Source: Bacteroidia bacterium (lineage in GTDB: Bacteria > Bacteroidota > Bacteroidia > B-17B0 > Aurantibacillaceae). Taken from it: a DNA stretch of 64,000 nucleotides. The position numbers and the translations under genes were made by a program. The stretch is taken from NCBI GenBank assembly GCA_016787895.1, contig JAEUTN010000001.1, forward strand, positions 1 through 64,000, given 5' to 3'. Of the stretch, positions 1 to 64,000 are shown one piece after another. Under the pieces are notes generated by a model. The model was given only the letters and a program-made list of their open reading frames with translations, ran no database searches and was not told the origin of the DNA. Position 1 is the stretch's first letter. Each line of letters starts with the position of its first letter.

Positions 1-48
1 CGCGGCTACTATAGCACCTGTGTGTTTATTTCGTAAATACTTACTCAT
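1..48 (-). CDS. Possible 5' end of an unidentified gene leaving the window
   Basis: An ATG on the minus strand opens a frame that stays open to the window edge (16 codons, beginning MSKYLRNKHTGAIVAA). Its ATG overlaps the TGA of an upstream open frame of up to 48 codons (45-191, ending KRKVVDGSAQSLRGR), giving an ATGA overlap like a translationally coupled pair. The upstream frame has no conventional start codon, so both may be chance frames. I do not recognise either product. Confidence 0.25.
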   Translation of the reverse strand, partial: MSKYLRNKHTGAIVAA

Positions 49-569
49 CGCCCTCGCAGGCTTTGAGCAGAACCATCTACTACTTTACGTTTATCAATTT
101 TTTCAAGGAACGTGTATTCAGTCATCAGTCTCTGGTCGACAGCAAGCAGTCTGTTAAACTCCCTGATCTTCCTTACCCTGATCTCAATAAATCAATTCAG
201 AACGTCTCCCCCTTTTTCCTTCTCTTCTTTCCTTTCCTTCTTTCCTTTCCTTCGTTTGGGGGCTGCAAAAGTACTGCTTTTTTCTCCACCAACAAATATT
301 TTTTCAACTATTTGAAAAATATTTTTCTCCTCTCACTACTCCGCTCAGCCTCAGGACCTAAACCCTGAAACTTCACTCTACTCCACTCTACTCAAAAAAC
401 GGGAGGGCAAAAATACATACTCTAGAGGGAATAGACAAGAGAATTTTAATGAATTGTTAATAATTTTTATCAAGCAGGGTATTAATCCCTGAATACGTGG
501 CAATTATAGAAAGTGTAACTTCGTGAAATACGGCCGAAAACCGTAAAAACCACCTAAACAAGCATCAAC
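49..569. other. Gene-free stretch upstream of ssb
   Basis: No convincing gene is seen here. The left part holds the weak minus-strand frame described at the window edge. Positions 203-262 are an almost pure pyrimidine tract containing a perfect 13-bp tandem repeat (TTCTTTCCTTTCC at 225-237 and 238-250). The rest is AT-rich and must hold the ssb promoter, but I see no clean TAnnTTTG element; the nearest is TAACTTCG about 50 nt before the start. Confidence 0.5.
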
Positions 570-980
570 ATGTCAGGAGTAAACAAAGTACTGCTCATCG
601 GAAACCTGGGAAAAGACCCTGAAATCCGCTATTCGGAAGGGGGTATCCCCCGCCTGAACTTCAGTTTGGCCACCTCCGAATTTTATAAGGACAAAAGCGG
701 CAACCGCAGTGAACACGTGGAGTGGCACAACATTGTGATGTGGCGCACTTTGGCCGAAAACGCCGAAAAACTTCTGAAAAAAGGCATGCAGGTGTACATC
801 GAAGGCCGCCTGCAAACCCGGCAATGGAACGACAAGGAAGGCATAAAACGAAACGTTACCGAAATAGTAGCCGACAACTTTATTATCTTGCAACGCCGCG
901 ATCACCCCGGTCAGGGCTCCGGCCACAGCGGGGAAACGGGATCCAACGATTCCACCGGAAGTGAAAACCTGCCTTATTAA
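570..980 (+). CDS. ssb: Single-stranded DNA-binding protein SSB
   Basis: SSB coats single-stranded DNA in replication, recombination and repair, and recruits partner enzymes through its acidic C-terminal tip. The N-terminal OB fold is clear (MSGVNKVLLIGNLGKDPEIR, then EWHNIVMWRTLAENAEKLLKKG and VYIEGRLQTRQW), covering about residues 1-110. The 136-residue length is slightly short because the Gly/Ser linker is only about 20 residues. The last residues are SENLPY instead of the usual DDDIPF-type tip, so the acidic tail is weak. The gene precedes gldD, as in many Bacteroidota, although gldE, which often lies between them, is absent. Confidence 0.95.
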   Translation: MSGVNKVLLIGNLGKDPEIRYSEGGIPRLNFSLATSEFYKDKSGNRSEHVEWHNIVMWRTLAENAEKLLKKGMQVYIEGRLQTRQWNDKEGIKRNVTEIVADNFIILQRRDHPGQGSGHSGETGSNDSTGSENLPY

Positions 981-1638
981 CCAAAAAACACCCTCCTTGA
1001 AACTGAACAAGCCCAACGCAACCAACAAACGGTCACTAAGGCCTCAACTACTCTTTGTTATTGGCTTTGCGAGCCTCCTGTGCCTTTGCGCCTGCGAAGA
1101 AGAGGAGGATTTCCTCTCCCCAAAACCCAGAGGATATTTCAGAATTGACTTTCCTGAGAAAAACTACAAACCTTACGATAGCCTCTGCCCCTTTCGTTTT
1201 GAGGTTCCGGCCTATTCAGAGGTAGTTCCCAACACTCAAAAAAATGCCGAACCCTGCTGGCAAAACATCGAGTTTAAACGCTTTAAAGCCACACTATACC
1301 TGAGCTACAAGCCTGTGAACAACAATTTGCCCAAATACCTCGACGACGCCCATGAGTTTGCCAACCGTCATCAAATCAAAGCCAACGGCCTCGAACAGAT
1401 TGCCATTGTGAGGGATTCAGCAAAGGTGTATGGCTTGTTGTTCGATATCAGCGGAAACACGGCTTCTTCAGTACAATTTTACCTTACCGACAGCACTCAA
1501 CATTTTCTGAGGGGCTCACTCTACTTCAATTGCACGCCCAACGCCGATTCTTTGAAAAAGGTGATTGATTTTTTGAAACAGGATATTTTGCACCTGATCA
1601 ATACCACAGCCTGGAAAAACACTGAAAAAATCAGTTGA
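961..1638 (+). CDS. gldD: Gliding motility / T9SS-associated lipoprotein GldD
   Basis: GldD is a cell-envelope lipoprotein needed for gliding in Flavobacterium and generally found with the type IX secretion machinery. A hydrophobic segment ends in a lipobox with Cys45 (LCLCAC), followed by an acidic run and the family signature PKPRGYFRIDFPEKNYKPYD and CPFRFEVPAYSEV. The listed GTG start lies inside the last codons of ssb; a TTG at 997 would give a more normal signal peptide of about 33 residues, and I cannot decide between them. There is no gldE between ssb and gldD. The 3' end overlaps the convergent lipoprotein gene by 8 bp. Confidence 0.85.
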   Translation: MKTCLINQKTPSLKLNKPNATNKRSLRPQLLFVIGFASLLCLCACEEEEDFLSPKPRGYFRIDFPEKNYKPYDSLCPFRFEVPAYSEVVPNTQKNAEPCWQNIEFKRFKATLYLSYKPVNNNLPKYLDDAHEFANRHQIKANGLEQIAIVRDSAKVYGLLFDISGNTASSVQFYLTDSTQHFLRGSLYFNCTPNADSLKKVIDFLKQDILHLINTTAWKNTEKIS

Positions 1639-2068
1639 TGACTTTCAATAAATTGCCGTCGTAACTTGTTCTGTAAGTTCTGAGTGGCCACTCCGCAGGA
1701 CCCTGTGTTACTGCCCCGTCCATTAACCTCCATTTGGAATCACTAATGGTATCGTGAAGGGTGAAATTATCGTTTAATACAATTACTCTTGATTTGACGT
1801 CTGAGGGGTTTTTGGTTGAACTCCTTTCCAGGGCCACAAATTCCTGCTCCGACTTTCTGTAAACCACAATACCGTTCACCCCTCCCGAAAAATACATCCA
1901 GCCGCCAATGGCCTGAATATCGAAGTTGAGCGGGTCGTTGGGATAAATCGTGAGGTTAACGGGCACCGAAGGCACAGGGTGCTGTTTTACCACCTGAGGC
2001 TCGTCTTTTTTACACTGCAAAAACAGCAATAAAGTAAAAGCAAAACAAAATTTAAGAACTGTTTTCAT
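1631..2068 (-). CDS. Rieske-like lipoprotein lacking the iron-sulphur ligands
   Basis: The 145-residue product has a lipoprotein signal peptide with lipobox Cys19 (LLLFLQC) followed by KKDE. The body resembles the small Rieske-type (2Fe-2S) lipoproteins of Bacteroidota: a GGWMYFSGGVNGIVVYRKSE strand pair, then a DSKWRLMDGAVTQGPAEWPL segment at the place where the family has a CxxC-type loop followed by F.L.DG....GPA..PL. Neither the CxH nor the CxxH ligand pair is present, so it should not bind a cluster. The fold assignment is inference from these motifs and the function is unknown. It runs convergently with gldD. Confidence 0.6.
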   Translation of the reverse strand: MKTVLKFCFAFTLLLFLQCKKDEPQVVKQHPVPSVPVNLTIYPNDPLNFDIQAIGGWMYFSGGVNGIVVYRKSEQEFVALERSSTKNPSDVKSRVIVLNDNFTLHDTISDSKWRLMDGAVTQGPAEWPLRTYRTSYDGNLLKVIN

Positions 2069-2168
2069 CCCAGGTTAAAATGAGTCACACGAAGTTAATA
2101 CATTTAAGCCTGAATACTTACTGCAGTATTCGAATTAACGAATTTAAACTTTTTAGAAAACACGCACC

Positions 2169-3806
2169 GTGAACGACAACCCAGGCTCTTCCAATCAGGA
2201 GAACACTTCCAGAAATAAATTTTACCTGCCTCTTGTGCTGGCGCTGTTCTTTGCAGCAGGCACAGGCCTTGGCTACTATTTTACATTTTCAGGTTCAACC
2301 TCAAACCTTGGTTTTTTACTCAAACAATCTGAACAGCCTGATAAAATCAATCATCTGCTGGATTACATCGAAACACAATACGTTGACACGATTAACCGCA
2401 CACAACTTGAGAATAAAACCATACTGGCCTTGCTGAAAAGCCTCGACCCACACAGCGATTACATTCCGGCATCGGAATTCGACCTTGTGAATGAACCATT
2501 GGAAGGCAATTTTGAAGGAATAGGAATTGAATTTAACATAGTGAACGATACCATCCGTGTGATCTCCCCCATTGAAGGCGGACCCTCAGAAAAACTGGGC
2601 ATTAAAGCGGGTGACAAGATTGTGAAAGTGAATGGCAAGACCATGGCAGGTGTTAAAGTAACCAACAAAATGGTGTTCGATCAGCTTCGCGGTAAAAGCG
2701 GCACAGTGGTAACCGTTAGCATACTGCGCCATGGAAATAAAAATCCCATCGACTTTAATATCCAACGCGGGAAAATCCCCATCTACAGTATTGACATCTC
2801 TTACATGCTAAACGCCGACATTGGTTACATCAAAATCAGCCGCTTTGCCGGTACCACTTACCGTGAGTACCTGGATGCCTTTAATAAACTCAGCGCCAAG
2901 GGTATGAAAAAACTCGTACTCGACCTGCGCGGCAATGGTGGTGGTTTTTTGAAAGCGGCGGTGGAACTGGCCGATGAATTTTTGATGAACGGGCTTCAAA
3001 TTGTTTACACCGAAGGAAAATCCCATCCAAAAAAAATGTACAGCGCAACGAGCAAAGGTGGGTTTGAAACCAACGCACTGGTTGTACTGATCGATGAAGG
3101 CAGTGCCAGCGCCAGCGAAATTGTGGCCGGTGCCTTGCAGGATAACGACCGGGCCACCATCATCGGCAGAAGAAGCTTTGGAAAAGGCCTGGTGCAGGAC
3201 CAAATTGACCTGCCCGATGGCTCAGCCGTGCGCCTCACGATTGCAAGGTATTATACACCCACCGGACGCTGCATACAAAAGCCCTACGACGGCAAAAGCA
3301 CCGAAGATTATTTCAGCGAAGAATACGACAGACTGGAACACGGTGAATTGTATTCAGCCGACAGCATCAGAGTGGACAAAACCCAGGAATTCAAAACTCC
3401 GGGAGGTCACATAGTGTATGGAGGTGGCGGCATAGTACCCGATGTTTTCATTCCTGTTGACACTTTAAAATACAATCCGAAAGTCAACCGCCTGTATTAC
3501 GCGGGTGTGCTCAACGCCTTTGCTTTTGATTATGCCGATCAACACCGCAACCGTTTTTTAAGTCAGTATAAAAACGCTGAAGCTTATGTGAAGAATTTTT
3601 TTGTGAGTGAAAAGGAAATTCAGGCTCTTAAAACATATATGTCATTGAAAAAAGAAATCACAACAGAACTCAATGGCAAGGAAAACGGTTTACAAACCCT
3701 TTTAAAAGCCATGATAGGCCGTAATCTATATGATCGGGACGCGTATTATCCGGTGTTGAATGGAGATGATGCAGCCATCTTAAAAGCAATAGAAACACTG
3801 AAATAA
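2169..3806 (+). CDS. S41 family C-terminal processing peptidase (CtpA/Prc type)
   Basis: This is a periplasmic serine protease that trims C termini of envelope proteins. A single N-terminal membrane anchor (about residues 17-38) is followed by a PDZ domain (about 110-195, with VISPIEGGPSEKLGIKAGDKI) and the peptidase core. The catalytic Ser/Lys dyad is present: Ser314 in GSASASEI and Lys339 in RRSFGKGLVQ, exactly 25 residues apart as in E. coli Prc. The start is GTG. The C-terminal 90 residues are a helical extension seen in the Bacteroidota members. It stands alone, divergent from the upstream lipoprotein gene. Confidence 0.93.
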   Translation: MNDNPGSSNQENTSRNKFYLPLVLALFFAAGTGLGYYFTFSGSTSNLGFLLKQSEQPDKINHLLDYIETQYVDTINRTQLENKTILALLKSLDPHSDYIPASEFDLVNEPLEGNFEGIGIEFNIVNDTIRVISPIEGGPSEKLGIKAGDKIVKVNGKTMAGVKVTNKMVFDQLRGKSGTVVTVSILRHGNKNPIDFNIQRGKIPIYSIDISYMLNADIGYIKISRFAGTTYREYLDAFNKLSAKGMKKLVLDLRGNGGGFLKAAVELADEFLMNGLQIVYTEGKSHPKKMYSATSKGGFETNALVVLIDEGSASASEIVAGALQDNDRATIIGRRSFGKGLVQDQIDLPDGSAVRLTIARYYTPTGRCIQKPYDGKSTEDYFSEEYDRLEHGELYSADSIRVDKTQEFKTPGGHIVYGGGGIVPDVFIPVDTLKYNPKVNRLYYAGVLNAFAFDYADQHRNRFLSQYKNAEAYVKNFFVSEKEIQALKTYMSLKKEITTELNGKENGLQTLLKAMIGRNLYDRDAYYPVLNGDDAAILKAIETLK

Positions 3807-3984
3807 ATCAGTAAACATTTAAAACATTGGTTTAAATTTGTTTTGAAGCGCCTCGGTGGCTTATCATCAGCTTAAAATAGCACCACCTGCATTTATGATG
3901 ATAAATTAGCCTAACCGGCATTAAAACGTCTTTTAAGCCTATTTAGCTGCAAATTTCAAGGGCAGCTATCGACACATACGGTAA

Positions 3985-4016
3985 ATAAAAAACCCGTCCT
4001 TTTGGAACGGGTTCTT
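3985..4016 (-). terminator. Rho-independent terminator of the ribosomal cluster
   Basis: On the minus strand the stem AACCCGTTCC, loop AAAA, and GGACGGGTT are followed by TTTTTTAT, beginning about 18 nt after the rplQ stop codon. It closes the 17.5-kb ribosomal run. The stem is long enough to work on the plus strand too, where it is followed by a weaker CTTTTC tract. Confidence 0.85.
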
Positions 4017-4033
4017 TTCGAATGATCTTATTC

Positions 4034-4516
4034 TTATTCTTCTGTTTTGGTTTCTTCATTTGAAGCGCCTGAAGCCTTTGGAGCGGCTTTTTTGCTTCTG
4101 CTACGGCGTGTTGTTTTCTTCTCAGCAGTAGCACCGCCTTTTTTCACATTGTAGATCTCGTTAAAGTCTACCAGTTCAATCATGGCCATTTCAGCGGCGT
4201 CGCCCTGACGGTTTCCTGTCTTAATAATGCGGGTGTAACCACCATTGCGTTCTGCTACTTTTACGGCCACATCTTTGAACAAGGTGTTCACCGCGTCTTT
4301 GCTTTTCAAATAACTGAAAGCGGTACGACGGCTGTGTGTGGTGTCGCTTTTGCTTTTGGTAATCAGTGGCTCAACATAGGTTCTGAGCGCCTTTGCTTTT
4401 GCGAGCGTAGTAAAAATACGCTTGTTTTCAATCAGGGCACAGGCCATGTTGCTCATCAGCGCCTGACGGTGCGAAGCGGTTCTGCCCAGGTTGTTTATTT
4501 TATCTCCGTGTCTCAT
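4034..4516 (-). CDS. rplQ: 50S ribosomal protein L17
   Basis: L17 is a large-subunit protein near the exit tunnel. The N terminus is the family signature ([20 protein letters not shown]) and the conserved core runs to about residue 117. The remaining 40 residues are a Lys/Arg/Ala-rich tail ([20 protein letters not shown]) ending acidic, as in other Bacteroidota; it may extend over the ribosome surface. It is the last gene of the alpha-operon block, after rpoA, and is followed by a strong terminator. Confidence 0.97.
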
Positions 4517-4547
4517 TTTTTCTTGATTTAGAAATTTACAATTTTCA

Positions 4548-4587
4548 GATTTACAATTGACAAATTGTAAATTGTAAATTGTAAATC
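4548..4587. repeat. TTGTAAA microrepeat forming a hairpin between rplQ and rpoA
   Basis: Between rpoA and rplQ, GATTTACAATT is followed four bases later by AAATTGT repeated three times and closing in AAATC. The two arms are complementary, so the transcript can pair 10-11 bp in alternative registers. There is no following T run on the minus strand, so it does not look like a terminator. Confidence 0.6.
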
Positions 4588-4591
4588 AAAT

Positions 4592-5584
4592 TTAGTCTTT
4601 ATCTAATTTATATTTTGCCACATTCATTCCGAAATGCAAAGCTTTGGATTGAACGAGGTCTTCTAACTCAGTCAATGATTTTTTACCAAAGTTTCTGAAT
4701 TTCAAGAGGTCGTTTTTGTTGAAGGACACCAGTTCTCCTAAAGTCTCAACATCAGCTGCCTTTAAGCAATTCAAGGCGCGAACAGAAAGGTCCATGTCAA
4801 CCAGTTTGGTTTTCAGCAACTGGCGCATGTGCAGGCTGGTTTCATCAAATTCTTCTTCGCTGCGTTTTTCTTCTGCGTCAAGAGTAATCTTTTCGTCAGA
4901 GAACAACATGAAGTGGAAAATAAGAATCTTGGCCGCTTCTTTTAAAGCGTCTTTCGGATGAATAGAACCATCGGTAACGATATCAAGAATCAACCGTTCG
5001 TAGTCGGTTTTTTGCTCAACACGGTAGTTTTCGATGGTATATTTAACGTTCTTAATTGGGGTGTAAATAGAATCGATGAAGATGGTACCAATAGAAGCGT
5101 TGTTGCTTTTGTTATCTTCAGCTGAAACGTAACCACGGCCGCGCTCAACGGTTAATTCCATTTTAATGCGAACAGAAGGATCGCAGTTAAAAATAACCAG
5201 ATCAGGGTTCAGGATCTGAAATCCATTCACGTATTTACCAATGTCGCCGGCGGTAAATTTATCAGCGCCATTAAAATGCACGTTGATTTTCTCGCTTTCG
5301 TGGTTATCCAGTTGTTTTTTGAAACGCACCTGTTTCAGGTTTAGGATGATTTCGGTAACGTCTTCAACAACCCCTTTAATGGTTGAAAATTCATGCTCCA
5401 CTCCTTCAATCTTAACGCTGGTTACTGCAAAACCTTCCAAAGAAGACAGCAGAATGCGGCGAAGGGAGTTTCCTATTGTAATTCCAAAACCCGGCTCCAA
5501 TGGTCTGAACTCAAACTGACCTGTGGTTTCGGTGGAACTAATCATGACCACCTTATCGGGCTTAACGAAATTTAAAATTGCCAT
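4592..5584 (-). CDS. rpoA: DNA-directed RNA polymerase subunit alpha
   Basis: The alpha subunit nucleates core RNA polymerase assembly and contacts promoter DNA and activators. The 330-residue length is standard. The N-terminal domain has the assembly signature [20 protein letters not shown] at about residues 28-47. The C-terminal domain (about 255-320) holds the helix-hairpin-helix DNA-contact region with [14 protein letters not shown] and [14 protein letters not shown]. It lies between rpsD and rplQ, the usual alpha-operon order. Confidence 0.98.
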
Positions 5585-5617
5585 ATCTGAAGCTTATAAT
5601 GTTATTAAATGAATTTA

Positions 5618-6223
5618 TTATTTAGAGTACAATTCGACGATCAGTTGTTCCTTGATGTTTTCAGGAATCTGTGAACGCTCAGGACGCGAAATGAACTTAC
5701 CGCTAAGGCTTGATTTATCAAACTCTAACCAGGCGTGTTTATTCACGGTGCCGGATACTGAATTGGAAATAATTTCGAGAGTTTTAGACTTCTCACGCAC
5801 AGCTACCACATCGCCCGGTTTAAGGGTGAATGAAGAGATGTTCACCACATCACCATTTACGGTAATGTGTGCATGCGAAACCAATTGACGCGCAGCACGA
5901 CGTGAAGGAGCGATGCCCATGCGGTACACCACGTTGTCGAGACGGCTTTCAATAAGTTGTAAGAGCACCTCACCGGTAATACCGTGTGAACGGGCTGCTC
6001 TGTCGAATGTTCTTGCGAATTGTTTTTCCAGAATACCGTAAGTGTATTTGGCTTTTTGTTTTTCCATCAACTGAACAGCGTATTCAGATTGTTTGGCGCG
6101 CTTTTTACCTGCACCATGCTGTCCCGGAGGATAATTCTTTTTTTCTAACGCTTTGTCAGGACCAAAAATTGGCTCCTTGAACTTTCTTGCGATTTTTGAT
6201 TTTGGACCAGTGTACCTTGCCAT
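5618..6223 (-). CDS. rpsD: 30S ribosomal protein S4
   Basis: S4 is a primary 16S rRNA-binding protein that starts assembly of the small-subunit body; in E. coli it also represses its own operon. The sequence opens [20 protein letters not shown] and has the S4 RNA-binding domain ([20 protein letters not shown], with [11 protein letters not shown]) in the middle. At 201 residues it has normal length and no zinc-binding cysteine cluster. A 144-nt leader with a clean hairpin separates it from rpsK, the longest gap in the alpha block. Confidence 0.98.
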
Positions 6224-6248
6224 TTTAAATAATTGTTTTTTCTTTTGT

Positions 6249-6272
6249 CATGAAGCTTAGTTGTGCTTCATG
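6249..6272 (-). promoter_or_regulatory. Hairpin in the rpsD leader
   Basis: CATGAAGC and GCTTCATG form a perfect 8-bp stem with an 8-nt loop, 26 nt before the rpsD start codon, in a 144-nt untranslated gap. It is not followed by a T run on the transcribed strand, so it is more likely a leader structure than a terminator. A role as an S4 autoregulatory site is inference from the E. coli alpha operon, where S4 binds a leader (a different structure). Confidence 0.45.
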
Positions 6273-6367
6273 CTTGTTGTTTGTTTATTATTTAAGTTGA
6301 AAACCCTATAGGTTAGCAACTCCATATCGCGAGATTTTACACCCGCGACCGGCTGTTTTGTTTTGTC

Positions 6368-6778
6368 TTATACGCGACGACGTTTTGGAGGACGACACCC
6401 GTTGTGAGGAATAGGTGTGATGTCCATAATTTCAGTGACTTCGATACCAGAGCTTGCAATGGTTCTGATGGCGCTTTCTCTTCCACCACCCGGGCCTTTT
6501 ACAAACACCTTCACCTTGCGTAAACCTGACTCGAAAGCCACTTTGCTGCAATCCTGAGCTGCCATTTGAGCGGCGTAAGGGGTGTTCTTTTTAGACCCCC
6601 TGAAACCCATTTTACCGGCACTGCTCCAGGAAATAACCTGCCCTGCATTGTTGGTAAGGGAAATGATGATGTTATTAAAAGTGGCGTTGATGTGTGCCTC
6701 GCCTGTAGCTTCTACCTTAACGGTGCGCTTTCGTGTGGAAGCTTTTGCTGTATTTGCAGCGGTAGCTTGTTTTGCCAT
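6368..6778 (-). CDS. rpsK: 30S ribosomal protein S11
   Basis: S11 is a platform protein near the Shine-Dalgarno helix of 16S rRNA. The conserved segments are present: [40 protein letters not shown] and the basic tail PPKRRRV. A short Ala/Thr/Lys-rich N-terminal extension brings it to 136 residues. It is 24 nt downstream of rpsM. Confidence 0.98.
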
Positions 6779-6802
6779 TGTTCGTTTACTTTGTTTTAAT
6801 TA

Positions 6803-7180
6803 TTATTTAGTCGCCATTTTTTTGTTGGCAATTGTCTTACGTTTTCCTTTGCGGGTACGCGCGTTGGTTTTGGTGCGCTGACCACGGGTAGGAAGTGAGT
6901 TACGGTGACGGATGCCACGGTAGCTGTTGATGTCGGTCAAACGTTTGATGTTCAACTGAACTTCTGAGCGAAGTGCACCTTCAATCTTGAAGTTGTTGTT
7001 AATGAGGTTACGGATGGCGTTTTGCTCATCATCCGACCATTCGCTCACTTTTTTATCGTGTGAAATACCGGCTTCATTCAGAATTTTTGAAGCTCTGCTT
7101 TTTCCGATACCAAAGATGTAGGTTAAACCTATCACTCCTCTTTTGTTTTTTGGTAGATCAATACCCGCTATACGTGCCAT
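6803..7180 (-). CDS. rpsM: 30S ribosomal protein S13
   Basis: S13 sits in the head of the small subunit and contacts P-site tRNA and the L5 bridge. The N-terminal helix-turn region ([33 protein letters not shown]) and the basic C-terminal signature ([20 protein letters not shown]) are intact at 125 residues. It follows rpmJ in the normal order. Confidence 0.98.
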
Positions 7181-7221
7181 TTCGTTGTATTATACTATTT
7201 TTAAATATTGCAGAAGATTCC

Positions 7222-7338
7222 TTACTTCTGTCTTTGTTTAAACTTTGGATTTTTTTTGTTGATTACATACAAGCGACCCTTGCGGCGCACAATTTTGCAA
7301 TCCACACTTCTCTTTTTTATCGATGCTCTGACTTTCAT
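7222..7338 (-). CDS. rpmJ: 50S ribosomal protein L36
   Basis: A 38-codon gene reading [20 protein letters not shown] and ending PKFKQRQK; it is short but complete. L36 stabilises 23S rRNA. In zinc-binding L36 the ligands are Cys11, Cys14, Cys27 and His33; here these are Ser11, Cys14, Asn27 and Phe33, so this is a zinc-independent form. It lies between infA and rpsM, the usual location. Confidence 0.95.
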
Positions 7339-7350
7339 TGTTAATCTGTT

Positions 7351-7569
7351 TTATTTGTATCTGAACGTAATTCTTGCTTTTGTTAAATCGTATGGACTCA
7401 TTTCCAGCTTCACTTTATCGCCCGGGAGAATTTTGATGTAGTGCATCCTCATTTTTCCCGAAATGTGCGCCGTTACTATGTGCCCATTTTCCAACTCCAC
7501 TCTGAACATCGCGTTACTAAGCGCTTCCACGATGGTACCGTCTATCTCTATGTTCGATTGTTTCGCCAT
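7351..7569 (-). CDS. infA: Translation initiation factor IF-1
   Basis: IF-1 occupies the A site during initiation and promotes IF-2 and IF-3 action. The 72-residue product is a single S1-type OB fold with the expected [20 protein letters not shown] and [20 protein letters not shown] segments and a [18 protein letters not shown] end. It follows secY by three nucleotides and precedes rpmJ. Confidence 0.98.
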
Positions 7570-7572
7570 AGA

Positions 7573-8904
7573 TTAGCCCTGCTGAACCATCATTGCGTTA
7601 GCTCCCCTGCCCTTTATTCTTCCCGACTTCATTAAACCATCGTAATGACGATTTAACAAGTAAGTTTCAATTTGTTGTAAGGTATCCAATACCACACCCA
7701 CCAAAATCAGGAGGGAAGTTCCTCCATAGAAGTCGGCAAAAGCGCTATTGATTCCGATTTTCTGAGCAAATGCCGGCATTACGGCAACCGCTGAAAGGAA
7801 AATAGAACCCGGTAAAGTAATTCGGCTCATCACCTGATCAATGAACTCGGCTGTTTTTTTGCCCGGCTTCACACCAGGTATAAACCCACCGTTGCGTTTC
7901 ATGTCATCGGCCAATTGGTTTGGATTAACCATGATGGCGGTGTAGAAATAGGTGAAAAGTATAATCAGTACTGCAAAAATGAAGTTGTACCAGAAGCCAT
8001 AACGCTCCGAGAAAATTCCACCTGAACTGCCCTGGAATCCTGAGATGGCCAAAGGAATAAACATAATGGCCTGGGCGAAGATGATAGGCATTACACCTGC
8101 AGCGTTTACTTTTAAAGGGATGTATTGACGAACCCCGCCGTATTGTTTGTTACCAACGATTTTTTTGGCAAACTGCACCGGTATTCGCCTTGTGCCCTGC
8201 ACCAACAAAATGCTGCCAACAATCACCAGCAATAAAATAACCAATTCAATCAAAAAGATGATTAAACCACCGTTACCGGATAAACGTCCTTTGAATTCGG
8301 ATAAAAACGCAAACGGTAAACGGGAAATGATACCAATCATGATGATCAGAGAGATTCCGTTTCCAAGTCCTTTATCGGTAATTCTCTCACCCAGCCACAT
8401 GATAAACATGGTACCGGTAACGAGGATAAAGATAGACTGGATCCACCAGAAGGTAGAGAGGTCGGTAAACGCCTGAGGAGCGGATGATTTAATGGAAGCG
8501 ATGTAACCCGGAGCCTGAACTGCGGTAACACCAATGGTTAGAAAACGGGTGTATTGATTGATTTTCTTACGTCCGCTCTCCCCTTCTCTTTGCATTTTCT
8601 GAAAATACGGAACGGCCATCCCCAATAACTGAATGATGATGGAAGCCGTGATGTAAGGCATAATGCCCAATCCGAAAATAGAAGCGCGAAGAAACGCACC
8701 GCCTGCAAACATGTTGATCAGGCCAACGATACCACCGTTGTCGTTTTGACTGGTAGCAGCGTTTAAAGCGTCGATGTTTACGCCAGGCAACACAACGTAA
8801 GAGCCCAAACGGTAGATCAGAACCAAACCAAGCGTAACGATAATTCGTTGCCTGAGCTCTTCAATGGTCCAGATGTTGCGAAGTGTATCTATAAATCGCT
8901 TCAT
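7573..8904 (-). CDS. secY: Preprotein translocase subunit SecY
   Basis: SecY forms the ten-helix protein-conducting channel of the inner membrane. The 443-residue sequence has the expected run of membrane helices, the early GLGIMPYITASIIIQLLGM segment (helix 2), PYFQKMQREGESGRKKINQY in the first cytosolic loop, and the cytoplasmic QYIPLKVNAAGVMPIIFA region. The C-terminal tail reads HYDGLMKSGRIKGRG. It lies in the spc block between rplO and infA. Confidence 0.98.
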   Translation of the reverse strand: MKRFIDTLRNIWTIEELRQRIIVTLGLVLIYRLGSYVVLPGVNIDALNAATSQNDNGGIVGLINMFAGGAFLRASIFGLGIMPYITASIIIQLLGMAVPYFQKMQREGESGRKKINQYTRFLTIGVTAVQAPGYIASIKSSAPQAFTDLSTFWWIQSIFILVTGTMFIMWLGERITDKGLGNGISLIIMIGIISRLPFAFLSEFKGRLSGNGGLIIFLIELVILLLVIVGSILLVQGTRRIPVQFAKKIVGNKQYGGVRQYIPLKVNAAGVMPIIFAQAIMFIPLAISGFQGSSGGIFSERYGFWYNFIFAVLIILFTYFYTAIMVNPNQLADDMKRNGGFIPGVKPGKKTAEFIDQVMSRITLPGSIFLSAVAVMPAFAQKIGINSAFADFYGGTSLLILVGVVLDTLQQIETYLLNRHYDGLMKSGRIKGRGANAMMVQQG

Positions 8905-8907
8905 ATA

Positions 8908-9357
8908 TTAGTTTACCTCAGTAGCTGTTCCGCCTTTTTCTTCAATCGCCTTTTTGGCCGATGCGGTGAAGGCGTGAATGTTAACATTAACTTTTGATTT
9001 CAATTCTCCGCGTCCCATGATTTTTACCAGGTCGTTTTTACCTGCCAAACCATTTGCAATCAACACATCCAAATTGATATCGGTTACTTTTACCTTGTCA
9101 ACCAGTTGTTGCAGGCTGTCGAGGTTAATACCGGTGTATTCAACACGGTTAATGTTTTTGAAACCGAATTTTGGCAAACGGCGCTGAAGGGGCATTTGAC
9201 CACCTTCAAAACCACGCTTGTAAGAGTGGCCTGAACGCGATTGAGCTCCTTTATGACCGCGGGTGGCAGTACCTCCGCCTCCGGAACCCTGACCGCGACC
9301 GCGACGGTAGTTGGATTTAACTGAACCTTTTGCAGGTTTTAATGTGCTTAATTTCAT
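8908..9357 (-). CDS. rplO: 50S ribosomal protein L15
   Basis: L15 is a late-assembling large-subunit protein. The Gly/Arg-rich N-terminal tail that threads into 23S rRNA is clear (RRGRGQGSGGGGTATRGHKG), followed by GHSYKRGFEGGQMPLQRRLP and the globular C-terminal domain. Length is 149 residues. Only three nucleotides separate it from secY. Confidence 0.98.
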   Translation of the reverse strand: MKLSTLKPAKGSVKSNYRRGRGQGSGGGGTATRGHKGAQSRSGHSYKRGFEGGQMPLQRRLPKFGFKNINRVEYTGINLDSLQQLVDKVKVTDINLDVLIANGLAGKNDLVKIMGRGELKSKVNVNIHAFTASAKKAIEEKGGTATEVN

Positions 9358-9368
9358 GAATCTGAATC

Positions 9369-9548
9369 TTAGATATTTTCGATTTTCAAAACGTGTTTAA
9401 CTTTCTGGATCATGCCGTTGATGGCAGGATTCACTTCTTTTTCCACAGAGCTGTTGGTTTTTCCAAGGCCAAGTGCAGTAAGAGTAGCGCGTTGTACCGG
9501 AGTACGTTTGCTGATGCTTTTCAGTAATGTAATTTTTACTTTGCTCAT
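9369..9548 (-). CDS. rpmD: 50S ribosomal protein L30
   Basis: A 59-codon gene with the L30 pattern: MSKVKITLLKSISKRTPVQR, then ATLTALGLGKTNSS, and a C-terminal IQKVKHVLKIENI. L30 is a small protein of the large subunit. The gene fills the gap between rpsE and rplO exactly where rpmD is expected in the spc operon. Confidence 0.95.
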   Translation of the reverse strand: MSKVKITLLKSISKRTPVQRATLTALGLGKTNSSVEKEVNPAINGMIQKVKHVLKIENI

Positions 9549-9560
9549 GATCTGTGTGAA

Positions 9561-10085
9561 TTAACCGTTAAACACTCGGGTTAGTTTAATGCCGCGTTGC
9601 TGCGCCACTGTAATAGGATCGCGCATTTTCATCAATGCGTCGAGGGTTGCTTTCACCACGTTGTGCGGGTTGGAAGAACCTTTTGATTTTGCAAGAACGT
9701 CGGTTACACCAACACTTTCAAGCACAGCGCGCATCGCACCACCGGCAATTACACCGGTACCGTGAGCGGCAGGCTTAAGCATAACACGTGCTCCGCCGAA
9801 TTTGCCTTCCTGGGTGTGAGGCACTGTTCCGTTAAGTACAGGCACTTTTACCAGGCTCTTTTTGGCATCTTCAATACCTTTTGTGATTGCATCGGTCACC
9901 TCATTGGCTTTGCCAAGTCCCTGACCGATCACGCCTTTTTCGTTTCCAACCACCACAATGGCTGAAAAGCTGAAGTGACGGCCACCTTTGGTAACCTTGG
10001 TCACACGCTGAATGGCTACCAGCTTATCTTTAAGTTCAATATCGCTTGATTTAACGCGTTTTACTACTTCTTTTGACATGTTCAA
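9561..10085 (-). CDS. rpsE: 30S ribosomal protein S5
   Basis: S5 helps form the mRNA entry channel and affects translational fidelity. The double-stranded RNA-binding-like N-terminal domain contains [20 protein letters not shown], and the C-terminal domain has [20 protein letters not shown]. Two Met codons lie close together; MSKEVVKRV at residue 3 is an equally good start. Length is 174 residues, standard for the phylum. Confidence 0.98.
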
Positions 10086-10091
10086 TAGGTT

Positions 10092-10448
10092 TTAGAATTT
10101 TAATCCTCCTTCGCGAGCACCATCGGCCAACGATTTTATTCTTCCGTGATACAAAAATCCGTTACGGTCGAACACCACTGCAGTAATGCCATTTGCCAGG
10201 GCTTTTTCTGCGATGAGTTTACCTACCAGTTTTGCTTTCTCGAGTTTGTTGACTTTCGCCCCCTGAATGGATTTGTCAACCGAACCTACTGCTAAAAGCG
10301 TTTTGCTGCTTTTGTCGTCGATCAGCTGAGCGTAAATCTCAGAGTTGCTGCGGAAAACGGTTAAACGCGGAGCCTGAGGCGTGCCTTTAATGGTTTTGCG
10401 CAGTCTTAATTTTATTTTGGTTCTTCTATCTGTCTTGCTGAATGCCAT
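10092..10448 (-). CDS. rplR: 50S ribosomal protein L18
   Basis: L18 binds 5S rRNA and attaches it to the large subunit. The 118-residue sequence has the basic N terminus ([19 protein letters not shown]), the [18 protein letters not shown] strand region and the C-terminal [20 protein letters not shown] motif. It sits six nucleotides from rpsE. Confidence 0.98.
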
Positions 10449-10483
10449 CTTTCCAATTTTTTTGAAGATGATTAATACTTTAT

Positions 10484-11038
10484 TTATTTTTTAGAGGCCG
10501 ATTTACCTGCTTTTCTTCTCAGAACTTCGCCGGTGAACTTGATACCTTTTCCTTTGTACGGCTCAGGTTTACGTAAGCTTCTGATTTTTGAAGCCACCAG
10601 GCCTAACAATTGTTTATCGGCACACTCCATAATCACTTTAGGGTTCTGACCTTTTTCAGTGGTGGTGGTGATTTTAATCTCTTTTGGTAATTCGAAAGTA
10701 ACGTTGTGTGAATAGCCAAGTGACAATTCCAATAACTGACCTTTGTTGGCGGCACGGTAACCCACACCTACCAATTCCTGCTCAGTTTTGTAGCCTTCGC
10801 TAACACCTTTTACCATGTTGGCAATAAGAGCTCTGTAAAGGCCGTGTAAGGCCTTGTGACGCTTTTGCTCGGTTGGTCTGTTCAATACAATCTCCCCGTC
10901 CTTTACAACAACTTCAATGTCGCTGTCAATCTTCTGGGTCAATGTTCCTTTGGCACCTTTTACGGTTACTAATCCCGGAGTAACATTAATTTCTACTCCT
11001 TTTGGGACACTAATGGGGGCTTTTCCTATACGTGACAT
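10484..11038 (-). CDS. rplF: 50S ribosomal protein L6
   Basis: L6 lies near the factor-binding site of the large subunit. Both repeats of the L6 fold are visible: the N-terminal [20 protein letters not shown] and the C-terminal segment with [20 protein letters not shown], followed by [11 protein letters not shown]. Length is 184 residues. Confidence 0.98.
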
Positions 11039-11058
11039 GTGATTCTCCTCCTAATTAA

Positions 11059-11457
11059 TTATGAAACATAACATAAAACCTCACCACCAATGTTCATTTT
11101 TCTGGCTTCTTTGTCGGTTACAACACCTTTAGAAGTAGAAACAATGGCAATTCCAAGGCCGTTTAACACTTTTGGCATGGTGTTCACGCCGGAATACTTA
11201 CGTAAACCCGGTGAAGAAACACGCTCTAAGGTGCGGATGGCCGGAATTTTAGTTACCGGATGGTACTTAAGGGCGATTTTAATTAGTCCCTGGTGGTTGG
11301 CGGTGTCCTCAAACTTGTAGTTCAGGATGTAGCCTTTTTCGAAAAGAATCTTTGTGATTTCCTTTTTGAGGTTAGAAGCGGGAACTTCTACGATGCGGTG
11401 GTTTGCTTTGATCGCGTTACGAACACGGGTCAAGTAATCTGATATTGTATCTGTCAT
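11059..11457 (-). CDS. rpsH: 30S ribosomal protein S8
   Basis: S8 is a primary binder of the central domain of 16S rRNA; in E. coli it also represses the spc operon. MTDTISDYLTRVRNAIKANH and the C-terminal GLGIAIVSTSKGVVTDKEAR signature are intact. Length is 132 residues. It is separated from rpsN by a 108-nt gap that carries a consensus promoter, so S8 and the genes after it may be partly transcribed independently of the upstream ribosomal genes. Confidence 0.98.
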   Translation of the reverse strand: MTDTISDYLTRVRNAIKANHRIVEVPASNLKKEITKILFEKGYILNYKFEDTANHQGLIKIALKYHPVTKIPAIRTLERVSSPGLRKYSGVNTMPKVLNGLGIAIVSTSKGVVTDKEARKMNIGGEVLCYVS

Positions 11458-11474
11458 TTTTTTAAGTTTATATG

Positions 11475-11496
11475 TTATTCCGCCCAGGCAGAATAA
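11475..11496 (-). promoter_or_regulatory. Hairpin in the rpsH leader
   Basis: TTATTC and GAATAA pair around a 10-nt apex that can form two more C:G pairs. It falls inside the short leader that would be made from the internal promoter at 11529-11558, 18 nt before the rpsH start codon. It could be a regulatory structure; its partner is unknown. Confidence 0.4.
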
Positions 11497-11528
11497 TTAT
11501 ATGAAACAATTATTTTATTTTGAGGCCG

Positions 11529-11558
11529 CAAATATACGACTATTTGCGGATTCACCAA
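11529..11558 (-). promoter_or_regulatory. Internal Bacteroidota-type promoter before rpsH
   Basis: On the minus strand, TTG (11556-11558), a 19-nt spacer and TATATTTG (11529-11536) match the Bacteroidota -33/-7 promoter pattern TTTG-N19-21-TAnnTTTG. Transcription would start near 11523, giving a leader of about 65 nt before rpsH. This lies in one of the few wide gaps of the ribosomal cluster. Confidence 0.7.
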
Positions 11559-11565
11559 GCTTTTT

Positions 11566-11835
11566 TTACCAGCTCGATTTGGTAAGTCCGGGAATTAACC
11601 CAAAAACCACCATTTCGCGGAAGGTAACACGGGAAACGCCAAAGTCGCGCATGTAACCGCGTGGACGCCCGGTAAGGTTACAGCGGTTTCTCACGCGCAC
11701 CTTAGAGGAGTTACGGGGTAATTTTTGCAAACCTACGGAGTCACCGGCTTTTTTCAGTTCTTCGCGCTTTGCAGCGTACTTTTCAACGAGACGTTTACGT
11801 TTGACCTCGCGGGCCTTCATTGATTCTTTTGCCAT
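11566..11835 (-). CDS. rpsN: 30S ribosomal protein S14 (zinc-independent form)
   Basis: S14 is in the head of the small subunit. The 89-residue length and the sequence [20 protein letters not shown] identify the long, C-minus form that lacks the two CxxC zinc pairs of the short form. It follows rplE by nine nucleotides and ends the part of the spc block that lies upstream of the internal promoter. Confidence 0.97.
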
Positions 11836-11844
11836 TACTTCTTT

Positions 11845-12402
11845 TTATTTTTTCTTAAATGGAATACCAAATTCTGTTAATAAAGCGTGTGCTTCTTTGT
11901 CCGTATCGGCTGAAGTCACAAAGGTGATGTCCATGCCCTGGATTTTGCTCACTTTATCGATGTCGATCTCAGGGAAAATGATTTGCTCGGTTACACCCAG
12001 GGTGTAGTTGCCGCGCCCGTCAAATCCTTTGTCGTTAACGCCCTTGAAGTCACGGATACGTGGCAAAGCAGAAGCGATCAAACGGTCGAGGAATTCGTAC
12101 ATTTTATCGCCACGCAGTGTTACGCGTACACCAATGGCCACACCTTTACGCAATTTAAAATTGGAGATGTCTTTGGTAGAATAGGTTGGAACCGCTTTTT
12201 GACCGGTAATGGTGGTCATTTCCTTTACTGCGGATTCAATCATTTTTTTGTCGGATACGGCATCGCCGATACCCTGGTTGATACAGATCTTCTTCAGTTT
12301 AGGCACCTGCATGGGTGAGCTGTACTGAAATTTCTTTTGAAGAGCCGGAATTACTTCGGCGCTGTATTTGTCCTTTAAACGGGGTTGATAAGTTGTTGCC
12401 AT
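11845..12402 (-). CDS. rplE: 50S ribosomal protein L5
   Basis: L5 binds 5S rRNA and contacts S13 and P-site tRNA. Conserved segments are [19 protein letters not shown] near the N terminus, [20 protein letters not shown] in the middle and [19 protein letters not shown] towards the end. Length is 185 residues. Its start codon shares one base with the rplX stop codon (TAATG). Confidence 0.98.
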
Positions 12403-12719
12403 TATTTTAATACCTCCTTGGTTTTAGAAGAGATGCGCTCTATTTTTTGAGTTTTCTCATCGATCTTACGTCCGATTCTTACGGTTTTTCCGCCTTCCAC
12501 GTACATCAGGTTCGATAAATGGATTGCTCCTTCTTTTTTTACAATTCCACCATTGGTGTTTTTTGCATTCGGCTTTTCGCTTTTGCTGATCAGGTTCACC
12601 CCTTCAACAATGGCGCGCAGGTTTTTCACATCAATGCTGATGATCTTGCCTTGCTGGCCTCTTGACTCACCGGAAATCACCTTTACGGTATCTCCTTTTT
12701 TTAATTTTAATTTCGACAT
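12402..12719 (-). CDS. rplX: 50S ribosomal protein L24
   Basis: L24 initiates large-subunit assembly. The KOW motif is clear at the N terminus ([20 protein letters not shown]), followed by [20 protein letters not shown]. The 105-residue product overlaps rplE by one base, suggesting coupled translation. Confidence 0.98.
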
Positions 12720-12737
12720 GACTTCTTAATTTCTTGT

Positions 12738-13106
12738 TTACAGCACCTCTGGTGCCAATGAAATGATTTTCATGAATTGTTTGTCGCGCAGTTCGCGGGC
12801 CACAGGGCCAAAGATACGTGTACCACGGATCTCGTCGGTTGCGTTCAGCAATACCACGGCGTTATCGTCGAAACGAATGTAGGAACCATCCTGACGGCTG
12901 ATTTCTTTTTTGGTTCTTACGATAACCGCTTTGCTCACAGTTCCTTTTTTCACGTTGCCACTTGGCATGGCGTGTTTTACGGTTACAATTACTTTATCTC
13001 CAATGCTGGCATAACGTTTTCTGGTACCGCCTAAAACACGGATCACCAATACTTCCTTTGCTCCACTATTGTCGGCAACGGTTAATCTGGATTCGTTCTG
13101 TATCAT
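12738..13106 (-). CDS. rplN: 50S ribosomal protein L14
   Basis: L14 forms part of the subunit interface and binds release and silencing factors. [20 protein letters not shown] and the C-terminal [20 protein letters not shown] are diagnostic. Length is 122 residues, as usual. Confidence 0.98.
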
Positions 13107-13133
13107 TTTAAATCGTTTTTATTCGGTTCCTAA

Positions 13134-13388
13134 TTATTTAACTTTTTCAAGTACTTCCACCAGACGCCAGTTTTTGGTCTTGCTCAAAGGGCGGGTTTCC
13201 ATGATTTTTACCGTATCCCCGATGCTGCACTCGTTTTTTTCGTCGTGTGCCACAAAGGTGCTGGTTTTGTTGATGAACTTCCCGTACTTTGGGTGTTTTA
13301 CCTTGCGCATTACTGCAACTACGATGCTTTTATCCATCTTGTTGCTTTTTACTACGCCAATTTTTTCTTTTCTTAAATTTCTTTCCAT
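13134..13388 (-). CDS. rpsQ: 30S ribosomal protein S17
   Basis: S17 is a small OB-fold protein of the 30S body. [20 protein letters not shown] and the later [20 protein letters not shown] signature are present. Length is 84 residues. It sits between rpmC and rplN. Confidence 0.98.
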
Positions 13389-13397
13389 GGCTTAACC

Positions 13398-13598
13398 TTA
13401 TTTGTTAGCTGAATTTTTACGTTTAGAAAGTTCGGTCAGCATCCTTGCTACGGTTCTCCTGTTGTTGCGGATAGAAGAAGGATTTTCAACCGGGGAAATG
13501 GTGTGGTTAAGGGTTTGTTTGTTCAAAGCCGCTTGTGCTTCTTTCACCCTTTCAATTAATTCCTGTTCGGTTAAACTGATGATGTCTTTATTTTTCAT
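13398..13598 (-). CDS. rpmC: 50S ribosomal protein L29
   Basis: L29 is a two-helix protein beside the polypeptide exit tunnel. The 66-residue sequence has the usual IISLTEQELIERVKEAQAAL helix and the RNNRRTVARMLTELSKRK helix. A 103-nt gap with a strong AT hairpin separates it from rplP, where these two genes usually nearly touch. Confidence 0.96.
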   Translation of the reverse strand: MKNKDIISLTEQELIERVKEAQAALNKQTLNHTISPVENPSSIRNNRRTVARMLTELSKRKNSANK

Positions 13599-13646
13599 TT
13601 TTATGGTTTTATTTACCGTTCCCTTCGGAACTTTTTTGAAGCACGC

Positions 13647-13671
13647 TTAATTAAAGTAACGGTTTAATTAA
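13647..13671 (-). promoter_or_regulatory. AT-rich hairpin between rplP and rpmC
   Basis: TTAATTAAA and TTTAATTAA are a perfect 9-bp inverted repeat with a 7-nt loop. A second small stem (GTTCC, GAAG, GGAAC) lies nearer to rpmC at about 13618-13631. No promoter element of the TAnnTTTG type is seen in the gap, so the structures may act in processing or in setting relative expression; this is inference. Confidence 0.4.
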
Positions 13672-13701
13672 AAATGATTCAGTCTTTTGTTAATCAGTTA
13701 A

Positions 13702-14130
13702 TTAGGCCTTAGTTTCTACGTAATCTCTGCGTACAATAAACTTGGTAACGATAGGCAGTTTTTGAGCTGCTAAACGAAGCGCTTCTTTGGCAATTTCCAA
13801 AGGAACTCCGTCGGCTTCCAAAATAATACGGCCACGTTTTACCGGGGCCATCCAATATTCAGGAGCACCTTTACCTTTACCCATACGTACCTCGGCTGGT
13901 TTGGAGGTAACAGGGCGGTCAGGGAACACGCGGATCCACACCTGGCCTTCACGTTTCATAAAACGGGTGATGGCCACACGGGCTGCTTCAATCTGGCGGG
14001 CAGTCATACGGCACTCGTCCATGGCTTTAATACCAAAGGATCCAAAGGCCAATTCGTAACCACGCTTGGCGTCGCCTTTGATTTTCATCTTGTGCGACTT
14101 TCTGTATTTTGATTTTTTAGGTTGTAACAT
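13702..14130 (-). CDS. rplP: 50S ribosomal protein L16
   Basis: L16 lies at the A-site side of the peptidyl transferase centre. [20 protein letters not shown], the [20 protein letters not shown] segment and [20 protein letters not shown] are the family hallmarks. Length is 142 residues. Confidence 0.98.
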
Positions 14131-14155
14131 GACAATGCGTTTAAACGGTTCTCAA

Positions 14156-14905
14156 CTATTTTTCGTCTCTTTTAGTGCTTCTCTTTTTTCCGGCAAATTT
14201 CGGACGGTCACCTTCTCTTCTCTCACCACCAACACCCGGTTTTTCTCTCAAAAGACCTGCATTAGGAGAAAGATCGCGTTTACCCATTACCTCGCCACGG
14301 CAAATCCATACTTTTACGCCAATACGGCCATAAGAGGTATGTGCTTCAGCTACAGCGTAATCGATATCAGCTCTTAAAGTGTGAAGTGGGGTTCTCCCCT
14401 CCTTGTACCCTTCGGTACGGGCCATTTCAGCTCCACCCAAACGGCCTGACACTTTAATTTTAATACCCTCGGCGCCCAAACGCATGGTGCTGGCCATGCT
14501 CATTTTTGCTGCACGACGGAATGAGATACGGCCTTCGATCTGACGAGCGATGCTGTCTGCCACTAAACGGGCGTCGAGCTCAGGACGTTTGATCTCAAAG
14601 ATGTTGATTTGAATCTCCTTTTTGGTCAATTGTTTCAACTCTTCTTTCAACTTATCCACTTCCTTACCGCCTTTACCAATGATAATGCCGGGACGAGCAG
14701 TATTGATGGTAACGGTGATGAGTTTTAAGGTTCTCTCAATAACAATTTTAGATATGCTGCCTTTTGGCAAACGGGCATTCAGGTAAGATCTGATTTTGTT
14801 GTCTTCTAACAGTTTATCACCGTAATCGTGACCACCGAACCAGTTGGAATCCCAACCTTTGATAATTCCTAATCTAAGCCCTATTGGATTTACTTTTTGT
14901 CCCAT
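14156..14905 (-). CDS. rpsC: 30S ribosomal protein S3
   Basis: S3 lines the mRNA entry channel and has helicase-supporting activity. The KH domain contains [20 protein letters not shown] at about residue 66, and the C-terminal domain has [21 protein letters not shown] basic tail brings it to 249 residues. It overlaps neither neighbour but is only three nucleotides from rplV. Confidence 0.98.
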
Positions 14906-14908
14906 TTC

Positions 14909-15304
14909 TTATGAATTTTTTGTATCTAAAATTAGAGTAACGTGGTTGCTGCGTTTTCTGATGCGGTATCCGCGGCCCTGAGGAGCAGTGCGGAGACGTT
15001 TAGCCATCAAGGCGCTGTCGACCATGATTTCTTTTACGAAAAGAGTTCCTTCTTCGGCACGCGCCTGGCTCTTGGATTCGTAATTGGCAATAGCCGATTT
15101 TAATAACTTCTCAAGTCTTCCTGAAGCTTCGCGGGTATTGAACTTCAATACGTTCAAAGCGGCGTAAGCATCCATACCTCTTACTAAATCAGCTACCTGA
15201 CGCATTTTACGCGGTGAGGTAGGACAATTGTTCAATTTAGCGAAGTAGCTTGTTTTATTTTCTTCTTTGCGTTTTTCAGCAACTAATCTTTTTCTTTTTC
15301 CCAT
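14909..15304 (-). CDS. rplV: 50S ribosomal protein L22
   Basis: L22 reaches into the exit tunnel with a beta-hairpin. The core has [20 protein letters not shown] and the hairpin end with [21 protein letters not shown] basic N-terminal extension ([20 protein letters not shown]) makes it 131 residues, longer than the 110 of E. coli but usual for the phylum. Confidence 0.98.
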
Positions 15305-15322
15305 GACTACACTGGTTTTTTA

Positions 15323-15592
15323 TTATTTTTTATTGTGACCGGCGTGTCCTTTAAACACACGTGTAGGTGAAAATTCACCGAGTTTGTGTCCAACCATGTT
15401 TTCAGTTACATAAACGGGGATAAATTTAGCACCGTTGTGTACTGCGAAAGTGTGTCCTACAAATTCTGGTGGGATAGTGGAACGGCGGGCCCAGGTTTTG
15501 ATGGCCGACTTTTTGCCGCTGTTGTTCATTTTTTCAACCTTACCTTCAAGGTTGTGGTCAATAAACGGACCTTTTTTGAGTGATCTTGACAT
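15323..15592 (-). CDS. rpsS: 30S ribosomal protein S19
   Basis: S19 forms a complex with S13 in the small-subunit head. [19 protein letters not shown] and the later [20 protein letters not shown] and [14 protein letters not shown] signatures are intact. Length is 89 residues. An 80-nt gap lies between it and rplB. Confidence 0.98.
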
Positions 15593-15672
15593 TTATTTTT
15601 GGTTTGTGTTTTGAAATCCTTCCTTGTGGCTTCGAGAACCTCAGCCACCGGTCGGACCATTAAACGTTTATA

Positions 15673-16500
<828 letters not shown>

Positions 16501-16518
16501 TTTAAATACGTTTTACTG

Positions 16519-16809
16519 TTAAATACTAGCGTAAAAATCAATTACTTCACCTTGTTTCAAAGTAACAAAGGCTTTTTTGCAGCGATTCACGCGTCCAACT
16601 GCTAAACCACGGGTGGTGTTACGGGTTTTCACTTTACCAACGTATTGCTGGGTGTTTACCGAATCTACTTTTACACCGTACATTTTTTCAACGGCACCTT
16701 TTATTTCAAGTTTGTTCGCTCTTTTGTCAACGATAAAACCATAGCGGTTGAGTTTCTCACCCTGCGCGGTCAGTTTTTCAGTGATGATTGGCTTTACTAA
16801 AATTTCCAT
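16519..16809 (-). CDS. rplW: 50S ribosomal protein L23
   Basis: L23 stands at the exit tunnel mouth and docks trigger factor and SRP. The sequence has LVKPIITEKLTAQGEKLNRY and the ANKLEIKGAVEKMYGVKVDS segment. Length is 96 residues. It follows rplD after three nucleotides. Confidence 0.98.
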   Translation of the reverse strand: MEILVKPIITEKLTAQGEKLNRYGFIVDKRANKLEIKGAVEKMYGVKVDSVNTQQYVGKVKTRNTTRGLAVGRVNRCKKAFVTLKQGEVIDFYASI

Positions 16810-16812
16810 CTC

Positions 16813-17442
16813 TTACTTGTTTAAAATTGTTTCAATTACCTTCACCGAGCTTTCAGAGAGAATCAGGTTTTCTGCGTGCAAAATATCGTAAGTATTTAAA
16901 TCAGAAGCCTTTACAACTTTTGTACCCTGTAAATTTCGGGACGACAAATATACGTTTTTATTTGTATCACCCAGTACCAGTAAGGTCTTTTTGGTATCGA
17001 GATTCAGGTTCTTAAGAAGGTCAGCGTAATTTTTGGTTTTAGGCGCTTCAAAATTAAAATCTTCGAGTACGGTAATGGCGTTATCTTTTGCTTTGTATGT
17101 TAGAGCAGAGATACGGGCCAGGGCTTTTACTTTTTTATTCAGTTTAAAAGAATAATCGCGTGGACGTGGACCGAATACTCTGCCACCACCAATAAAAAGT
17201 GGGGATTTCATTGAACCCGCACGGGCTCCACCGGTACCTTTTTGACGCTTTAATTTCTTTGTAGTGCGTGCAATTTCAGCACGTTCCTTGGATTTATGTG
17301 TTCCCTGACGTTGGTTCGCTAAAAACGACTTCACATCCAGGTAAATACAATGATCGTTGGGCTCAGCAGCATAGATCGAATCTACCAGATCCGCTTTTTT
17401 AGCTGTTTTTTTACCGCTTATGTTTACTATTTCTAACTGCAT
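16813..17442 (-). CDS. rplD: 50S ribosomal protein L4
   Basis: L4 nucleates large-subunit assembly, and its loop reaches the tunnel constriction. The loop is recognised by [20 protein letters not shown] and [20 protein letters not shown]. Length is 209 residues. In E. coli L4 represses the S10 operon; no equivalent leader structure was identified here. Confidence 0.98.
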
Positions 17443-17444
17443 GA

Positions 17445-18068
17445 CTATTTCTCGATTAAAACGTAAGAGCCTTTAGCACCCGGTACTGATCCTTTGATAA
17501 GGAGGAGGTTCTTTTCAGGCATAATTTTTACTACTACCAGGTTTTGGATCTTTTTACGGTTTCCACCCAGTCTGCCGGCCATTCTGCGGCCCGGCATTAC
17601 ACGCGCAGGATCGGATGAGGCGCCCAATGAACCGGGAGCTCTTTCGCGGTCGTGCTGACCGTGCGATTTGTTAGCGTGACCTACACCGCTGAATCCATGG
17701 CGTTTTACAACACCCTGAAATCCTTTTCCTTTGCTGGTTCCGATGACATCTACGAAATCACCTTCCGCGAAAAGATCCACGGTAAGTACATCACCTAAAT
17801 TTTTCTCATCTGTGAAATGACGGAATTCTACCACCTTGCGTTTTGGGCTGGTTTTAGCCAACTCAAAATGTCCTTTCATGGCAGAAGAAGTGTTTTTTTC
17901 TTTCTTCTCATCAAAGGCTAACTGAAGGGCAGTGTATCCGTCTTTTTCATTGGTTTTTACTTGCGTTACCACGCAAGGACCCGCTTCAATAACTGTGCAT
18001 GGCGTATATCTGCCATTGGCATCGAAGAAGCTCGTCATTCCTATTTTTTTACCAATTAATCCTGACAT
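17445..18068 (-). CDS. rplC: 50S ribosomal protein L3
   Basis: L3 is an early-assembling protein whose extension approaches the peptidyl transferase centre. [20 protein letters not shown] and the [20 protein letters not shown] segment are characteristic; the latter contains the glutamine/glycine region methylated in some bacteria. Length is 207 residues. A 100-nt AT-rich gap precedes it. Confidence 0.98.
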
Positions 18069-18168
18069 TTTTGTTTATTGTTTATTATTACTTTTTTATT
18101 TACGATTGTTTGATTTACAATTTATGATTGAAAGAATATACCTTCCCAATCTCTAAATTGTCAATTCA

Positions 18169-18474
18169 CTAAACTTTGATCTCCACCTCTACTCCACTTG
18201 GCAATTCCAACTTCATTAAAGCATCAACTGTTTTTGAAGAAGAACTGTAGATGTCGAGCAAACGCTTGTAAGCGCAAAGCTGGAACTGATCACGCGCTTT
18301 TTTATTCACGTGTGGTGATTTTAAAACAGTAAAAATACGTTTGTTGGTAGGCAATGGAATGGGTCCATTCACTACTGCTCCTGTAGCTTTTACGGTTTTT
18401 ACGATCTTTTCGGCTGACTTGTCAACCAGGTTGAAGTCGTAAGATTTTAGTTTAATTCTGATGCGTTGGCTCAT
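18169..18474 (-). CDS. rpsJ: 30S ribosomal protein S10
   Basis: S10 is a small-subunit head protein that also takes part in NusB antitermination. [20 protein letters not shown] and [20 protein letters not shown] are diagnostic. Length is 101 residues. It follows fusA directly, without tuf between them, which is the typical Bacteroidota arrangement. Confidence 0.98.
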
Positions 18475-18496
18475 TGTAAAGAACGTATTTATGGGT

Positions 18497-20614
18497 TTAG
18501 ACTTTTTCTGTTTTACCTTTTGCTTTTGCTACCACATCGGCTGAAACGTTAGCCGGTGCTTCGTTGTAGTGACTGAATTCCATGGTAGAAGTTGCTCTTC
18601 CTGAGGTTAGGGTACGCAATTGAGTTACGTAACCAAACATTTCAGACAAAGGAACTTTTGCTTTGATTACCTGTGAATTGCCTTTGCTGTCCATACCTTC
18701 GATTTGTCCGCGGCGACGGTTAAGGTCACCCACCACGTCACCCATGTTTTGTTCAGGGGTTAACACTTCTACTTTCATGATAGGCTCGAGTAATACGGGC
18801 TTACATTTTGGTAAAGCTTCGCGGTAAGCGGTTTTAGCACAAATCTCAAATGAAAGCGCATCGGAGTCAACCGCGTGGTATGAACCGTCGATTAATACCA
18901 CTTTCAATCCAACCAGTGGGTAACCGGCCAATACACCATTTGCAAGGGAAGCTCTAAAGCCTTTTTCAACAGCAGGGATAAATTCACGCGGGATGTTACC
19001 TCCGGTGATTTCGTTCACAAACTGCAGACCGTTGGATTTAGACGCATCAAAATCCTGATCAAGTGGACCAACTTTAAACTTAATATCGGCGAATTTACCA
19101 CGACCACCGGTTTGTTTTTTGTAAACCTCACGGTGTTCAACGGTATTGGTGATAGCCTCTTTATAAGCCACCTGAGGTGCACCCTGGTTCACTTCAACTT
19201 TAAATTCACGCTTTAAACGGTCAACGATAATCTCCAGGTGCAATTCACCCATACCGGAGATAATGGTTTGACCGGAGTCTTCATCCGTTTTAACACGGAA
19301 GGTAGGATCTTCTTCCGCCAGTTTGTTCAAACCTACACCCAGGCGATCGAGGTCACCTTGAGTTTTAGGCTCAATAGCGATACCGATTACCGGCTCAGGG
19401 AAATTCATGGCTTCAAGAACGATGGGGTGTTTTTCGTCGCACAAGGTATCACCTGTACGAATATCTTTAAATCCAACCACCGCTCCAATGTCACCAGCTT
19501 CCAAAAACTCAATTGGGTTTTGTTTGTTGGCGTGCATCTGGAAAATACGGGAAATACGCTCTTTGTTTCCTGAGCGGGTGTTCAACACGTATGAACCGGC
19601 GTCCAAACGTCCTGAATAAGCGCGGATAAAACACAAACGACCTACAAACGGATCAGTTGCAATTTTAAACGCAAGCGCTGTAAAAGGATCTTTAACGTCA
19701 GGGTTACGGGTTACTTCCTGCTCAGTATCAGGGTTAGTTCCTTTGGTTACTTGTTTGTCCAAAGGACTAGGCATTAATTCCATTACCAGGTCGAGCATGG
19801 TTTGAACTCCTTTGTTTTTAAAAGAAGAACCACACACCATAGGAACAATTTTATTGGCAACGCAGGCTTTACGCAAAGCGTCGAGTACTTCTCTTTCAGT
19901 GATGGTTTCAGGAGCTTCGAAAAACTTCTCCATGATTTTATCATCGAATTCAGAAACGGCCTCGAGCATTTTTTCTCTCCACTCGGCTACTTCTTCCTTC
20001 ATGTCTTCCGGAATAGGCACAACTTTGTAGGTCATCCCTTTGTCGTCCTCGTTCCAAACCATTCCGCGGTTATTGATAAGGTCAACCACACCTTTAAAAT
20101 TTTCTTCAGCACCAATTGGCAACTGCAAAGGCACCGCGTTACCACCAAGGATTTCGCGGGTTTGTTTCACCACGTTCAAAAAATCAGCACCCTGACGGTC
20201 CATTTTATTCACGAAACCGATACGGGTCACGTTATAATTATCGGCCAAACGCCAGTTGGTCTCTGATTGAGGTTCAACACCGTCAACGGCAGAGAAAAGG
20301 AACACTAAACCATCCAATACACGGAGGGAGCGGTTCACCTCAACGGTGAAATCCACGTGGCCCGGGGTATCGATGATGTTAATTTTGTATTTGTTGTCGC
20401 GGTAATTCCAGAAACAAGTGGTTGCAGCAGAGGTAATGGTGATTCCACGCTCTTGCTCCTGCGCCATCCAATCCATAGTGGCCGCACCATCGTGCACTTC
20501 ACCAATTTTGTGGTTTACACCGGTATAATATAAAATACGCTCGGTAGTCGTTGTTTTACCGGCGTCAATGTGGGCAGCAATCCCAATATTTCTTGTATAA
20601 CGTAAGTCGCTCAT
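18497..20614 (-). CDS. fusA: Elongation factor G
   Basis: EF-G is the GTPase that drives tRNA-mRNA translocation and, with RRF, ribosome recycling. The P loop AHIDAGKTT is at residues 14-22, followed by the switch I region with [22 protein letters not shown] and [10 protein letters not shown]. Domains II-V follow with [20 protein letters not shown]. The 705-residue length is normal. It lies between rpsG and rpsJ. Confidence 0.98.
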
Positions 20615-20622
20615 TTTGTGAT

Positions 20623-21090
20623 TTAGAATCTGAAGTGTGAGAATGCTTTATTGGCCTCAGCCATTTTGTGTACATCTTCTTTTTTCTTGAAAGCTGCACC
20701 CTCTTCTTTCGCTGCCGAAACAATTTCTCCAGCCAATTTTTGAGACATGGATTTTTCGTTGCGTTTGCGGGAGTAACCAATCAACCATTTCATGGCCATG
20801 GATACTTTACGGTCAGGACGAATCTCAGAAGGAATCTGGAATGTAGATCCACCCACGCGACGTGAGCGAACTTCTACCTGAGGGGTAACGTTGGCAAGCG
20901 CTTTTTTCCACACTTCCAATCCATCTTCATTGGTACGTTTTGCCACGATGGCAATAGCTTCGTGAAAAATGGTGGACGCGGTATTTTTCTTACCATCGTA
21001 CATTAGGTTATTTAAAAAACGGGTTACCAACGTATCATTATAAATTGGATCGGGTAACAAAATGCGTTTTTTGGCTCTGGCTTTTCTCAT
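20623..21090 (-). CDS. rpsG: 30S ribosomal protein S7
   Basis: S7 starts assembly of the small-subunit head and contacts E-site t[23 protein letters not shown] and [20 protein letters not shown] are typical. At 155 residues it is the short form found in this phylum, ending NKAFSHFRF. It is the second gene of the str block. Confidence 0.98.
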
Positions 21091-21109
21091 GATTTATTCT
21101 ATCTGCGAA

Positions 21110-21514
21110 TTATTTTTTCTTAGCTGGCGCAGCGGCGGCTCCTGCTTTAGGACGCTTGGCACCGTATTTTGAACGTTGTTGTTTACGCCCTTCAACACCC
21201 GCGGTGTCGAGGCTGCCGCGAACGATGTGGTAACGAACACCAGGAAGGTCTTTCACACGACCACCACGCACCAGCACAATGGAGTGCTCCTGCAGGTTGT
21301 GTCCTTCGCCCGGAATGTAGGCGATCACCTCTTGTTTGTTGGTTAAACGCACCTTCGCCACCTTACGCATGGCTGAGTTTGGTTTTTTGGGCGTTGTAGT
21401 GTACACCTTGGTACACACGCCACGGCGTTGTGGACAGGAGTCCAAAGCGGCCGATTTGCTCTTGTTGGGAGATTTAAATCTTCCCTTTCTTACTAATTGC
21501 TGTATTGTAGGCAT
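21110..21514 (-). CDS. rpsL: 30S ribosomal protein S12
   Basis: S12 is at the decoding centre and is the classic streptomycin-resistance target. The loops [20 protein letters not shown] and [20 protein letters not shown] contain wild-type-looking Lys residues at the KKPNS and RVKDLPG sites. A short Ala/Lys-rich C-terminal tail ([11 protein letters not shown]) brings it to 134 residues. It is the first gene of the cluster and has its own promoter. Confidence 0.98.
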
Positions 21515-21576
21515 TTGATGTCCTTTGAATTACTTGATATTGTTGATTTTCAGCTAATTTCCCTTTTTAGGGAGGG

Positions 21577-21606
21577 CAAAGATAGTAAGAAATTTTTATC
21601 CGACAA
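21577..21606 (-). promoter_or_regulatory. Promoter of the rpsL-led ribosomal cluster
   Basis: On the minus strand, TTG (21604-21606), a 19-nt spacer and TATCTTTG (21577-21584) match the Bacteroidota TTTG-N19-21-TAnnTTTG pattern. The predicted start near 21571 leaves a leader of about 57 nt before rpsL. Confidence 0.75.
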
Positions 21607-21927
21607 TTTTTTTGGAGAATTATTTTGAGAATTCCGCGGCTTTTTAAGCGCAAACACAGCGGTTTGCCGATTGTTCCCTTCCGAAAACAGGCATCATTGC
21701 CTCCCTTGAAACGTTAAGAGATCATAAATACTCTGTAAAATCAAGCCTTGCGGGGCGAATTCAAAAAAGCTGTACGGTCCGGATTTTGGCTGGACGAACA
21801 AGGCAATTGTTAATAAATTATTGACAAAAAGGCGATTTTAACAAGCCATAAACGGCTTATGAACAAGAGGTAGTTCCGGATGTCATATCCGGTCCTAAAA
21901 ACGCCTGTAACGGCACCTGGGTATGAC
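21607..21927. other. Gene-free stretch between rpsL promoter and a small ORF
   Basis: I see no gene here. The only structures are modest inverted repeats: CCGGAT and ATCCGG around GTCAT at about 21876-21892, and AGCC/GGCT around 21844-21860. The base composition is ordinary. Confidence 0.5.
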
Positions 21928-22137
21928 TTATGATTTAAGGTACATCAGATGTCCGAGGTGTTCTGATGGGCGCACATCCAGGTTTTTACTGAAATTCAGG
22001 ATGTTTCTGATACAATCAGCAGAAGGTCCGTCAGCGAACAAACGCTCCGGGTTAAGGCCGGAAGCTCCTAAAGGGTATTTCCCCTTTGGCAGCACGTGTT
22101 CCTGTAAATCGTTTGAGTGAGTAAATGTTTTTGTCAT
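21928..22137 (-). CDS. Small hypothetical protein, 69 residues
   Basis: The frame starts with ATG and reads MTKTFTHSNDLQEHVLPKGK, then PLGASGLNPERLFADGPSAD, and ends LGHLMYLKS. The composition is that of a soluble protein with no signal peptide or membrane segment, and the codon use looks coding (varied third positions, no low complexity). I do not recognise the family. It sits alone downstream of rpsA, beyond the tandem terminators, with no clear promoter. It could be a genuine small cytosolic protein or a chance frame. Confidence 0.5.
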   Translation of the reverse strand: MTKTFTHSNDLQEHVLPKGKYPLGASGLNPERLFADGPSADCIRNILNFSKNLDVRPSEHLGHLMYLKS

Positions 22138-22255
22138 AGGCGTGTATAAGCAGGCTTTTCCTTAAAACGGTTTTCGTTCTGAAATATTGTTTGAATGTCA
22201 AAATCCTTATAGAGCACTGATTAACAAACCATTAAATAAGGTTCTAAAAAACCAA

Positions 22256-22314
22256 AACCCCGCCTAAGCGAGGTTCTGGTACTCAAAAACTAAAAACCCT
22301 GGCGAGGTTTTTAG
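22256..22314 (-). terminator. Tandem rho-independent terminators after rpsA
   Basis: Two hairpins follow the rpsA stop codon. The first has a perfect 9-bp stem CTAAAAACC/GGTTTTTAG (22290-22314) followed on the minus strand by TTTTTG. The second (22256-22275) has an 8-bp stem with one mismatch, AACCTCGC/GCGGGGTT, followed by TTGGTTTTTT. The first stem can also act on the plus strand. Confidence 0.85.
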
Positions 22315-22349
22315 TGGCCCTTATGCGACACGTCGCTCAAGGGAGTGTT

Positions 22350-24146
22350 TTACTTGTTTTTAGCGTCCATTTTGTCTTTCAGATCAGACAAGGCAGAGAT
22401 GTCACCCAAAGTGGTTTTCTCCTGATTGTCTTTCACTTTCTTCACCGCTTTTTTGCTGTCTTCAAAATCCGCTTTTTTAGCCGCTTTATCTGCTCTTCTG
22501 GCGTCTTCCTTCACTTCTTCGTGAAGACGTGCATGAGACACTACAATACGCTTCGCGTCCTTGCTGAACTCAATCACTTTGAAGTCGAGTACTTCTTCCG
22601 CTTTCGCTGAAGTGCCATCTGCTTTTGCCAGGTGGCGTGCAGGACAGAAACCTTCAACACCGTATGGTAAGCCGATTGTAGCGCCTTTATCGTTCACAGA
22701 GGTAACGGTTCCCTTATGTACGGAATCAATGGTGAATACCGTTTCGAAAACGTCCCAAGGATTTTCTTCCAGTTGTTTGTGACCTAAGCTCAAACGGCGG
22801 TTCTCTCCATCCACTTCCAACACCACCACGTCCATTTTATCACCTACTTTGCAGAATTCACCCGGATGTTTGATTTTTTTGCTCCATGATAAATCAGAGA
22901 TGTGCACTAAACCGTCAACACCTTCTTCGATCTCAACAAACACGCCAAAATTGGTGAAGTTGCGCACAGTTCCGGTATGACGTGAACCTTTTGCGTACTT
23001 CTCCATGATCATGTTCCATGGATCAGGGGTTAATTGTTTCATGCCCAGGCTCATTTTGCGTTCTTCGCGATCAAGGGTCAACACTACGGCTTCGATCTCC
23101 TGTCCGATTTTCACGAACTCCTGAGCGCTGCGTAAATGCTGGCTCCAGCTCATTTCACTTACGTGAACCAAACCTTCAACACCTGCTGCAATTTCAACAA
23201 AAGCGCCGTAATCGTTGATTACAACTACTTTTCCTTTTAATTTATCACCCACCTTAAGTTCGGCGTTCAAAGCCTCCCAAGGGTGCGGGGTCAATTGTTT
23301 CAAGCCAAGTGCAATGCGTTTTTTCTCGTCGTCGAATTCAAGAATAACCACCTGAATTTTTTCGTCGAGTTTAACAATCTCCTCAGGGTGATTGATACGA
23401 CCCCAGGAAAGATCAGTGATGTGGATAAGTCCGTCAACACCGCCCAAATCAACAAACACACCGTATGAGGTGATGTTTTTAACGGTACCTTCAAGCACCT
23501 GTCCTTTTTCAAGTTTAGAGATGATGTCGCGTTTTTGGCTTTCCAATTCAGCCTCAATAAGGGCTTTGTGAGATACCACCACGTTTTTGAATTCGTTGTT
23601 GATTTTCACCACTTTGAATTCCATGGTTTTTCCTACGTACACATCGTAATCGCGAATTGGTTTCACATCAATTTGTGAACCCGGTAAAAACGCTTCGATA
23701 CCAAAAATATCTACGATTAAACCGCCTTTGGTGCGGCATTTTACAAAACCTTTGATGATTTCGTCGTTGGTAAGTGCGTCGTTCACGCGATCCCAGCTCT
23801 TGCCTGCACGGGCTTTTTTGTGCGAAAGAATCAATTGACCCTGAGTGTCCTCAGCCTGATCAATAAACACTTCTACTTTGTCGCCGACTTTTAAATCGGG
23901 ATTGTAACGAAATTCAGAAAGAGCTACTACTCCGTCTGATTTGTAACCAATGTTCACAACCACTTCACGGTTGTTTTTTGCAACAACAACACCTTCTACG
24001 ATCTGAAGATCAGTGATGGTGCTTAGTTTCTGTCCATACAACTCATCCAGTTTCGCTTTTTCTTCTGCTGAATAATTGTCTTGTTTTTTTCCGATTGAGT
24101 TCCAGTCGAAATCCGGATTTCCAGTTACTTGGGCTTTTTCTGCCAT
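22350..24146 (-). CDS. rpsA: 30S ribosomal protein S1
   Basis: S1 binds mRNA and brings it to the 30S subunit, important in a phylum where Shine-Dalgarno pairing is weak. The 598-residue protein has six consecutive S1 OB-fold repeats; the later ones are easily seen by their VKNITSYGVFVDLGGVDGLI, VINDYGAFVEIAAGVEGLV and VRNFTNFGVFVEIEEGVDGL strands. The N-terminal 35 residues and the C-terminal Lys/Asp-rich 60 residues (from DARRADKAAKKADFEDS) lie outside the repeats. A promoter-like element lies about 90 nt upstream and tandem terminators follow. Confidence 0.97.
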   Translation of the reverse strand: MAEKAQVTGNPDFDWNSIGKKQDNYSAEEKAKLDELYGQKLSTITDLQIVEGVVVAKNNREVVVNIGYKSDGVVALSEFRYNPDLKVGDKVEVFIDQAEDTQGQLILSHKKARAGKSWDRVNDALTNDEIIKGFVKCRTKGGLIVDIFGIEAFLPGSQIDVKPIRDYDVYVGKTMEFKVVKINNEFKNVVVSHKALIEAELESQKRDIISKLEKGQVLEGTVKNITSYGVFVDLGGVDGLIHITDLSWGRINHPEEIVKLDEKIQVVILEFDDEKKRIALGLKQLTPHPWEALNAELKVGDKLKGKVVVINDYGAFVEIAAGVEGLVHVSEMSWSQHLRSAQEFVKIGQEIEAVVLTLDREERKMSLGMKQLTPDPWNMIMEKYAKGSRHTGTVRNFTNFGVFVEIEEGVDGLVHISDLSWSKKIKHPGEFCKVGDKMDVVVLEVDGENRRLSLGHKQLEENPWDVFETVFTIDSVHKGTVTSVNDKGATIGLPYGVEGFCPARHLAKADGTSAKAEEVLDFKVIEFSKDAKRIVVSHARLHEEVKEDARRADKAAKKADFEDSKKAVKKVKDNQEKTTLGDISALSDLKDKMDAKNK

Positions 24147-24236
24147 TTACTTTTTACTTGTATCAAACCCTTAAGGCGGAGTTTGAGGGGTTAAACGTTT
24201 GAATTTTGCCGTTTTTGCCTTAATGAAAACGGGGTA

Positions 24237-24269
24237 CAAATATAGGGGAATAATAAAGATAAATTTCAA
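24237..24269 (-). promoter_or_regulatory. Probable rpsA promoter
   Basis: TATATTTG on the minus strand (24237-24244) matches the Bacteroidota -7 element exactly. A TTG at 24267-24269 is 22 nt upstream, slightly more than the usual 19-21. The transcript would begin near 24231 with a leader of about 85 nt. Confidence 0.6.
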
Positions 24270-24387
24270 GGACTGAATAATTTAAACAATTGATTATTAG
24301 CGGTTTAATAAATTTAACAAGTAATTTATTATTCCTTAGTCCGGGAGTGTTGAAATGAGTTTGAATGTTTACACAGGCTTAATTTTC

Positions 24388-26760
24388 TCACTTTTTTAAC
24401 ACTTTGAATTTACAAACCAGGGTTTCACCTAAATCATCTGTAATCTCGAGGAAGTGTTCTCCCGAAGGCGGGTTTAAGGCCAATTGGTGGTAGTTTTGGG
24501 TTGACCCAACAAATTCTCCATCCAGATACCAGAAAAGACTGGCCTTTGCCCTTTTATGCAAGGCTTTGAATACACATTGGCCCTTGTTGCCGGTTTCGTC
24601 AACCGGAACATAAATTTCAAATCCTTCGCGGGGATAAAGCAATTCCATTTGGTGGTGCTGTAGTTCGTTAACACAGCCCGGCAGGTAGTCCGGTAAAGGT
24701 TTGTAGGACAAATTGCGGTGTCTGAAAAAATAGTCCTGCACGGCGTTCGGAATAAACCAGGCCCTGTGCTGCATGCTTTCCACCGGGTAACAACTGCTGT
24801 TCACCCTGTAACGCCCGCTCGCATCGAGGTGCACCATTTTATGAAAAGGGCAGGATTTGCTTCGCGAAGCTCCCGAAGGCATATCCAGTAGTTCGGTTTC
24901 ATCACAAATTTCAGAGGCTTTGAAGCCACTTTGTTTGCATACCATGATCTGTTCCATATCCCCCTTAGGTTTAACAAACCACTTTTTTTCGCTGAGCACA
25001 TTAAAAATCGAGAACATCAGCGGGGCCGCTGCAGCCGTTCCGGTAAGGTCAGGCCGGCCCTCACCGTCGGCATTGCCCACCCACACTGCTACGAGGTATT
25101 TACCATTCAAACCCACTGCCCAGGCGTCTCTGAAGCCAAAACTGGTTCCGGTTTTCCAGGCTATGTTGTGTTTGGATAAAAATTGCATCCAACCTACGTA
25201 ATCCTGAGGGCGCAGCAATTCAGTCATGGCATTGAAGGTAAAATAAATGGAAGAGGCTTTTAACAAATCGTTTTTTTGCGCGCGGCGTTGTGTCGTTTCT
25301 GAGGGCTCTGAGAGGAAACGCAAGGGATGGTAACTTTCCATCGCGTAGGTATTGTGTGTATTTGAATACCTCAGCAAGGCACGGGCCATGGAGGAATAGG
25401 CTGAAGCAATTTCAAACAAACAGGCTTCCCCTCCTCCCAAAATCAAAGACAAGCCATAGTGTTCACTGGATTTGGAAAAGGTGGTAAATCCCAGTTGTTT
25501 TAAGCGCTGGTGAAATTTGGCATTGCCATACTCCTGCAGCATTTTTACAGCCGGTACGTTTAAGGAGCGGGCCAAAGCTTCATTCGCAGGCACAAGCCCG
25601 TCATAGGAAAGGTTAAAGTTTTTTGGCGCATAGGCCCCCAGGCGCGTAGGCACATCTTCCAATAAACTTTGCGGCAGAATTTTATTTTCATTCAACATCA
25701 AAGCGTACAAAAACGGTTTTAAAATACTGCCTGTGCTGCGTGGAGAAAAAACAATGTCCACATAATTCTCGTGCGCGTTGGATTCAGAAAATGCATTGCC
25801 AACATAGGCCAGCACTCGTCCGCTTTCCACTTCAGCTACGAGGGCGCAGGCGTTGTTGATTTGATTAACCTGAAGTGACAGCATATGTTTATTCAGTGCC
25901 TCATCCACCTGCGATTGCAAATTTTTGCGAACCGTAGACCTGTAAATTTTTGACCCTCCTTTTTCAATTACACAACGCGCCAGCAAATGAGAAGCCAGGC
26001 GTGGTATTGGATACGGTTTTTGGGGAAGGGGCTCCAAAACAGCAAGGCGATAGCTTGCCGAATCGATGCACCGGTTTTGAAATAGTTTTTTCAGCAAACG
26101 ATCCCGTTTCAGTTTTAAGCCGGCCGGATTACGTCCGGGATAAATAAGTCCCGGTGCATTGGGCAGCACCGCCAATACAGCCGACTCAGCCCAGGAGAGT
26201 TTATCGGCGCTTCTTCCGAAATACCGCCAGGCCGCGGCCGACAAACCAACCACATTACTTCCGAATGGGGCGTTACTGCAATACGCGTTAAGGATGCTGG
26301 ATTTTTTATAAGATAATTCAATCCTGAGCGCAAGCAGACATTCAATCAGTTTTTGTCCATACGTTCTCGAACGGTTGTTGCGCATCATACGCGCTACCTG
26401 CATGGTGATGGTGCTGCCACCACTTTTGATTTCACCCGAGCGGATGTTTGTTTTTAGCGAACGAAAAATGGAAACAGGGTTGATGCCGGGATGGTAATAA
26501 AAGTATTCGTCTTCAAAGTTCAGGATGCAGGTTTTGAATTTATAAGGCACACTATCGCTTTGGGGAAAACGCCACTGCCCGTCCGAAGCAAGTTGTGCCG
26601 CCAGCAGTTCATTCTCCTCATCCAGAAGAACCGTGCTGTAAGGCTTATTAAAAAGCGATTCAGGCAGCCAAAAAAAGTAAAGCCCGGCCAGTATCAGCAA
26701 GAGCAGTGTTTTGTACTTGTGCCTGGTAAAAAATAATAAACATTTTTGCGCTGCCAGCAT
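24388..26760 (-). CDS. pbpC: Penicillin-binding protein 1C (bifunctional peptidoglycan synthase)
   Basis: PBP1C is an inner-membrane enzyme with a GT51 glycosyltransferase domain and a transpeptidase domain. After one membrane helix (about residues 15-33), the GT51 domain has FEDEYFYYHPGINP (catalytic Glu) and SGGSTITMQVARMM. The transpeptidase domain has Ser344 in GSILKPF, an SLN motif in ARSLNVPAVKM and KTGTS at 536-540. The C-terminal 90 residues fit the PBP1C C-terminal domain. It starts seven nucleotides after the alpha-2-macroglobulin gene, as in the E. coli yfhM-pbpC pair, which suggests coupled defence and repair of the cell wall. Confidence 0.94.
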   Translation of the reverse strand: MLAAQKCLLFFTRHKYKTLLLLILAGLYFFWLPESLFNKPYSTVLLDEENELLAAQLASDGQWRFPQSDSVPYKFKTCILNFEDEYFYYHPGINPVSIFRSLKTNIRSGEIKSGGSTITMQVARMMRNNRSRTYGQKLIECLLALRIELSYKKSSILNAYCSNAPFGSNVVGLSAAAWRYFGRSADKLSWAESAVLAVLPNAPGLIYPGRNPAGLKLKRDRLLKKLFQNRCIDSASYRLAVLEPLPQKPYPIPRLASHLLARCVIEKGGSKIYRSTVRKNLQSQVDEALNKHMLSLQVNQINNACALVAEVESGRVLAYVGNAFSESNAHENYVDIVFSPRSTGSILKPFLYALMLNENKILPQSLLEDVPTRLGAYAPKNFNLSYDGLVPANEALARSLNVPAVKMLQEYGNAKFHQRLKQLGFTTFSKSSEHYGLSLILGGGEACLFEIASAYSSMARALLRYSNTHNTYAMESYHPLRFLSEPSETTQRRAQKNDLLKASSIYFTFNAMTELLRPQDYVGWMQFLSKHNIAWKTGTSFGFRDAWAVGLNGKYLVAVWVGNADGEGRPDLTGTAAAAPLMFSIFNVLSEKKWFVKPKGDMEQIMVCKQSGFKASEICDETELLDMPSGASRSKSCPFHKMVHLDASGRYRVNSSCYPVESMQHRAWFIPNAVQDYFFRHRNLSYKPLPDYLPGCVNELQHHQMELLYPREGFEIYVPVDETGNKGQCVFKALHKRAKASLFWYLDGEFVGSTQNYHQLALNPPSGEHFLEITDDLGETLVCKFKVLKK

Positions 26761-26767
26761 GCTTTGC

Positions 26768-29700
26768 CTAATTGCCCTGCGCCCCGGTTCCCGTTTTCAC
26801 CACTCTAATCCACTGGCCTTTGGTTCTCGCATACACACTGTTGTCGTACATAGCTTCTACATTCAAACCGGGCAAATAATAAAGTCCTTCGTAAGTTGCA
26901 TTCAACATCAGGGTGAAGTGTTTTGACTCGGTGCTGTTAAGGTCCAAATACGTCAACACCCTGTCATCTCTGATGTCCTGATAGCTGAATTCCGAATTTT
27001 TCATTGCCGATTCGTTGTCCACCAATCGTGAATTGTGAATCTCCCAACCTGAAGGAATGTAATTGCTGATGGCCAGGTTTTTGATTTCACCCACTGCTCC
27101 CAGGTTTCTAACGGTTACGGTCATCAGGAAATTACTACCCTGAGGAATTTCATTCGGTTGTATGATCTTGCCCTCAAGGTCTTTAAAACCAATTGAAGTT
27201 GAAATGTGTTCATTGCCTTCCTGTTCCTCACCAATTGGAGGTTTACCTCTTGAGATAACCCTGACAAATAAAACGCCGCTGCCTTTGTTCTCAACCTTAA
27301 ACTCGGCGCTGTTTCCTCCTTTAAAAGCGATGGGAATTTGTACAAACGGAGAAGAGCCCTTGATATCAGATTCTTTTCCATTTACGTAACACCTGGCCTG
27401 CATGCCTGAACTAATGCCGAATTTCCTGACAAAATCGGCAACGGCAAGCAAACCAAACGCTGTGGTTTGTGTGCTGTACCAGGAGGAGGAGGACAGGTAA
27501 GCCGCCACTTTTTTAAGCTGTGAAAAGGCCTGGGGTTTTTTGTTCATTAAACACAAGGTTTGCAGTACTATAGCAAGATCTCTTTCTGAGGAACCATAGG
27601 TGTAATAATTAACGCGGTAAGGTGATACCTCAGGCTCAGCTTTACTGATGAGTTTTTCAGCTTCAGCCAATTCACCCATTTGAGCGTAAGCTGCCGCGAG
27701 CAACCATTTGGCCTGATTGGTAAGTGATGGATACTCCCTCAGGCGATTCATGGCACCTATAACCGGATTGTTGGCCAAAGCAAGTACGTACAAACGGTAC
27801 GCTTGAACCTGATCGTTGCTATAGTATTTTCCTTCAGCTACATTAAAGTCCTGCGCTCTTGCCGTTTGATATTGCATCCAGTTCTTTTTGAACGACGAAG
27901 GAAGCAGGTAACCTTTCTTTTCAGCAAGCAACATAAAATGTCCGGCATAGGTGGTTCCCCAGAGATTAGCACTCTGGGAGCCCTGCCAGTAGGCCAAACC
28001 TCCGTTACTCAATTGAAACTTGGCAATTTCCTGTATACCGGCTTTAATGTTATTCTCCACCTGTACTTTCCGCTCAGCGTTAAGTGAAGTGAGATCCGGA
28101 AGATACAATTGCGCAAATGCTTTTGAGGTGGTTTGTTCTATACAACCATGAGGATAAGAAATTAAATAGTTCAAACGTTCCTCTAAGTTGATTGGGGGCA
28201 GGCTGGACACTTCCAGTACCCCTGTGTTTGTGCCCGGAATGCCCGGTGCCGTGAAGTTTTGACTAAGAACTTTACCGGGTTCAGCATAATATTCAGTCAC
28301 CGTGGTGCGGAATGGATTGGGGTTTCTCACATCCAGTTCCATGTCATAGCTGGCTTTATGTCCACCACCATTCGCAGTGATCTTAATTCGGGCGATGCCA
28401 ATTTTGTTGTTTACTTTAAGATCAAAAACCACTACTTGTTCTTCGTTCTTTTTTACAACAATATTTTTTGTGTTGGGACCAATTGTTTGAACCAAACCAT
28501 TCATCTCTACCTTTACCTCTGACTTGCCGATGTTTTTATCACCTCCAAAAATGGAAACCGGAAGTTTCACTTCTTCTCCAATACTCAGCACACGTGGCAA
28601 AGTTCCCAATAACATCAAGGGAGCTTTGACCGGAACGGTTTTTTCGGTAAATCCATAGGCTCCCTTGTTCCCTGCTATTACCATCACTCGCACTGAACCT
28701 ACGTAACGGGGCATAAGGAGTTGTATGTTTTTCTTTTCGCCCTTATTCAAATAATAGGGGCCGAAAAATTTAACCATGGGCTTAAAACGATTGGCTTTGG
28801 CTCCATCTTTGTTCAAGGCGCCCCCATCTCCGCCTATGCTCAGTATTCTTTCCAACTCTGCACCATAGGCTCCTATCACCTGATCGTATACATCCCAGGT
28901 TTTTACACCAAGCGCTTCCTTTGCATAAAAGGTAGCATGAGGGTTGGGTGTTTTAAACCTTGTTATGTCGAGCAAACCTTCATCCACCATTGCAAGAGTA
29001 AAAGCCATTTCTTTATTATTTTCCTCCGATACCACAAGGCTGGCTTTTTTCTCAGGCTCAAGCGTATTGGCGATGCTAATCAGCGGTCGTAAATGGGTTT
29101 CGGGGTCGTCAACCATCACCGGCACCACCCCATACAAGCGTATTGGAAGATCGTTGCTGCGGGAATGGGGTTGCAACAAGGAGATGTGCACGTAAACATT
29201 TGGCGCCATCGAAGGTGTGACCTTAAACTTAAAAGTGGTACTGCCTTTTTCGGTCTCCAGCCAATGTGCTTCCAACACTCTGGTGCCGTTTTCAATGGTG
29301 ATAAGAGCCCTGCCGTTTTTTGGTGAGGGAATGATCACCTTTACTTCTTCTCCTGTTTTATAAGCTTTTTTGTCGGTGCTGAAGCTGAGATTATTTGAAA
29401 TAATCTTTCCATCTCCGCTTCCCTCCCGCTCCATCCAGTTGGCCCAGTCAAAATAGGTAATGGTTGATGTAGCATGACCACTCTCCTCGTCGGTGATACG
29501 AATAAGGTAACGGCCCCAGCCACCTTCAGGAATATTTACTTTTACCCTGGCACGACCGTTTTTACTCGTGAGGTTTTCGGTTTTAACGGCTTTGTGATAA
29601 TTGTCGTTCGCGTAATTGGCCAGCTCGCCCCTGTACTGATCCCACCACCAGCGCCATTCCAGCTTATACATTTCAAACTTAATCTTTGATCTGCTTACTC

Positions 29701-32410
29701 CTTGTCCCTTCGCATCAACCGTAGCAATTTCAATCTCGTGATCACGGCCGGTGTAAAGTATGCCTGAATTTTTTTCTCCTTCCGGCAATTTCAGGCCCAC
29801 GTAATTGGAATAAGGAGAATAATTCACACTAAAATAGTCAACACTGAAAGCGCCTCCGGGTTCAAACACCATAGTGTTAAACGCTGCCCTGAGCAGCCCG
29901 GGAGCTTTGCCCTCCAGGTCAATCTTTAAAGGAATATCAGCATTCCCCAATTCGTCTACTTTTCCATCGAAGATTTCGGTATTCCTTGCTTCAAAATTCT
30001 GAACCATATCATCGAAATGAAAGGATTTGAATTGGGGGAATTCAGTAGTAACCGGACTAAGCGCAAGGTTAATTTTTGTGTTTAAATTCTTTGCAACGGT
30101 GCCCGTGAGCCAATTGGTATGGAGTTGAATGGTATTTTCTTTTGTTCCATAGATAAGCCCTGTATTGTCACCCACCTTCACATCAATTTTTAAACGGTTG
30201 GGCATAATTGTTTCTATTCGTATGCCTTTATTAAAACGCGCAGAACCTACTTTAACCTGAGCTGTCCAAAGTCCGGTTGGCGCGTCTTTATCCGTTTGCG
30301 TTGAAAAATTATAAAACCCTCCTGTACCTTTGTTGCTTACCAGTTTTTTGTATAAACGCCCCTGTGGATTGTACAATTCAAAACTCACCGGATGATTGGG
30401 CGGTAAATTGCCTTGTTTGTCTTCCAAAATAAAGGTGAGGAACAATGAATCGCCTGGACGCCAGACCCCGCGCTCTCCGTAGATAAACCCTTTGAGCCCT
30501 TTTTTAATCGCGTCGCCACCCACTTCGTACATACTCAAATTCAAAGAGGCGCCATCATCTATTCTCAGGTAAGCTACTTGTTTATCGGTTTTAGCCAATA
30601 AAAAATATGGTTTCTGCTCAGGGTTCAGCATAGCCTGTCCATCCGCGTTTGTGACGGATGACAGAATCAATTGTTTCTGATAATCATACACCTCTAACTT
30701 CAGGTTGTGCATTGGTTTAGTGGAGATGAGATCACTTGCTACCACGAACAAGCTGCCATCGTTGCCCTTTTTCAGAGTGAGGCCGATATCGGTAGCCAGA
30801 ATATTTCTGGAAACTGTTCTTTCGGTTCTTCTGTAATAATACTCTTTGCAGGGATTGTTTCTGTCTTCCCAATCATAATCTTCATCGTATTCATAATCAT
30901 AGTCGTTGTAATAATAGTTTTGCTCGCTGTAGTAACCGAAATAGTTGCTTTCTTCCCCTTCATTTTCCTGTGTCACTTCCTCCATTTCAAATTTTTTGTC
31001 CTCGGTGTTTCCAAGACAGGGATAGGTTGAATAGGCCCGTTTCATTCCCAGGGAAACTCTGTAAATAGCGCCAGGTTCAGCTTTAATAAGTGAGGAGAGA
31101 TCGAGGGAGAATTTTTTCCACACTCCAAATTCTGCCGGATTAGTAATGCCTAGGTTAATGCGTTTATGAACCAGGCGTTTTCCGACCTGAGAAAGCTGAT
31201 ACGAGCCATCCATGGTATTGGATTGAAGAAACTGCAACACGTTGTTGGCGTAAATTTTCACAATTGTGAGATCTACCGCTTTAAGGTTTACGGTTTCAAA
31301 TGCAAGGTTCATCCCATTGCCAGAGGTCAGAATATTGCCATTGCCGCAAAAGCGGATTTCAGGATTACTTTGGCTGAACACTACGCTGTGTTCAGATGAC
31401 CTGGCAAGCGGACGCCCTTTGGCATCCTTAAGTCCTTCGTTCACTTTTAAGGTGTAGGAACCGGACTTGGTATTCATGGGATAAACCAAAACCTGGTTGT
31501 TGTTCACAATGTATTTCAATTCTTTTACCCCTTCCATGGTGATAAGTCCTTCAAGGGATTGATCCTGATCAATAGGATTGGAAAAATTCAAAAGCACATA
31601 GGGATCACTCTCCGTTACTACTCTCACCAGCATCAATAGAAACTCTTCCTTCACAGGAATGTTGAACTTCTGTTTCGCCGTGTAATTGATGCCTAGTTCC
31701 TTTGCGTCGCACTCTATGCTCAGCAGGGCTTCTTTAGATGAAGGGCGAAGGATGCTATCGATGAGGAAACGGTGCAGGATTCCGTTATCATCGTGTACCC
31801 ATTTAATGTTCAGGTTTTGTTGGTTGAGTTGGGCACTCAGGCTCTTTTCAATGCTGATTTTATCCGCAAAATCAGCCGTACCAATATTTCCCGTGAGGCT
31901 GTAATAATTAAAATCACCGGGGTGGTAGCATTTTAGATCATTAACACTGAGTTGAGCCGACTGTTCAACCACCTGAAATTTAAACTCAAATTCGCTCAGC
32001 TCTTTTTTCACTTCAACGAGTTGGCCCAAATGAAATCGGGCCATGTACACCTGTCCGGGATTTAAGCGGGTATTTGGCGTAAATTCTATAGTCTGTGCAT
32101 CCTTCCACACGGTTGTTCCCTCAATACCCGGGTCAAATTCAAAATACTTTTCTTTTAACGGCACATTCAGTTCCTGGCTACCCGATAGTTCACGAATAAA
32201 TCGAATGCGAATGACAGAGTTGGAAGAAATGAAGCCTGAGGTAAACGAGCCTATGTAGCCTGCAAATTCAGGATCAATCTGAACAATACCATCTTCGGTT
32301 TGCCCTTTCTCCTCCTTACCGGATACAGTTTCACGCCAAACAAGTGCAATGGCTCCAATGATTAAAAGCGCGACGATGCTGTATTTTAGTGTTCCTGATT
32401 TCATGGTCAT
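26768..32410 (-). CDS. Bacterial alpha-2-macroglobulin (MG1-family protease trap)
   Basis: Bacterial alpha-2-macroglobulins trap invading proteases in the periplasm through a reactive thioester. The 1880-residue protein has an N-terminal membrane anchor (SIVALLIIGAIALVW) without a lipobox. The thioester motif is intact as Cys1423-Ile-Glu-Gln1426 in YPHGCIEQTTSKAFAQLYLP; most homologues have CLEQ. MG-domain features include YGERGVWRPGDSLFLTFIL and the bait-region neighbourhood. Unusual is a Tyr/Asp/Glu-rich insert at about residues 473-530 (for example YYYNDYDYEYDEDYDWEDR). It is the first gene of a two-gene operon with pbpC. Two in-frame ATGs lie two codons apart at the start. Confidence 0.93.
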   Translation of the reverse strand: MTMKSGTLKYSIVALLIIGAIALVWRETVSGKEEKGQTEDGIVQIDPEFAGYIGSFTSGFISSNSVIRIRFIRELSGSQELNVPLKEKYFEFDPGIEGTTVWKDAQTIEFTPNTRLNPGQVYMARFHLGQLVEVKKELSEFEFKFQVVEQSAQLSVNDLKCYHPGDFNYYSLTGNIGTADFADKISIEKSLSAQLNQQNLNIKWVHDDNGILHRFLIDSILRPSSKEALLSIECDAKELGINYTAKQKFNIPVKEEFLLMLVRVVTESDPYVLLNFSNPIDQDQSLEGLITMEGVKELKYIVNNNQVLVYPMNTKSGSYTLKVNEGLKDAKGRPLARSSEHSVVFSQSNPEIRFCGNGNILTSGNGMNLAFETVNLKAVDLTIVKIYANNVLQFLQSNTMDGSYQLSQVGKRLVHKRINLGITNPAEFGVWKKFSLDLSSLIKAEPGAIYRVSLGMKRAYSTYPCLGNTEDKKFEMEEVTQENEGEESNYFGYYSEQNYYYNDYDYEYDEDYDWEDRNNPCKEYYYRRTERTVSRNILATDIGLTLKKGNDGSLFVVASDLISTKPMHNLKLEVYDYQKQLILSSVTNADGQAMLNPEQKPYFLLAKTDKQVAYLRIDDGASLNLSMYEVGGDAIKKGLKGFIYGERGVWRPGDSLFLTFILEDKQGNLPPNHPVSFELYNPQGRLYKKLVSNKGTGGFYNFSTQTDKDAPTGLWTAQVKVGSARFNKGIRIETIMPNRLKIDVKVGDNTGLIYGTKENTIQLHTNWLTGTVAKNLNTKINLALSPVTTEFPQFKSFHFDDMVQNFEARNTEIFDGKVDELGNADIPLKIDLEGKAPGLLRAAFNTMVFEPGGAFSVDYFSVNYSPYSNYVGLKLPEGEKNSGILYTGRDHEIEIATVDAKGQGVSRSKIKFEMYKLEWRWWWDQYRGELANYANDNYHKAVKTENLTSKNGRARVKVNIPEGGWGRYLIRITDEESGHATSTITYFDWANWMEREGSGDGKIISNNLSFSTDKKAYKTGEEVKVIIPSPKNGRALITIENGTRVLEAHWLETEKGSTTFKFKVTPSMAPNVYVHISLLQPHSRSNDLPIRLYGVVPVMVDDPETHLRPLISIANTLEPEKKASLVVSEENNKEMAFTLAMVDEGLLDITRFKTPNPHATFYAKEALGVKTWDVYDQVIGAYGAELERILSIGGDGGALNKDGAKANRFKPMVKFFGPYYLNKGEKKNIQLLMPRYVGSVRVMVIAGNKGAYGFTEKTVPVKAPLMLLGTLPRVLSIGEEVKLPVSIFGGDKNIGKSEVKVEMNGLVQTIGPNTKNIVVKKNEEQVVVFDLKVNNKIGIARIKITANGGGHKASYDMELDVRNPNPFRTTVTEYYAEPGKVLSQNFTAPGIPGTNTGVLEVSSLPPINLEERLNYLISYPHGCIEQTTSKAFAQLYLPDLTSLNAERKVQVENNIKAGIQEIAKFQLSNGGLAYWQGSQSANLWGTTYAGHFMLLAEKKGYLLPSSFKKNWMQYQTARAQDFNVAEGKYYSNDQVQAYRLYVLALANNPVIGAMNRLREYPSLTNQAKWLLAAAYAQMGELAEAEKLISKAEPEVSPYRVNYYTYGSSERDLAIVLQTLCLMNKKPQAFSQLKKVAAYLSSSSWYSTQTTAFGLLAVADFVRKFGISSGMQARCYVNGKESDIKGSSPFVQIPIAFKGGNSAEFKVENKGSGVLFVRVISRGKPPIGEEQEGNEHISTSIGFKDLEGKIIQPNEIPQGSNFLMTVTVRNLGAVGEIKNLAISNYIPSGWEIHNSRLVDNESAMKNSEFSYQDIRDDRVLTYLDLNSTESKHFTLMLNATYEGLYYLPGLNVEAMYDNSVYARTKGQWIRVVKTGTGAQGN

Positions 32411-32542
32411 AGATTTTGACTAAAATATAAATTATAAAAAATGTACGGTTACAAGTTGCTAACAGGTTATGGAGGATGTATTCAGAGGAATAGCTATAAT
32501 TTGTAGCAAGGTTGGGCAAGCTTTTCCTTTATCTTTAGTGTC

Positions 32543-33571
32543 ATGAATTCTAACCTTGATCCTAACGAGGAAAACCTGAGCAGTACTGACAAAGAAATTG
32601 AACGAGCGTTAAGGCCTCTTGCGTTCGACGATTTCAGCGGACAGGAAAGTGTGGTGGATAACCTCCGGGTGTTTGTAGCGGCCGCCAAAAAACGCCAGGA
32701 ATCCCTGGACCACGTGTTGTTACACGGGCCTCCGGGTTTGGGTAAAACTACACTAGCCCATATTATTACCAATGACCTGGGCGTGAACCTGAGGGTGACC
32801 AGCGGCCCGGTACTCGACAAACCCGGCGATTTGGCCGGATTGCTCACCAATCTGGAACCCTTTGATGTGTTGTTCATCGATGAAATTCACCGGCTAAGTC
32901 CCGTGGTGGAAGAGTACCTCTACTCTGCTATGGAGGATTTTAAAATCGATATCATGATCGACAGCGGCCCCAATGCCAGAACAGTTCAAATTAAATTAAA
33001 CCCCTTTACTTTGGTTGGCGCCACCACGCGCAGCGGATTGCTCACCGCCCCCCTGCGTGCAAGGTTTGGCATTAACAGCCGTTTAAATTATTATGATAGC
33101 AAGGTACTTACCGGCATCGTTCAAAGAAGTTCCGAAATTTTAGATGTGGCCATCGCTGATGAAGCGGCCTATGAAATTGCCCGCCGCAGCCGGGGAACGC
33201 CACGCATTGCCAACGCCTTGCTTCGAAGGGTAAGGGATTTCGCACAAATAAAAGGCAATGGGCGCATTGATCTTGAAATGGCTACCTATTCCCTGAAGGC
33301 TCTGAATGTAGATAAAAATGGTCTGGATGAAATGGACCACCGTATTTTAAATTGTATCATCGATAAATTCAAGGGCGGTCCCGTGGGTATCAACACCATC
33401 AGCACCGCAGTTGGAGAGGAGTCGGGAACCATTGAAGAAGTTTACGAACCCTTTTTGGTGCAGGAAGGTTATCTGGTGCGCACGCCAAGAGGACGTGAAG
33501 CCACAGAAATTGCTTACAAACATTTGGGTAAAAGCGTTTATAAACGACCAGGGAGTTTGTTTGAAGAGTGA
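32543..33571 (+). CDS. ruvB: Holliday junction branch migration helicase RuvB
   Basis: RuvB is the AAA+ motor that drives branch migration of Holliday junctions with RuvA. Walker A is [10 protein letters not shown] at residues 61-70 and Walker B is [10 protein letters not shown] at 111-120. The sensor region with [19 protein letters not shown] and the C-terminal winged helix ([20 protein letters not shown]) are intact. Length is 342 residues. It is divergent from the alpha-2-macroglobulin gene and stands apart from any ruvA or ruvC. Confidence 0.98.
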
Positions 33572-33622
33572 GACATGGCCAAATTCCGACGACAGTAAGC
33601 CTAAAATCTTATTTTTGTCGCT

Positions 33623-34390
33623 ATGTTTCATTTCCTCCTTCGCACCATACCCCGCCCTATCCTTATTAAACTGAGCCTGATCTTCAGTAAAATTGCGCCT
33701 TATCTGTATTACGGTACGCGTTACGAAGACCCTATCAGTGGGAAAACCTACCGCAAATTTTTGCCTTACGGCTACGGAGGAAGGGCCAAACGAAAAAACG
33801 TTTTGTGTCCAGGAAGCCTCTCCCTTGAACGCCACCGTTTGTTATGGTTGTACTTAAAAAATAAAACCAATTTTTTTACAGCGCCCCATAAAATGCTGCA
33901 CATCGCGCCTGAACAATGTTTTTACAAATTGTTCAAAGGCATGAAAAATTTAGATTACACTACGGGTGATTACAACAGCCCCATTGCCGACGTTCATTTT
34001 GATTTACATCACGCACCTTTTGCGGACAATAGTTTTGATGTTATTTTTTGCAATCACGTTTTGGAACATGTGCAGGATGCCAAACAATGCATGCGGGAAT
34101 TGTACCGTATGACCAAACCCGGGGGCTGGGGAATATTTCAGGTTCCGCTGGATACCACGCGGGCCACTACATTTGAAGACAGCAACATTACCAGTGAAGA
34201 AGACCGTGAAAAACACTATTGGCAGAAAGACCACTTACGTTTGTTTGGATTGGACTATAAAGATCAGCTGGAAGCAGCAGGCTTTAGCGTGAAGGTGGAT
34301 GATTTTGTGAATACCTTAAGCCCAGAAGAGGTCGACCGTTACCGTTTACCGGCGGGAGAGATGATTTATTTTTGTAGCAAAAAAGCTTAG
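33623..34390 (+). CDS. SAM-dependent methyltransferase, class I
   Basis: The 255-residue product has a Rossmann-type methyltransferase core: LHIAPEQCFYKLFK (motif I region), LDYTTGDYNSPIADVHFDLH, then APFADNSFDVIFCNHVLEHV and the MRELYRMTKPGGWGIFQVPL strand. These fit the Methyltransf_11 group. The N-terminal 80 residues include a hydrophobic helix and a GKTYRKFLPYGYGGRAKRKN segment often found with sugar- or lipid-related methyltransferases. The substrate is unknown. It follows ruvB in the same direction and its end overlaps the convergent acyltransferase gene by four bases. Confidence 0.85.
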   Translation: MFHFLLRTIPRPILIKLSLIFSKIAPYLYYGTRYEDPISGKTYRKFLPYGYGGRAKRKNVLCPGSLSLERHRLLWLYLKNKTNFFTAPHKMLHIAPEQCFYKLFKGMKNLDYTTGDYNSPIADVHFDLHHAPFADNSFDVIFCNHVLEHVQDAKQCMRELYRMTKPGGWGIFQVPLDTTRATTFEDSNITSEEDREKHYWQKDHLRLFGLDYKDQLEAAGFSVKVDDFVNTLSPEEVDRYRLPAGEMIYFCSKKA

Positions 34391-35238
34391 CTTTTGATGT
34401 ACTCTTCAAAGCTTTTTCCCTTGTGGAATTCCTTTGAATAGATGTATTCGTAAATTTTATCGGCCCATTGTTTATGGCTTCGGCTATCGTCGAACACCTC
34501 ATAACTAAAGGGTTTACTGAAATGAATGCGGATGTCTTTTTTATTTGCCCTGAACATTTCATCGGGCAAAAACAACATTTCGATATTGGCTTTAATGCCT
34601 ATCTTTTTTCTGAACCGCGCAAAATTGTAAAAGAACTTTGAGTTGGCACCTTCTATAAACACAGGCTGTACCAAACGTTTGTGATCAATGGCCTGGGTGA
34701 CAAAACTTTTTTTCCAACTCAAATCCCTCACCTTTCCGTCGATTTTGCGTGAAACCAATCCTGCAGGGAAAATAAGCACGGCTCCACCCAATCGAAAGAT
34801 TTCTTCCATCGTACGCAAAGAACCAGCAGAAGCTGCACCCAGCTTGTTCACTGCCACAAACACGTCCCCGTAATTGCTTATTGATTTCAGAATGTCATTC
34901 ACAAAAAAGTGCACGTCAGGACGTACATCTCCTACTGCTTTAATAAGCGCCATACCATCCAATCCGCCCAGAGGATGGTTCGCGGCGATAGTAATGTTCC
35001 CTTTTTTGGGAATAAGCTCCTCGTTTAGGGACACCACTTTAACACCAAGGTAATCCAGGGCTTTGCTGTTAAATTCGAGTCCTTTCTCGTCCTTTAACAA
35101 CACCATGGCCCGGTTAATCTCCTGCTCATGCAGCTTTCGTTTCAACCAGTTGATTGCAAATCGCGGAAGCCAACGGTACAGCTTTTTGGCCTTGTGTTTA
35201 AGGATGTGTTCAATGTCAACGAATTTCTTTTCGATCAT
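34387..35238 (-). CDS. Lysophospholipid-type acyltransferase
   Basis: The 283-residue protein has the LPLAT/PlsC catalytic motif NHPLGGLDGMAL (NHx4D type) at about residue 88 and a second motif region with AVLIFPAGLVSRK. These enzymes move acyl chains to glycerol phosphate or to amino-acid lipids. In Bacteroidota similar proteins act on glycine/ornithine lipids (GlsA-like), but no GlsB-like partner is beside it, so the substrate is open. No signal peptide or strong membrane helix is seen. Confidence 0.8.
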   Translation of the reverse strand: MIEKKFVDIEHILKHKAKKLYRWLPRFAINWLKRKLHEQEINRAMVLLKDEKGLEFNSKALDYLGVKVVSLNEELIPKKGNITIAANHPLGGLDGMALIKAVGDVRPDVHFFVNDILKSISNYGDVFVAVNKLGAASAGSLRTMEEIFRLGGAVLIFPAGLVSRKIDGKVRDLSWKKSFVTQAIDHKRLVQPVFIEGANSKFFYNFARFRKKIGIKANIEMLFLPDEMFRANKKDIRIHFSKPFSYEVFDDSRSHKQWADKIYEYIYSKEFHKGKSFEEYIKS

Positions 35239-35282
35239 ATGAAGGCTTAAAGATAAAAGAAATCATGAATGAAACAGGTGCG

Positions 35283-36275
35283 TCAGGACCCCTCCACCGA
35301 ATGTTTTATATCGGGTAAAACGTTTTCAAGAGTCCATTCGAGCTTTTTTACATAAGCCTGTTTCCTCACATTGCACTCGCTGAGGGCACAAATGCTGCAG
35401 GAAGTTGGTAAACAGGGGTCGGCGTGAATAAAAAACTCAATCTCAAAGCTCAGGTTGCTTAAAGCCAACTTACTCAGCGCGTCTACCTCCGTATGGGCCT
35501 CCTCCAGACTATAATACCAGGGCAATGTCATGTGGCAGTCAACATGCACTACCGAACCGTATTTCACCACCCGCATGTTGTGAATGTCAATCCAGTTTTC
35601 TTTTCGGTGCAGTTCAAGGAGTTCAACGAGTTGTTTTAATTTCACCAGGTCGGCCTTGTCCATCAGGTTAAACACCGAATCGCGAATGAGCTGAAAACCG
35701 GTGTAAGCGATCATTAAACCTAAAATAATGGTAATTACGAGGTCGATCCAATTCCAACCGGTAAAATAAATCAGGGCTAAGCCCAGCACCAGGCCCAGGC
35801 TGCTCCAGGTATCGGTTAACAAGTGTTTGCCGTCGGCTTCGAGCGTCGTAGAATGCAGGTGTTTCCCTTTTTTGATCAAAAATTTACCCATGAAAAAATT
35901 GGCCAGACCCGAGAACATGGTTAGGAATACACCTTTATCGATGTTAGCCAGTGCATGTGGAGCAAAAAAACCGGAAATGCCTTCAAACAACATAACAGTT
36001 CCGGTAATAAAAATCATGCCCCCTTCTACTCCGCTGGTCATGAATTCAATTTTACCGTGACCGTAAGGATGGTCCTTGTCCCTGGGTTTAGCCGCGTAAT
36101 ACAAACCATAAAGCGCCAACACCCCGCTGAGTACGTTAATAATGGATTCGAGAGCATCCGTAAGGATTCCCTGAGAGTTGGTGAGGTAATACGTAAAGAA
36201 CTTAAAGCCCATCAGGAGAGTGCCCATAAACAGCACCCATTTCATTGCTTTTATTTTTTCTTCCGCCTTATTCAT
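35283..36275 (-). CDS. Cation diffusion facilitator family metal exporter
   Basis: The 330-residue protein has the CDF architecture: about six membrane helices (from MKWVLFMGTLLMGFKFFTYY), the metal-site pair DALESIINVLSG in helix 2 and EADGKHLLTDTWSSLGLVL in helix 5 (HxxxD type), and a cytoplasmic C-terminal domain with HNMRVVKYGSVVHVDCHM. A Cys-rich end (ADPCLPTSCSICALSECNVR) is extra to the core family and might bind metal. Substrates are likely Zn, Fe or Mn; the sequence does not decide. Confidence 0.9.
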   Translation of the reverse strand: MNKAEEKIKAMKWVLFMGTLLMGFKFFTYYLTNSQGILTDALESIINVLSGVLALYGLYYAAKPRDKDHPYGHGKIEFMTSGVEGGMIFITGTVMLFEGISGFFAPHALANIDKGVFLTMFSGLANFFMGKFLIKKGKHLHSTTLEADGKHLLTDTWSSLGLVLGLALIYFTGWNWIDLVITIILGLMIAYTGFQLIRDSVFNLMDKADLVKLKQLVELLELHRKENWIDIHNMRVVKYGSVVHVDCHMTLPWYYSLEEAHTEVDALSKLALSNLSFEIEFFIHADPCLPTSCSICALSECNVRKQAYVKKLEWTLENVLPDIKHSVEGS

Positions 36276-36404
36276 GCTTGTGTGAAGGTATTAAAAATCT
36301 ACAATCAGTCTGGAGAATAGTGTTTATCCATGCTTCATGCCACTTTGTGGTTGTTAGATTAATTTTCCAATATAACGTGACATGTGTTAATTTAAGAAAT
36401 TCAT

Positions 36405-36412
36405 TAAATTTG
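36405..36412 (+). promoter_or_regulatory. -7 promoter element of the first small T9SS gene
   Basis: TAAATTTG matches the Bacteroidota -7 consensus, 23 nt before the start codon. No clear TTTG lies at the proper distance upstream, so it may depend on another factor. Confidence 0.5.
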
Positions 36413-36435
36413 AATTCATCTTAAATAAACACAGC

Positions 36436-37275
36436 ATGAAAAAATTATTACTCTCCTTCTTTATCCTTTCAGGTACAATGTTATTCGCTCAGAATCCCAT
36501 TCCCAACCCGGGCTTTGAAAATTGGAGCAGCGGGGATCCCGATGGCTGGGACACTCCTAATATTTTTACACTCACCCCCATCACACAAAGCGGAGATGTG
36601 CACGGGGGCGCTTCAGCTGCAAGACTGGAAGTTTTAGATGACGACGGTTCTGCTTATCCACCTATTATGAATACTAACAGTATTTCCATTTCTCAAAATT
36701 ACCAGGTATTCTCCTTCTATTCTAAAACCAATCTTATTGGAGGCGATGCTCTGATTGCCAGTGTAATTCTGAAGAAAAATGGCACACCAGTATCTGTCAA
36801 TAATTTCAGTGTAACCTCTAATACAAACGTATATACTCAGCGGAGTTATACACTTTCCTACTTTCAGCCAGTTAGTGGTGTTGCAAATGAATTAGAACTT
36901 CAAATTGGTATTTCAGGCGCTTTAATATTCCCAACCGTTGGTTCAAATGCCTTGATAGATGACCTCTCCATAAGCGGAAACCTTGTCACAGGAGTAAGAG
37001 AAGAGGTAAAGATTACAGATGCCCTGCTTGGAAACCCTCAGCCAAATCCTAGCTCCGGATTAACCTTGTTGCCATTTACCTTATCATCAAAAACAAAAGT
37101 TGTGATGGAATTAATGAGCCTTGATGGAAAAAAATTAAAAGAAGTCCTTAATGAAGAATTGGAACCCGGTCGTTACAAAGCCGAGTGTGCAGTTGAAGAT
37201 TTACCGGAAGGCCTTTATTTAATCAAACTAAGTGCTGATGGAAAATCCTTATACACGAAGTTGATTGTACAATAA
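36436..37275 (+). CDS. Secreted protein with T9SS C-terminal sorting domain (paralogue of 39064)
   Basis: The 279-residue product has a signal peptide (MKKLLLSFFILSGTMLFAQ), then NPIPNPGFENWSSGDPDGWD, the start of a jelly-roll region like the carbohydrate-binding CBM4_9 type. A type IX secretion sorting domain takes the last 75 residues, with QPNPSSGLTLLPFTL, then SLDGKKLKEVL and YLIKLSADGKSLYTKLIV. It should be exported by T9SS to the surface or medium. A paralogue of the same layout lies beyond the csp-rhlE pair. The ligand is unknown. Confidence 0.85.
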   Translation: MKKLLLSFFILSGTMLFAQNPIPNPGFENWSSGDPDGWDTPNIFTLTPITQSGDVHGGASAARLEVLDDDGSAYPPIMNTNSISISQNYQVFSFYSKTNLIGGDALIASVILKKNGTPVSVNNFSVTSNTNVYTQRSYTLSYFQPVSGVANELELQIGISGALIFPTVGSNALIDDLSISGNLVTGVREEVKITDALLGNPQPNPSSGLTLLPFTLSSKTKVVMELMSLDGKKLKEVLNEELEPGRYKAECAVEDLPEGLYLIKLSADGKSLYTKLIVQ

Positions 37276-37303
37276 ATTTTTCAATTTTTACTCGTAGAAT
37301 AAA

Positions 37304-37333
37304 AAAAGGGCAAACCAAATGGTCTGCCCTTTC
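37304..37333. terminator. Bidirectional terminator between the T9SS gene and csp
   Basis: AAAGGGCA, ACC, loop AAAT, GGT and TGCCCTTT form a 12-bp stem with one mismatch. The flanks are A-rich on the left and T-rich on the right, so it can end transcription from both convergent genes. Confidence 0.85.
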
Positions 37334-37350
37334 GTTTTTTTTCTTAAAGA

Positions 37351-37539
37351 TTAAAGTACCGACACGTTGATCGCGTTGATGCCTCTTCTGCCTTGTTCAG
37401 TTTCAAACTGAACTTTATCGTTTTCGCGAATCTCGTCGTTAAGACCAGAAACGTGAACAAACACTTCTTGTCCGTTTTCTTCTTGAATAAATCCGAAACC
37501 TTTTGTTTCGTTAAAAAATTTTACTGTACCTGTTTTCAT
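37351..37539 (-). CDS. Cold shock protein, CspA family
   Basis: A single cold-shock domain of 62 residues with RNP1 KGFGFIQ and RNP2 VFVHVSG, opening MKTGTVKFFNETKGFGFIQE. Such proteins melt RNA structure and are often induced by cold. The gene follows the DEAD-box helicase rhlE on the same strand after a 70-nt leader with two small hairpins, which suggests a joint cold-response unit and possibly structure-dependent control. Confidence 0.95.
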   Translation of the reverse strand: MKTGTVKFFNETKGFGFIQEENGQEVFVHVSGLNDEIRENDKVQFETEQGRRGINAINVSVL

Positions 37540-37553
37540 TTTGTTGTTTTTTT

Positions 37554-37603
37554 GCCCTTTCGGGCTGTTTTTGATTTAATTATCGATAGCCAATAGGGCT
37601 ATC
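37554..37603 (-). promoter_or_regulatory. Two hairpins in the csp leader
   Basis: GATAGCC/GGCTATC with a 5-nt loop (37585-37603) and GCCC-GAAA-GGGC (37554-37565) lie between the rhlE stop and the csp start. Neither is followed by a T run on the minus strand, so they look like leader structures and not a terminator. A temperature-sensing role is inference. Confidence 0.4.
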
Positions 37604-37609
37604 AATGGT

Positions 37610-38743
37610 TTATGAAAAGGGGTGAGCGTTCACCACTTCAATGTTTTTCTTTGTTAGTTTTTGAATGTCTTTCAAATAATTCATTTCTTCTCTGGCGCAG
37701 AAAGAAAGGGCTTTTCCGGAGGCTCCGGCACGGCCTGTTCTTCCAATTCTATGAACGTAGGTTTCAGCCTGCTCAGGAATTTCGAAATTAATGACGTGAG
37801 ACAATTTATCAATATCAATACCGCGTGAAGCGATGTCGGTAGCAACCAATACTCTGATCTGGCTATTCTTAAAGCCTTTCAGGGCTCTTTCGCGTGCCGA
37901 TTGAGATTTGTTGCCATGAATGGCTTCGGCCTTGATGCCGGTTTTGATGAGTTCTTTCACCACTTTATCGGCACCATGTTTGGTTCTGGTAAACACCAGG
38001 GCGTTGTGAATGGTATTGTCCAACAGCAAATGGTTCAGCAAAGAACGTTTATTTTCTTTTTTCACGAAGTAAACCGATTGGTGAATGAGTTCCGCGGTTG
38101 ATGATACGGGTGTCACCGAAACACTTACCGGATTTACCAATAAGGTGTTGGCCAGTTTCATGATATCAGGTGCCACAGTTGCGGAAAAAAACAAGGTTTG
38201 TTTTTTTGCAGGTAATTTGGCAATCACTTTTCTCAGGTCGTTGATAAACCCCATATCGAGCATACGATCCGCTTCGTCGAGAATAAAATGTTCAACGTTG
38301 TTCAGTTTTACAAATCCCTGGTTCATGAGGTCAAGCAAACGACCCGGAGTGGCTACCAGAATGTCGACTCCTCTTTGAAGTGCCATGGTTTGGGCTTTTT
38401 GACCAACCCCGCCAAAAATGGTGGTGTGTGAAATGCCGAGGTTTCTGCCATAATCACTGATGCTTTGGCTGATTTGTAGAGCCAATTCACGGGTGGGTGC
38501 AAGAATAAGCGCTTTAATGCTTCTGTTAGAAGGATTGTTCAGCTTCTTTTGCGACAGCAGTTGTAATACGGGAAGCGCAAATGCCGCGGTTTTTCCTGTT
38601 CCGGTTTGCGCGCAACCAAAGAGGTCTTTGCCTTCCAGAATGTGAGGAATGGATTGTTGTTGAATAGGTGTGGGTTGTGAATACCCCTTTTTTTCTAAAG
38701 CCAAAATCAAAGGCTTTATCAGTCTTAAATCATTAAATGACAT
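37610..38743 (-). CDS. rhlE: DEAD-box RNA helicase, RhlE group
   Basis: ATP-dependent RNA helicase used in ribosome assembly and cold adaptation. The Q motif region (PTPIQQQSIPHILEGKDLFG), AQTGTGKTAAFALPV, PTRELALQI, TPGRLLDLM, DEADRMLDMGF and SAT are in order, and the second RecA domain has ATDIASRGIDIDKLSHVINF and HRIGRTGRAG. At 377 residues it has almost no C-terminal tail, so it is the short RhlE type. It lies directly upstream of csp. Confidence 0.93.
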   Translation of the reverse strand: MSFNDLRLIKPLILALEKKGYSQPTPIQQQSIPHILEGKDLFGCAQTGTGKTAAFALPVLQLLSQKKLNNPSNRSIKALILAPTRELALQISQSISDYGRNLGISHTTIFGGVGQKAQTMALQRGVDILVATPGRLLDLMNQGFVKLNNVEHFILDEADRMLDMGFINDLRKVIAKLPAKKQTLFFSATVAPDIMKLANTLLVNPVSVSVTPVSSTAELIHQSVYFVKKENKRSLLNHLLLDNTIHNALVFTRTKHGADKVVKELIKTGIKAEAIHGNKSQSARERALKGFKNSQIRVLVATDIASRGIDIDKLSHVINFEIPEQAETYVHRIGRTGRAGASGKALSFCAREEMNYLKDIQKLTKKNIEVVNAHPFS

Positions 38744-39063
38744 GTAGTGTTATATTAAGTTACTATGACAAGCAAATTTTTTGCTGCCAACAACCTAAAA
38801 ATGAAGCTAAAAAATCGAAGGTAATGTGGGAAAACTACGGATCGGATGAATTACGATATTCTCAAGATGTTGCGCAAAGCTAAGCAAATAAAGCGAAGCG
38901 GCAAGTTTAATTAACATATATTGTTGGTATGACGCATTAAAAGGCTCAAACCTGCAGGCGCAAGGCCGTTTGAACATTATACGGTAAAGCTGACTTTAAT
39001 CATTGCTTTTTTATTGAAACAGCATGACCTTCATCGAATCTATTCACTCAAAACCAAACAGCC
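38744..39063. other. Gene-free stretch between rhlE and the second small T9SS gene
   Basis: It must contain two divergent promoters, but I see no exact TAnnTTTG element on either strand. A small GCAAA/TTTGC inverted repeat lies at about 38769-38781. Nothing else stands out. Confidence 0.5.
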
Positions 39064-39897
39064 ATGAAAACAAAACTTCTCAGCCTGTTCTTCGTATCAA
39101 GTTTTTGCATCTTCGCTCAAAATCCAATACCTAATCCGGGTTTTGAAACCTGGAGCGGAGGAAGTCCAACCGCTTGGACCTGCAATAACATTCCAAGTGT
39201 AGCAACCCCTGTAAGCCAAAGCAACAGCTCTCATTCGGGCAATTCAGCGGCTCGTTTGGAGGCGGTGAGTATGTTCAGTCTTGCGCTTGCTCCAACTTTG
39301 TTTCTAACAAACCAGGTCAGCGTAAATCAGGATTACCCTTCCTTTTCCTTTTATTTCAAAGGCAGTTTAAATTCTGGAGATGTGTTACAGGCTGTATTCG
39401 CTCTTGAAAACAATGGTAGTCCAACAGGTGTTGGGTCGGTCAGCATCAGTACTGCAAATTCAAGCGTTTATACCTATACCTCCGTTCCTATTCTTTACAC
39501 AGGATCGAATTCAACCGACGCAATGTTGAATTTTGTAATTGGCAGTAACAATGCCTCAGTAACCATTGGAACATACGTGATACTGGATGATATTAATGTG
39601 GCCACAAGTGTGGGACTGGATGAAAACACAAACGAACCCTCCTTATCCATCGGTCAGGTGTATCCGAATCCTGTTGAAGAAACCGGCCTTATCCCCTTTT
39701 CACTTTCGAAACCATCAAAGGTAAGTCTTGAACTTTTTTCAATGGATGGAAAAAAAATAATGGATGTTCTGCAAACCGAGTTGAGAGCAGGAAAATATAA
39801 AGTGGAGTTGGACGCCTCTCAATTGAGTGAAGGGGTGTATCTGTGTAAACTGAGTGCAGAAGGCCAGGTTGTTTACTCGAAAATTCTTGTTGACTAA
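39064..39897 (+). CDS. Secreted protein with T9SS C-terminal sorting domain (paralogue of 36436)
   Basis: This 277-residue product has the same layout as its paralogue 2.6 kb upstream: signal peptide (MKTKLLSLFFVSSFCIFAQ), NPIPNPGFETWSGGSPTAWT at the start of a jelly-roll-like region, and a T9SS sorting domain with GQVYPNPVEETGLIPFSLS, SMDGKKIMDVLQTELRAGKY and LCKLSAEGQVVYSKILVD. The pair is clearly related by duplication but diverged, so the event is old. It is followed by a strong terminator. Confidence 0.85.
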   Translation: MKTKLLSLFFVSSFCIFAQNPIPNPGFETWSGGSPTAWTCNNIPSVATPVSQSNSSHSGNSAARLEAVSMFSLALAPTLFLTNQVSVNQDYPSFSFYFKGSLNSGDVLQAVFALENNGSPTGVGSVSISTANSSVYTYTSVPILYTGSNSTDAMLNFVIGSNNASVTIGTYVILDDINVATSVGLDENTNEPSLSIGQVYPNPVEETGLIPFSLSKPSKVSLELFSMDGKKIMDVLQTELRAGKYKVELDASQLSEGVYLCKLSAEGQVVYSKILVD

Positions 39898-39925
39898 TTT
39901 TTTGATTTCAATACCATCTTTAGAT

Positions 39926-39960
39926 AAAAAAACCTGAGCCTTTGCTGTTCAGGTTTTTTT
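39926..39960. terminator. Bidirectional terminator
   Basis: AAAAAAACCTGA and TCAGGTTTTTTT make a perfect 12-bp stem with an 11-nt loop. It follows the T9SS gene and precedes, in convergent direction, the end of the cytochrome c gene. Confidence 0.9.
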
Positions 39961-39982
39961 CATGCTTTGCAATTTCAAACGT

Positions 39983-40600
39983 TTAGTTTTTTAAAGGAGG
40001 CTGATAAGCGGGTACATTATTTTTAATCGGTTTGGTTGTTTGTAAAAATGCAAACACAGCCCTCAGGTCTTCATCGCTCATGGCGGCATAATTCGGCCAG
40101 GGCATCGGAGGCAACAGTGGCCTAGAACCTTCTATCCCTTTGTATTTTCCTTCCTGCATGGCTTTAATAAATTGTTGCTCCGTCCATAACCCGATTCCGG
40201 TGGAATCAGAAGTAATGTTAGCCGCATAAGAAATTCCCCAGGGTCCGATTGCGGCCGTCATGTTCATGTTCATGAGAACCCAGTTTTTAACGGTGCTTTT
40301 ATCGTACGGTGCAAGTTCCATGCCTTGAAGGTGCCCGGATAATAAAAGTTCAGGATCGGGAACCGGCATCCCGTTTTCATTCATTTTTTTAGGTGAATGG
40401 CAATCGTTACAACCGGATAGGGTTACCAAGTACTCCCCTCTTTTGACCAAGTCGGCTTGATTTTCAATTGACGGTTGCTCTACCTTGGCTTGCTCCTTTT
40501 GGTGGGAGTTGTTTACTTCTGTTGTGCAGCTTTGAGCGCTCATCATCAGCAGTCCACACACTGCAATTTGTTTTACTGTACTTAGTTTTTGTTTTTTCAT
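39983..40600 (-). CDS. Monohaem c-type cytochrome lipoprotein
   Basis: The 205-residue product has a lipoprotein signal (lipobox Cys25 in SAQSC), a 35-residue linker, and one haem c site, Cys64-x-x-Cys67-His68 in LSGCNDCHSPKKM. The probable axial Met lies in RPLLPPMPWPNYAAMSDEDL near the C terminus, and the last helix (LRAVFAFLQTTKPIKNNVP) is typical of class I cytochromes. It would carry electrons at the envelope. No partner oxidoreductase gene is adjacent. Confidence 0.88.
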   Translation of the reverse strand: MKKQKLSTVKQIAVCGLLMMSAQSCTTEVNNSHQKEQAKVEQPSIENQADLVKRGEYLVTLSGCNDCHSPKKMNENGMPVPDPELLLSGHLQGMELAPYDKSTVKNWVLMNMNMTAAIGPWGISYAANITSDSTGIGLWTEQQFIKAMQEGKYKGIEGSRPLLPPMPWPNYAAMSDEDLRAVFAFLQTTKPIKNNVPAYQPPLKN

Positions 40601-40691
40601 GGTTTGGCAAATTATTTGGTAAAGCTGAAAAAATCAGATTAGGTTTTCTTCACATAAAGATGTGATTTCAGTAAAGCACTGAATTCAGGCT

Positions 40692-41141
40692 TTACATGTA
40701 ACGAATTTTCATCAGAATTTTTTGATTTTGTCCTTTGACCACCGTAAACTTAAACACCTCAAATTTTGGTTTGAACAAACCACTAAGGTAATAGTTAGAA
40801 AACCCAAACCCTTCTTTCGGCAAACCTATAAACGAATAATTCATTTTATCGTCGTTGTTCTCATCATCCAGCAGAGCAAGGCCATAAGTGCCGGGAGGCA
40901 AGTCAAGCTTCACATTCATTTCTCCTTTTACGAGTTTGATTTTTTTAAAATACTTTATCATGATGCCTTTTTCTTTCTCAAACCCCTCCTCATCAACAAA
41001 CACCTCTAAGCGGATTTGACCGGCACTGGAGCGGATGCCTGAAAAGGTGACTTCGATGTTTTGGGCCTTGGTATTTGCTGATCCCAAAAGAAGAGACAAT
41101 ACCAGTAAAAAATAAATATGAGTGGCTTTGTTGATCATCAT
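40692..41141 (-). CDS. DUF2141 family secreted protein
   Basis: A signal peptide (YFLLVLSLLLGSANTKAQ) is followed by a single beta-sandwich domain of about 120 residues with SSAGQIRLEVFVDEEGFEKE, then DLPPGTYGLALLDDENNDDK and GLPKEGFGFSN, all typical of DUF2141. The family is exported and of unknown function. It is the next gene after the cytochrome gene on the same strand, 91 nt apart. Confidence 0.85.
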   Translation of the reverse strand: MMINKATHIYFLLVLSLLLGSANTKAQNIEVTFSGIRSSAGQIRLEVFVDEEGFEKEKGIMIKYFKKIKLVKGEMNVKLDLPPGTYGLALLDDENNDDKMNYSFIGLPKEGFGFSNYYLSGLFKPKFEVFKFTVVKGQNQKILMKIRYM

Positions 41142-41294
41142 TCAATGTTACAGAATTTTAAGAAATGTTGTAGCGTACGCCTCAGTAAAAAAATCCTAAG
41201 CATTTTCTGTGCCCTTTCCACACCTATTCCGTGAGAGTTCTTAATAAAAGCCAATCTTTCGCCTATCATACAAACATTTTCTGCTTTCTCTACC

Positions 41295-41302
41295 TATATT
41301 TG
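41295..41302 (+). promoter_or_regulatory. -7 promoter element, possibly for a leaderless gene
   Basis: TATATTTG matches the Bacteroidota -7 consensus. A start site six or seven nucleotides downstream would fall at the GTG at 41309 that I take as the start codon of the next gene, giving a leaderless or nearly leaderless mRNA. No clear -33 motif is seen. Confidence 0.5.
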
Positions 41303-41308
41303 TTTAAC

Positions 41309-41695
41309 GTGGTCAATCAAAATCCAACAGACTTAGGGTTTGCTACCGTTTTTAAAGATGAAAACGGGATTCTCATCATTACCATTAAGGACCATCAAAA
41401 GCTGGATGAAATTGACGTGATTAACATTAACCTCAGTTTACGTTTTATGGCGGAAGGCCAACCGGCCCTGAAGTTATTGGATGCCCGGGCGAAGTGGAGC
41501 ATGAATAAAAAAGCGAGAGAAAGGGCCAGGCTCGAACATGCCTCAACGCAAACCAAGGCAAGGGCCATAGTGGTTTCGGGTGCTGTAAATGCGGCGCTTA
41601 TGGGCTTTTTGGCCAGTTTCGGCAAACACCAGTATCCTCAGCGTATTTTTTCGGATTATGAGGAGGCTTATGCATGGCTGAAGAGTTTATTGTAG
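41309..41695 (+). CDS. STAS-like domain protein, 128 residues
   Basis: The longer frame that begins at 41231 contains the promoter element and a hydrophobic stretch made by it, so I start at GTG 41309 (VVNQNPTDLGFATVFKDENG). The product is soluble: a GILIITIKDHQKLDEIDVI strand-helix, then GQPALKLLDARAKWSMNKKA, TQTKARAIVVSGAVNAALMG and FSDYEEAYAWLKSLL. This pattern resembles the small STAS/SpoIIAA-like proteins of Bacteroidota, in which the last helix follows a 'FSDYEEAxxWL' motif. Function is unknown. Confidence 0.65.
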   Translation: MVNQNPTDLGFATVFKDENGILIITIKDHQKLDEIDVININLSLRFMAEGQPALKLLDARAKWSMNKKARERARLEHASTQTKARAIVVSGAVNAALMGFLASFGKHQYPQRIFSDYEEAYAWLKSLL

Positions 41696-41723
41696 ATAAA
41701 TAATTCTTAACCTCGCTGCGCGC

Positions 41724-41858
41724 GGCGAGTCCCGCTTCGATCCTCCTGCTTAAACTTCAATAATTCACAGTTCTTATCTCAACAAGAAGGGGAATTGCCC
41801 TGACGCGGAGCTCCTAAAGTCGCTCCGGTCAGGGCGAGTCCCGCTTCGATCCTCCTGC
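41724..41858. repeat. Two direct copies of a 26-bp GC-rich repeat
   Basis: The repeat starts GGCGAGTCCCGCTTC and ends GATCCTCCTGC; the copies at 41724-41749 and 41833-41858 are identical over 26 bp. The second copy ends the long hairpin described for this region. It looks like a fragment of a dispersed repetitive palindromic element. Confidence 0.7.
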
Positions 41859-41948
41859 GATTGCAAAAGTCAAAACCCTGGCGGGTTTTGCTTTTTTGTT
41901 TCATGGTCCTGCCTCAAGCAAGCTTGGGCAGTCCCCTGAAACAAAAAA

Positions 41949-41974
41949 GGACCAAAGCTTCGCTTTGGTCCTTT
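41949..41974 (-). terminator. Terminator of tRNA-Leu
   Basis: GGACCAAAG and CTTTGGTCC form a perfect 9-bp stem with a 5-nt loop. On the minus strand it is followed by TTTTTTG, about 13 nt after the tRNA end. A shorter TTTT on the other side may let it work on the plus strand as well. Confidence 0.85.
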
Positions 41975-41986
41975 TGCACTCGAATG

Positions 41987-42068
41987 TACCCGGAAGGGGA
42001 CTTGAACCCCTACGCCTTACGGCACACGCCCCTCAAACGTGCTTGTCTACCAGTTCCAACACCCGGGC
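41987..42068 (-). tRNA. tRNA-Leu (anticodon GAG)
   Basis: The 82-nt sequence has an acceptor stem GCCCGGG paired with TCCGGGT, the D arm with AACTGGTAGACAAG, an anticodon loop TTGAGGG on stem CACGT/GCGTG (anticodon GAG, reading CUC and CUU), a long variable arm typical of class II tRNAs, and a T arm AGGGGTTCAAGTCCCCT. The discriminator is A and the CCA end is not encoded. Confidence 0.95.
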
Positions 42069-42130
42069 TTAGTGTAAAACCTGAGGTTTTGTGGTTTTAC
42101 GGCGCCAAAATTAGCAAAAAACCCTGAATT

Positions 42131-42162
42131 TTTGCCTGAATTTCAAATTATTTGTATATTTG
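42131..42162 (+). promoter_or_regulatory. Consensus promoter of rplS
   Basis: TTTG (42131-42134), a 20-nt spacer and TATATTTG (42155-42162) are an exact match to the Bacteroidota TTTG-N19-21-TAnnTTTG promoter. Transcription would start near 42168, giving a leader of about 65 nt before rplS. Confidence 0.85.
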
Positions 42163-42232
42163 CCTCCCGTTTCAAAGCCGCTGTTTACACAAGGTAAAGT
42201 ACGCTGGAAATGATTATTAAAACAAAAACAGA

Positions 42233-42598
42233 ATGAGCACACTATTAGATTACGCAAAACAAACGCTTACCGCAGAAGCAAAACACCCGAAATTCAAAGC
42301 AGGAGATACCGTAACTGTATCTTACAAAATTAAAGAGGGTGATAAAGAACGCGTTCAGCAATACACCGGCGTGGTGATTCAACGCAAAAACGAAAAAGCA
42401 ACCGCTTCATTTACCGTTCGTAAAATGAGCAATGGTGTTGGTGTTGAGCGTATTTTCCCTGTTGCATCGCCTTTCATCGAAAAAATTGAAGTGAACAAAG
42501 TTGGTATCGTGCGTCGTGCTAAATTGTTCTACCTTCGTGAGCGTACCGGCAAATCGGCCCGTATCCGCGAAAAATTGCAAAACAACGCTGAAGCTTAA
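42233..42598 (+). CDS. rplS: 50S ribosomal protein L19
   Basis: L19 is at the subunit interface. [40 protein letters not shown] and [20 protein letters not shown] form the typical sequence. Length is 121 residues. It is monocistronic here, with its own consensus promoter and terminator, and not in the usual rpsP-rimM-trmD-rplS operon. Confidence 0.98.
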
Positions 42599-42619
42599 TT
42601 CAGCCTTACATAAACTAAA

Positions 42620-42645
42620 AGAGCCGGTTTTTCCGGCTTTTTTTA
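42620..42645 (+). terminator. Terminator of rplS
   Basis: AGCCGG, loop TTTTT, CCGGCT and a following T run, 24 nt after the rplS stop codon. Confidence 0.9.
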
Positions 42646-42735
42646 TTTCCCTCACCTTCACAAGTTAAACAATACGTCCATCGATTCCCATTTTCATTTC
42701 TGACACTTATTGTTATATTTGATAGAGAATAACCT

Positions 42736-44031
42736 ATGCTCACCGAACTTTTTATCACCTTCTTACTCATCCTTATTAACGGCTTTTTTGTAGCAGCTGA
42801 ATTCGCTCTGGTTAAAGTCAGAGCCTCTCAACTCGATCTGAAGGCTCAAAAAGGCAGCAGCAGGGCAAAGCTGGCTAAAACCCTGCTCGAAAAGCTAGAT
42901 GCTTATCTTTCGGCGACCCAACTGGGCATTACCCTGGCCTCTCTGGCTTTGGGTGCCGTGGGTGAAGACGTTATTTCTCACCTGGTAAGTGCCTCCTTTG
43001 TTAAAATGGGTATTGAAGTGGATCCTTTAAAAACCCACAGCATTGCACTGCCCATTGCTCTTACTCTTCTTACTTTTTTCCATGTCACTATCGGGGAACA
43101 AATCCCTAAAATGATAGGCATTAAATACAGTCTGCAAGCCACCCTTATTATTGCCTGGCCCATGCGTATCTTTTATTTCATATGTTCTCCCTTTATTATT
43201 TTTCTGAACAAATCCTCCAATCTCGCTTTAAGAATGATGGGCCTTCAGCAAGCCGGGGAAGAGGACATTCACTCCGAAGAAGAGCTGCGCCTGATATTAA
43301 CCGAAAGTGAAGAGGGCGGCGCTATTAAGCCCAGTGAAAACGAACTCATACAAAACGTTTTTGATTTCGACGACCGCATTGTAAAACAAGTGATGGTGCC
43401 TGAAAACAGAATTTTGGCCATTGATGTAGAGTTAGGAAGAAACGAACTCATCAAACGTGTGGTGGAGGAAGGTTTTTCGAGGATTCCCATTTATCTGGGT
43501 GACATTAATAACATCATCGGAATTGTGCACAGTAAGGATTTGCTGCGTGCAGTGATTGACAACAAATTCAGAACCATAAAAGAAATCATGCGTCCCGTAC
43601 ATTTTATTCCGGAGAGCATGAAGATCAATGAACTGCTCAGGGATTTTCAGAAACGCCATTACCAGATGGCCATTGTTACCAACGAGTTTGGCTCAACCGC
43701 GGGATTGGTTACCATGGAAGACATTATTGAGGAATTGGTAGGTGAAATACAGGACGAGCATGACGAAGAAAAACCCAACGTGGAAAAAAAGAGCGAAACC
43801 GAATTTGTGGTGAACGCTCAGGTAGCCATCAGCGACGCGAATGAAGCCCTGCCCATTGCTTTACCGGAAGATTCGCATTACGAAACGGTTTCAGGCTATA
43901 TTAATTTTATTTTTGGCCGGATTCCAGCGGAGAATGAGAAAAAAAGCATCAATGGGTATACCATTACTGTTTTAAAACGCAGCCGGCAATACGTTGAACT
44001 CATCAAATTTGAAGTGAATGCAACAACCTAA
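42736..44031 (+). CDS. CNNM/CBS-domain membrane protein (CorC-HlyC family)
   Basis: The 431-residue protein has an N-terminal CNNM transmembrane domain (about 1-190, three or four helices including LFITFLLILINGFFVAAEFA), two CBS domains (about 210-330, with VMVPENRILAIDVELGRNEL and IVHSKDLLRAVIDNKF) and a C-terminal CorC_HlyC domain with TNEFGSTAGLVTMEDIIEEL. Such proteins are linked to magnesium or cobalt transport; GldE of gliding Bacteroidota belongs to the same superfamily. It overlaps the next gene by 14 bp. Confidence 0.9.
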   Translation: MLTELFITFLLILINGFFVAAEFALVKVRASQLDLKAQKGSSRAKLAKTLLEKLDAYLSATQLGITLASLALGAVGEDVISHLVSASFVKMGIEVDPLKTHSIALPIALTLLTFFHVTIGEQIPKMIGIKYSLQATLIIAWPMRIFYFICSPFIIFLNKSSNLALRMMGLQQAGEEDIHSEEELRLILTESEEGGAIKPSENELIQNVFDFDDRIVKQVMVPENRILAIDVELGRNELIKRVVEEGFSRIPIYLGDINNIIGIVHSKDLLRAVIDNKFRTIKEIMRPVHFIPESMKINELLRDFQKRHYQMAIVTNEFGSTAGLVTMEDIIEELVGEIQDEHDEEKPNVEKKSETEFVVNAQVAISDANEALPIALPEDSHYETVSGYINFIFGRIPAENEKKSINGYTITVLKRSRQYVELIKFEVNATT

Positions 44032-44620
44032 GGTATCGCTCGATAAAAACTATTGGGATAAGCGGTATAAAACATCCGATTTTGGCTGGGATCTTGGAGA
44101 GATCTCCCCTCCCCTAAAAGCGTATTTTGACACACTTCAGAACAAAAACCTTAAGATATTGATACCCGGTGCCGGAAATGCCTATGAAGCGGAATACCTC
44201 TTCAACAAAGGGTTTAAGCAGGTGTACTCCTGTGATTTCGCAAGAAGCGCCTTGAACAATTTAAAACAACGTTGTCCCGATTTTCCGGAATCGCATTTGC
44301 TGGAAGGTGATTTTTTTGAATTACAGGAAAAGGGATTTGATTTGATTATTGAGCAAACTTTTTTTTGCGCCATCAACCCCGCTCTTAGAAAAAAGTACGT
44401 CGAAAAAATGCACGAATTGCTAAAGGACGGGGGCCGGCTTGTTGGTCTTTTATTCGATGATGTGTTGAACAGTGATGTGCCTCCCTTTGGCGGTTCGGCT
44501 GCTGAATACAAACCACTTTTCGATACCCGCTTTGCCCCCCTGCGTTTTGAACCCTGCACCAACTCGGTACAACCAAGAGCCGGAAGAGAGTTGTTTATTG
44601 AAATGCTCAAAAAAACTTAG
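44018..44620 (+). CDS. TPMT-like SAM-dependent methyltransferase
   Basis: The 200-residue protein has the thiopurine-methyltransferase-like layout: DKNYWDKRYKTSDFGWDLGE, KILIPGAGNAYEAEYLFNKG (motif I), QVYSCDFARSALNNLKQRCP, and EQTFFCAINPALRKKYVEKM after the LIIEQTFF strand. In bacteria members act on small nucleophiles such as thiols, selenite or halides; the substrate here is unknown. Translation probably couples to the CNNM gene through the 14-bp overlap. Confidence 0.85.
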   Translation: MQQPKVSLDKNYWDKRYKTSDFGWDLGEISPPLKAYFDTLQNKNLKILIPGAGNAYEAEYLFNKGFKQVYSCDFARSALNNLKQRCPDFPESHLLEGDFFELQEKGFDLIIEQTFFCAINPALRKKYVEKMHELLKDGGRLVGLLFDDVLNSDVPPFGGSAAEYKPLFDTRFAPLRFEPCTNSVQPRAGRELFIEMLKKT

Positions 44621-44630
44621 GTAATTCCTC

Positions 44631-45833
44631 ATGAATCAGCGTGAACTTTTTCTGCGCCATGTGGCTCAAACCTCAGATGAACCCATGCTGGGTGTTGACA
44701 TCAACATTGTGAAAGCCGAAGGTTCAAGCCTTACCGATGTGAACGGAAAAACCTACATCGATTTTATCAGTGGCATTTCAGTGAGTTCCATAGGGCATTG
44801 CCACCCAAAAGTGGTGAAAGCCATTCAGGAGCAAAGCGAAAGATTTATGCACCTGATGGTGTATGGAGAATACAATCAAAAACCACAAGTGGAGTATGCC
44901 ACGCTGCTCTGCTCACAATTGCCTGAACAGCTCAACTCGGTGTATTTCACCACTGGCGGCAGCGAGGCAGTTGAAGCAGCTGTGAAGCTGGCCAAACGGG
45001 TAACGGGAAGAAGTGAAATTATTAGTTTTCAAAACGCTTATCATGGCAGCACGCAAGGCGCTCTGAGTTTAATGGGCGACGAGTATTTCAAAAACAGTTT
45101 CAGGCCCTTGATACCCGGTGGCAGGTTATTGCGGTTTAATATTATGCAAGATCTGGAACTTATTTCAGAGCAAACCGCAGCGGTTGTTATAGAACCTATA
45201 CAAGGAGAAGCCGGTGTGAAAAAAGGGGACAGCTTCTTTTTGCAAAAACTGCGTGAGCGCTGCACTGAAACCAATACCTTACTGGTGTTTGATGAAATTC
45301 AATCGGGTTTTGGCAGAAGCGGACGTTTGTTTGCGTTTCAATTGTTTGATGTAATTCCAGATGTATTGCTTATTGCCAAAGGCATGGGTGGGGGTTTGCC
45401 CATTGGTGCCATGGTGGCTTCTACTGAACTCACGCGGCAGTTCACCATATATCCGGTATTGGGCCATATCAATACCTTTGGAGGAAACGCGGTATGTGTA
45501 GCTGCAGCCAAAGCCAGTCTTGACGTTATTTTGCAGGAACAACTCCCGGAAAAAGCCCTGTGGATAGAAAATACTGTACGGGAAAAATTAAAACATCCTT
45601 TTATCAAAGACCTTAGAATGGTTGGAGCACTTGGAGCGCTTGAGTTCGCATCAGAGGCTATCAATAAGGCGGTAATAAAAGCCTGTATTGAAAACGGGGT
45701 CATCAGCGACTGGTTTTTATTTTGTCCCTGTGCCATGCGCATTGCCCCTCCCCTCAATATCAGTGAAAAAGACCTGAACAAGGCCCTTGAAATTGTTTTA
45801 AAGCAAATTGAGCGGGTTTCTAAAACCAAATAA
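44631..45833 (+). CDS. Class III aminotransferase (acetylornithine/ornithine aminotransferase-like)
   Basis: A PLP enzyme moving amino groups from an omega-amino or acetylornithine-type donor. Conserved parts are GSSLTDVNGKTYIDFISGIS, FTTGGSEAVEAAVKLAKRVT, VVIEPIQGEAG, LLVFDEIQSGFGRSG (Asp221 contacts the PLP nitrogen) and Lys250 in LLIAKGMGGGLPIGAM, the Schiff-base lysine. The 400-residue length fits. No arginine-biosynthesis gene is near, so argD is not assigned. It starts 10 nt after the methyltransferase gene. Confidence 0.9.
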   Translation: MNQRELFLRHVAQTSDEPMLGVDINIVKAEGSSLTDVNGKTYIDFISGISVSSIGHCHPKVVKAIQEQSERFMHLMVYGEYNQKPQVEYATLLCSQLPEQLNSVYFTTGGSEAVEAAVKLAKRVTGRSEIISFQNAYHGSTQGALSLMGDEYFKNSFRPLIPGGRLLRFNIMQDLELISEQTAAVVIEPIQGEAGVKKGDSFFLQKLRERCTETNTLLVFDEIQSGFGRSGRLFAFQLFDVIPDVLLIAKGMGGGLPIGAMVASTELTRQFTIYPVLGHINTFGGNAVCVAAAKASLDVILQEQLPEKALWIENTVREKLKHPFIKDLRMVGALGALEFASEAINKAVIKACIENGVISDWFLFCPCAMRIAPPLNISEKDLNKALEIVLKQIERVSKTK

Positions 45834-45843
45834 GTAGTAGAAT

Positions 45844-46350
45844 CTATACTCTGGTTAACGCGATAATCTCGTTTTTGTGTTGAGGGTATCTCTCCAGAAG
45901 ACCAATTCGCATTGCCATTTCAAAATCTTTAAAGTCAAAGCCGGGAGAAACCGTGCAGCCTACCAAACTGTAGTCTCCACCTGCTTTCACTCTTGAAGCA
46001 AACCAGGTGTTGGCATTCACCGTGTATTGAAGTTGTTCTCCTGCCGGTAAATCGCGGCCAATGGCGGTTTTCCTGAGACTACCATCCTCTCCCAATTCAA
46101 TCACTTCCAGAGCCTGCCCATCGTAGAAGTGCCAGGTTTCATCGGATTTGATGCGATGGAAGGCTGAAAAATTCTGTTTTTCAATCAAAAAATAAATGGA
46201 GGTACAAACTTGCCTTACTCCACCAAACTCAGCAGGCAAGGCCTGTGACGAAAGGCTCAGTGCCGAGCGGTAGACTTCCTTGTAATAACCGCCTTCAGGA
46301 TGAGCTTGCAAATTTAAGTGCTGTATGTAATGTTCTGCCGTTAGATTCAT
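45844..46350 (-). CDS. Cupin domain protein, DUF985 family
   Basis: The 168-residue protein opens with the DUF985 signature (IQHLNLQAHPEGGYYKEVYR) and has a single cupin barrel with SAFHRIKSDETWHFYDGQAL, where the conserved His and Glu sit, and VGCTVSPGFDFKDFEMA near the end. Members are small cytosolic proteins of uncertain activity, possibly sugar isomerases. It is convergent with the aminotransferase gene. Confidence 0.9.
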   Translation of the reverse strand: MNLTAEHYIQHLNLQAHPEGGYYKEVYRSALSLSSQALPAEFGGVRQVCTSIYFLIEKQNFSAFHRIKSDETWHFYDGQALEVIELGEDGSLRKTAIGRDLPAGEQLQYTVNANTWFASRVKAGGDYSLVGCTVSPGFDFKDFEMAMRIGLLERYPQHKNEIIALTRV

Positions 46351-46375
46351 GATGATGTGCTTCAGATAAGGGCAT

Positions 46376-46409
46376 AAAAAAAGCCCTTCACAAGGAAAGG
46401 CTTTTTTTT
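46376..46409. terminator. Bidirectional terminator-like hairpin
   Basis: AAAAAAAGCC, loop, GGCTTTTTTTT, with inner pairing CTT/AAG. It lies 14 nt before the end of the outer-membrane protein gene, that is, just after that gene in its own direction, and ahead of the cupin gene. Confidence 0.8.
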
Positions 46410-46422
46410 GAAAAGGATTGGA

Positions 46423-47358
46423 TTAGAAATAAAAATTCAAACGCAGGGTACCTGCAGGTCCCCAAACGGAATTGTTATTGTCTGTATCCAAAGACCATTC
46501 GCCTGATTTTGCACCTTCTAATTCTGTTTCTCCTGTAACCAGATTACCACTGGCATTGGTGGTCATGGATTCAACAGTTGTTTTGGTTTTACCAGTGCTA
46601 ATCAACATAAAGCCCCATCCAAACTCACCACCTAAACTGATTTTTGGGAAAAGGAAATATTCAACACCAACAAATCCACGAAGACCTATTCCAAAGGTAG
46701 AGCCGTTTTTTCTGGTGATTACACGTGCATCCGCAGCAGGAGCATTACCAACAGAAAGATTCGGAATGATGTTACCTGAACCGGAAAAGGCATCATCGGT
46801 TGGATCAACGTCAACCAATGTTGTTGTTGATGTGTTTAAAGCGTTACCATACTCAAACTTGTCGGATGTAGTACTGAACGAAATGCCCAGTTCACCACCG
46901 TAGTAACCTTGCAGACGGGTTTTTCCTCTGCGCATTTCCAATCCACCGGAAATGCCAATATTGGTACCAGAACTTTTCCAAACATTCTCTACTTCCGCAG
47001 GGTTAGTTGGGAAGGTGTTGGTAGTGTTCGTGTATGCAGCCAAACGGTCGGTCACCATGTTTCTTTCAGTGATAGTTCCAAAGCCAATTCTCAAAGAGCC
47101 ACGGTAGGCTGTTGTAGCATCTTTAAAATACCTTCCGGTAATCTGAAATGGAGTAAGAAAATTAAAGGTAGGCGCAGGATTGGTAGTTGTTTTACCAAAA
47201 AAGTTACCTGCGTATTCTAAAAACGGATTTGCATCGATGCCAAGCCCCCAATCTCCTGCTTCAGGAAGAAAGGGCTCTCCCTTTTTAGAGGTTAAATCCT
47301 GCGCAAATGCACCTGACATTCCAAGCACAAGCGCTAATAGAGTCAATGATTTTTTCAT
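46423..47358 (-). CDS. Outer-membrane beta-barrel protein
   Basis: The 311-residue product has a signal peptide (MKKSLTLLALVLGMSGAFAQ) and alternating beta strands ending in an aromatic C terminus (GPAGTLRLNFYF), the pattern of an outer-membrane barrel. Strand-like segments include TAYRGSLRIGFGTITERNMV and GLRGFVGVEYFLFPKISLGG. I cannot name a family beyond the porin-like barrel type found widely in Bacteroidota. It is followed in its own direction by a terminator-like hairpin. Confidence 0.75.
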   Translation of the reverse strand: MKKSLTLLALVLGMSGAFAQDLTSKKGEPFLPEAGDWGLGIDANPFLEYAGNFFGKTTTNPAPTFNFLTPFQITGRYFKDATTAYRGSLRIGFGTITERNMVTDRLAAYTNTTNTFPTNPAEVENVWKSSGTNIGISGGLEMRRGKTRLQGYYGGELGISFSTTSDKFEYGNALNTSTTTLVDVDPTDDAFSGSGNIIPNLSVGNAPAADARVITRKNGSTFGIGLRGFVGVEYFLFPKISLGGEFGWGFMLISTGKTKTTVESMTTNASGNLVTGETELEGAKSGEWSLDTDNNNSVWGPAGTLRLNFYF

Positions 47359-47480
47359 AGTTATAGGGTTTAAAGTTTATGAGAATGAAGGTAGGACTAA
47401 TTAGTAAAAAAGTAAATGCCTGTTTATGAGTTTATGAACAGTAATTTGTTGGTTTAAGCCAACCTGATTAAATCCTTGAT

Positions 47481-48908
47481 TTATTGAACGTTGCTCAAAT
47501 ACCGCAACACTTGAATCGCTAAATGATCGGTACTTGAAGCCGCGTTTGATAAAATGACCAAAGCCGAATTTGAACCCGGAATAAAACCACAAAAACTACT
47601 GAAGCCATACGTGGCTCCGTTATGCCAATACACTTCAGCCATGCTTTTTCCGCTGCGGATTTGCCAGGCCATGGCCACTTTCTCCTTCTTATCAAACGTG
47701 AGTTGCTGCGAAAGCCGGCAGGAGGTGTCGGGTGCAAGCAATTGGTATTCCAGAAAATTCAGCATGTCATCTGCTCCTGTATGAAGCGCTCCTGCCGGTT
47801 TAAACACACCAAGGTCCCAGTGTTTGGTTTCCACTCCGTTTGCTGAGTACCCCGGTAAAAACGCATTCATAAGTTCATCGCTAAGGTCAACACCCGAATG
47901 TTTCATCTTGAGTGGATCAAGAATTTTTTCTTTCACCAATTCGGAATAACTTTTGTTATACACCCTTTCCAGTATTTTTCCCAGCACCGCCATACCGTAA
48001 TTGGAATAGTTGCTGGAACTGCCGGGTGGCTGCTGGATGACCTGTGAACGCAAATCCTGGTACAGCATTTTTTCAGTATAATTTTTGTAAGGATTCAGCG
48101 TATCAAAATTTTCCTGAGCGAAAATATTGGAAGGCACCCGGGGAAGTCCTGAACTGTGATTCACCAGATGCACTACCGTGATGGGCGTGTTTCCGTAAGC
48201 CAGGTTGGGGTAACGACCGGGTAAATACTCACGAATATCGTCTTCGGGTTTTATTTTTTTCTCAGAGATGGCCTGGGCCAGTAAAAGTCCTGTAAATGTT
48301 TTGGTAATGGATCCTGCTTCATAAACACTGAATCGATCAGGCAAGTTTGCCGAGCCCCTGGTTTTTTCTCCGTAGTTATAATAGGTCCTTTTTCCATTCT
48401 GAAGTACGCCTATACTGATAGCACAGGTTTGTGGCATTGACATGTACTCTTTACACAGATTGTGAATCAAAGAATCAAGTCCGCTTTGTAATGCATTATC
48501 GTTTGCCACATGAGGTTTTATTTGAGCAGGCAACTCCTCGTAGGGTAAAAACCGGAAAACATGAATGTGCTCACTCGAATTGAGGGCTATTCGAAATTCC
48601 TTTTTTGTTTTTTCAAATTCAAAAAGAAAACTTTGGTAATCCGCGGTTTGATTGAGATGATCATATCTCAGAATTTTTCCAAAAGGCAAAAACAAAGAAT
48701 CTTTCAGAAAAAGGAGTAATGTTTCTCTACTGTATTGAGCTTGAAGAGAAGAATCCAGCTGCTGATACACCTGAGCATGCTGTTTGTTGTTGTAGAGCTC
48801 AACAAAAAGTCGTGTTTTGATTAAACAGGCTTTGAGATTACCGGCCTGGGGCAAGAGTTTCCCCGAAAAGGAGAACAGAGCAAACAGCAAAAGGATAAGG
48901 CGAAACAA
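47481..48908 (-). CDS. Serine beta-lactamase-like protein (class C fold)
   Basis: The 475-residue protein has a signal peptide, an N-terminal DUF3887-like domain (about 25-120) and a class C beta-lactamase/penicillin-binding fold. Ser200 and Lys203 in GSITKTF are the catalytic pair; NYSNYGMAVLG has the YxN motif, and WHNGATYGFSSF the HxG motif. Such proteins are mostly D-amino-acid esterases or peptidases, not resistance enzymes. It is divergent from the large envelope protein gene at 48980. Confidence 0.88.
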   Translation of the reverse strand: MFRLILLLFALFSFSGKLLPQAGNLKACLIKTRLFVELYNNKQHAQVYQQLDSSLQAQYSRETLLLFLKDSLFLPFGKILRYDHLNQTADYQSFLFEFEKTKKEFRIALNSSEHIHVFRFLPYEELPAQIKPHVANDNALQSGLDSLIHNLCKEYMSMPQTCAISIGVLQNGKRTYYNYGEKTRGSANLPDRFSVYEAGSITKTFTGLLLAQAISEKKIKPEDDIREYLPGRYPNLAYGNTPITVVHLVNHSSGLPRVPSNIFAQENFDTLNPYKNYTEKMLYQDLRSQVIQQPPGSSSNYSNYGMAVLGKILERVYNKSYSELVKEKILDPLKMKHSGVDLSDELMNAFLPGYSANGVETKHWDLGVFKPAGALHTGADDMLNFLEYQLLAPDTSCRLSQQLTFDKKEKVAMAWQIRSGKSMAEVYWHNGATYGFSSFCGFIPGSNSALVILSNAASSTDHLAIQVLRYLSNVQ

Positions 48909-48979
48909 AATCGGTTATTTTAATTGACTAAATTACTCAATCCATGTGAATCCGATTCTGAAATTGTACATTCGTTTTA

Positions 48980-50737
48980 ATGAAATGGCTGAAAGGATAT
49001 ACCTGCTACCTGGTGTTTGCCTTTCTTTTTTTTGGCTTCGGCTCTTCCTTGTGCGCCCAACTTGATGTGAAAGGGAAAGTGATGCGGGCCGATCAAAACG
49101 AAGTGGTTCCGTTTTGCGCCATTGGTATTAAATCAAGCAACAAAGGGTGTTTAAGCAATGAGGACGGGGATTTTTTCCTGAAAGCCCATTTAGAGGATAC
49201 ACTGGTGTTTTCGGCCATAGGGTATAAAAAAACCTTTGTGCCGGTGCAGGAAGTATTAAAGCAAACTCAGGTTTTTTTGCAGGTGAGTGAGTTGCTGCTG
49301 CAGGAGGTAACCGTGTATTCAAACAATGATTTTGTATATGAGCTGATGGGCAAAAGCAGAAAAGCCCTGTTGAACTCAATCAGCCGAAGCGCAAAAGCGT
49401 ATTATTTCCTGGAGACTGAAATTTCGGGTCAACCTGTAGAATTGCTGGAGTGTTATTATTCGGCCGTGCTTAACAACAACCGCATTCAGGAGCTTGGGTT
49501 TAAAAACGGCCGGATTGGTGTAGCGCCTTTTATCGACAGGTATTTTGTGAGTTTAGACATTTCAAAAGCCTTCACCATGCTCAATCTGCTTTACCCGGAT
49601 GAACGCATGCCATCCAATCCTTATCAATTCAACACCAAACAAGTCAAAAAAAACTACTTGTTGCATTTGGAATCGAGTTACGATAGTTTGCAACCGGTTT
49701 ACATTATTGAATTTATTGCCAAAAACACCGAGGGTCATTCTTTTAACGGCAAAGTGCATGTGTTGAAAAGCAATTTTCTGCCGCTTAAACTGGAGTTGCG
49801 TATACAAAATACCACACACCACCCCTTTAGGCCTTTGTTTCCGAATTCAAAAATTCGTTCAGCGAGTATGCAAATCAATAAAAACTTTGAATTTAAAAAC
49901 GACTCCTGTTATGTGCACCATGTAGACTTTAATTATAAACTGAATTACGATGTGCAAAACCAAACGCGTATCGTTAATAGCAAGGGCCTGATGTATTTTT
50001 ACGATTACCATGCGCCCTTCTACCCTCCACTTTTCAATTACAATACAGATGCCGATGACTACCGCAAAATAACTAGTTTGAGTTATAATGAGCGTTTTTG
50101 GGATCAGAACACTGTGCTGGAAAATTCAAAAAGCATGAAATTAAAACGAGCCTATTTTGAACAGGAGGGTTTGCTGATCAATTACAAAAACGATAGCAAT
50201 CAAAAACAAGGCCTGCAAAAAGGTGGTTTTTTTGAGAACAATGATCTTAAGTGGTCAGATAAAACGCGTTTATCCATCAAAGGCAATGGCATCGCCAATG
50301 ATACCATTAGCACGGTTGCTATGAATGGAGAAACGTTTCGTGCCGACCGTTATGCTTTGAAAGCCGGCATTTTTCTTGATGTTAATCCTGTAGGAGATGG
50401 TCTGCAACACTATTCAACCGCTGTGTTTAATGTGAACGACAGTTATTACCACCTGAAGGAAGAGGCCACTACTAATTGTTTTATCAACATTTATTTTGAT
50501 TTGGTTGAAATGGAGCGTAGAAAAATGGAGAAGGAGATTGAGAAAAATCCCAATTCATGGTTGCACATCAAAACCTGCTATACCAATGCCATGTTGGAAA
50601 TAGAAAATACAGGATTAAAATACTTTAAGGAGGTAGAAAGAGGTCACAACAAAAAGAAACTGGAAGAATGGAACAAAAAAGTATTAGAAGGGCTTGAAAT
50701 AGACAACCTGAACATATTCAAAATTTCGAATCAATAG
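48980..50737 (+). CDS. Carboxypeptidase-regulatory-like outer-membrane protein (DUF5686-like)
   Basis: The 585-residue product has a signal peptide (CYLVFAFLFFGFGSSLCAQ) and an N-terminal CarboxypepD_reg-like domain (LDVKGKVMRADQNEVVPFCA, then SNEDGDFFLKAHLEDTLVFS and EVTVYSNNDFVY), as in many TonB-linked proteins, but no barrel follows. The rest is a long region of beta strands that I cannot assign further. The C terminus is helical and Lys-rich. It is likely periplasmic or attached to the outer membrane. Confidence 0.7.
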   Translation: MKWLKGYTCYLVFAFLFFGFGSSLCAQLDVKGKVMRADQNEVVPFCAIGIKSSNKGCLSNEDGDFFLKAHLEDTLVFSAIGYKKTFVPVQEVLKQTQVFLQVSELLLQEVTVYSNNDFVYELMGKSRKALLNSISRSAKAYYFLETEISGQPVELLECYYSAVLNNNRIQELGFKNGRIGVAPFIDRYFVSLDISKAFTMLNLLYPDERMPSNPYQFNTKQVKKNYLLHLESSYDSLQPVYIIEFIAKNTEGHSFNGKVHVLKSNFLPLKLELRIQNTTHHPFRPLFPNSKIRSASMQINKNFEFKNDSCYVHHVDFNYKLNYDVQNQTRIVNSKGLMYFYDYHAPFYPPLFNYNTDADDYRKITSLSYNERFWDQNTVLENSKSMKLKRAYFEQEGLLINYKNDSNQKQGLQKGGFFENNDLKWSDKTRLSIKGNGIANDTISTVAMNGETFRADRYALKAGIFLDVNPVGDGLQHYSTAVFNVNDSYYHLKEEATTNCFINIYFDLVEMERRKMEKEIEKNPNSWLHIKTCYTNAMLEIENTGLKYFKEVERGHNKKKLEEWNKKVLEGLEIDNLNIFKISNQ

Positions 50738-50790
50738 GGTTTTTCAGCATTTTAAAATATTAATAATGTGATAGTTATAAAAACTATGTT

Positions 50791-50818
50791 TATGTTTTAT
50801 AAATATGTTTTATATTTG
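50791..50818 (+). promoter_or_regulatory. Promoter and direct-repeat operator of the toxin-antitoxin pair
   Basis: TATATTTG (50811-50818) is a perfect -7 element, 19 nt before the antitoxin start. It overlaps the second copy of an 11-bp direct repeat TATGTTTTATA (50791-50801 and 50804-50814, 13 bp apart). An ATAGTT/AACTAT inverted repeat lies just upstream at 50771-50787. Repressor binding at these repeats would block the promoter. Confidence 0.65.
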
Positions 50819-50836
50819 TGAAGCAAATTATAAATC

Positions 50837-51088
50837 ATGGCCACCTTCACTTCCTCACTTCCTGATACCCTTCTTCGTTTGCTTGAAGAAAAAGCAAAAG
50901 AACTAGCCCTTCCTAAAAACAAACTTATTGAAAAGGCGCTTGAACTTTACCTTGAGCACCTGAACCGCGCTGCCTATATTAAATCCTATAAACAGATGGC
51001 AAAAGACAAGGATCTGCTTTCAATAGTTGAAGAAGGGTTGACAGATTACACAGCCCAACTCGAAAACCGGGACAATGAGACAAACTGA
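50837..51088 (+). CDS. Ribbon-helix-helix antitoxin (MazE/RelB-like)
   Basis: The 83-residue protein begins FTSSLPDTLLRLLEEKAKEL and has KNKLIEKALELYLEHLNRAA, the strand-helix-helix pattern of a ribbon-helix-helix DNA-binding domain. The C-terminal half is acidic and would bind and neutralise the toxin encoded next. The two genes overlap by 14 bp, typical of type II toxin-antitoxin operons. It probably represses its own promoter through the repeats upstream. Confidence 0.85.
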   Translation: MATFTSSLPDTLLRLLEEKAKELALPKNKLIEKALELYLEHLNRAAYIKSYKQMAKDKDLLSIVEEGLTDYTAQLENRDNETN

Positions 51089-51431
51089 GATTTGGTACGC
51101 TGATTTAAACCCTGTAAAAGGCAGTGAACAGGCATCCGCCCGGCCCAGGACGGACGGGGGCTGGAGGCCGGTTGTGATTGTGAGCGGTAATTTGGCGAAC
51201 ACCTACCTGAACACTGTGATTTGCTGTCCGTTAACTTCGAAAATTAAAAACTATAAAGGCAATGTGGTTTTGAAGGTGAACGCAGTTAACAAGCTCAGCA
51301 AGGATTCAGAGGTCTTAACGTTCCACATTCGCTCCGTTTCAAAAGTACGTCTGGTAAAAAAAATTGGTGAAATCAGTAAAGAAGAATTAGCGGCGATTAA
51401 AAAAGGACTGGATGAGATTTGGAGGTATTGA
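51075..51431 (+). CDS. MazF/PemK-family mRNA interferase toxin
   Basis: The 118-residue product has the PemK/MazF fold: MRQTEIWYADLNPVKGSEQ, then RPVVIVSGNLANTYLNTVI and CCPLTSKIKNYKGNVVL, and LTFHIRSVSKVRLVKKIGEI. The ribonuclease would cut mRNA when the antitoxin is lost. It carries an extra eight codons (51138-51161, ARPRTDGG) between GSEQAS and WRPVV, where close relatives go directly from GSEQAG to RPVV. The insert is 21/24 G or C and can form a hairpin. It may affect activity. Confidence 0.9.
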   Translation: MRQTEIWYADLNPVKGSEQASARPRTDGGWRPVVIVSGNLANTYLNTVICCPLTSKIKNYKGNVVLKVNAVNKLSKDSEVLTFHIRSVSKVRLVKKIGEISKEELAAIKKGLDEIWRY

Positions 51432-51457
51432 CACTCTCCGGAACAATTCTTATTAAT

Positions 51458-52408
51458 TTAAGAAAACAAACTGTCCACAAACTCCGCAGCATTAAACACC
51501 TGCAGGTCTTCCATTTTTTCGCCTACCCCAATGTATTTTACAGGAATATTAAACTCATCTGAAATGCCAATCACCACACCGCCTTTGGCAGTGCCATCCA
51601 ATTTAGTGATAGCAAGAGCGTTTACGCTGGTGGCCTGAGTAAACTGCCGGCATTGTTCAATAGCATTTTGGCCCATGCTGCCATCCAGCACCAACAGCAC
51701 TTCGTGCGGCGCCCCCGGTATTACTTTCTGCATCACGTTGCGTATCTTGCCCAACTCGTTCATTAAATTCACTTTGTTGTGTAAACGACCCGCGGTATCA
51801 ATGATCACCACATCGGCATTTTTTGCTTTTGCAGAGCTCAGCGTATCAAATGCCACCGAAGCCGGATCAGCCCCCATGCCCTGTTGCACCAAAGGCACAT
51901 CCACCCGTTCGCTCCAAATGCGCAACTGATCAACGGCTGCTGCCCTGAAAGTATCGGCTGCGCCCAAAATCACCGCTTTGCCGCCTTGTTTAAATCGGTG
52001 GGCCAGTTTACCAATAGTGGTGGTTTTTCCAACCCCATTCACACCTACCACCATTATCACATAAGGCGTATAAGGTAAAGCACCTGAAAAATCAAATTCG
52101 GTGGATTGTTTTCCTTTAAAAAGGTGAACAATCTCTTCTTTCAACGCCATATTTAGTTCTGCACTGCCCAGGTATTTATCGCGTTTTACCCTCTCCTCTA
52201 TTCTATCAATAATTTTTACGGTGGTGTTCACACCCACATCGGCACCAATCAGCACTTCTTCCAGATTATCGAGTACTTCCTCGTCGACCGTGCTTTTACC
52301 GGCAACGGCGCGGGCCAGCTTTCCAAAAAAACTTTCTTTGGTTTTGGCCAGGCCCTGGTTAAGACTTTCTTTCTCTTTTTTACCGAACAGCTTTGATATA
52401 AAACTCAT
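51458..52408 (-). CDS. ftsY: Signal recognition particle receptor FtsY
   Basis: FtsY docks SRP-ribosome complexes at the membrane. The NG domain has VVGVNGVGKTT at 120-130, DTAGRLHNKVNLMNEL, and AITKLDGTAKGG with VKYIGVGEKMEDLQVF. The short N-terminal part lacks the long acidic A domain of E. coli, as usual in this phylum; length is 316 residues. It is the last gene of the block rpmB-rpmG-DUF4295-ftsY. Confidence 0.97.
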   Translation of the reverse strand: MSFISKLFGKKEKESLNQGLAKTKESFFGKLARAVAGKSTVDEEVLDNLEEVLIGADVGVNTTVKIIDRIEERVKRDKYLGSAELNMALKEEIVHLFKGKQSTEFDFSGALPYTPYVIMVVGVNGVGKTTTIGKLAHRFKQGGKAVILGAADTFRAAAVDQLRIWSERVDVPLVQQGMGADPASVAFDTLSSAKAKNADVVIIDTAGRLHNKVNLMNELGKIRNVMQKVIPGAPHEVLLVLDGSMGQNAIEQCRQFTQATSVNALAITKLDGTAKGGVVIGISDEFNIPVKYIGVGEKMEDLQVFNAAEFVDSLFS

Positions 52409-52541
52409 GGGTGTGTTAATCTTGTTCGTTTTTGGATTGGGTGCCAGGCGTTGCTTAAAATTTCAGGTTTAGACACCTCCCAAAACAAAAAAAATTCTTT
52501 CCCGCAAAGAAAAGAACTTTTTAAATGGTGTTGAATGCGAA

Positions 52542-52697
52542 TTATTTCGATTTCAGGAAATCCTGAATGTGGTCATTGTGTACGATTTCTTCTTTGAAGT
52601 TATAAGCTCCGGTTTTTGGAGATTTAACCATTTTAATCACCCGGGTAAAGTCTTTGCCTTTTCCGCTTTTTAGGGTTGCTACTACTTTCTTTGCCAT
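52542..52697 (-). CDS. DUF4295 family small protein
   Basis: A 51-codon gene reading MAKKVVATLKSGKGKDFTRV, then IKMVKSPKTGAYNFKEEIVH, ending IQDFLKSK. It is a Lys-rich small protein that in Bacteroidota is invariably encoded between rpmG and ftsY; its position and sequence identify it. Recent structures of Bacteroidota ribosomes include additional small proteins, so a ribosomal location is plausible, but that is inference. Confidence 0.9.
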   Translation of the reverse strand: MAKKVVATLKSGKGKDFTRVIKMVKSPKTGAYNFKEEIVHNDHIQDFLKSK

Positions 52698-52717
52698 GTT
52701 CTTTTAAGCTAATGCGA

Positions 52718-52900
52718 TTATTTAATCTCTTTGTGAACGGTCATGCGTCTTAAAATTGGGTTGTATTTTTTCAACTCCAAACGCTCGGTGGTGTTCTTTT
52801 TATTTTTGGTGGTGATGTAACGGGAGGTTCCGGGTTTACCGCTCTCTTTGTGCTCTGTGCACTCCATGATCACCTGAATTCTGTTGCCTTTTTTTGCCAT
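52718..52900 (-). CDS. rpmG: 50S ribosomal protein L33 (zinc-independent form)
   Basis: The 60-residue sequence reads [20 protein letters not shown], then [20 protein letters not shown] and [13 protein letters not shown]33 is near the E site of the large subunit. The paired CxxC zinc motifs are absent; only one Cys is left in MECTEHK. It follows rpmB by 20 nt. Confidence 0.97.
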
Positions 52901-52920
52901 GACGCTGATGTATTATAAAA

Positions 52921-53157
52921 TTATGCTAAGATGCCGTTCTCTTTGGCTTCCTTTAAACAGGCAAAAATGCCTTTTTTGTTGATGTTCTTTAAGGCCGAAG
53001 TAGATACACGCAAAGTCACCCATTCGTTGGTTTCAGGAACAAAAAAACGTTTGCGTTTTAAGTTCACTTTAAACTGGCGACGTGTTTTATGGTTAGAAAA
53101 AGATACGGAGTTTCCACCCATCGCTTTTTTTCCGGTTAACTGACAAATTCTTGACAT
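52921..53157 (-). CDS. rpmB: 50S ribosomal protein L28
   Basis: The 78-residue protein begins MSRICQLTGKKAMGGNSVSF and has RRQFKVNLKRKRFFVPETNE and STSALKNINKKGIFACLKEA. L28 is required for subunit joining. It is the first gene of a four-gene operon that ends with ftsY and has its own consensus promoter. Confidence 0.97.
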   Translation of the reverse strand: MSRICQLTGKKAMGGNSVSFSNHKTRRQFKVNLKRKRFFVPETNEWVTLRVSTSALKNINKKGIFACLKEAKENGILA

Positions 53158-53200
53158 GAGTAATTCTTTAAACTGTTTATACTTTCCTTAAAAAGGGACG

Positions 53201-53231
53201 CAAATATACCATTACTTATTTAATTCCCCAA
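53201..53231 (-). promoter_or_regulatory. Consensus promoter of rpmB-rpmG-DUF4295-ftsY
   Basis: On the minus strand TTG (53229-53231), a 20-nt spacer and TATATTTG (53201-53208) match the Bacteroidota promoter. The start would lie near 53195, giving a leader of about 38 nt. Confidence 0.8.
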
Positions 53232-53304
53232 GCATGGATGGTAAAATCAGGGAATTTTTTCATTTTTTATGTTGAAAACTCCCCCTATTTGGCTAAAAAC
53301 CGGT

Positions 53305-54345
53305 TCAGGCACTGTACAAAAGGTCGTCACCCAGGTGTTGAGGCTGTTTATTCTCCATTAAAAAAGCCGGGGCTTTGACCCCATTTTGAAGCTTTAAACG
53401 GGGATTAACAATCCTGTAAACCGTATCAAACAGTTCACGTCGAATAAAAGATTGCAACACGCTGCTTCCCCCCTCCACCAGTACACTTTGTATGCCCTGT
53501 TCGTAAAGGGCATGAAGCACCTGCTCCAGTGGGTCCTGCCGCTCAGGGTGAAGACGAATAAACTTTACCTCCCCTTCCTGCCCCTCCTTCAGGGCATTAA
53601 AAACAAGGGTTTTGGCTCCGTGGGCGAAGATGTTGGCGCTTTTGGGTACTTCTAAACGTGAATCGAGCATGATTTTCACCGGACTATTCCCTTTCACCAA
53701 TCGGGTGGTTAAACTGGGATTATCCGCTAAGACCGTGTTTTTTCCTACCAAAATACCCATGTGTTCTGCCCTGAGACGGTGAGCGAAAGCCAGAGCTTCA
53801 GGACCGGAAATAAGGTTGTCTTCTCTGCTCTCAGGAACCGGCAGCCTGCTGATAAATCCATCTGCACTCTCGGCCCATTTTAAACTTATGTACGGTCGCT
53901 TTTTTTCGTGAAAGGTGTAAAATCTGCGGTTCAGTTCACGGGCCTGAGTTTCCAGAATACCTGAAATAACCTCAATTCCGGCCGCTTTGAGCAGAGCTGT
54001 TCCCTTTCCGTTCACCAATGGATTGGGATCGCCTGATGCGATATACACCTTTTTAAAGCCTTTTTTGATGATAAGTTCAGCGCAGGGCGGGGTTTTGCCG
54101 TGGTGGGCGCAGGGTTCAAGACTCACATAGAGTTCACAGTCGTTTGGAGAAACGCTGTCGGGTAAAGCTGTGATGGCGTTCACTTCGGCATGGGCCTCTC
54201 CAAAACGCCGGTGGTAGCCGCTGGCCAGCACTTCTCCATTTTTTACGATTACACAGCCTACCAGAGGATTGGGCGCTACCTCAGGCCAGCCTTTTAATGC
54301 CAGCTCAAGTGCTAAATGCATAAACCCCTCTTCTTTCAGGCCCAT
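53305..54345 (-). CDS. ribD: Riboflavin biosynthesis deaminase-reductase RibD
   Basis: RibD deaminates diaminohydroxyphosphoribosylaminopyrimidine and then reduces the ribose side chain, two steps of riboflavin synthesis. The deaminase domain has His52-Ala-Glu54 and zinc ligands Cys79 and Cys88 in EPCAHHGKTPPCAELI; the reductase domain starts near residue 155 with RPYISLKWAESADGFISR and has VEGGSSVLQSFIRRELFD. Length is 346 residues. It is divergent from ffh, separated by only 50 nt, and is not next to other rib genes. Confidence 0.95.
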   Translation of the reverse strand: MGLKEEGFMHLALELALKGWPEVAPNPLVGCVIVKNGEVLASGYHRRFGEAHAEVNAITALPDSVSPNDCELYVSLEPCAHHGKTPPCAELIIKKGFKKVYIASGDPNPLVNGKGTALLKAAGIEVISGILETQARELNRRFYTFHEKKRPYISLKWAESADGFISRLPVPESREDNLISGPEALAFAHRLRAEHMGILVGKNTVLADNPSLTTRLVKGNSPVKIMLDSRLEVPKSANIFAHGAKTLVFNALKEGQEGEVKFIRLHPERQDPLEQVLHALYEQGIQSVLVEGGSSVLQSFIRRELFDTVYRIVNPRLKLQNGVKAPAFLMENKQPQHLGDDLLYSA

Positions 54346-54376
54346 TCGGTAAAATTAGGGCATTTTCCTAAATTTG
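54345..54376 (+). promoter_or_regulatory. Promoter of ffh
   Basis: TTCG (54345-54348), a 20-nt spacer and TAAATTTG (54369-54376) match the Bacteroidota pattern apart from one base in the -33 element. The -33 region overlaps the first codons of the divergent ribD gene. Confidence 0.7.
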
Positions 54377-54395
54377 CACTCCCAATAAAAATAAG

Positions 54396-55736
54396 ATGTT
54401 TGATAATTTACAGGATAAACTCGACCGCGCATTCAAATTACTGAAAGGTCAGGGTAAGATTACCGAAATTAACGTTGCTGAAACGCTCAAAGAGGTGCGC
54501 AAAGCCCTTTTGGATGCCGACGTAAACTATAAGGTCGCTAAAACTTTTACCGATACAGTTAAAGAAAAAGCCCTGGGACAAAATGTACTCACCGCCGTTT
54601 CTCCCGGACAGTTGCTCATTAAAATTACCCACGATGAGCTGGCCACGCTAATGGGCGGCACCAAGGAAGACATCTACCTGGGCGGTAACCCCACCATTAT
54701 TTTAATGAGCGGTTTGCAGGGTTCAGGTAAAACCACCTTCACCGGCAAACTGGCCAATTACCTTAAAACCAAAAAAGGAAAAAAACCTTTGATGGTGGCC
54801 TGCGACGTTTACCGTCCCGCTGCCGTGGATCAGCTGCACGTGCTCGGCGAACAGATTGGCGTTGAAGTATACAGCAATAAGGAAGAAAAAAATCCGGTTA
54901 AAATTGCCGAAGCCGCTATCAAACAAGCCAAGGAAAACGGCAACTCTGTTGTACTGATAGATACTGCAGGCCGTTTAGCGGTGGATGAGGTGATGATGAA
55001 AGAAATTGCCGAACTCAAAGCTTCCGTAAAACCCAACGAAATTTTGTTTGTGGTAGACAGCATGACGGGTCAGGATGCGGTGAACACAGCTAAAGCCTTT
55101 AACGAGCGTTTGAATTTTGACGGGGTGATCTTAACCAAACTCGACGGCGATGCCCGTGGTGGTGCCGCGCTTTCCATTAAATCGGTGGTAAACAAACCCA
55201 TCAAGTTTATTGGTACCGGCGAAAAAATGGAGGCCCTCGATGTGTTCTATCCCGAGCGTATGGCCGACCGTATTTTGGGCATGGGCGACGTGGTGACTTT
55301 GGTAGAGCGCGCTCAGGAACAATTTAACGAAGAAGAAGCCCGCAAACTCAATAAAAAAATTGCCACCAATAAATTTGATTTTAATGACTTTTTAGGCCAA
55401 TTGAATCAAATTAAAAAAATGGGGAATATCAAAGATTTGGTGGGCATGATTCCCGGCATGGGAAAAGCGGTGAAAGATTTAGATGTCGACGATTCCTCTT
55501 TTAAAGGCATTGAAGCCATTATTTTCAGCATGACACCGGCAGAGCGCAGCAAACCTGAGCTCATCAATGGTTCACGCCGCCAGCGTTTGGCCAAGGGCAG
55601 CGGACAAGGCATACAGGAAGTAAACAAACTTTTGAAACAGTTTGAAGAAACCCGCAAAATGATGCGCATGATGAATGATAAAAACGCGATGGCCAAAATG
55701 ATGCGCAACATGCCAAAGGGTATGCCGAAGGGGTAA
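54396..55736 (+). CDS. ffh: Signal recognition particle protein Ffh
   Basis: Ffh binds signal sequences on nascent proteins together with 4.5S RNA. The G domain has SGLQGSGKTTFTGKLA at 105-120, DTAGRLAVDEVMMKEI and LTKLDGDARGGAALS; the M domain has GMIPGMGKAVKDL, RRQRLAKGSGQGIQEVNKLL and a Met-rich end (MMRMMNDKNAMAKMMRN). At 446 residues it is complete. The array of repeats starts directly after its stop codon. Confidence 0.97.
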   Translation: MFDNLQDKLDRAFKLLKGQGKITEINVAETLKEVRKALLDADVNYKVAKTFTDTVKEKALGQNVLTAVSPGQLLIKITHDELATLMGGTKEDIYLGGNPTIILMSGLQGSGKTTFTGKLANYLKTKKGKKPLMVACDVYRPAAVDQLHVLGEQIGVEVYSNKEEKNPVKIAEAAIKQAKENGNSVVLIDTAGRLAVDEVMMKEIAELKASVKPNEILFVVDSMTGQDAVNTAKAFNERLNFDGVILTKLDGDARGGAALSIKSVVNKPIKFIGTGEKMEALDVFYPERMADRILGMGDVVTLVERAQEQFNEEEARKLNKKIATNKFDFNDFLGQLNQIKKMGNIKDLVGMIPGMGKAVKDLDVDDSSFKGIEAIIFSMTPAERSKPELINGSRRQRLAKGSGQGIQEVNKLLKQFEETRKMMRMMNDKNAMAKMMRNMPKGMPKG

Positions 55737-55738
55737 TT

Positions 55739-56275
55739 AGCCACGAATTACACGAATGGAATAAAACGAAAATAAAGCCACGAATTACACGGATTACACG
55801 AATAGAGGCAAGATTACACGAATGGATTAAACGAAAATAAAGCCACGAATTACACTGATTACACAGATAGAGGCAGAATTACACAAATGGAATAATACGA
55901 AAATTTAGCCACGAATTACACGACCCGGTAGCTATCGGGTTACACAGATAGAGGCAGAATTGCACAAATGGAATAATACGAAAAGAAAGCCACGAATTAC
56001 ACGGATTACACGAATAGAGGCAAGATTACACGAATGGATTAAACGAAAATAAAGCCACGAATTACACTGATTACACAGATAGAGGCAGAATTACACGAAT
56101 GGATTAAACGAAAATTATGCCACGAATTGCACGAATGACAATGATAGAGGCAGAATTACACGAATAGAGACAAGATTAAACGAATGGAATAGAACGAAAA
56201 TAAAGCCACCAATTTCACCACCCGATAGCTATCGGGTTACATAGATAGAGGCAGAATTACACGAATAAAAATTTA
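55739..56275 (+). repeat. Array of eight imperfect ~65-bp repeats next to a GxxExxY gene
   Basis: Each unit opens with AGCCACGAATTACAC, continues with GATAGAGGCAGAATTACAC-like sequence and ends TTAAACGAAAATAA or a close variant. Unit starts are 55739 (short, 37 bp), 55776, 55841, 55907, 55988, 56053, 56118 and 56204. Most units are 65-66 bp; the fourth and eighth are longer because both carry an 18-bp palindrome. Units 2-3 and 5-6 are near-identical pairs. The array begins three bases after the ffh stop codon and ends four bases before the GxxExxY start. Confidence 0.85.
55923..56237. repeat. Two copies of an 18-bp palindrome in the array
   Basis: ACCCGATAGCTATCGGGT at 56220-56237 is a perfect palindrome. 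A copy with one change (ACCCGGTAGCTATCGGGT) is at 55923-55940. Both lie at the same internal place of the unit, soon after the AGCCAC start, where other units have TGATTACAC or GGATTACAC. Confidence 0.8.
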
Positions 56276-56279
56276 AAAT

Positions 56280-56702
56280 TTGAGTGAAGAAATTTATACG
56301 CTTTCAGACCCTGAAGAACTTTATGGTCAAAAAGATTTAATCTACAGAAAGGAAACGTATAATTTGATTTCGTGTTGTCTTGAAGTGCATAATGCCCTCG
56401 GCCGGGGATTTTTGGAAGCGGTTTATAAAGATGCCCTTGCCATTGAATTCCAATTAAATGAAATTGACTTTGAACGCGAGAAAAAATTCGAAATCAATTA
56501 CAAAGGTAAGCCTCTACCGCACTATTACCATGCCGATTTTGTGGTGAATGGGAAAATCATCTTAGAAGTAAAGGCACAGGAAAACATCATCGGCAACCAC
56601 TACAAACAACTCATTAATTATCTTGCAGCATCTGACCTCAAACTCGGGTTACTTGTGAATTATGGTGAAAACAGTCTAAAATTTAAACGCGTTATTCTAT
56701 AA
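56280..56702 (+). CDS. GxxExxY family protein (PDDEXK-like nuclease fold)
   Basis: The 140-residue protein starts with TTG, since no ATG occurs in the frame. It has the name-giving motif G43-F-L-E46-A-V-Y49 in NALGRGFLEAVYKDALAIEF. A nuclease-type core follows with Asp86 in HADFVVNGK and Glu96-x-Lys98 in ILEVKAQENI, plus Gln110, as in PD-(D/E)XK enzymes. The biological role of the family is not known. The gene sits between the array on the left and an inverted copy of the repeat on the right, a setting seen repeatedly for this family as far as I recall. Confidence 0.85.
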   Translation: MSEEIYTLSDPEELYGQKDLIYRKETYNLISCCLEVHNALGRGFLEAVYKDALAIEFQLNEIDFEREKKFEINYKGKPLPHYYHADFVVNGKIILEVKAQENIIGNHYKQLINYLAASDLKLGLLVNYGENSLKFKRVIL

Positions 56703-56740
56703 TACTGTACATTCGTGAAATCCATTTTATATGAAATATG

Positions 56741-56769
56741 AATTCGTGTAATCTGTGAAATTCGTGGCT
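56741..56769 (-). repeat. Inverted copy of the array repeat, touching the folD start codon
   Basis: On the minus strand this reads AGCCACGAATTTCACAGATT followed by ACACGAATT, the unit opening found on the plus strand on the other side of the GxxExxY gene. Traces of the pattern (ATTCGTGAAATCC) extend left to about 56711. The gene is therefore framed by inverted repeats. Confidence 0.8.
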
Positions 56770-57651
56770 ATGAATTTGATCGACGGTAAAAAAATATCAC
56801 TTGAAATACAGGAGGAAATTGCGAAGGAGGTAAAAGACCTTTTAAGCAAAGGACATAAAAAACCTCACCTGGCGGCTGTGTTGGTTGGGAACGACGGAGG
56901 CAGCGAAACCTATGTAGCCAGTAAAATCAAAGCCTGCGAAAAGGTGGGGTTTAAATCCACTTTGATTCGTCACCCGGAATACGTGACGGAAGAAAAACTC
57001 TTACAAACCGTTCGTCAATTAAATGAGGACAAGGACGTGGACGGCTTTATTGTTCAGTTGCCCCTGCCCCGGCACATCAACGAACAAAAGGTACTGGAGT
57101 CAATTTTACCTTCAAAGGATGTGGATGGTTTTCATCCCATCAACGTGGGACGCATGGTGCTGAACCTGCCTTGTTACGTGAGCGCTACACCTTATGGTAT
57201 TGTGCAATTGCTGGGCAAATACAAAATTGAAACCAGCGGTAAACGCTGTGTGGTTATAGGGCGCAGCCACATTGTGGGTTCGCCCATGAGTATTTTACTC
57301 GCTAAAAATACGGCTCTCGGCAATGCCACTGTTACCCTTTGCCACAGCAAAACAGAAGATTTAAAATCACACACCACTCAGGCCGACATTATTATTTGCG
57401 CTTTGGGCAGTCCGGAGTTTTTGAAGGCAGACATGGTGAAAGAAGGCGCTGTGGTGATTGATGTGGGCACCACCCGTGTGGCGAGCACCGAAACCAAATC
57501 GGGTTTTAAGCTGAAGGGTGATGTGAAATTTGATGAGGTGGCCCCCAAGTGTTCTTACATCACGCCGGTACCCGGTGGCGTTGGACCCATGACGATTGCT
57601 TCGCTTTTAAAAAACACTTTGTTAGCAGCGAAGAAGGAGATTTATCCTTAA
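56770..57651 (+). CDS. folD: Bifunctional methylenetetrahydrofolate dehydrogenase/cyclohydrolase FolD
   Basis: FolD interconverts 5,10-methylene-, methenyl- and 10-formyl-tetrahydrofolate. The catalytic part has [20 protein letters not shown] (Tyr and Lys of the active site), [20 protein letters not shown] and [13 protein letters not shown]; the NADP domain has [20 protein letters not shown] and [14 protein letters not shown] start at ATG 56770 ([10 protein letters not shown], 293 residues) and not at the GTG 15 nt upstream, which lies in the inverted repeat. Its last 18 or so bases are found again downstream of the second large T9SS gene. Confidence 0.97.
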
Positions 57652-57693
57652 TCGTTTTTGGATTCAGCATTTTATCTGAAATGTAAAATCGTT

Positions 57694-60255
57694 TTACTCC
57701 TGGGCTAAAACAATTACCTTGAACACTTTTGAGTTCAAGCCTCGATCTACTCTTACAAAATACACACCCGGTAAAAGATCTTGAATTTCTGCTTCAAAAG
57801 CATTTTCAGAGTTCAGCACCGCTTTACTCACACATTGGCCCTGTTCGTTGTAAATTTTATACTCCACCACATCTTCTGAAGTGATTTTAAAGGTTCCGGT
57901 ATTGGGGTTTGGAAACAGCTGAATCCGTTCAACACCAACAAGTCCATTCTCATTCAGACCCACGCAAGGAAAAACAAGAATTTGAATGCTTGCCGTGGCC
58001 TGACATCCGAAAGCATTACTGCCGCTTAAGGTATAGGTGGTATTTACAATTGGACTCACAAAAACAGAGGTGGTGTTTTGGCCCGTGCTCCAGGTGTATG
58101 TATTCGCGCCGTTTGCTGTAAGAGTTAATCCAGCATCCTGTTTACAGATTTCCGTTTTATTGGCACCAATGCTTACAATAGGACTTGGATTCACCATCAC
58201 CTGAACCTGTGCTGTGTTGTTGCAGGAAATTTGGTTTCCTTGCGGTCCTGCCGCATACGTTCCGTTAACGGTATAGGTTGTGTTTACAGTAGGAAAAACA
58301 ATTTGTGAAGCAGATGGGGAACCGTTCACCCAGGTGTAGGTATTGGCGCCCAAAGCGGAGAGTGTAATAGCTTGTGCGGCACACACCAAATTTGGATTCG
58401 CCGTAACGCTTAAACTTTGAGCAGGAAAAACCACCACTTGCACCGTGTTCGTTGTTGTGCAGCCTGAGCTGCTTCCATTCACTGTATAAATGCTGGTGGA
58501 AACCGGACTCACCTGAACCGATGCGTTGCTTGAGCCAGGAAAACCTATAGCGGCATTCCATAGGTAAGTTTGCGCCCCGGAGGCACTTAAGTTAACGGAT
58601 TGCCCTGAACATATGCTCGCCTGGCTTGCTGCAATGGCTATGCTTGGAGAAGGCACAGGATTAACGTTGTATATCCAGTTTCCTAGGCAAACACCTGAGG
58701 AGGCATAAACAGAATAAACCATGGCTACCGAGGGCATAATGCTGATGCTATTTGTTCCCACGATGTTGCCCGGTTGCCAAGTGAAGGAGTAAGTGGGTGG
58801 ATAGGCTGAAATGACCAGGTTGTTTCCAGAACAATGCAGGGTGGAATTAGCCACTACATTTAAAGGCAAGGACCCTACTGTAACGTATGCTACCCCGTGT
58901 GCATTACCACAGCTGTTTGAACCTATAACGGTATAATTACCGGATGCATTAGGAACAAAACCCACTCCATTTTGAACGCCACCTGACCAGGTATATGTGC
59001 TCGCATTCAAGGCGGTTAAAGTCAAACTTGCGCCTGAACACACCGAAAAGGCAGGGTTGGCGATAATGCCTAAATTAGGAAGAGAAGTTTGAACAAATAC
59101 TGATGTGGTGGCACCGAAAACACAACCCAATGAGTTGGTTCCAACTAGAGTGTATTGTGTGCTGACAGAGGGTGTTGTAGTGATTGAAGCATTGGAAGAT
59201 CCGGTGAAGTTTCCCACAGGAAGCCAGGTGTAGGTGCTCAAACCGCTTGCTGACAAAGTAACTGTATTTCCAGTACAAACAGAAGCTGAACTCAGGCTCA
59301 AGGGACTTGGCAAGGAAAAATAATCGAAAGAGATAATTATTTTACCATCCCCTAAATTATCGGTAAAAGCAGGATTTTGAAAGTCGCCACAGAGCGGCAT
59401 ATAGATATTGGAAAATAAAGAAGGATTTACATACGAAGAGCCTCCGCCACCTGCACCTGAATTTAATGTACACGCATTTACCGCAGGCGGAGGTCCGCAA
59501 TGTCCCCCTGCACCGCCATAATAACCTCCTCCTCCTCCACCAGCCCTTTCAAAACCCGGCGAACCACCACCATCTCCCCCCATTCCCAATGTTCCTGCTA
59601 AACCATTCATGCCAAAGCCATTGCCAGATGTTCCGCCTCCACTGTTTAAACCTCCACCAGCTCCACCTGTGCCAAAAAACGGAGCGCTTCCGCCTGCACA
59701 TGAGCCTCCTCCACCGTAAACCGAACCTTCTCCACCTCCTCCACCTCTTCCATTTGGCGTTGCGCATAAGGATCCGCCACTTCCGTTGCCTCCTGTTACT
59801 GTAAAACCACTGGCTACAACACCACCCCCACCTCCTCCCGCAACCATAATCCTGTTATTTAATGTCATGCCTCCATACCTAACATCGGAGGCTCCACCGC
59901 CACCGGCAGCTATTCCGTTTAAAGCAACTCCGGCATTACCACCTCCGTTGTATCCACCTAAAGCAAGCGTATTTTGACCACCAACGAACAAATAAAAAAC
60001 TTGACCCGGTGTTACTGTCATTACACCACTAACAACTCCTCCTTTTCCAAAGTAGTTAGCTGTGAAGCCGCCTCCCTGCGCACCTCTGGCTTCAACACTT
60101 ATGCTTGTAACACAAGGTGGTACTGTAAAGGTTTGCATGCCCCCTGTACAGGTGTATGTTTGAATTCCCAGCAATTGTGCGAAAAAATGAAAAGGCATCA
60201 TTGCAAAGGATGCAGCCATACCTTTTATGTAGCGATTAATGAAAGCGTTTTTCAT
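57694..60255 (-). CDS. Large glycine-rich T9SS surface protein, copy 1
   Basis: I start at ATG 60255 (MKNAFINRYIKGMAASFAMM, a normal signal peptide), giving 853 residues. The first 260 residues form a Gly-rich domain like Pfam Gly_rich (PF12810): TVPPCVTSISVEARGAQGGG, PGQVFYLFVGGQ, GGYNGGG, GGGGASDVRY, IMVAGGGGGG. Six Ig/PKD-like repeats of about 75 residues follow, each with an (S/N)xxxCSG start and an xYTW strand (ICSGQSVNLSASGAQTYLW). A T9SS sorting domain ends the protein (LFPNPNTGTFKITSEDVVEY). It is a probable adhesin and paralogous to the next gene. Confidence 0.85.
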   Translation of the reverse strand: MKNAFINRYIKGMAASFAMMPFHFFAQLLGIQTYTCTGGMQTFTVPPCVTSISVEARGAQGGGFTANYFGKGGVVSGVMTVTPGQVFYLFVGGQNTLALGGYNGGGNAGVALNGIAAGGGGASDVRYGGMTLNNRIMVAGGGGGGVVASGFTVTGGNGSGGSLCATPNGRGGGGGEGSVYGGGGSCAGGSAPFFGTGGAGGGLNSGGGTSGNGFGMNGLAGTLGMGGDGGGSPGFERAGGGGGGYYGGAGGHCGPPPAVNACTLNSGAGGGGSSYVNPSLFSNIYMPLCGDFQNPAFTDNLGDGKIIISFDYFSLPSPLSLSSASVCTGNTVTLSASGLSTYTWLPVGNFTGSSNASITTTPSVSTQYTLVGTNSLGCVFGATTSVFVQTSLPNLGIIANPAFSVCSGASLTLTALNASTYTWSGGVQNGVGFVPNASGNYTVIGSNSCGNAHGVAYVTVGSLPLNVVANSTLHCSGNNLVISAYPPTYSFTWQPGNIVGTNSISIMPSVAMVYSVYASSGVCLGNWIYNVNPVPSPSIAIAASQASICSGQSVNLSASGAQTYLWNAAIGFPGSSNASVQVSPVSTSIYTVNGSSSGCTTTNTVQVVVFPAQSLSVTANPNLVCAAQAITLSALGANTYTWVNGSPSASQIVFPTVNTTYTVNGTYAAGPQGNQISCNNTAQVQVMVNPSPIVSIGANKTEICKQDAGLTLTANGANTYTWSTGQNTTSVFVSPIVNTTYTLSGSNAFGCQATASIQILVFPCVGLNENGLVGVERIQLFPNPNTGTFKITSEDVVEYKIYNEQGQCVSKAVLNSENAFEAEIQDLLPGVYFVRVDRGLNSKVFKVIVLAQE

Positions 60256-60471
60256 GGGATAGGTTTCTCTAAACAAGGTATGAATAAATCTGATTTTTTT
60301 TACCACCAGATAAAAGCCGGGCTTAAAATTGTAGATTTAAAACCTAACCACTTATTGGATGGCTTTGGCTTAAACTCTTTATTCCACTTTAAAGCCAAAC
60401 AACTTTTGTTATTTCTTCCAAACCCTGTTTTAGTGGCTTCGGTTTTATACTTTTGAATAAACTCAACCCTG
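60256..60471. other. Spacer 1 upstream of the glycine-rich gene, duplicated at 63575-63774
   Basis: From about 60275 the sequence aligns with 63580-63774: shared blocks include CCAGATAAAA, ACCTAACCACTTATTGG, TTTGTTATTTCTTCCAAA and GGTTTTATACTTTTGAATAA. The -7 promoter element TACTTTTG (60448-60455) is kept in both copies. Confidence 0.7.
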
Positions 60472-60606
60472 ATGCCCTAAGTCTCTGCTGAACAAGCCCT
60501 CTTCTTCATAGAATCCGGCATGCGTGTGTTTTTGCACGGCAGCACGGTTAAACCTTTCAATAAAATTAACAAGCTAAAGGCCGCCAAGAAGGAGATTTAT
60601 CCTTAA
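60472..60606 (+). pseudogene. Chimeric pseudogene: CoA-transferase 5' fragment fused to folD 3' end
   Basis: The first 85 bases match the start of the CoA-transferase gene at 63775, but the third codon is TAA in place of TAC. Then follows sequence ending KAAKKEIYP and a stop codon, which is the C-terminal end of folD (AAKKEIYP). The two parts are in one frame. The fragment is broken by the early stop and marks the junction of a tandem duplication. It keeps the upstream TACTTTTG element. Confidence 0.85.
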
Positions 60607-60648
60607 TCGTTTTTGGATTCAGCATTTTATCTGAATTGTAAAATCGTT

Positions 60649-63387
60649 TTAATCCTGGGCTAAAACAATTACCTTGAACACTTTTGAGTTCAAGTCTCGA
60701 TCTACTCTTACAAAATACACACCCGGTAAAAGATTTTGAATTTCGGTTTCAAAAGCATTTTCAGAGTTCAGCACCGCTTTGCTCACACATTGGCCTTGTT
60801 CGTTGTAAATTTTATACTCCACCACATCTTCTGAAGTGATTTTAAAGGTTCCTGTATTTGGGTTTGGAAACAGCTTAATTTCGTTCGCAAACACTTCGTC
60901 TTCCAGCCAGGTTAAGCACTCTGCCACACTCACCTGAACACTGCCTGTGTTTTCGCAGGAATAAACATTTGTACCCGTGAAGGAATACACGGTGGTTTGA
61001 GCCGGACTCACCGAAATAAGACTACCCGTTTGGGAAGTGCTCCAACTATAGCTTGAAGCACCGGCAGCGGTTAAAAAAACAGGCACTTCACCACTACATA
61101 TTAAACTGCTGCTTGCACTCACCGAAAGAGAAGGCAGTGGAAGCACGGTAATATTTATCTGAGCGCTTGTTGTGCAAACTATAAAATTATAAGGTGTGGA
61201 AGTTGTTACAGTATAAATAGTACTTACCAGAGGCGACACCGCCAAACTGTTTTGAGTGGTACCTGTGTTTACCCACAGAAAAGTGGTGTTGGAATGTCCG
61301 CTGGCGCTTAATACCATGGTGCTGCCGAGACAAATGGAATCGTTTGGACTAAAACTGACGGAAGGAGAAAACACATTCACCCCAACGGTTGCCATGTTTA
61401 CACAATTTCCCGATCCTCCACTCCCCAATACGCTATAAACAGTATTTGCCAGCGGGTTGACCTGAAGTGAGGCCCCTATCGCCCCCACGTTCCAGGTGTA
61501 TGAATTCGCTCCGCTCGCAGTTAAAGTGCAGGACTCACCGGCACAAATGTCGCTGTGGCTGGTGCTTGCCAATACCACCGGAGATTGAAAAACAGTAATT
61601 GTTAGAACGGAAGAAGAAGCACAGGAATAAGAATTGACCCCGGTTAAGGTGTACTGTGTGCTTTGGACGGGTGCTACTGTAACGTTAGGTGCCGTTAAGT
61701 TGCCAGGCTGCCAGGTGTATGCAGAGGCGCCTGCTCCCATCAAAACAATACTACTGCCTGAACAAATGGAAGTTTGAGCCGCGCTGGCGATGACCACCGG
61801 CGTGGGTTGAGGAAGCACTGAAAGACTGGCCTGACCAATGCAAGGCGCATCGAAGGCCAGCACAGAATACACCGAGTTGGCCGTTGGCGTAACAACAATG
61901 GAAGATGTTCCAATTGTGCCTGAAGGTTGCCAGGTATACTGAGTAGCGCTGGAAAAGGCTTGTATGGTATAGGTATTTCCGGTGCAAATCAGCGTAGGAC
62001 TGATTACCAGGCTGACCGGCAAGGGTGACACCAGGATTTGAACCGTTGTTTGACTCATGCCACAAGAGTTGAATCCATCGATTGTGTAGGTAGAGCTCAC
62101 ACTGGGTGAAAACGGCACCTGGTTTTGAACTCCACCAGATATTGTATAGAAATTAGCACCACTTGCTGAAATACTCACGCTTGCCCCCAGACACACAGAA
62201 CCTGAGGGAAGTACCGCAACGCTGAGCGAAGGTACAGCAGTCTCTATATAAACGGAAGCCGTGGTGTACATCAAACATCCCAACGAATGTGTAGCCACCA
62301 GGGTATAATTGGCACTGGTGTTTGGCGTAAAGGTGACCAGGGGATTGTTGGAGCCTGAAAAATTTCCTGAGGGCAACCAGGTATAGGTGTTCGCACCCGC
62401 TCCGGAAAGAGTAATGCTGCTACCCAAACAAATCGTATCCGATGGTAGTACGTTAATTGTGAGTGGAAGTGAATTCGTGGAATAAGAAAAACTTACGCTT
62501 CCTGCCAGGGAATTAAAAGCATAAAACCAGGGGTTGCTGAAGTAATTCAAATCAATATAACTCGAGCCCCCTCCGCCCCCTCCACTTTGGGTCTGTACTA
62601 AGCTTGATGTAGCCCCTGCCATGCCTCCTGCCCCACCATAATACCCGCCACCGCCACCTCCTGCTCCATAAACACCACCCGTTCCGCCGCCACTTCCTCC
62701 TTGTCCTAAACTACCGGCACTCCCGTTTGCGCCATTACCGTTTCCTGAGACCAATCCTCCGGAATTTGTTCCAGCACCTGAACCACCGGTGCCGTATGCA
62801 TTTGCAGTACCCGGAGCACAGGAACCCAGTCCGCCTAATGCAGCACCTGTACCTCCTTCACCTCCGTAGCCATATGGGTTGACACACAAGGTGCCAAAAG
62901 CACCACCACCCATTCCACCATATGGATTATTCCAATTTCCCGAACCGGCACCGCCGCCGCCGCCCGCCACCATAACCCTATTTGCGAGCCCATTTCCCCC
63001 AATTCGAATATCTGTTGCGCCTCCTCCACCTGCACCAATGGTCAAAGCTCCGGTTCCGCCGGATCCTCCTCCATTATAACCACCATTTAATAATGTACCC
63101 TGTCCGCCAACTGTGATGTAAATTAGTTGTCCCGGCGTGGTGGTTAAAACTCCCCGAACTCTCCCTCCATCACCACCTCCCACAATGATTGATCCGCCTT
63201 TTGCTCCGTTTGCCTGAACAGTTATGATTCCCACACAAGGCGGAACCACAAAGGTTTGAGTTGAGCCTGTATATGTAAACGTTTGAACTGTTACGCTTTG
63301 TGAAAATAAAGACTGCTGTATTCCAAATAGCAGAACAATGCAATGAAGTAATGAAAACAGAGGAATTTTTTGATTGGTTGTCTTCAT
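60649..63387 (-). CDS. Large glycine-rich T9SS surface protein, copy 2
   Basis: I start at ATG 63387 (MKTTNQKIPLFSLLHCIVLL, signal peptide), giving 912 residues. A Gly-rich domain (about 30-260, with GDGGRVRGVLTTTPGQLIYI and NRVMVAGGGGG) is followed by seven Ig/PKD-like repeats (for example ICSGSSIVLMGAGASAYTW) and a T9SS sorting domain almost identical in DNA to copy 1 (about 12 differences in 225 bases), while the repeats have diverged far more. One extra repeat explains most of the length difference. The protein should be exported and anchored at the surface by T9SS. Confidence 0.85.
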   Translation of the reverse strand: MKTTNQKIPLFSLLHCIVLLFGIQQSLFSQSVTVQTFTYTGSTQTFVVPPCVGIITVQANGAKGGSIIVGGGDGGRVRGVLTTTPGQLIYITVGGQGTLLNGGYNGGGSGGTGALTIGAGGGGATDIRIGGNGLANRVMVAGGGGGAGSGNWNNPYGGMGGGAFGTLCVNPYGYGGEGGTGAALGGLGSCAPGTANAYGTGGSGAGTNSGGLVSGNGNGANGSAGSLGQGGSGGGTGGVYGAGGGGGGYYGGAGGMAGATSSLVQTQSGGGGGGSSYIDLNYFSNPWFYAFNSLAGSVSFSYSTNSLPLTINVLPSDTICLGSSITLSGAGANTYTWLPSGNFSGSNNPLVTFTPNTSANYTLVATHSLGCLMYTTASVYIETAVPSLSVAVLPSGSVCLGASVSISASGANFYTISGGVQNQVPFSPSVSSTYTIDGFNSCGMSQTTVQILVSPLPVSLVISPTLICTGNTYTIQAFSSATQYTWQPSGTIGTSSIVVTPTANSVYSVLAFDAPCIGQASLSVLPQPTPVVIASAAQTSICSGSSIVLMGAGASAYTWQPGNLTAPNVTVAPVQSTQYTLTGVNSYSCASSSVLTITVFQSPVVLASTSHSDICAGESCTLTASGANSYTWNVGAIGASLQVNPLANTVYSVLGSGGSGNCVNMATVGVNVFSPSVSFSPNDSICLGSTMVLSASGHSNTTFLWVNTGTTQNSLAVSPLVSTIYTVTTSTPYNFIVCTTSAQINITVLPLPSLSVSASSSLICSGEVPVFLTAAGASSYSWSTSQTGSLISVSPAQTTVYSFTGTNVYSCENTGSVQVSVAECLTWLEDEVFANEIKLFPNPNTGTFKITSEDVVEYKIYNEQGQCVSKAVLNSENAFETEIQNLLPGVYFVRVDRDLNSKVFKVIVLAQD

Positions 63388-63408
63388 GACAAATAAGGAC
63401 TCAAACAA

Positions 63409-63774
63409 ATTTAATACAATTTTTCAATGACATAAACCCTTGTTCACGCTTTGCAATTGACACAAATAATTCATTGCTTTTAATACCCTTGAAACAATTG
63501 AATATTTTTCAAACCGCAGATCCTAACGCTCCGCCATATAAGCCCTCTCTTTTAATGATCCAGCATACGTGTGATTACAAGATATGGATAAACCTGATTT
63601 GTTGAGCGCCAGATAAAAACCAGACTCAGAAATCCACATCTAAAACTTAACCACTTATTGGCTTGATTTGGTTTAAGCTCTTCATTCCACTTTCAACACA
63701 AGCCATATTTGTTATTTCTTCCAAAATCTTTTTTATTGGCTGCGGTTTTATACTTTTGAATAAACTAATCCTTT
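63409..63774. other. Spacer 2 before the CoA-transferase gene
   Basis: This gene-free stretch holds TAAATTTG on the minus strand at 63406-63413, a possible -7 element of the glycine-rich gene. At 63538-63575 lies a degraded fragment of the CoA-transferase 5' end (AAGCCCTCTCTTTTA and CGTGTG blocks), and from 63580 the sequence repeats spacer 1. Confidence 0.65.
63751..63758 (+). promoter_or_regulatory. -7 promoter element of the CoA-transferase gene
   Basis: TACTTTTG fits TAnnTTTG, 17 nt before the ATG. It is also present before the pseudogene fragment at 60448-60455. No clear -33 motif is seen. Confidence 0.5.
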
Positions 63775-64000
63775 ATGCCCTACGTCTCCGTTGAACAAGC
63801 CCTCTCTTTTATACAATCCGGCATGCGTGTGTTTTTGCACGGCAGTGCTGCCACACCCATCCATTTAATCAAACACCTTATTGCGCAAAAAGCACGTTAC
63901 AATAATGTTGAGCTGGTGAGTATTTCACAAAAAGGGGTTGACCTTAACGATCATTCCCTGAAGGACCATTTTTATATCAATTCACTTTTTGTTTCGGAGG
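63775..64000 (+). CDS. Acetyl-CoA hydrolase/transferase family protein (5' part)
   Basis: The frame runs off the window after 75 codons: MPYVSVEQALSFIQSGMRVF, LHGSAATPIHLIKHLIAQKA and NVELVSISQKGVDLND. The GMRVFLHGSAATP segment is the N-terminal pattern of the acetyl-CoA hydrolase / 4-hydroxybutyrate CoA-transferase family. The active-site Glu lies beyond the window, so the exact reaction is open. A broken copy of the start is at 60472. Confidence 0.8.
   Translation, partial: MPYVSVEQALSFIQSGMRVFLHGSAATPIHLIKHLIAQKARYNNVELVSISQKGVDLNDHSLKDHFYINSLFVSE

Follow-up and report, generated by a model that had tools for sequence, protein, structure and literature searches.

GxxExxY proteins form a large and widespread family without known function. 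Here we report that most GxxExxY genes across a bacterial family are flanked by inverted arrays of short repeated words, that each protein clade has a word of its own, and that the four words counted genome-wide are more numerous in genomes with the matching gene type. The gene and its repeats have the look of a single unit, selfish or co-opted, and we think it somewhat probable that a GxxExxY gene and its flanking words form a cognate gene-repeat unit working like the RAYT/REPIN systems.

A repeat-flanked GxxExxY gene between ffh and folD

We analyzed a 64,000-nucleotide stretch of a Bacteroidia genome (the window), in which a GxxExxY gene and its surrounding repeats fill the interval between the housekeeping genes ffh and folD (Table 1). 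The initial annotation had described eight repeats of ~65 bp to the left of the gene, and a match scan bears this out, with unit starts of the form (A)GCCACGAATTACAC on the + strand (0-2 mismatches) at 55740, 55777, 55842, 55908, 55989, 56054, 56119 and 56205. Successive starts are separated by 37-86 bp, so that ~65 bp is the most frequent spacing and not a fixed period; Tandem Repeats Finder reports 6.2 copies of period 65 at 55746-56165, and within the units a shorter true period is found, CAC[G/T]AAT recurring every 9-10 bp. The reverse complement of the unit opening, previously noted to the right of the gene and ending at the folD start codon, is a 28-nt inverted copy that is 93% complementary to units 2 and 5, contains the one inverted unit-start match (56755-56768) and stops one base before the folD ATG (56770). 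Matches to GCCACGAATTACAC at ≤3 mismatches number 15 in the whole window, whereas shuffles gave 4.7 on average and never more than 10, and chance does not account for them.

Table 1. Features of the window locus
Feature	Position	Strand	Evidence
ffh, upstream host gene	54396..55736	+	ORF; tblastn matches to ffh in relatives; co-directional
Left word array, eight units starting GCCACGAATT(A/T/G)CAC	55739..56270	+	Tandem Repeats Finder, match scan
Palindrome CCCGGTAGCTATCGGG, nested in word unit	55924..55939	.	
Palindrome CCCGATAGCTATCGGG, nested in word unit	56221..56236	.	
GxxExxY gene, 140 aa, TTG start, predicted PD-(D/E)XK nuclease fold (E46, D86, E96, K98)	56280..56702	+	
Right arm, inverted copy of array start, abutting folD	56742..56769	-	
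folD, downstream host gene	56770..57651	+	ORF; orthologues in 40 of 41 genomes; co-directional

Two of the word units contain a palindrome, CCCG(A/G)TAGCTATCGGG, which also breaks up word copies elsewhere in the same genome (C24:331499, C24:862426 and the C21:47020 region) and looks like a second, nested repeat. Other short tandem repeats of the window lie at 210-253 and 4562-4586 (CCCTTCTTTCCTT-type and AAATTGT).

Empty sites, which the initial annotation had proposed looking for in close relatives, were found: cassette-free ffh-folD gaps measure 36 or 48 bp in genus relatives (L178, L173) and 15-38 bp in other families (L182, L183, L186). The genus relatives support the earlier proposal that the block between the two housekeeping genes is an inserted cassette. 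The ffh-folD gap is occupied by a GxxExxY gene at L160 (this genome), L161, L164, L165, L170, L175 and L179. At L161 (G070:C191, folD 99% identical) the window gene is frameshifted and the left array shorter, giving a gap of 637 bp against 1036 bp, and at L172 and L167 word remnants are present and the gene absent. The gap holds a different small ORF of unknown kind at L166, L167 and L169. At L184 (G078:C1), in another family, it is occupied by a four-helix-bundle gene between inverted AGTCATTGG-type words; two unrelated cassettes thus occupy the same ffh-folD position.

The window protein matches the profiles TIGR04256 (E 1.7e-40, 138 bits, cut-off 35) and PF13366 (PDDEXK_3; E 6.4e-37, 126.9 bits, cut-off 22) and no others, PDDEXK_3 being its sole Pfam family. 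Glu46 of the GxxExxY motif, Asp86, Glu96 and Lys98 are invariant in an alignment of 18 diverse sequences, and an AlphaFold (AF2) model from 34 sequences (pLDDT 88) has the PD-(D/E)XK fold, so that alignment and model agree with the initial annotation on the retention of the last three residues. The solved structures nearest to the model are Cas4 SSO0001 (4ic1; Foldseek E 4.5e-4), BamHI (3bam) and other restriction enzymes including BglII, with Hjc (1gef) lower (VIA Z 8.5, 8.2 and 6.0 for 4ic1, 3bam and 1gef). By fold and by its catalytic D and ExK we assign the protein to the PD-(D/E)XK superfamily as a predicted nuclease. A sequence search of the PDB yielded no significant relative. Membership in a known anti-phage defense system was rejected, as PADLOC models gave no match to the protein up to E 1.

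Inverted words follow protein clades

We surveyed 61 genomes of the bacterial family, 44 of which have a GxxExxY match above the cut-off (several being pseudogenes), with 1-8 genes per genome. The flanks of 111 genes were read and 110 loci scored for inverted complementarity against 211 control intervals, whose 99% level was 12; 86 of the 110 exceeded it. The flanking words are short, with a period of 8-10 bp, and point inward in 525 cases and outward in 31 at these loci. They share the rough form YRYNDAK and include CACGAAT, CACTAAT, TACGAAT, CGCAAAG, CACAGAG, CACATAG, CATATAAG, CGCAGAT and others; the second GxxExxY gene of the window's own genome has another word on its two sides, CGCAGAG/CGCAAAG. 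A single repeat for all GxxExxY genes was rejected, there being at least eight word classes. Fourteen loci contained no known RNA family at gathering thresholds. The expectation that one and the same repeat would stand beside GxxExxY genes and be rare elsewhere therefore held in part: the flanking association is family-wide, but the word differs between clades and the window-type word is also common away from the gene, with about 20 copies in this genome.

On a tree of the 111 proteins, the eight word classes require 15 changes, compared to 66.8 with shuffled labels. As the 111 loci represent 53 sites, many of them orthologous, we repeated the test keeping a single row for each combination of site and word type (52 genes) and obtained 11 changes against a shuffled mean of 33.0, with none of 200 shuffles as low, on a tree of few columns and with word classes defined after inspection of the flanks. 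Given the size of the contrast, we do not think that these two features explain it. Joint inheritance of gene and flanks accounts for part of the tree signal. Word type follows the clade of the GxxExxY protein, each clade having a word of its own. Simple slippage of a tandem repeat that happens to lie next to an unrelated gene was rejected on the strength of this clade matching and of the inversion across the gene. Orthologous cassette sites are retained across species, and a single site may hold genes of different clades, so that some positions have been used repeatedly.

The cassettes lie on the strand of both neighbors at 36 sites and antisense to both at two (p 5.4e-9), with median gaps to the neighbors of 73 and 74 nt. 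Gene pairs above 85% DNA identity always occupy the same site, pairs from different sites reaching about 80%, which argues that the gene itself moves rarely and that the dispersed form is the gene-free repeat. With no near-identical copies at different sites among the loci compared, insertion-sequence-like spread of the gene is unsupported; at these loci we saw neither target-site duplication nor precise excision and caught no transposition event. Two arrays, that of the window and a solo one, are not of the same length as in the relative G070, which replication slippage or deletion can also explain. A phage origin was rejected because tblastn found GxxExxY in no phage record; eight plasmid records matched.

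Gene-free copies of the words

We counted four words genome-wide, with reversed-pattern controls near zero. Across the 61 genomes, treated as independent despite their kinship, the median number of CACATAG copies was 22 with the matching gene type and 0 without (p 4.9e-8), the medians for CACKAAT were likewise 22 and 0 (p 1.5e-6), and CATATAAG and TACGAAT were also more numerous with the matching type (p 2.4e-6 and 6.6e-5). The CACATAG difference held when genomes whose GxxExxY genes are all of other types served as the comparison (p 3.5e-6, genomes again treated as independent). In some genomes words are abundant without a matching gene, as in G058 with 42 CACATAG copies. Dispersal had been listed beforehand as a refutation of the association; since copy number tracks the matching gene type, we regard it as part of the pattern.

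All 19 CACATAG elements taken from two genomes are gene-free, 17 being 120-155 bp long and the others 84 and 172 bp. Their 16-nt word arms do not vary in any of the 17 copies that were aligned, and their spacers have diverged; most have a central hairpin adjoining a further word copy, and the interiors of those sampled are mostly unalike. One CACTAAT element (L310) has the same plan. Seven of the 19 sampled elements lie between convergent genes and none at a divergent promoter. Solo copies of CACGAAT in the window's genome are often single arms, not pairs. Several of them adjoin tandem words of the AAGGTTTAGAAGGTTTAGAAAGTT type (L042, L043 and L039), which resemble words beside four-helix-bundle genes.

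Other phyla and the IVP family

A scan of 84,980 species genomes, made with the LGPGLLESV clade only, returned 80 loci that are biased to that clade. Inverted flanks above the control level were present at 60 of 78 loci from other bacteria compared to 2 of 148 controls, with inverted words in Planctomycetota, Cyanobacteria, Chloroflexi, Acidobacteria, a Methylobacter, a desulfuromonad and SAR324. Co-directional cassettes again predominated in these bacteria (53 versus 3). At four acidobacterial loci (L229, L246, L247 and L257) the words point outward.

We found the same arrangement around an unrelated protein family, TIGR02436 (23S rRNA intervening-sequence protein, IVP), a four-helix-bundle family for which we know of no nuclease activity. 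Of 60 genomes of the class, 48 carry it; 22 of 30 loci have inverted flanks above threshold, with private periodic words, compared to 1 of 30 controls, and co-directionality with both neighbors prevails by 23 to 1. Three TIGR02436 genes of the window's genome (L341, L342; G000:C24:384456-416377) are co-directional and each flanked by a different inverted periodic word. As this unrelated family has the same architecture, a nuclease is not required to produce it; nothing else speaks as strongly for the view that the GxxExxY nuclease may not be the cause. IVP genes are known from rRNA intervening sequences with complementary ends, which RNase III excises (PMC4990558). The window cassette was rejected as a member of that class, since it sits between ffh and folD and not in an rRNA gene.

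Discussion

On the reading that we favor, in which gene and words work as one cognate unit, a GxxExxY protein would recognize the word of its own clade through its predicted PD-(D/E)XK nuclease fold and may cut DNA there. It could act in trans on the dispersed gene-free copies, helping them to multiply or persist. The gene itself would remain mostly at fixed, operon-embedded sites and be inherited vertically. Because IVP genes share this architecture, in one case in the ffh-folD gap itself, we only infer that the nuclease drives the spread.

The operon orientation of the cassettes leaves open a role at the RNA level. Like the 23S rRNA intervening sequences, the cassette might lie in operon transcripts with its arms paired as a stem that has the ORF in its loop; RNase III-type processing would then remove it and make the insertion tolerable, the protein being a passenger or acting on the stem. 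The co-directionality and short gaps are consistent with this, as is the IVP family, which is tied to rRNA intervening sequences and shares both architecture and orientation bias. However, co-directionality is also expected if the gene merely needs an operon promoter, PD-(D/E)XK enzymes are mostly DNA nucleases, and such a cassette would explain neither gene-free copies that track the matching gene type nor words between convergent genes; we consider this account unlikely. We give still less credence to passive carriage, in which another enzyme mobilizes the inverted-word elements and these may carry either of two cargoes, a GxxExxY or an IVP gene. Two unrelated proteins in one architecture, and words that persist in genomes without the gene, would be natural outcomes of such carriage, but the word follows the GxxExxY clade and its abundance tracks the matching type and not any GxxExxY gene, a match that a shared mobilizer would not yield. 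A domesticated regulator or genome organizer, which would bind words genome-wide and affect expression or repair with no present mobility, seems to us similarly improbable: patchy gene presence, pseudogenes and empty sites do not suggest a needed host function, even though invariant arms around diverged spacers, the retention of orthologous sites and the avoidance of divergent promoters among the sampled elements would suit it.

If the proteins do act on the words, as the cognate-unit reading holds, a REPIN-like system would be run by a nuclease fold that is not known to serve as a transposase; otherwise, the cassette architecture shared by GxxExxY and IVP genes needs another cause. The match between word and clade offers a concrete candidate substrate for each GxxExxY protein and an origin for short repeats that are dispersed in genomes of Bacteroidota and other phyla. 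A broader proposal, which we put forward as speculation that may well be wrong, is that inverted arrays of private words around short genes are a general class of bacterial element, in which at least two unrelated families, the GxxExxY nuclease and the IVP four-helix bundle, each read and maintain their own word genome-wide. PD-(D/E)XK proteins would then join HUH and DDE transposases as a third type of enzyme that copies repeats. In the portions of the open-licence literature available to us, no description of a GxxExxY-repeat association was found and the papers that name GxxExxY do not treat repeats; the word sequences were not found in print in open-licence full text.

Several known systems share parts of this arrangement. 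Cas4, BamHI and Hjc resemble the GxxExxY protein in fold and in their E-D-ExK residues, but the genetic context of all three is unlike that of the cassette. The 23S rRNA intervening sequences (S23p/IVP) likewise place a short ORF between complementary ends in a transcribed region, and IVP genes outside rRNA also have inverted-word flanks and co-directional neighbors; the rRNA sequences, however, form a single stem within rRNA, whereas the GxxExxY cassette is intergenic, carries word arrays and encodes an unrelated protein. Miniature elements (MITEs) that depend on a DDE transposase are, like the word elements, short and gene-free, and their terminal inverted repeats are also those of a form that carries a gene; the GxxExxY cassette differs in having no DDE transposase, no target-site duplication seen and element interiors that are mostly unalike.

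We draw a close parallel with RAYTs, which are reported to be single-copy, vertically inherited and absent from plasmids, and whose presence in a genome goes with more REPINs (PMC8049555). Both systems have a gene of low copy number that stands between inverted copies of a short dispersed repeat, many gene-free inverted pairs (here the CACATAG elements and one CACTAAT element), a higher repeat copy number where the matching gene is present, and a gene that rarely moves, GxxExxY not being found on phages and only rarely on plasmids. They differ in the repeat, which is a ~25-bp palindrome in REPINs and a tandemly repeated word of 8-10 bp here, and in the several genes that a genome may carry, each clade with its own word. 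They also differ in the enzyme: the RAYT is an HUH/Y1 tyrosine transposase related to IS200/IS605, whereas the GxxExxY protein has a PD-(D/E)XK fold, and because the enzymes are unrelated the GxxExxY unit is not a member of the RAYT family.
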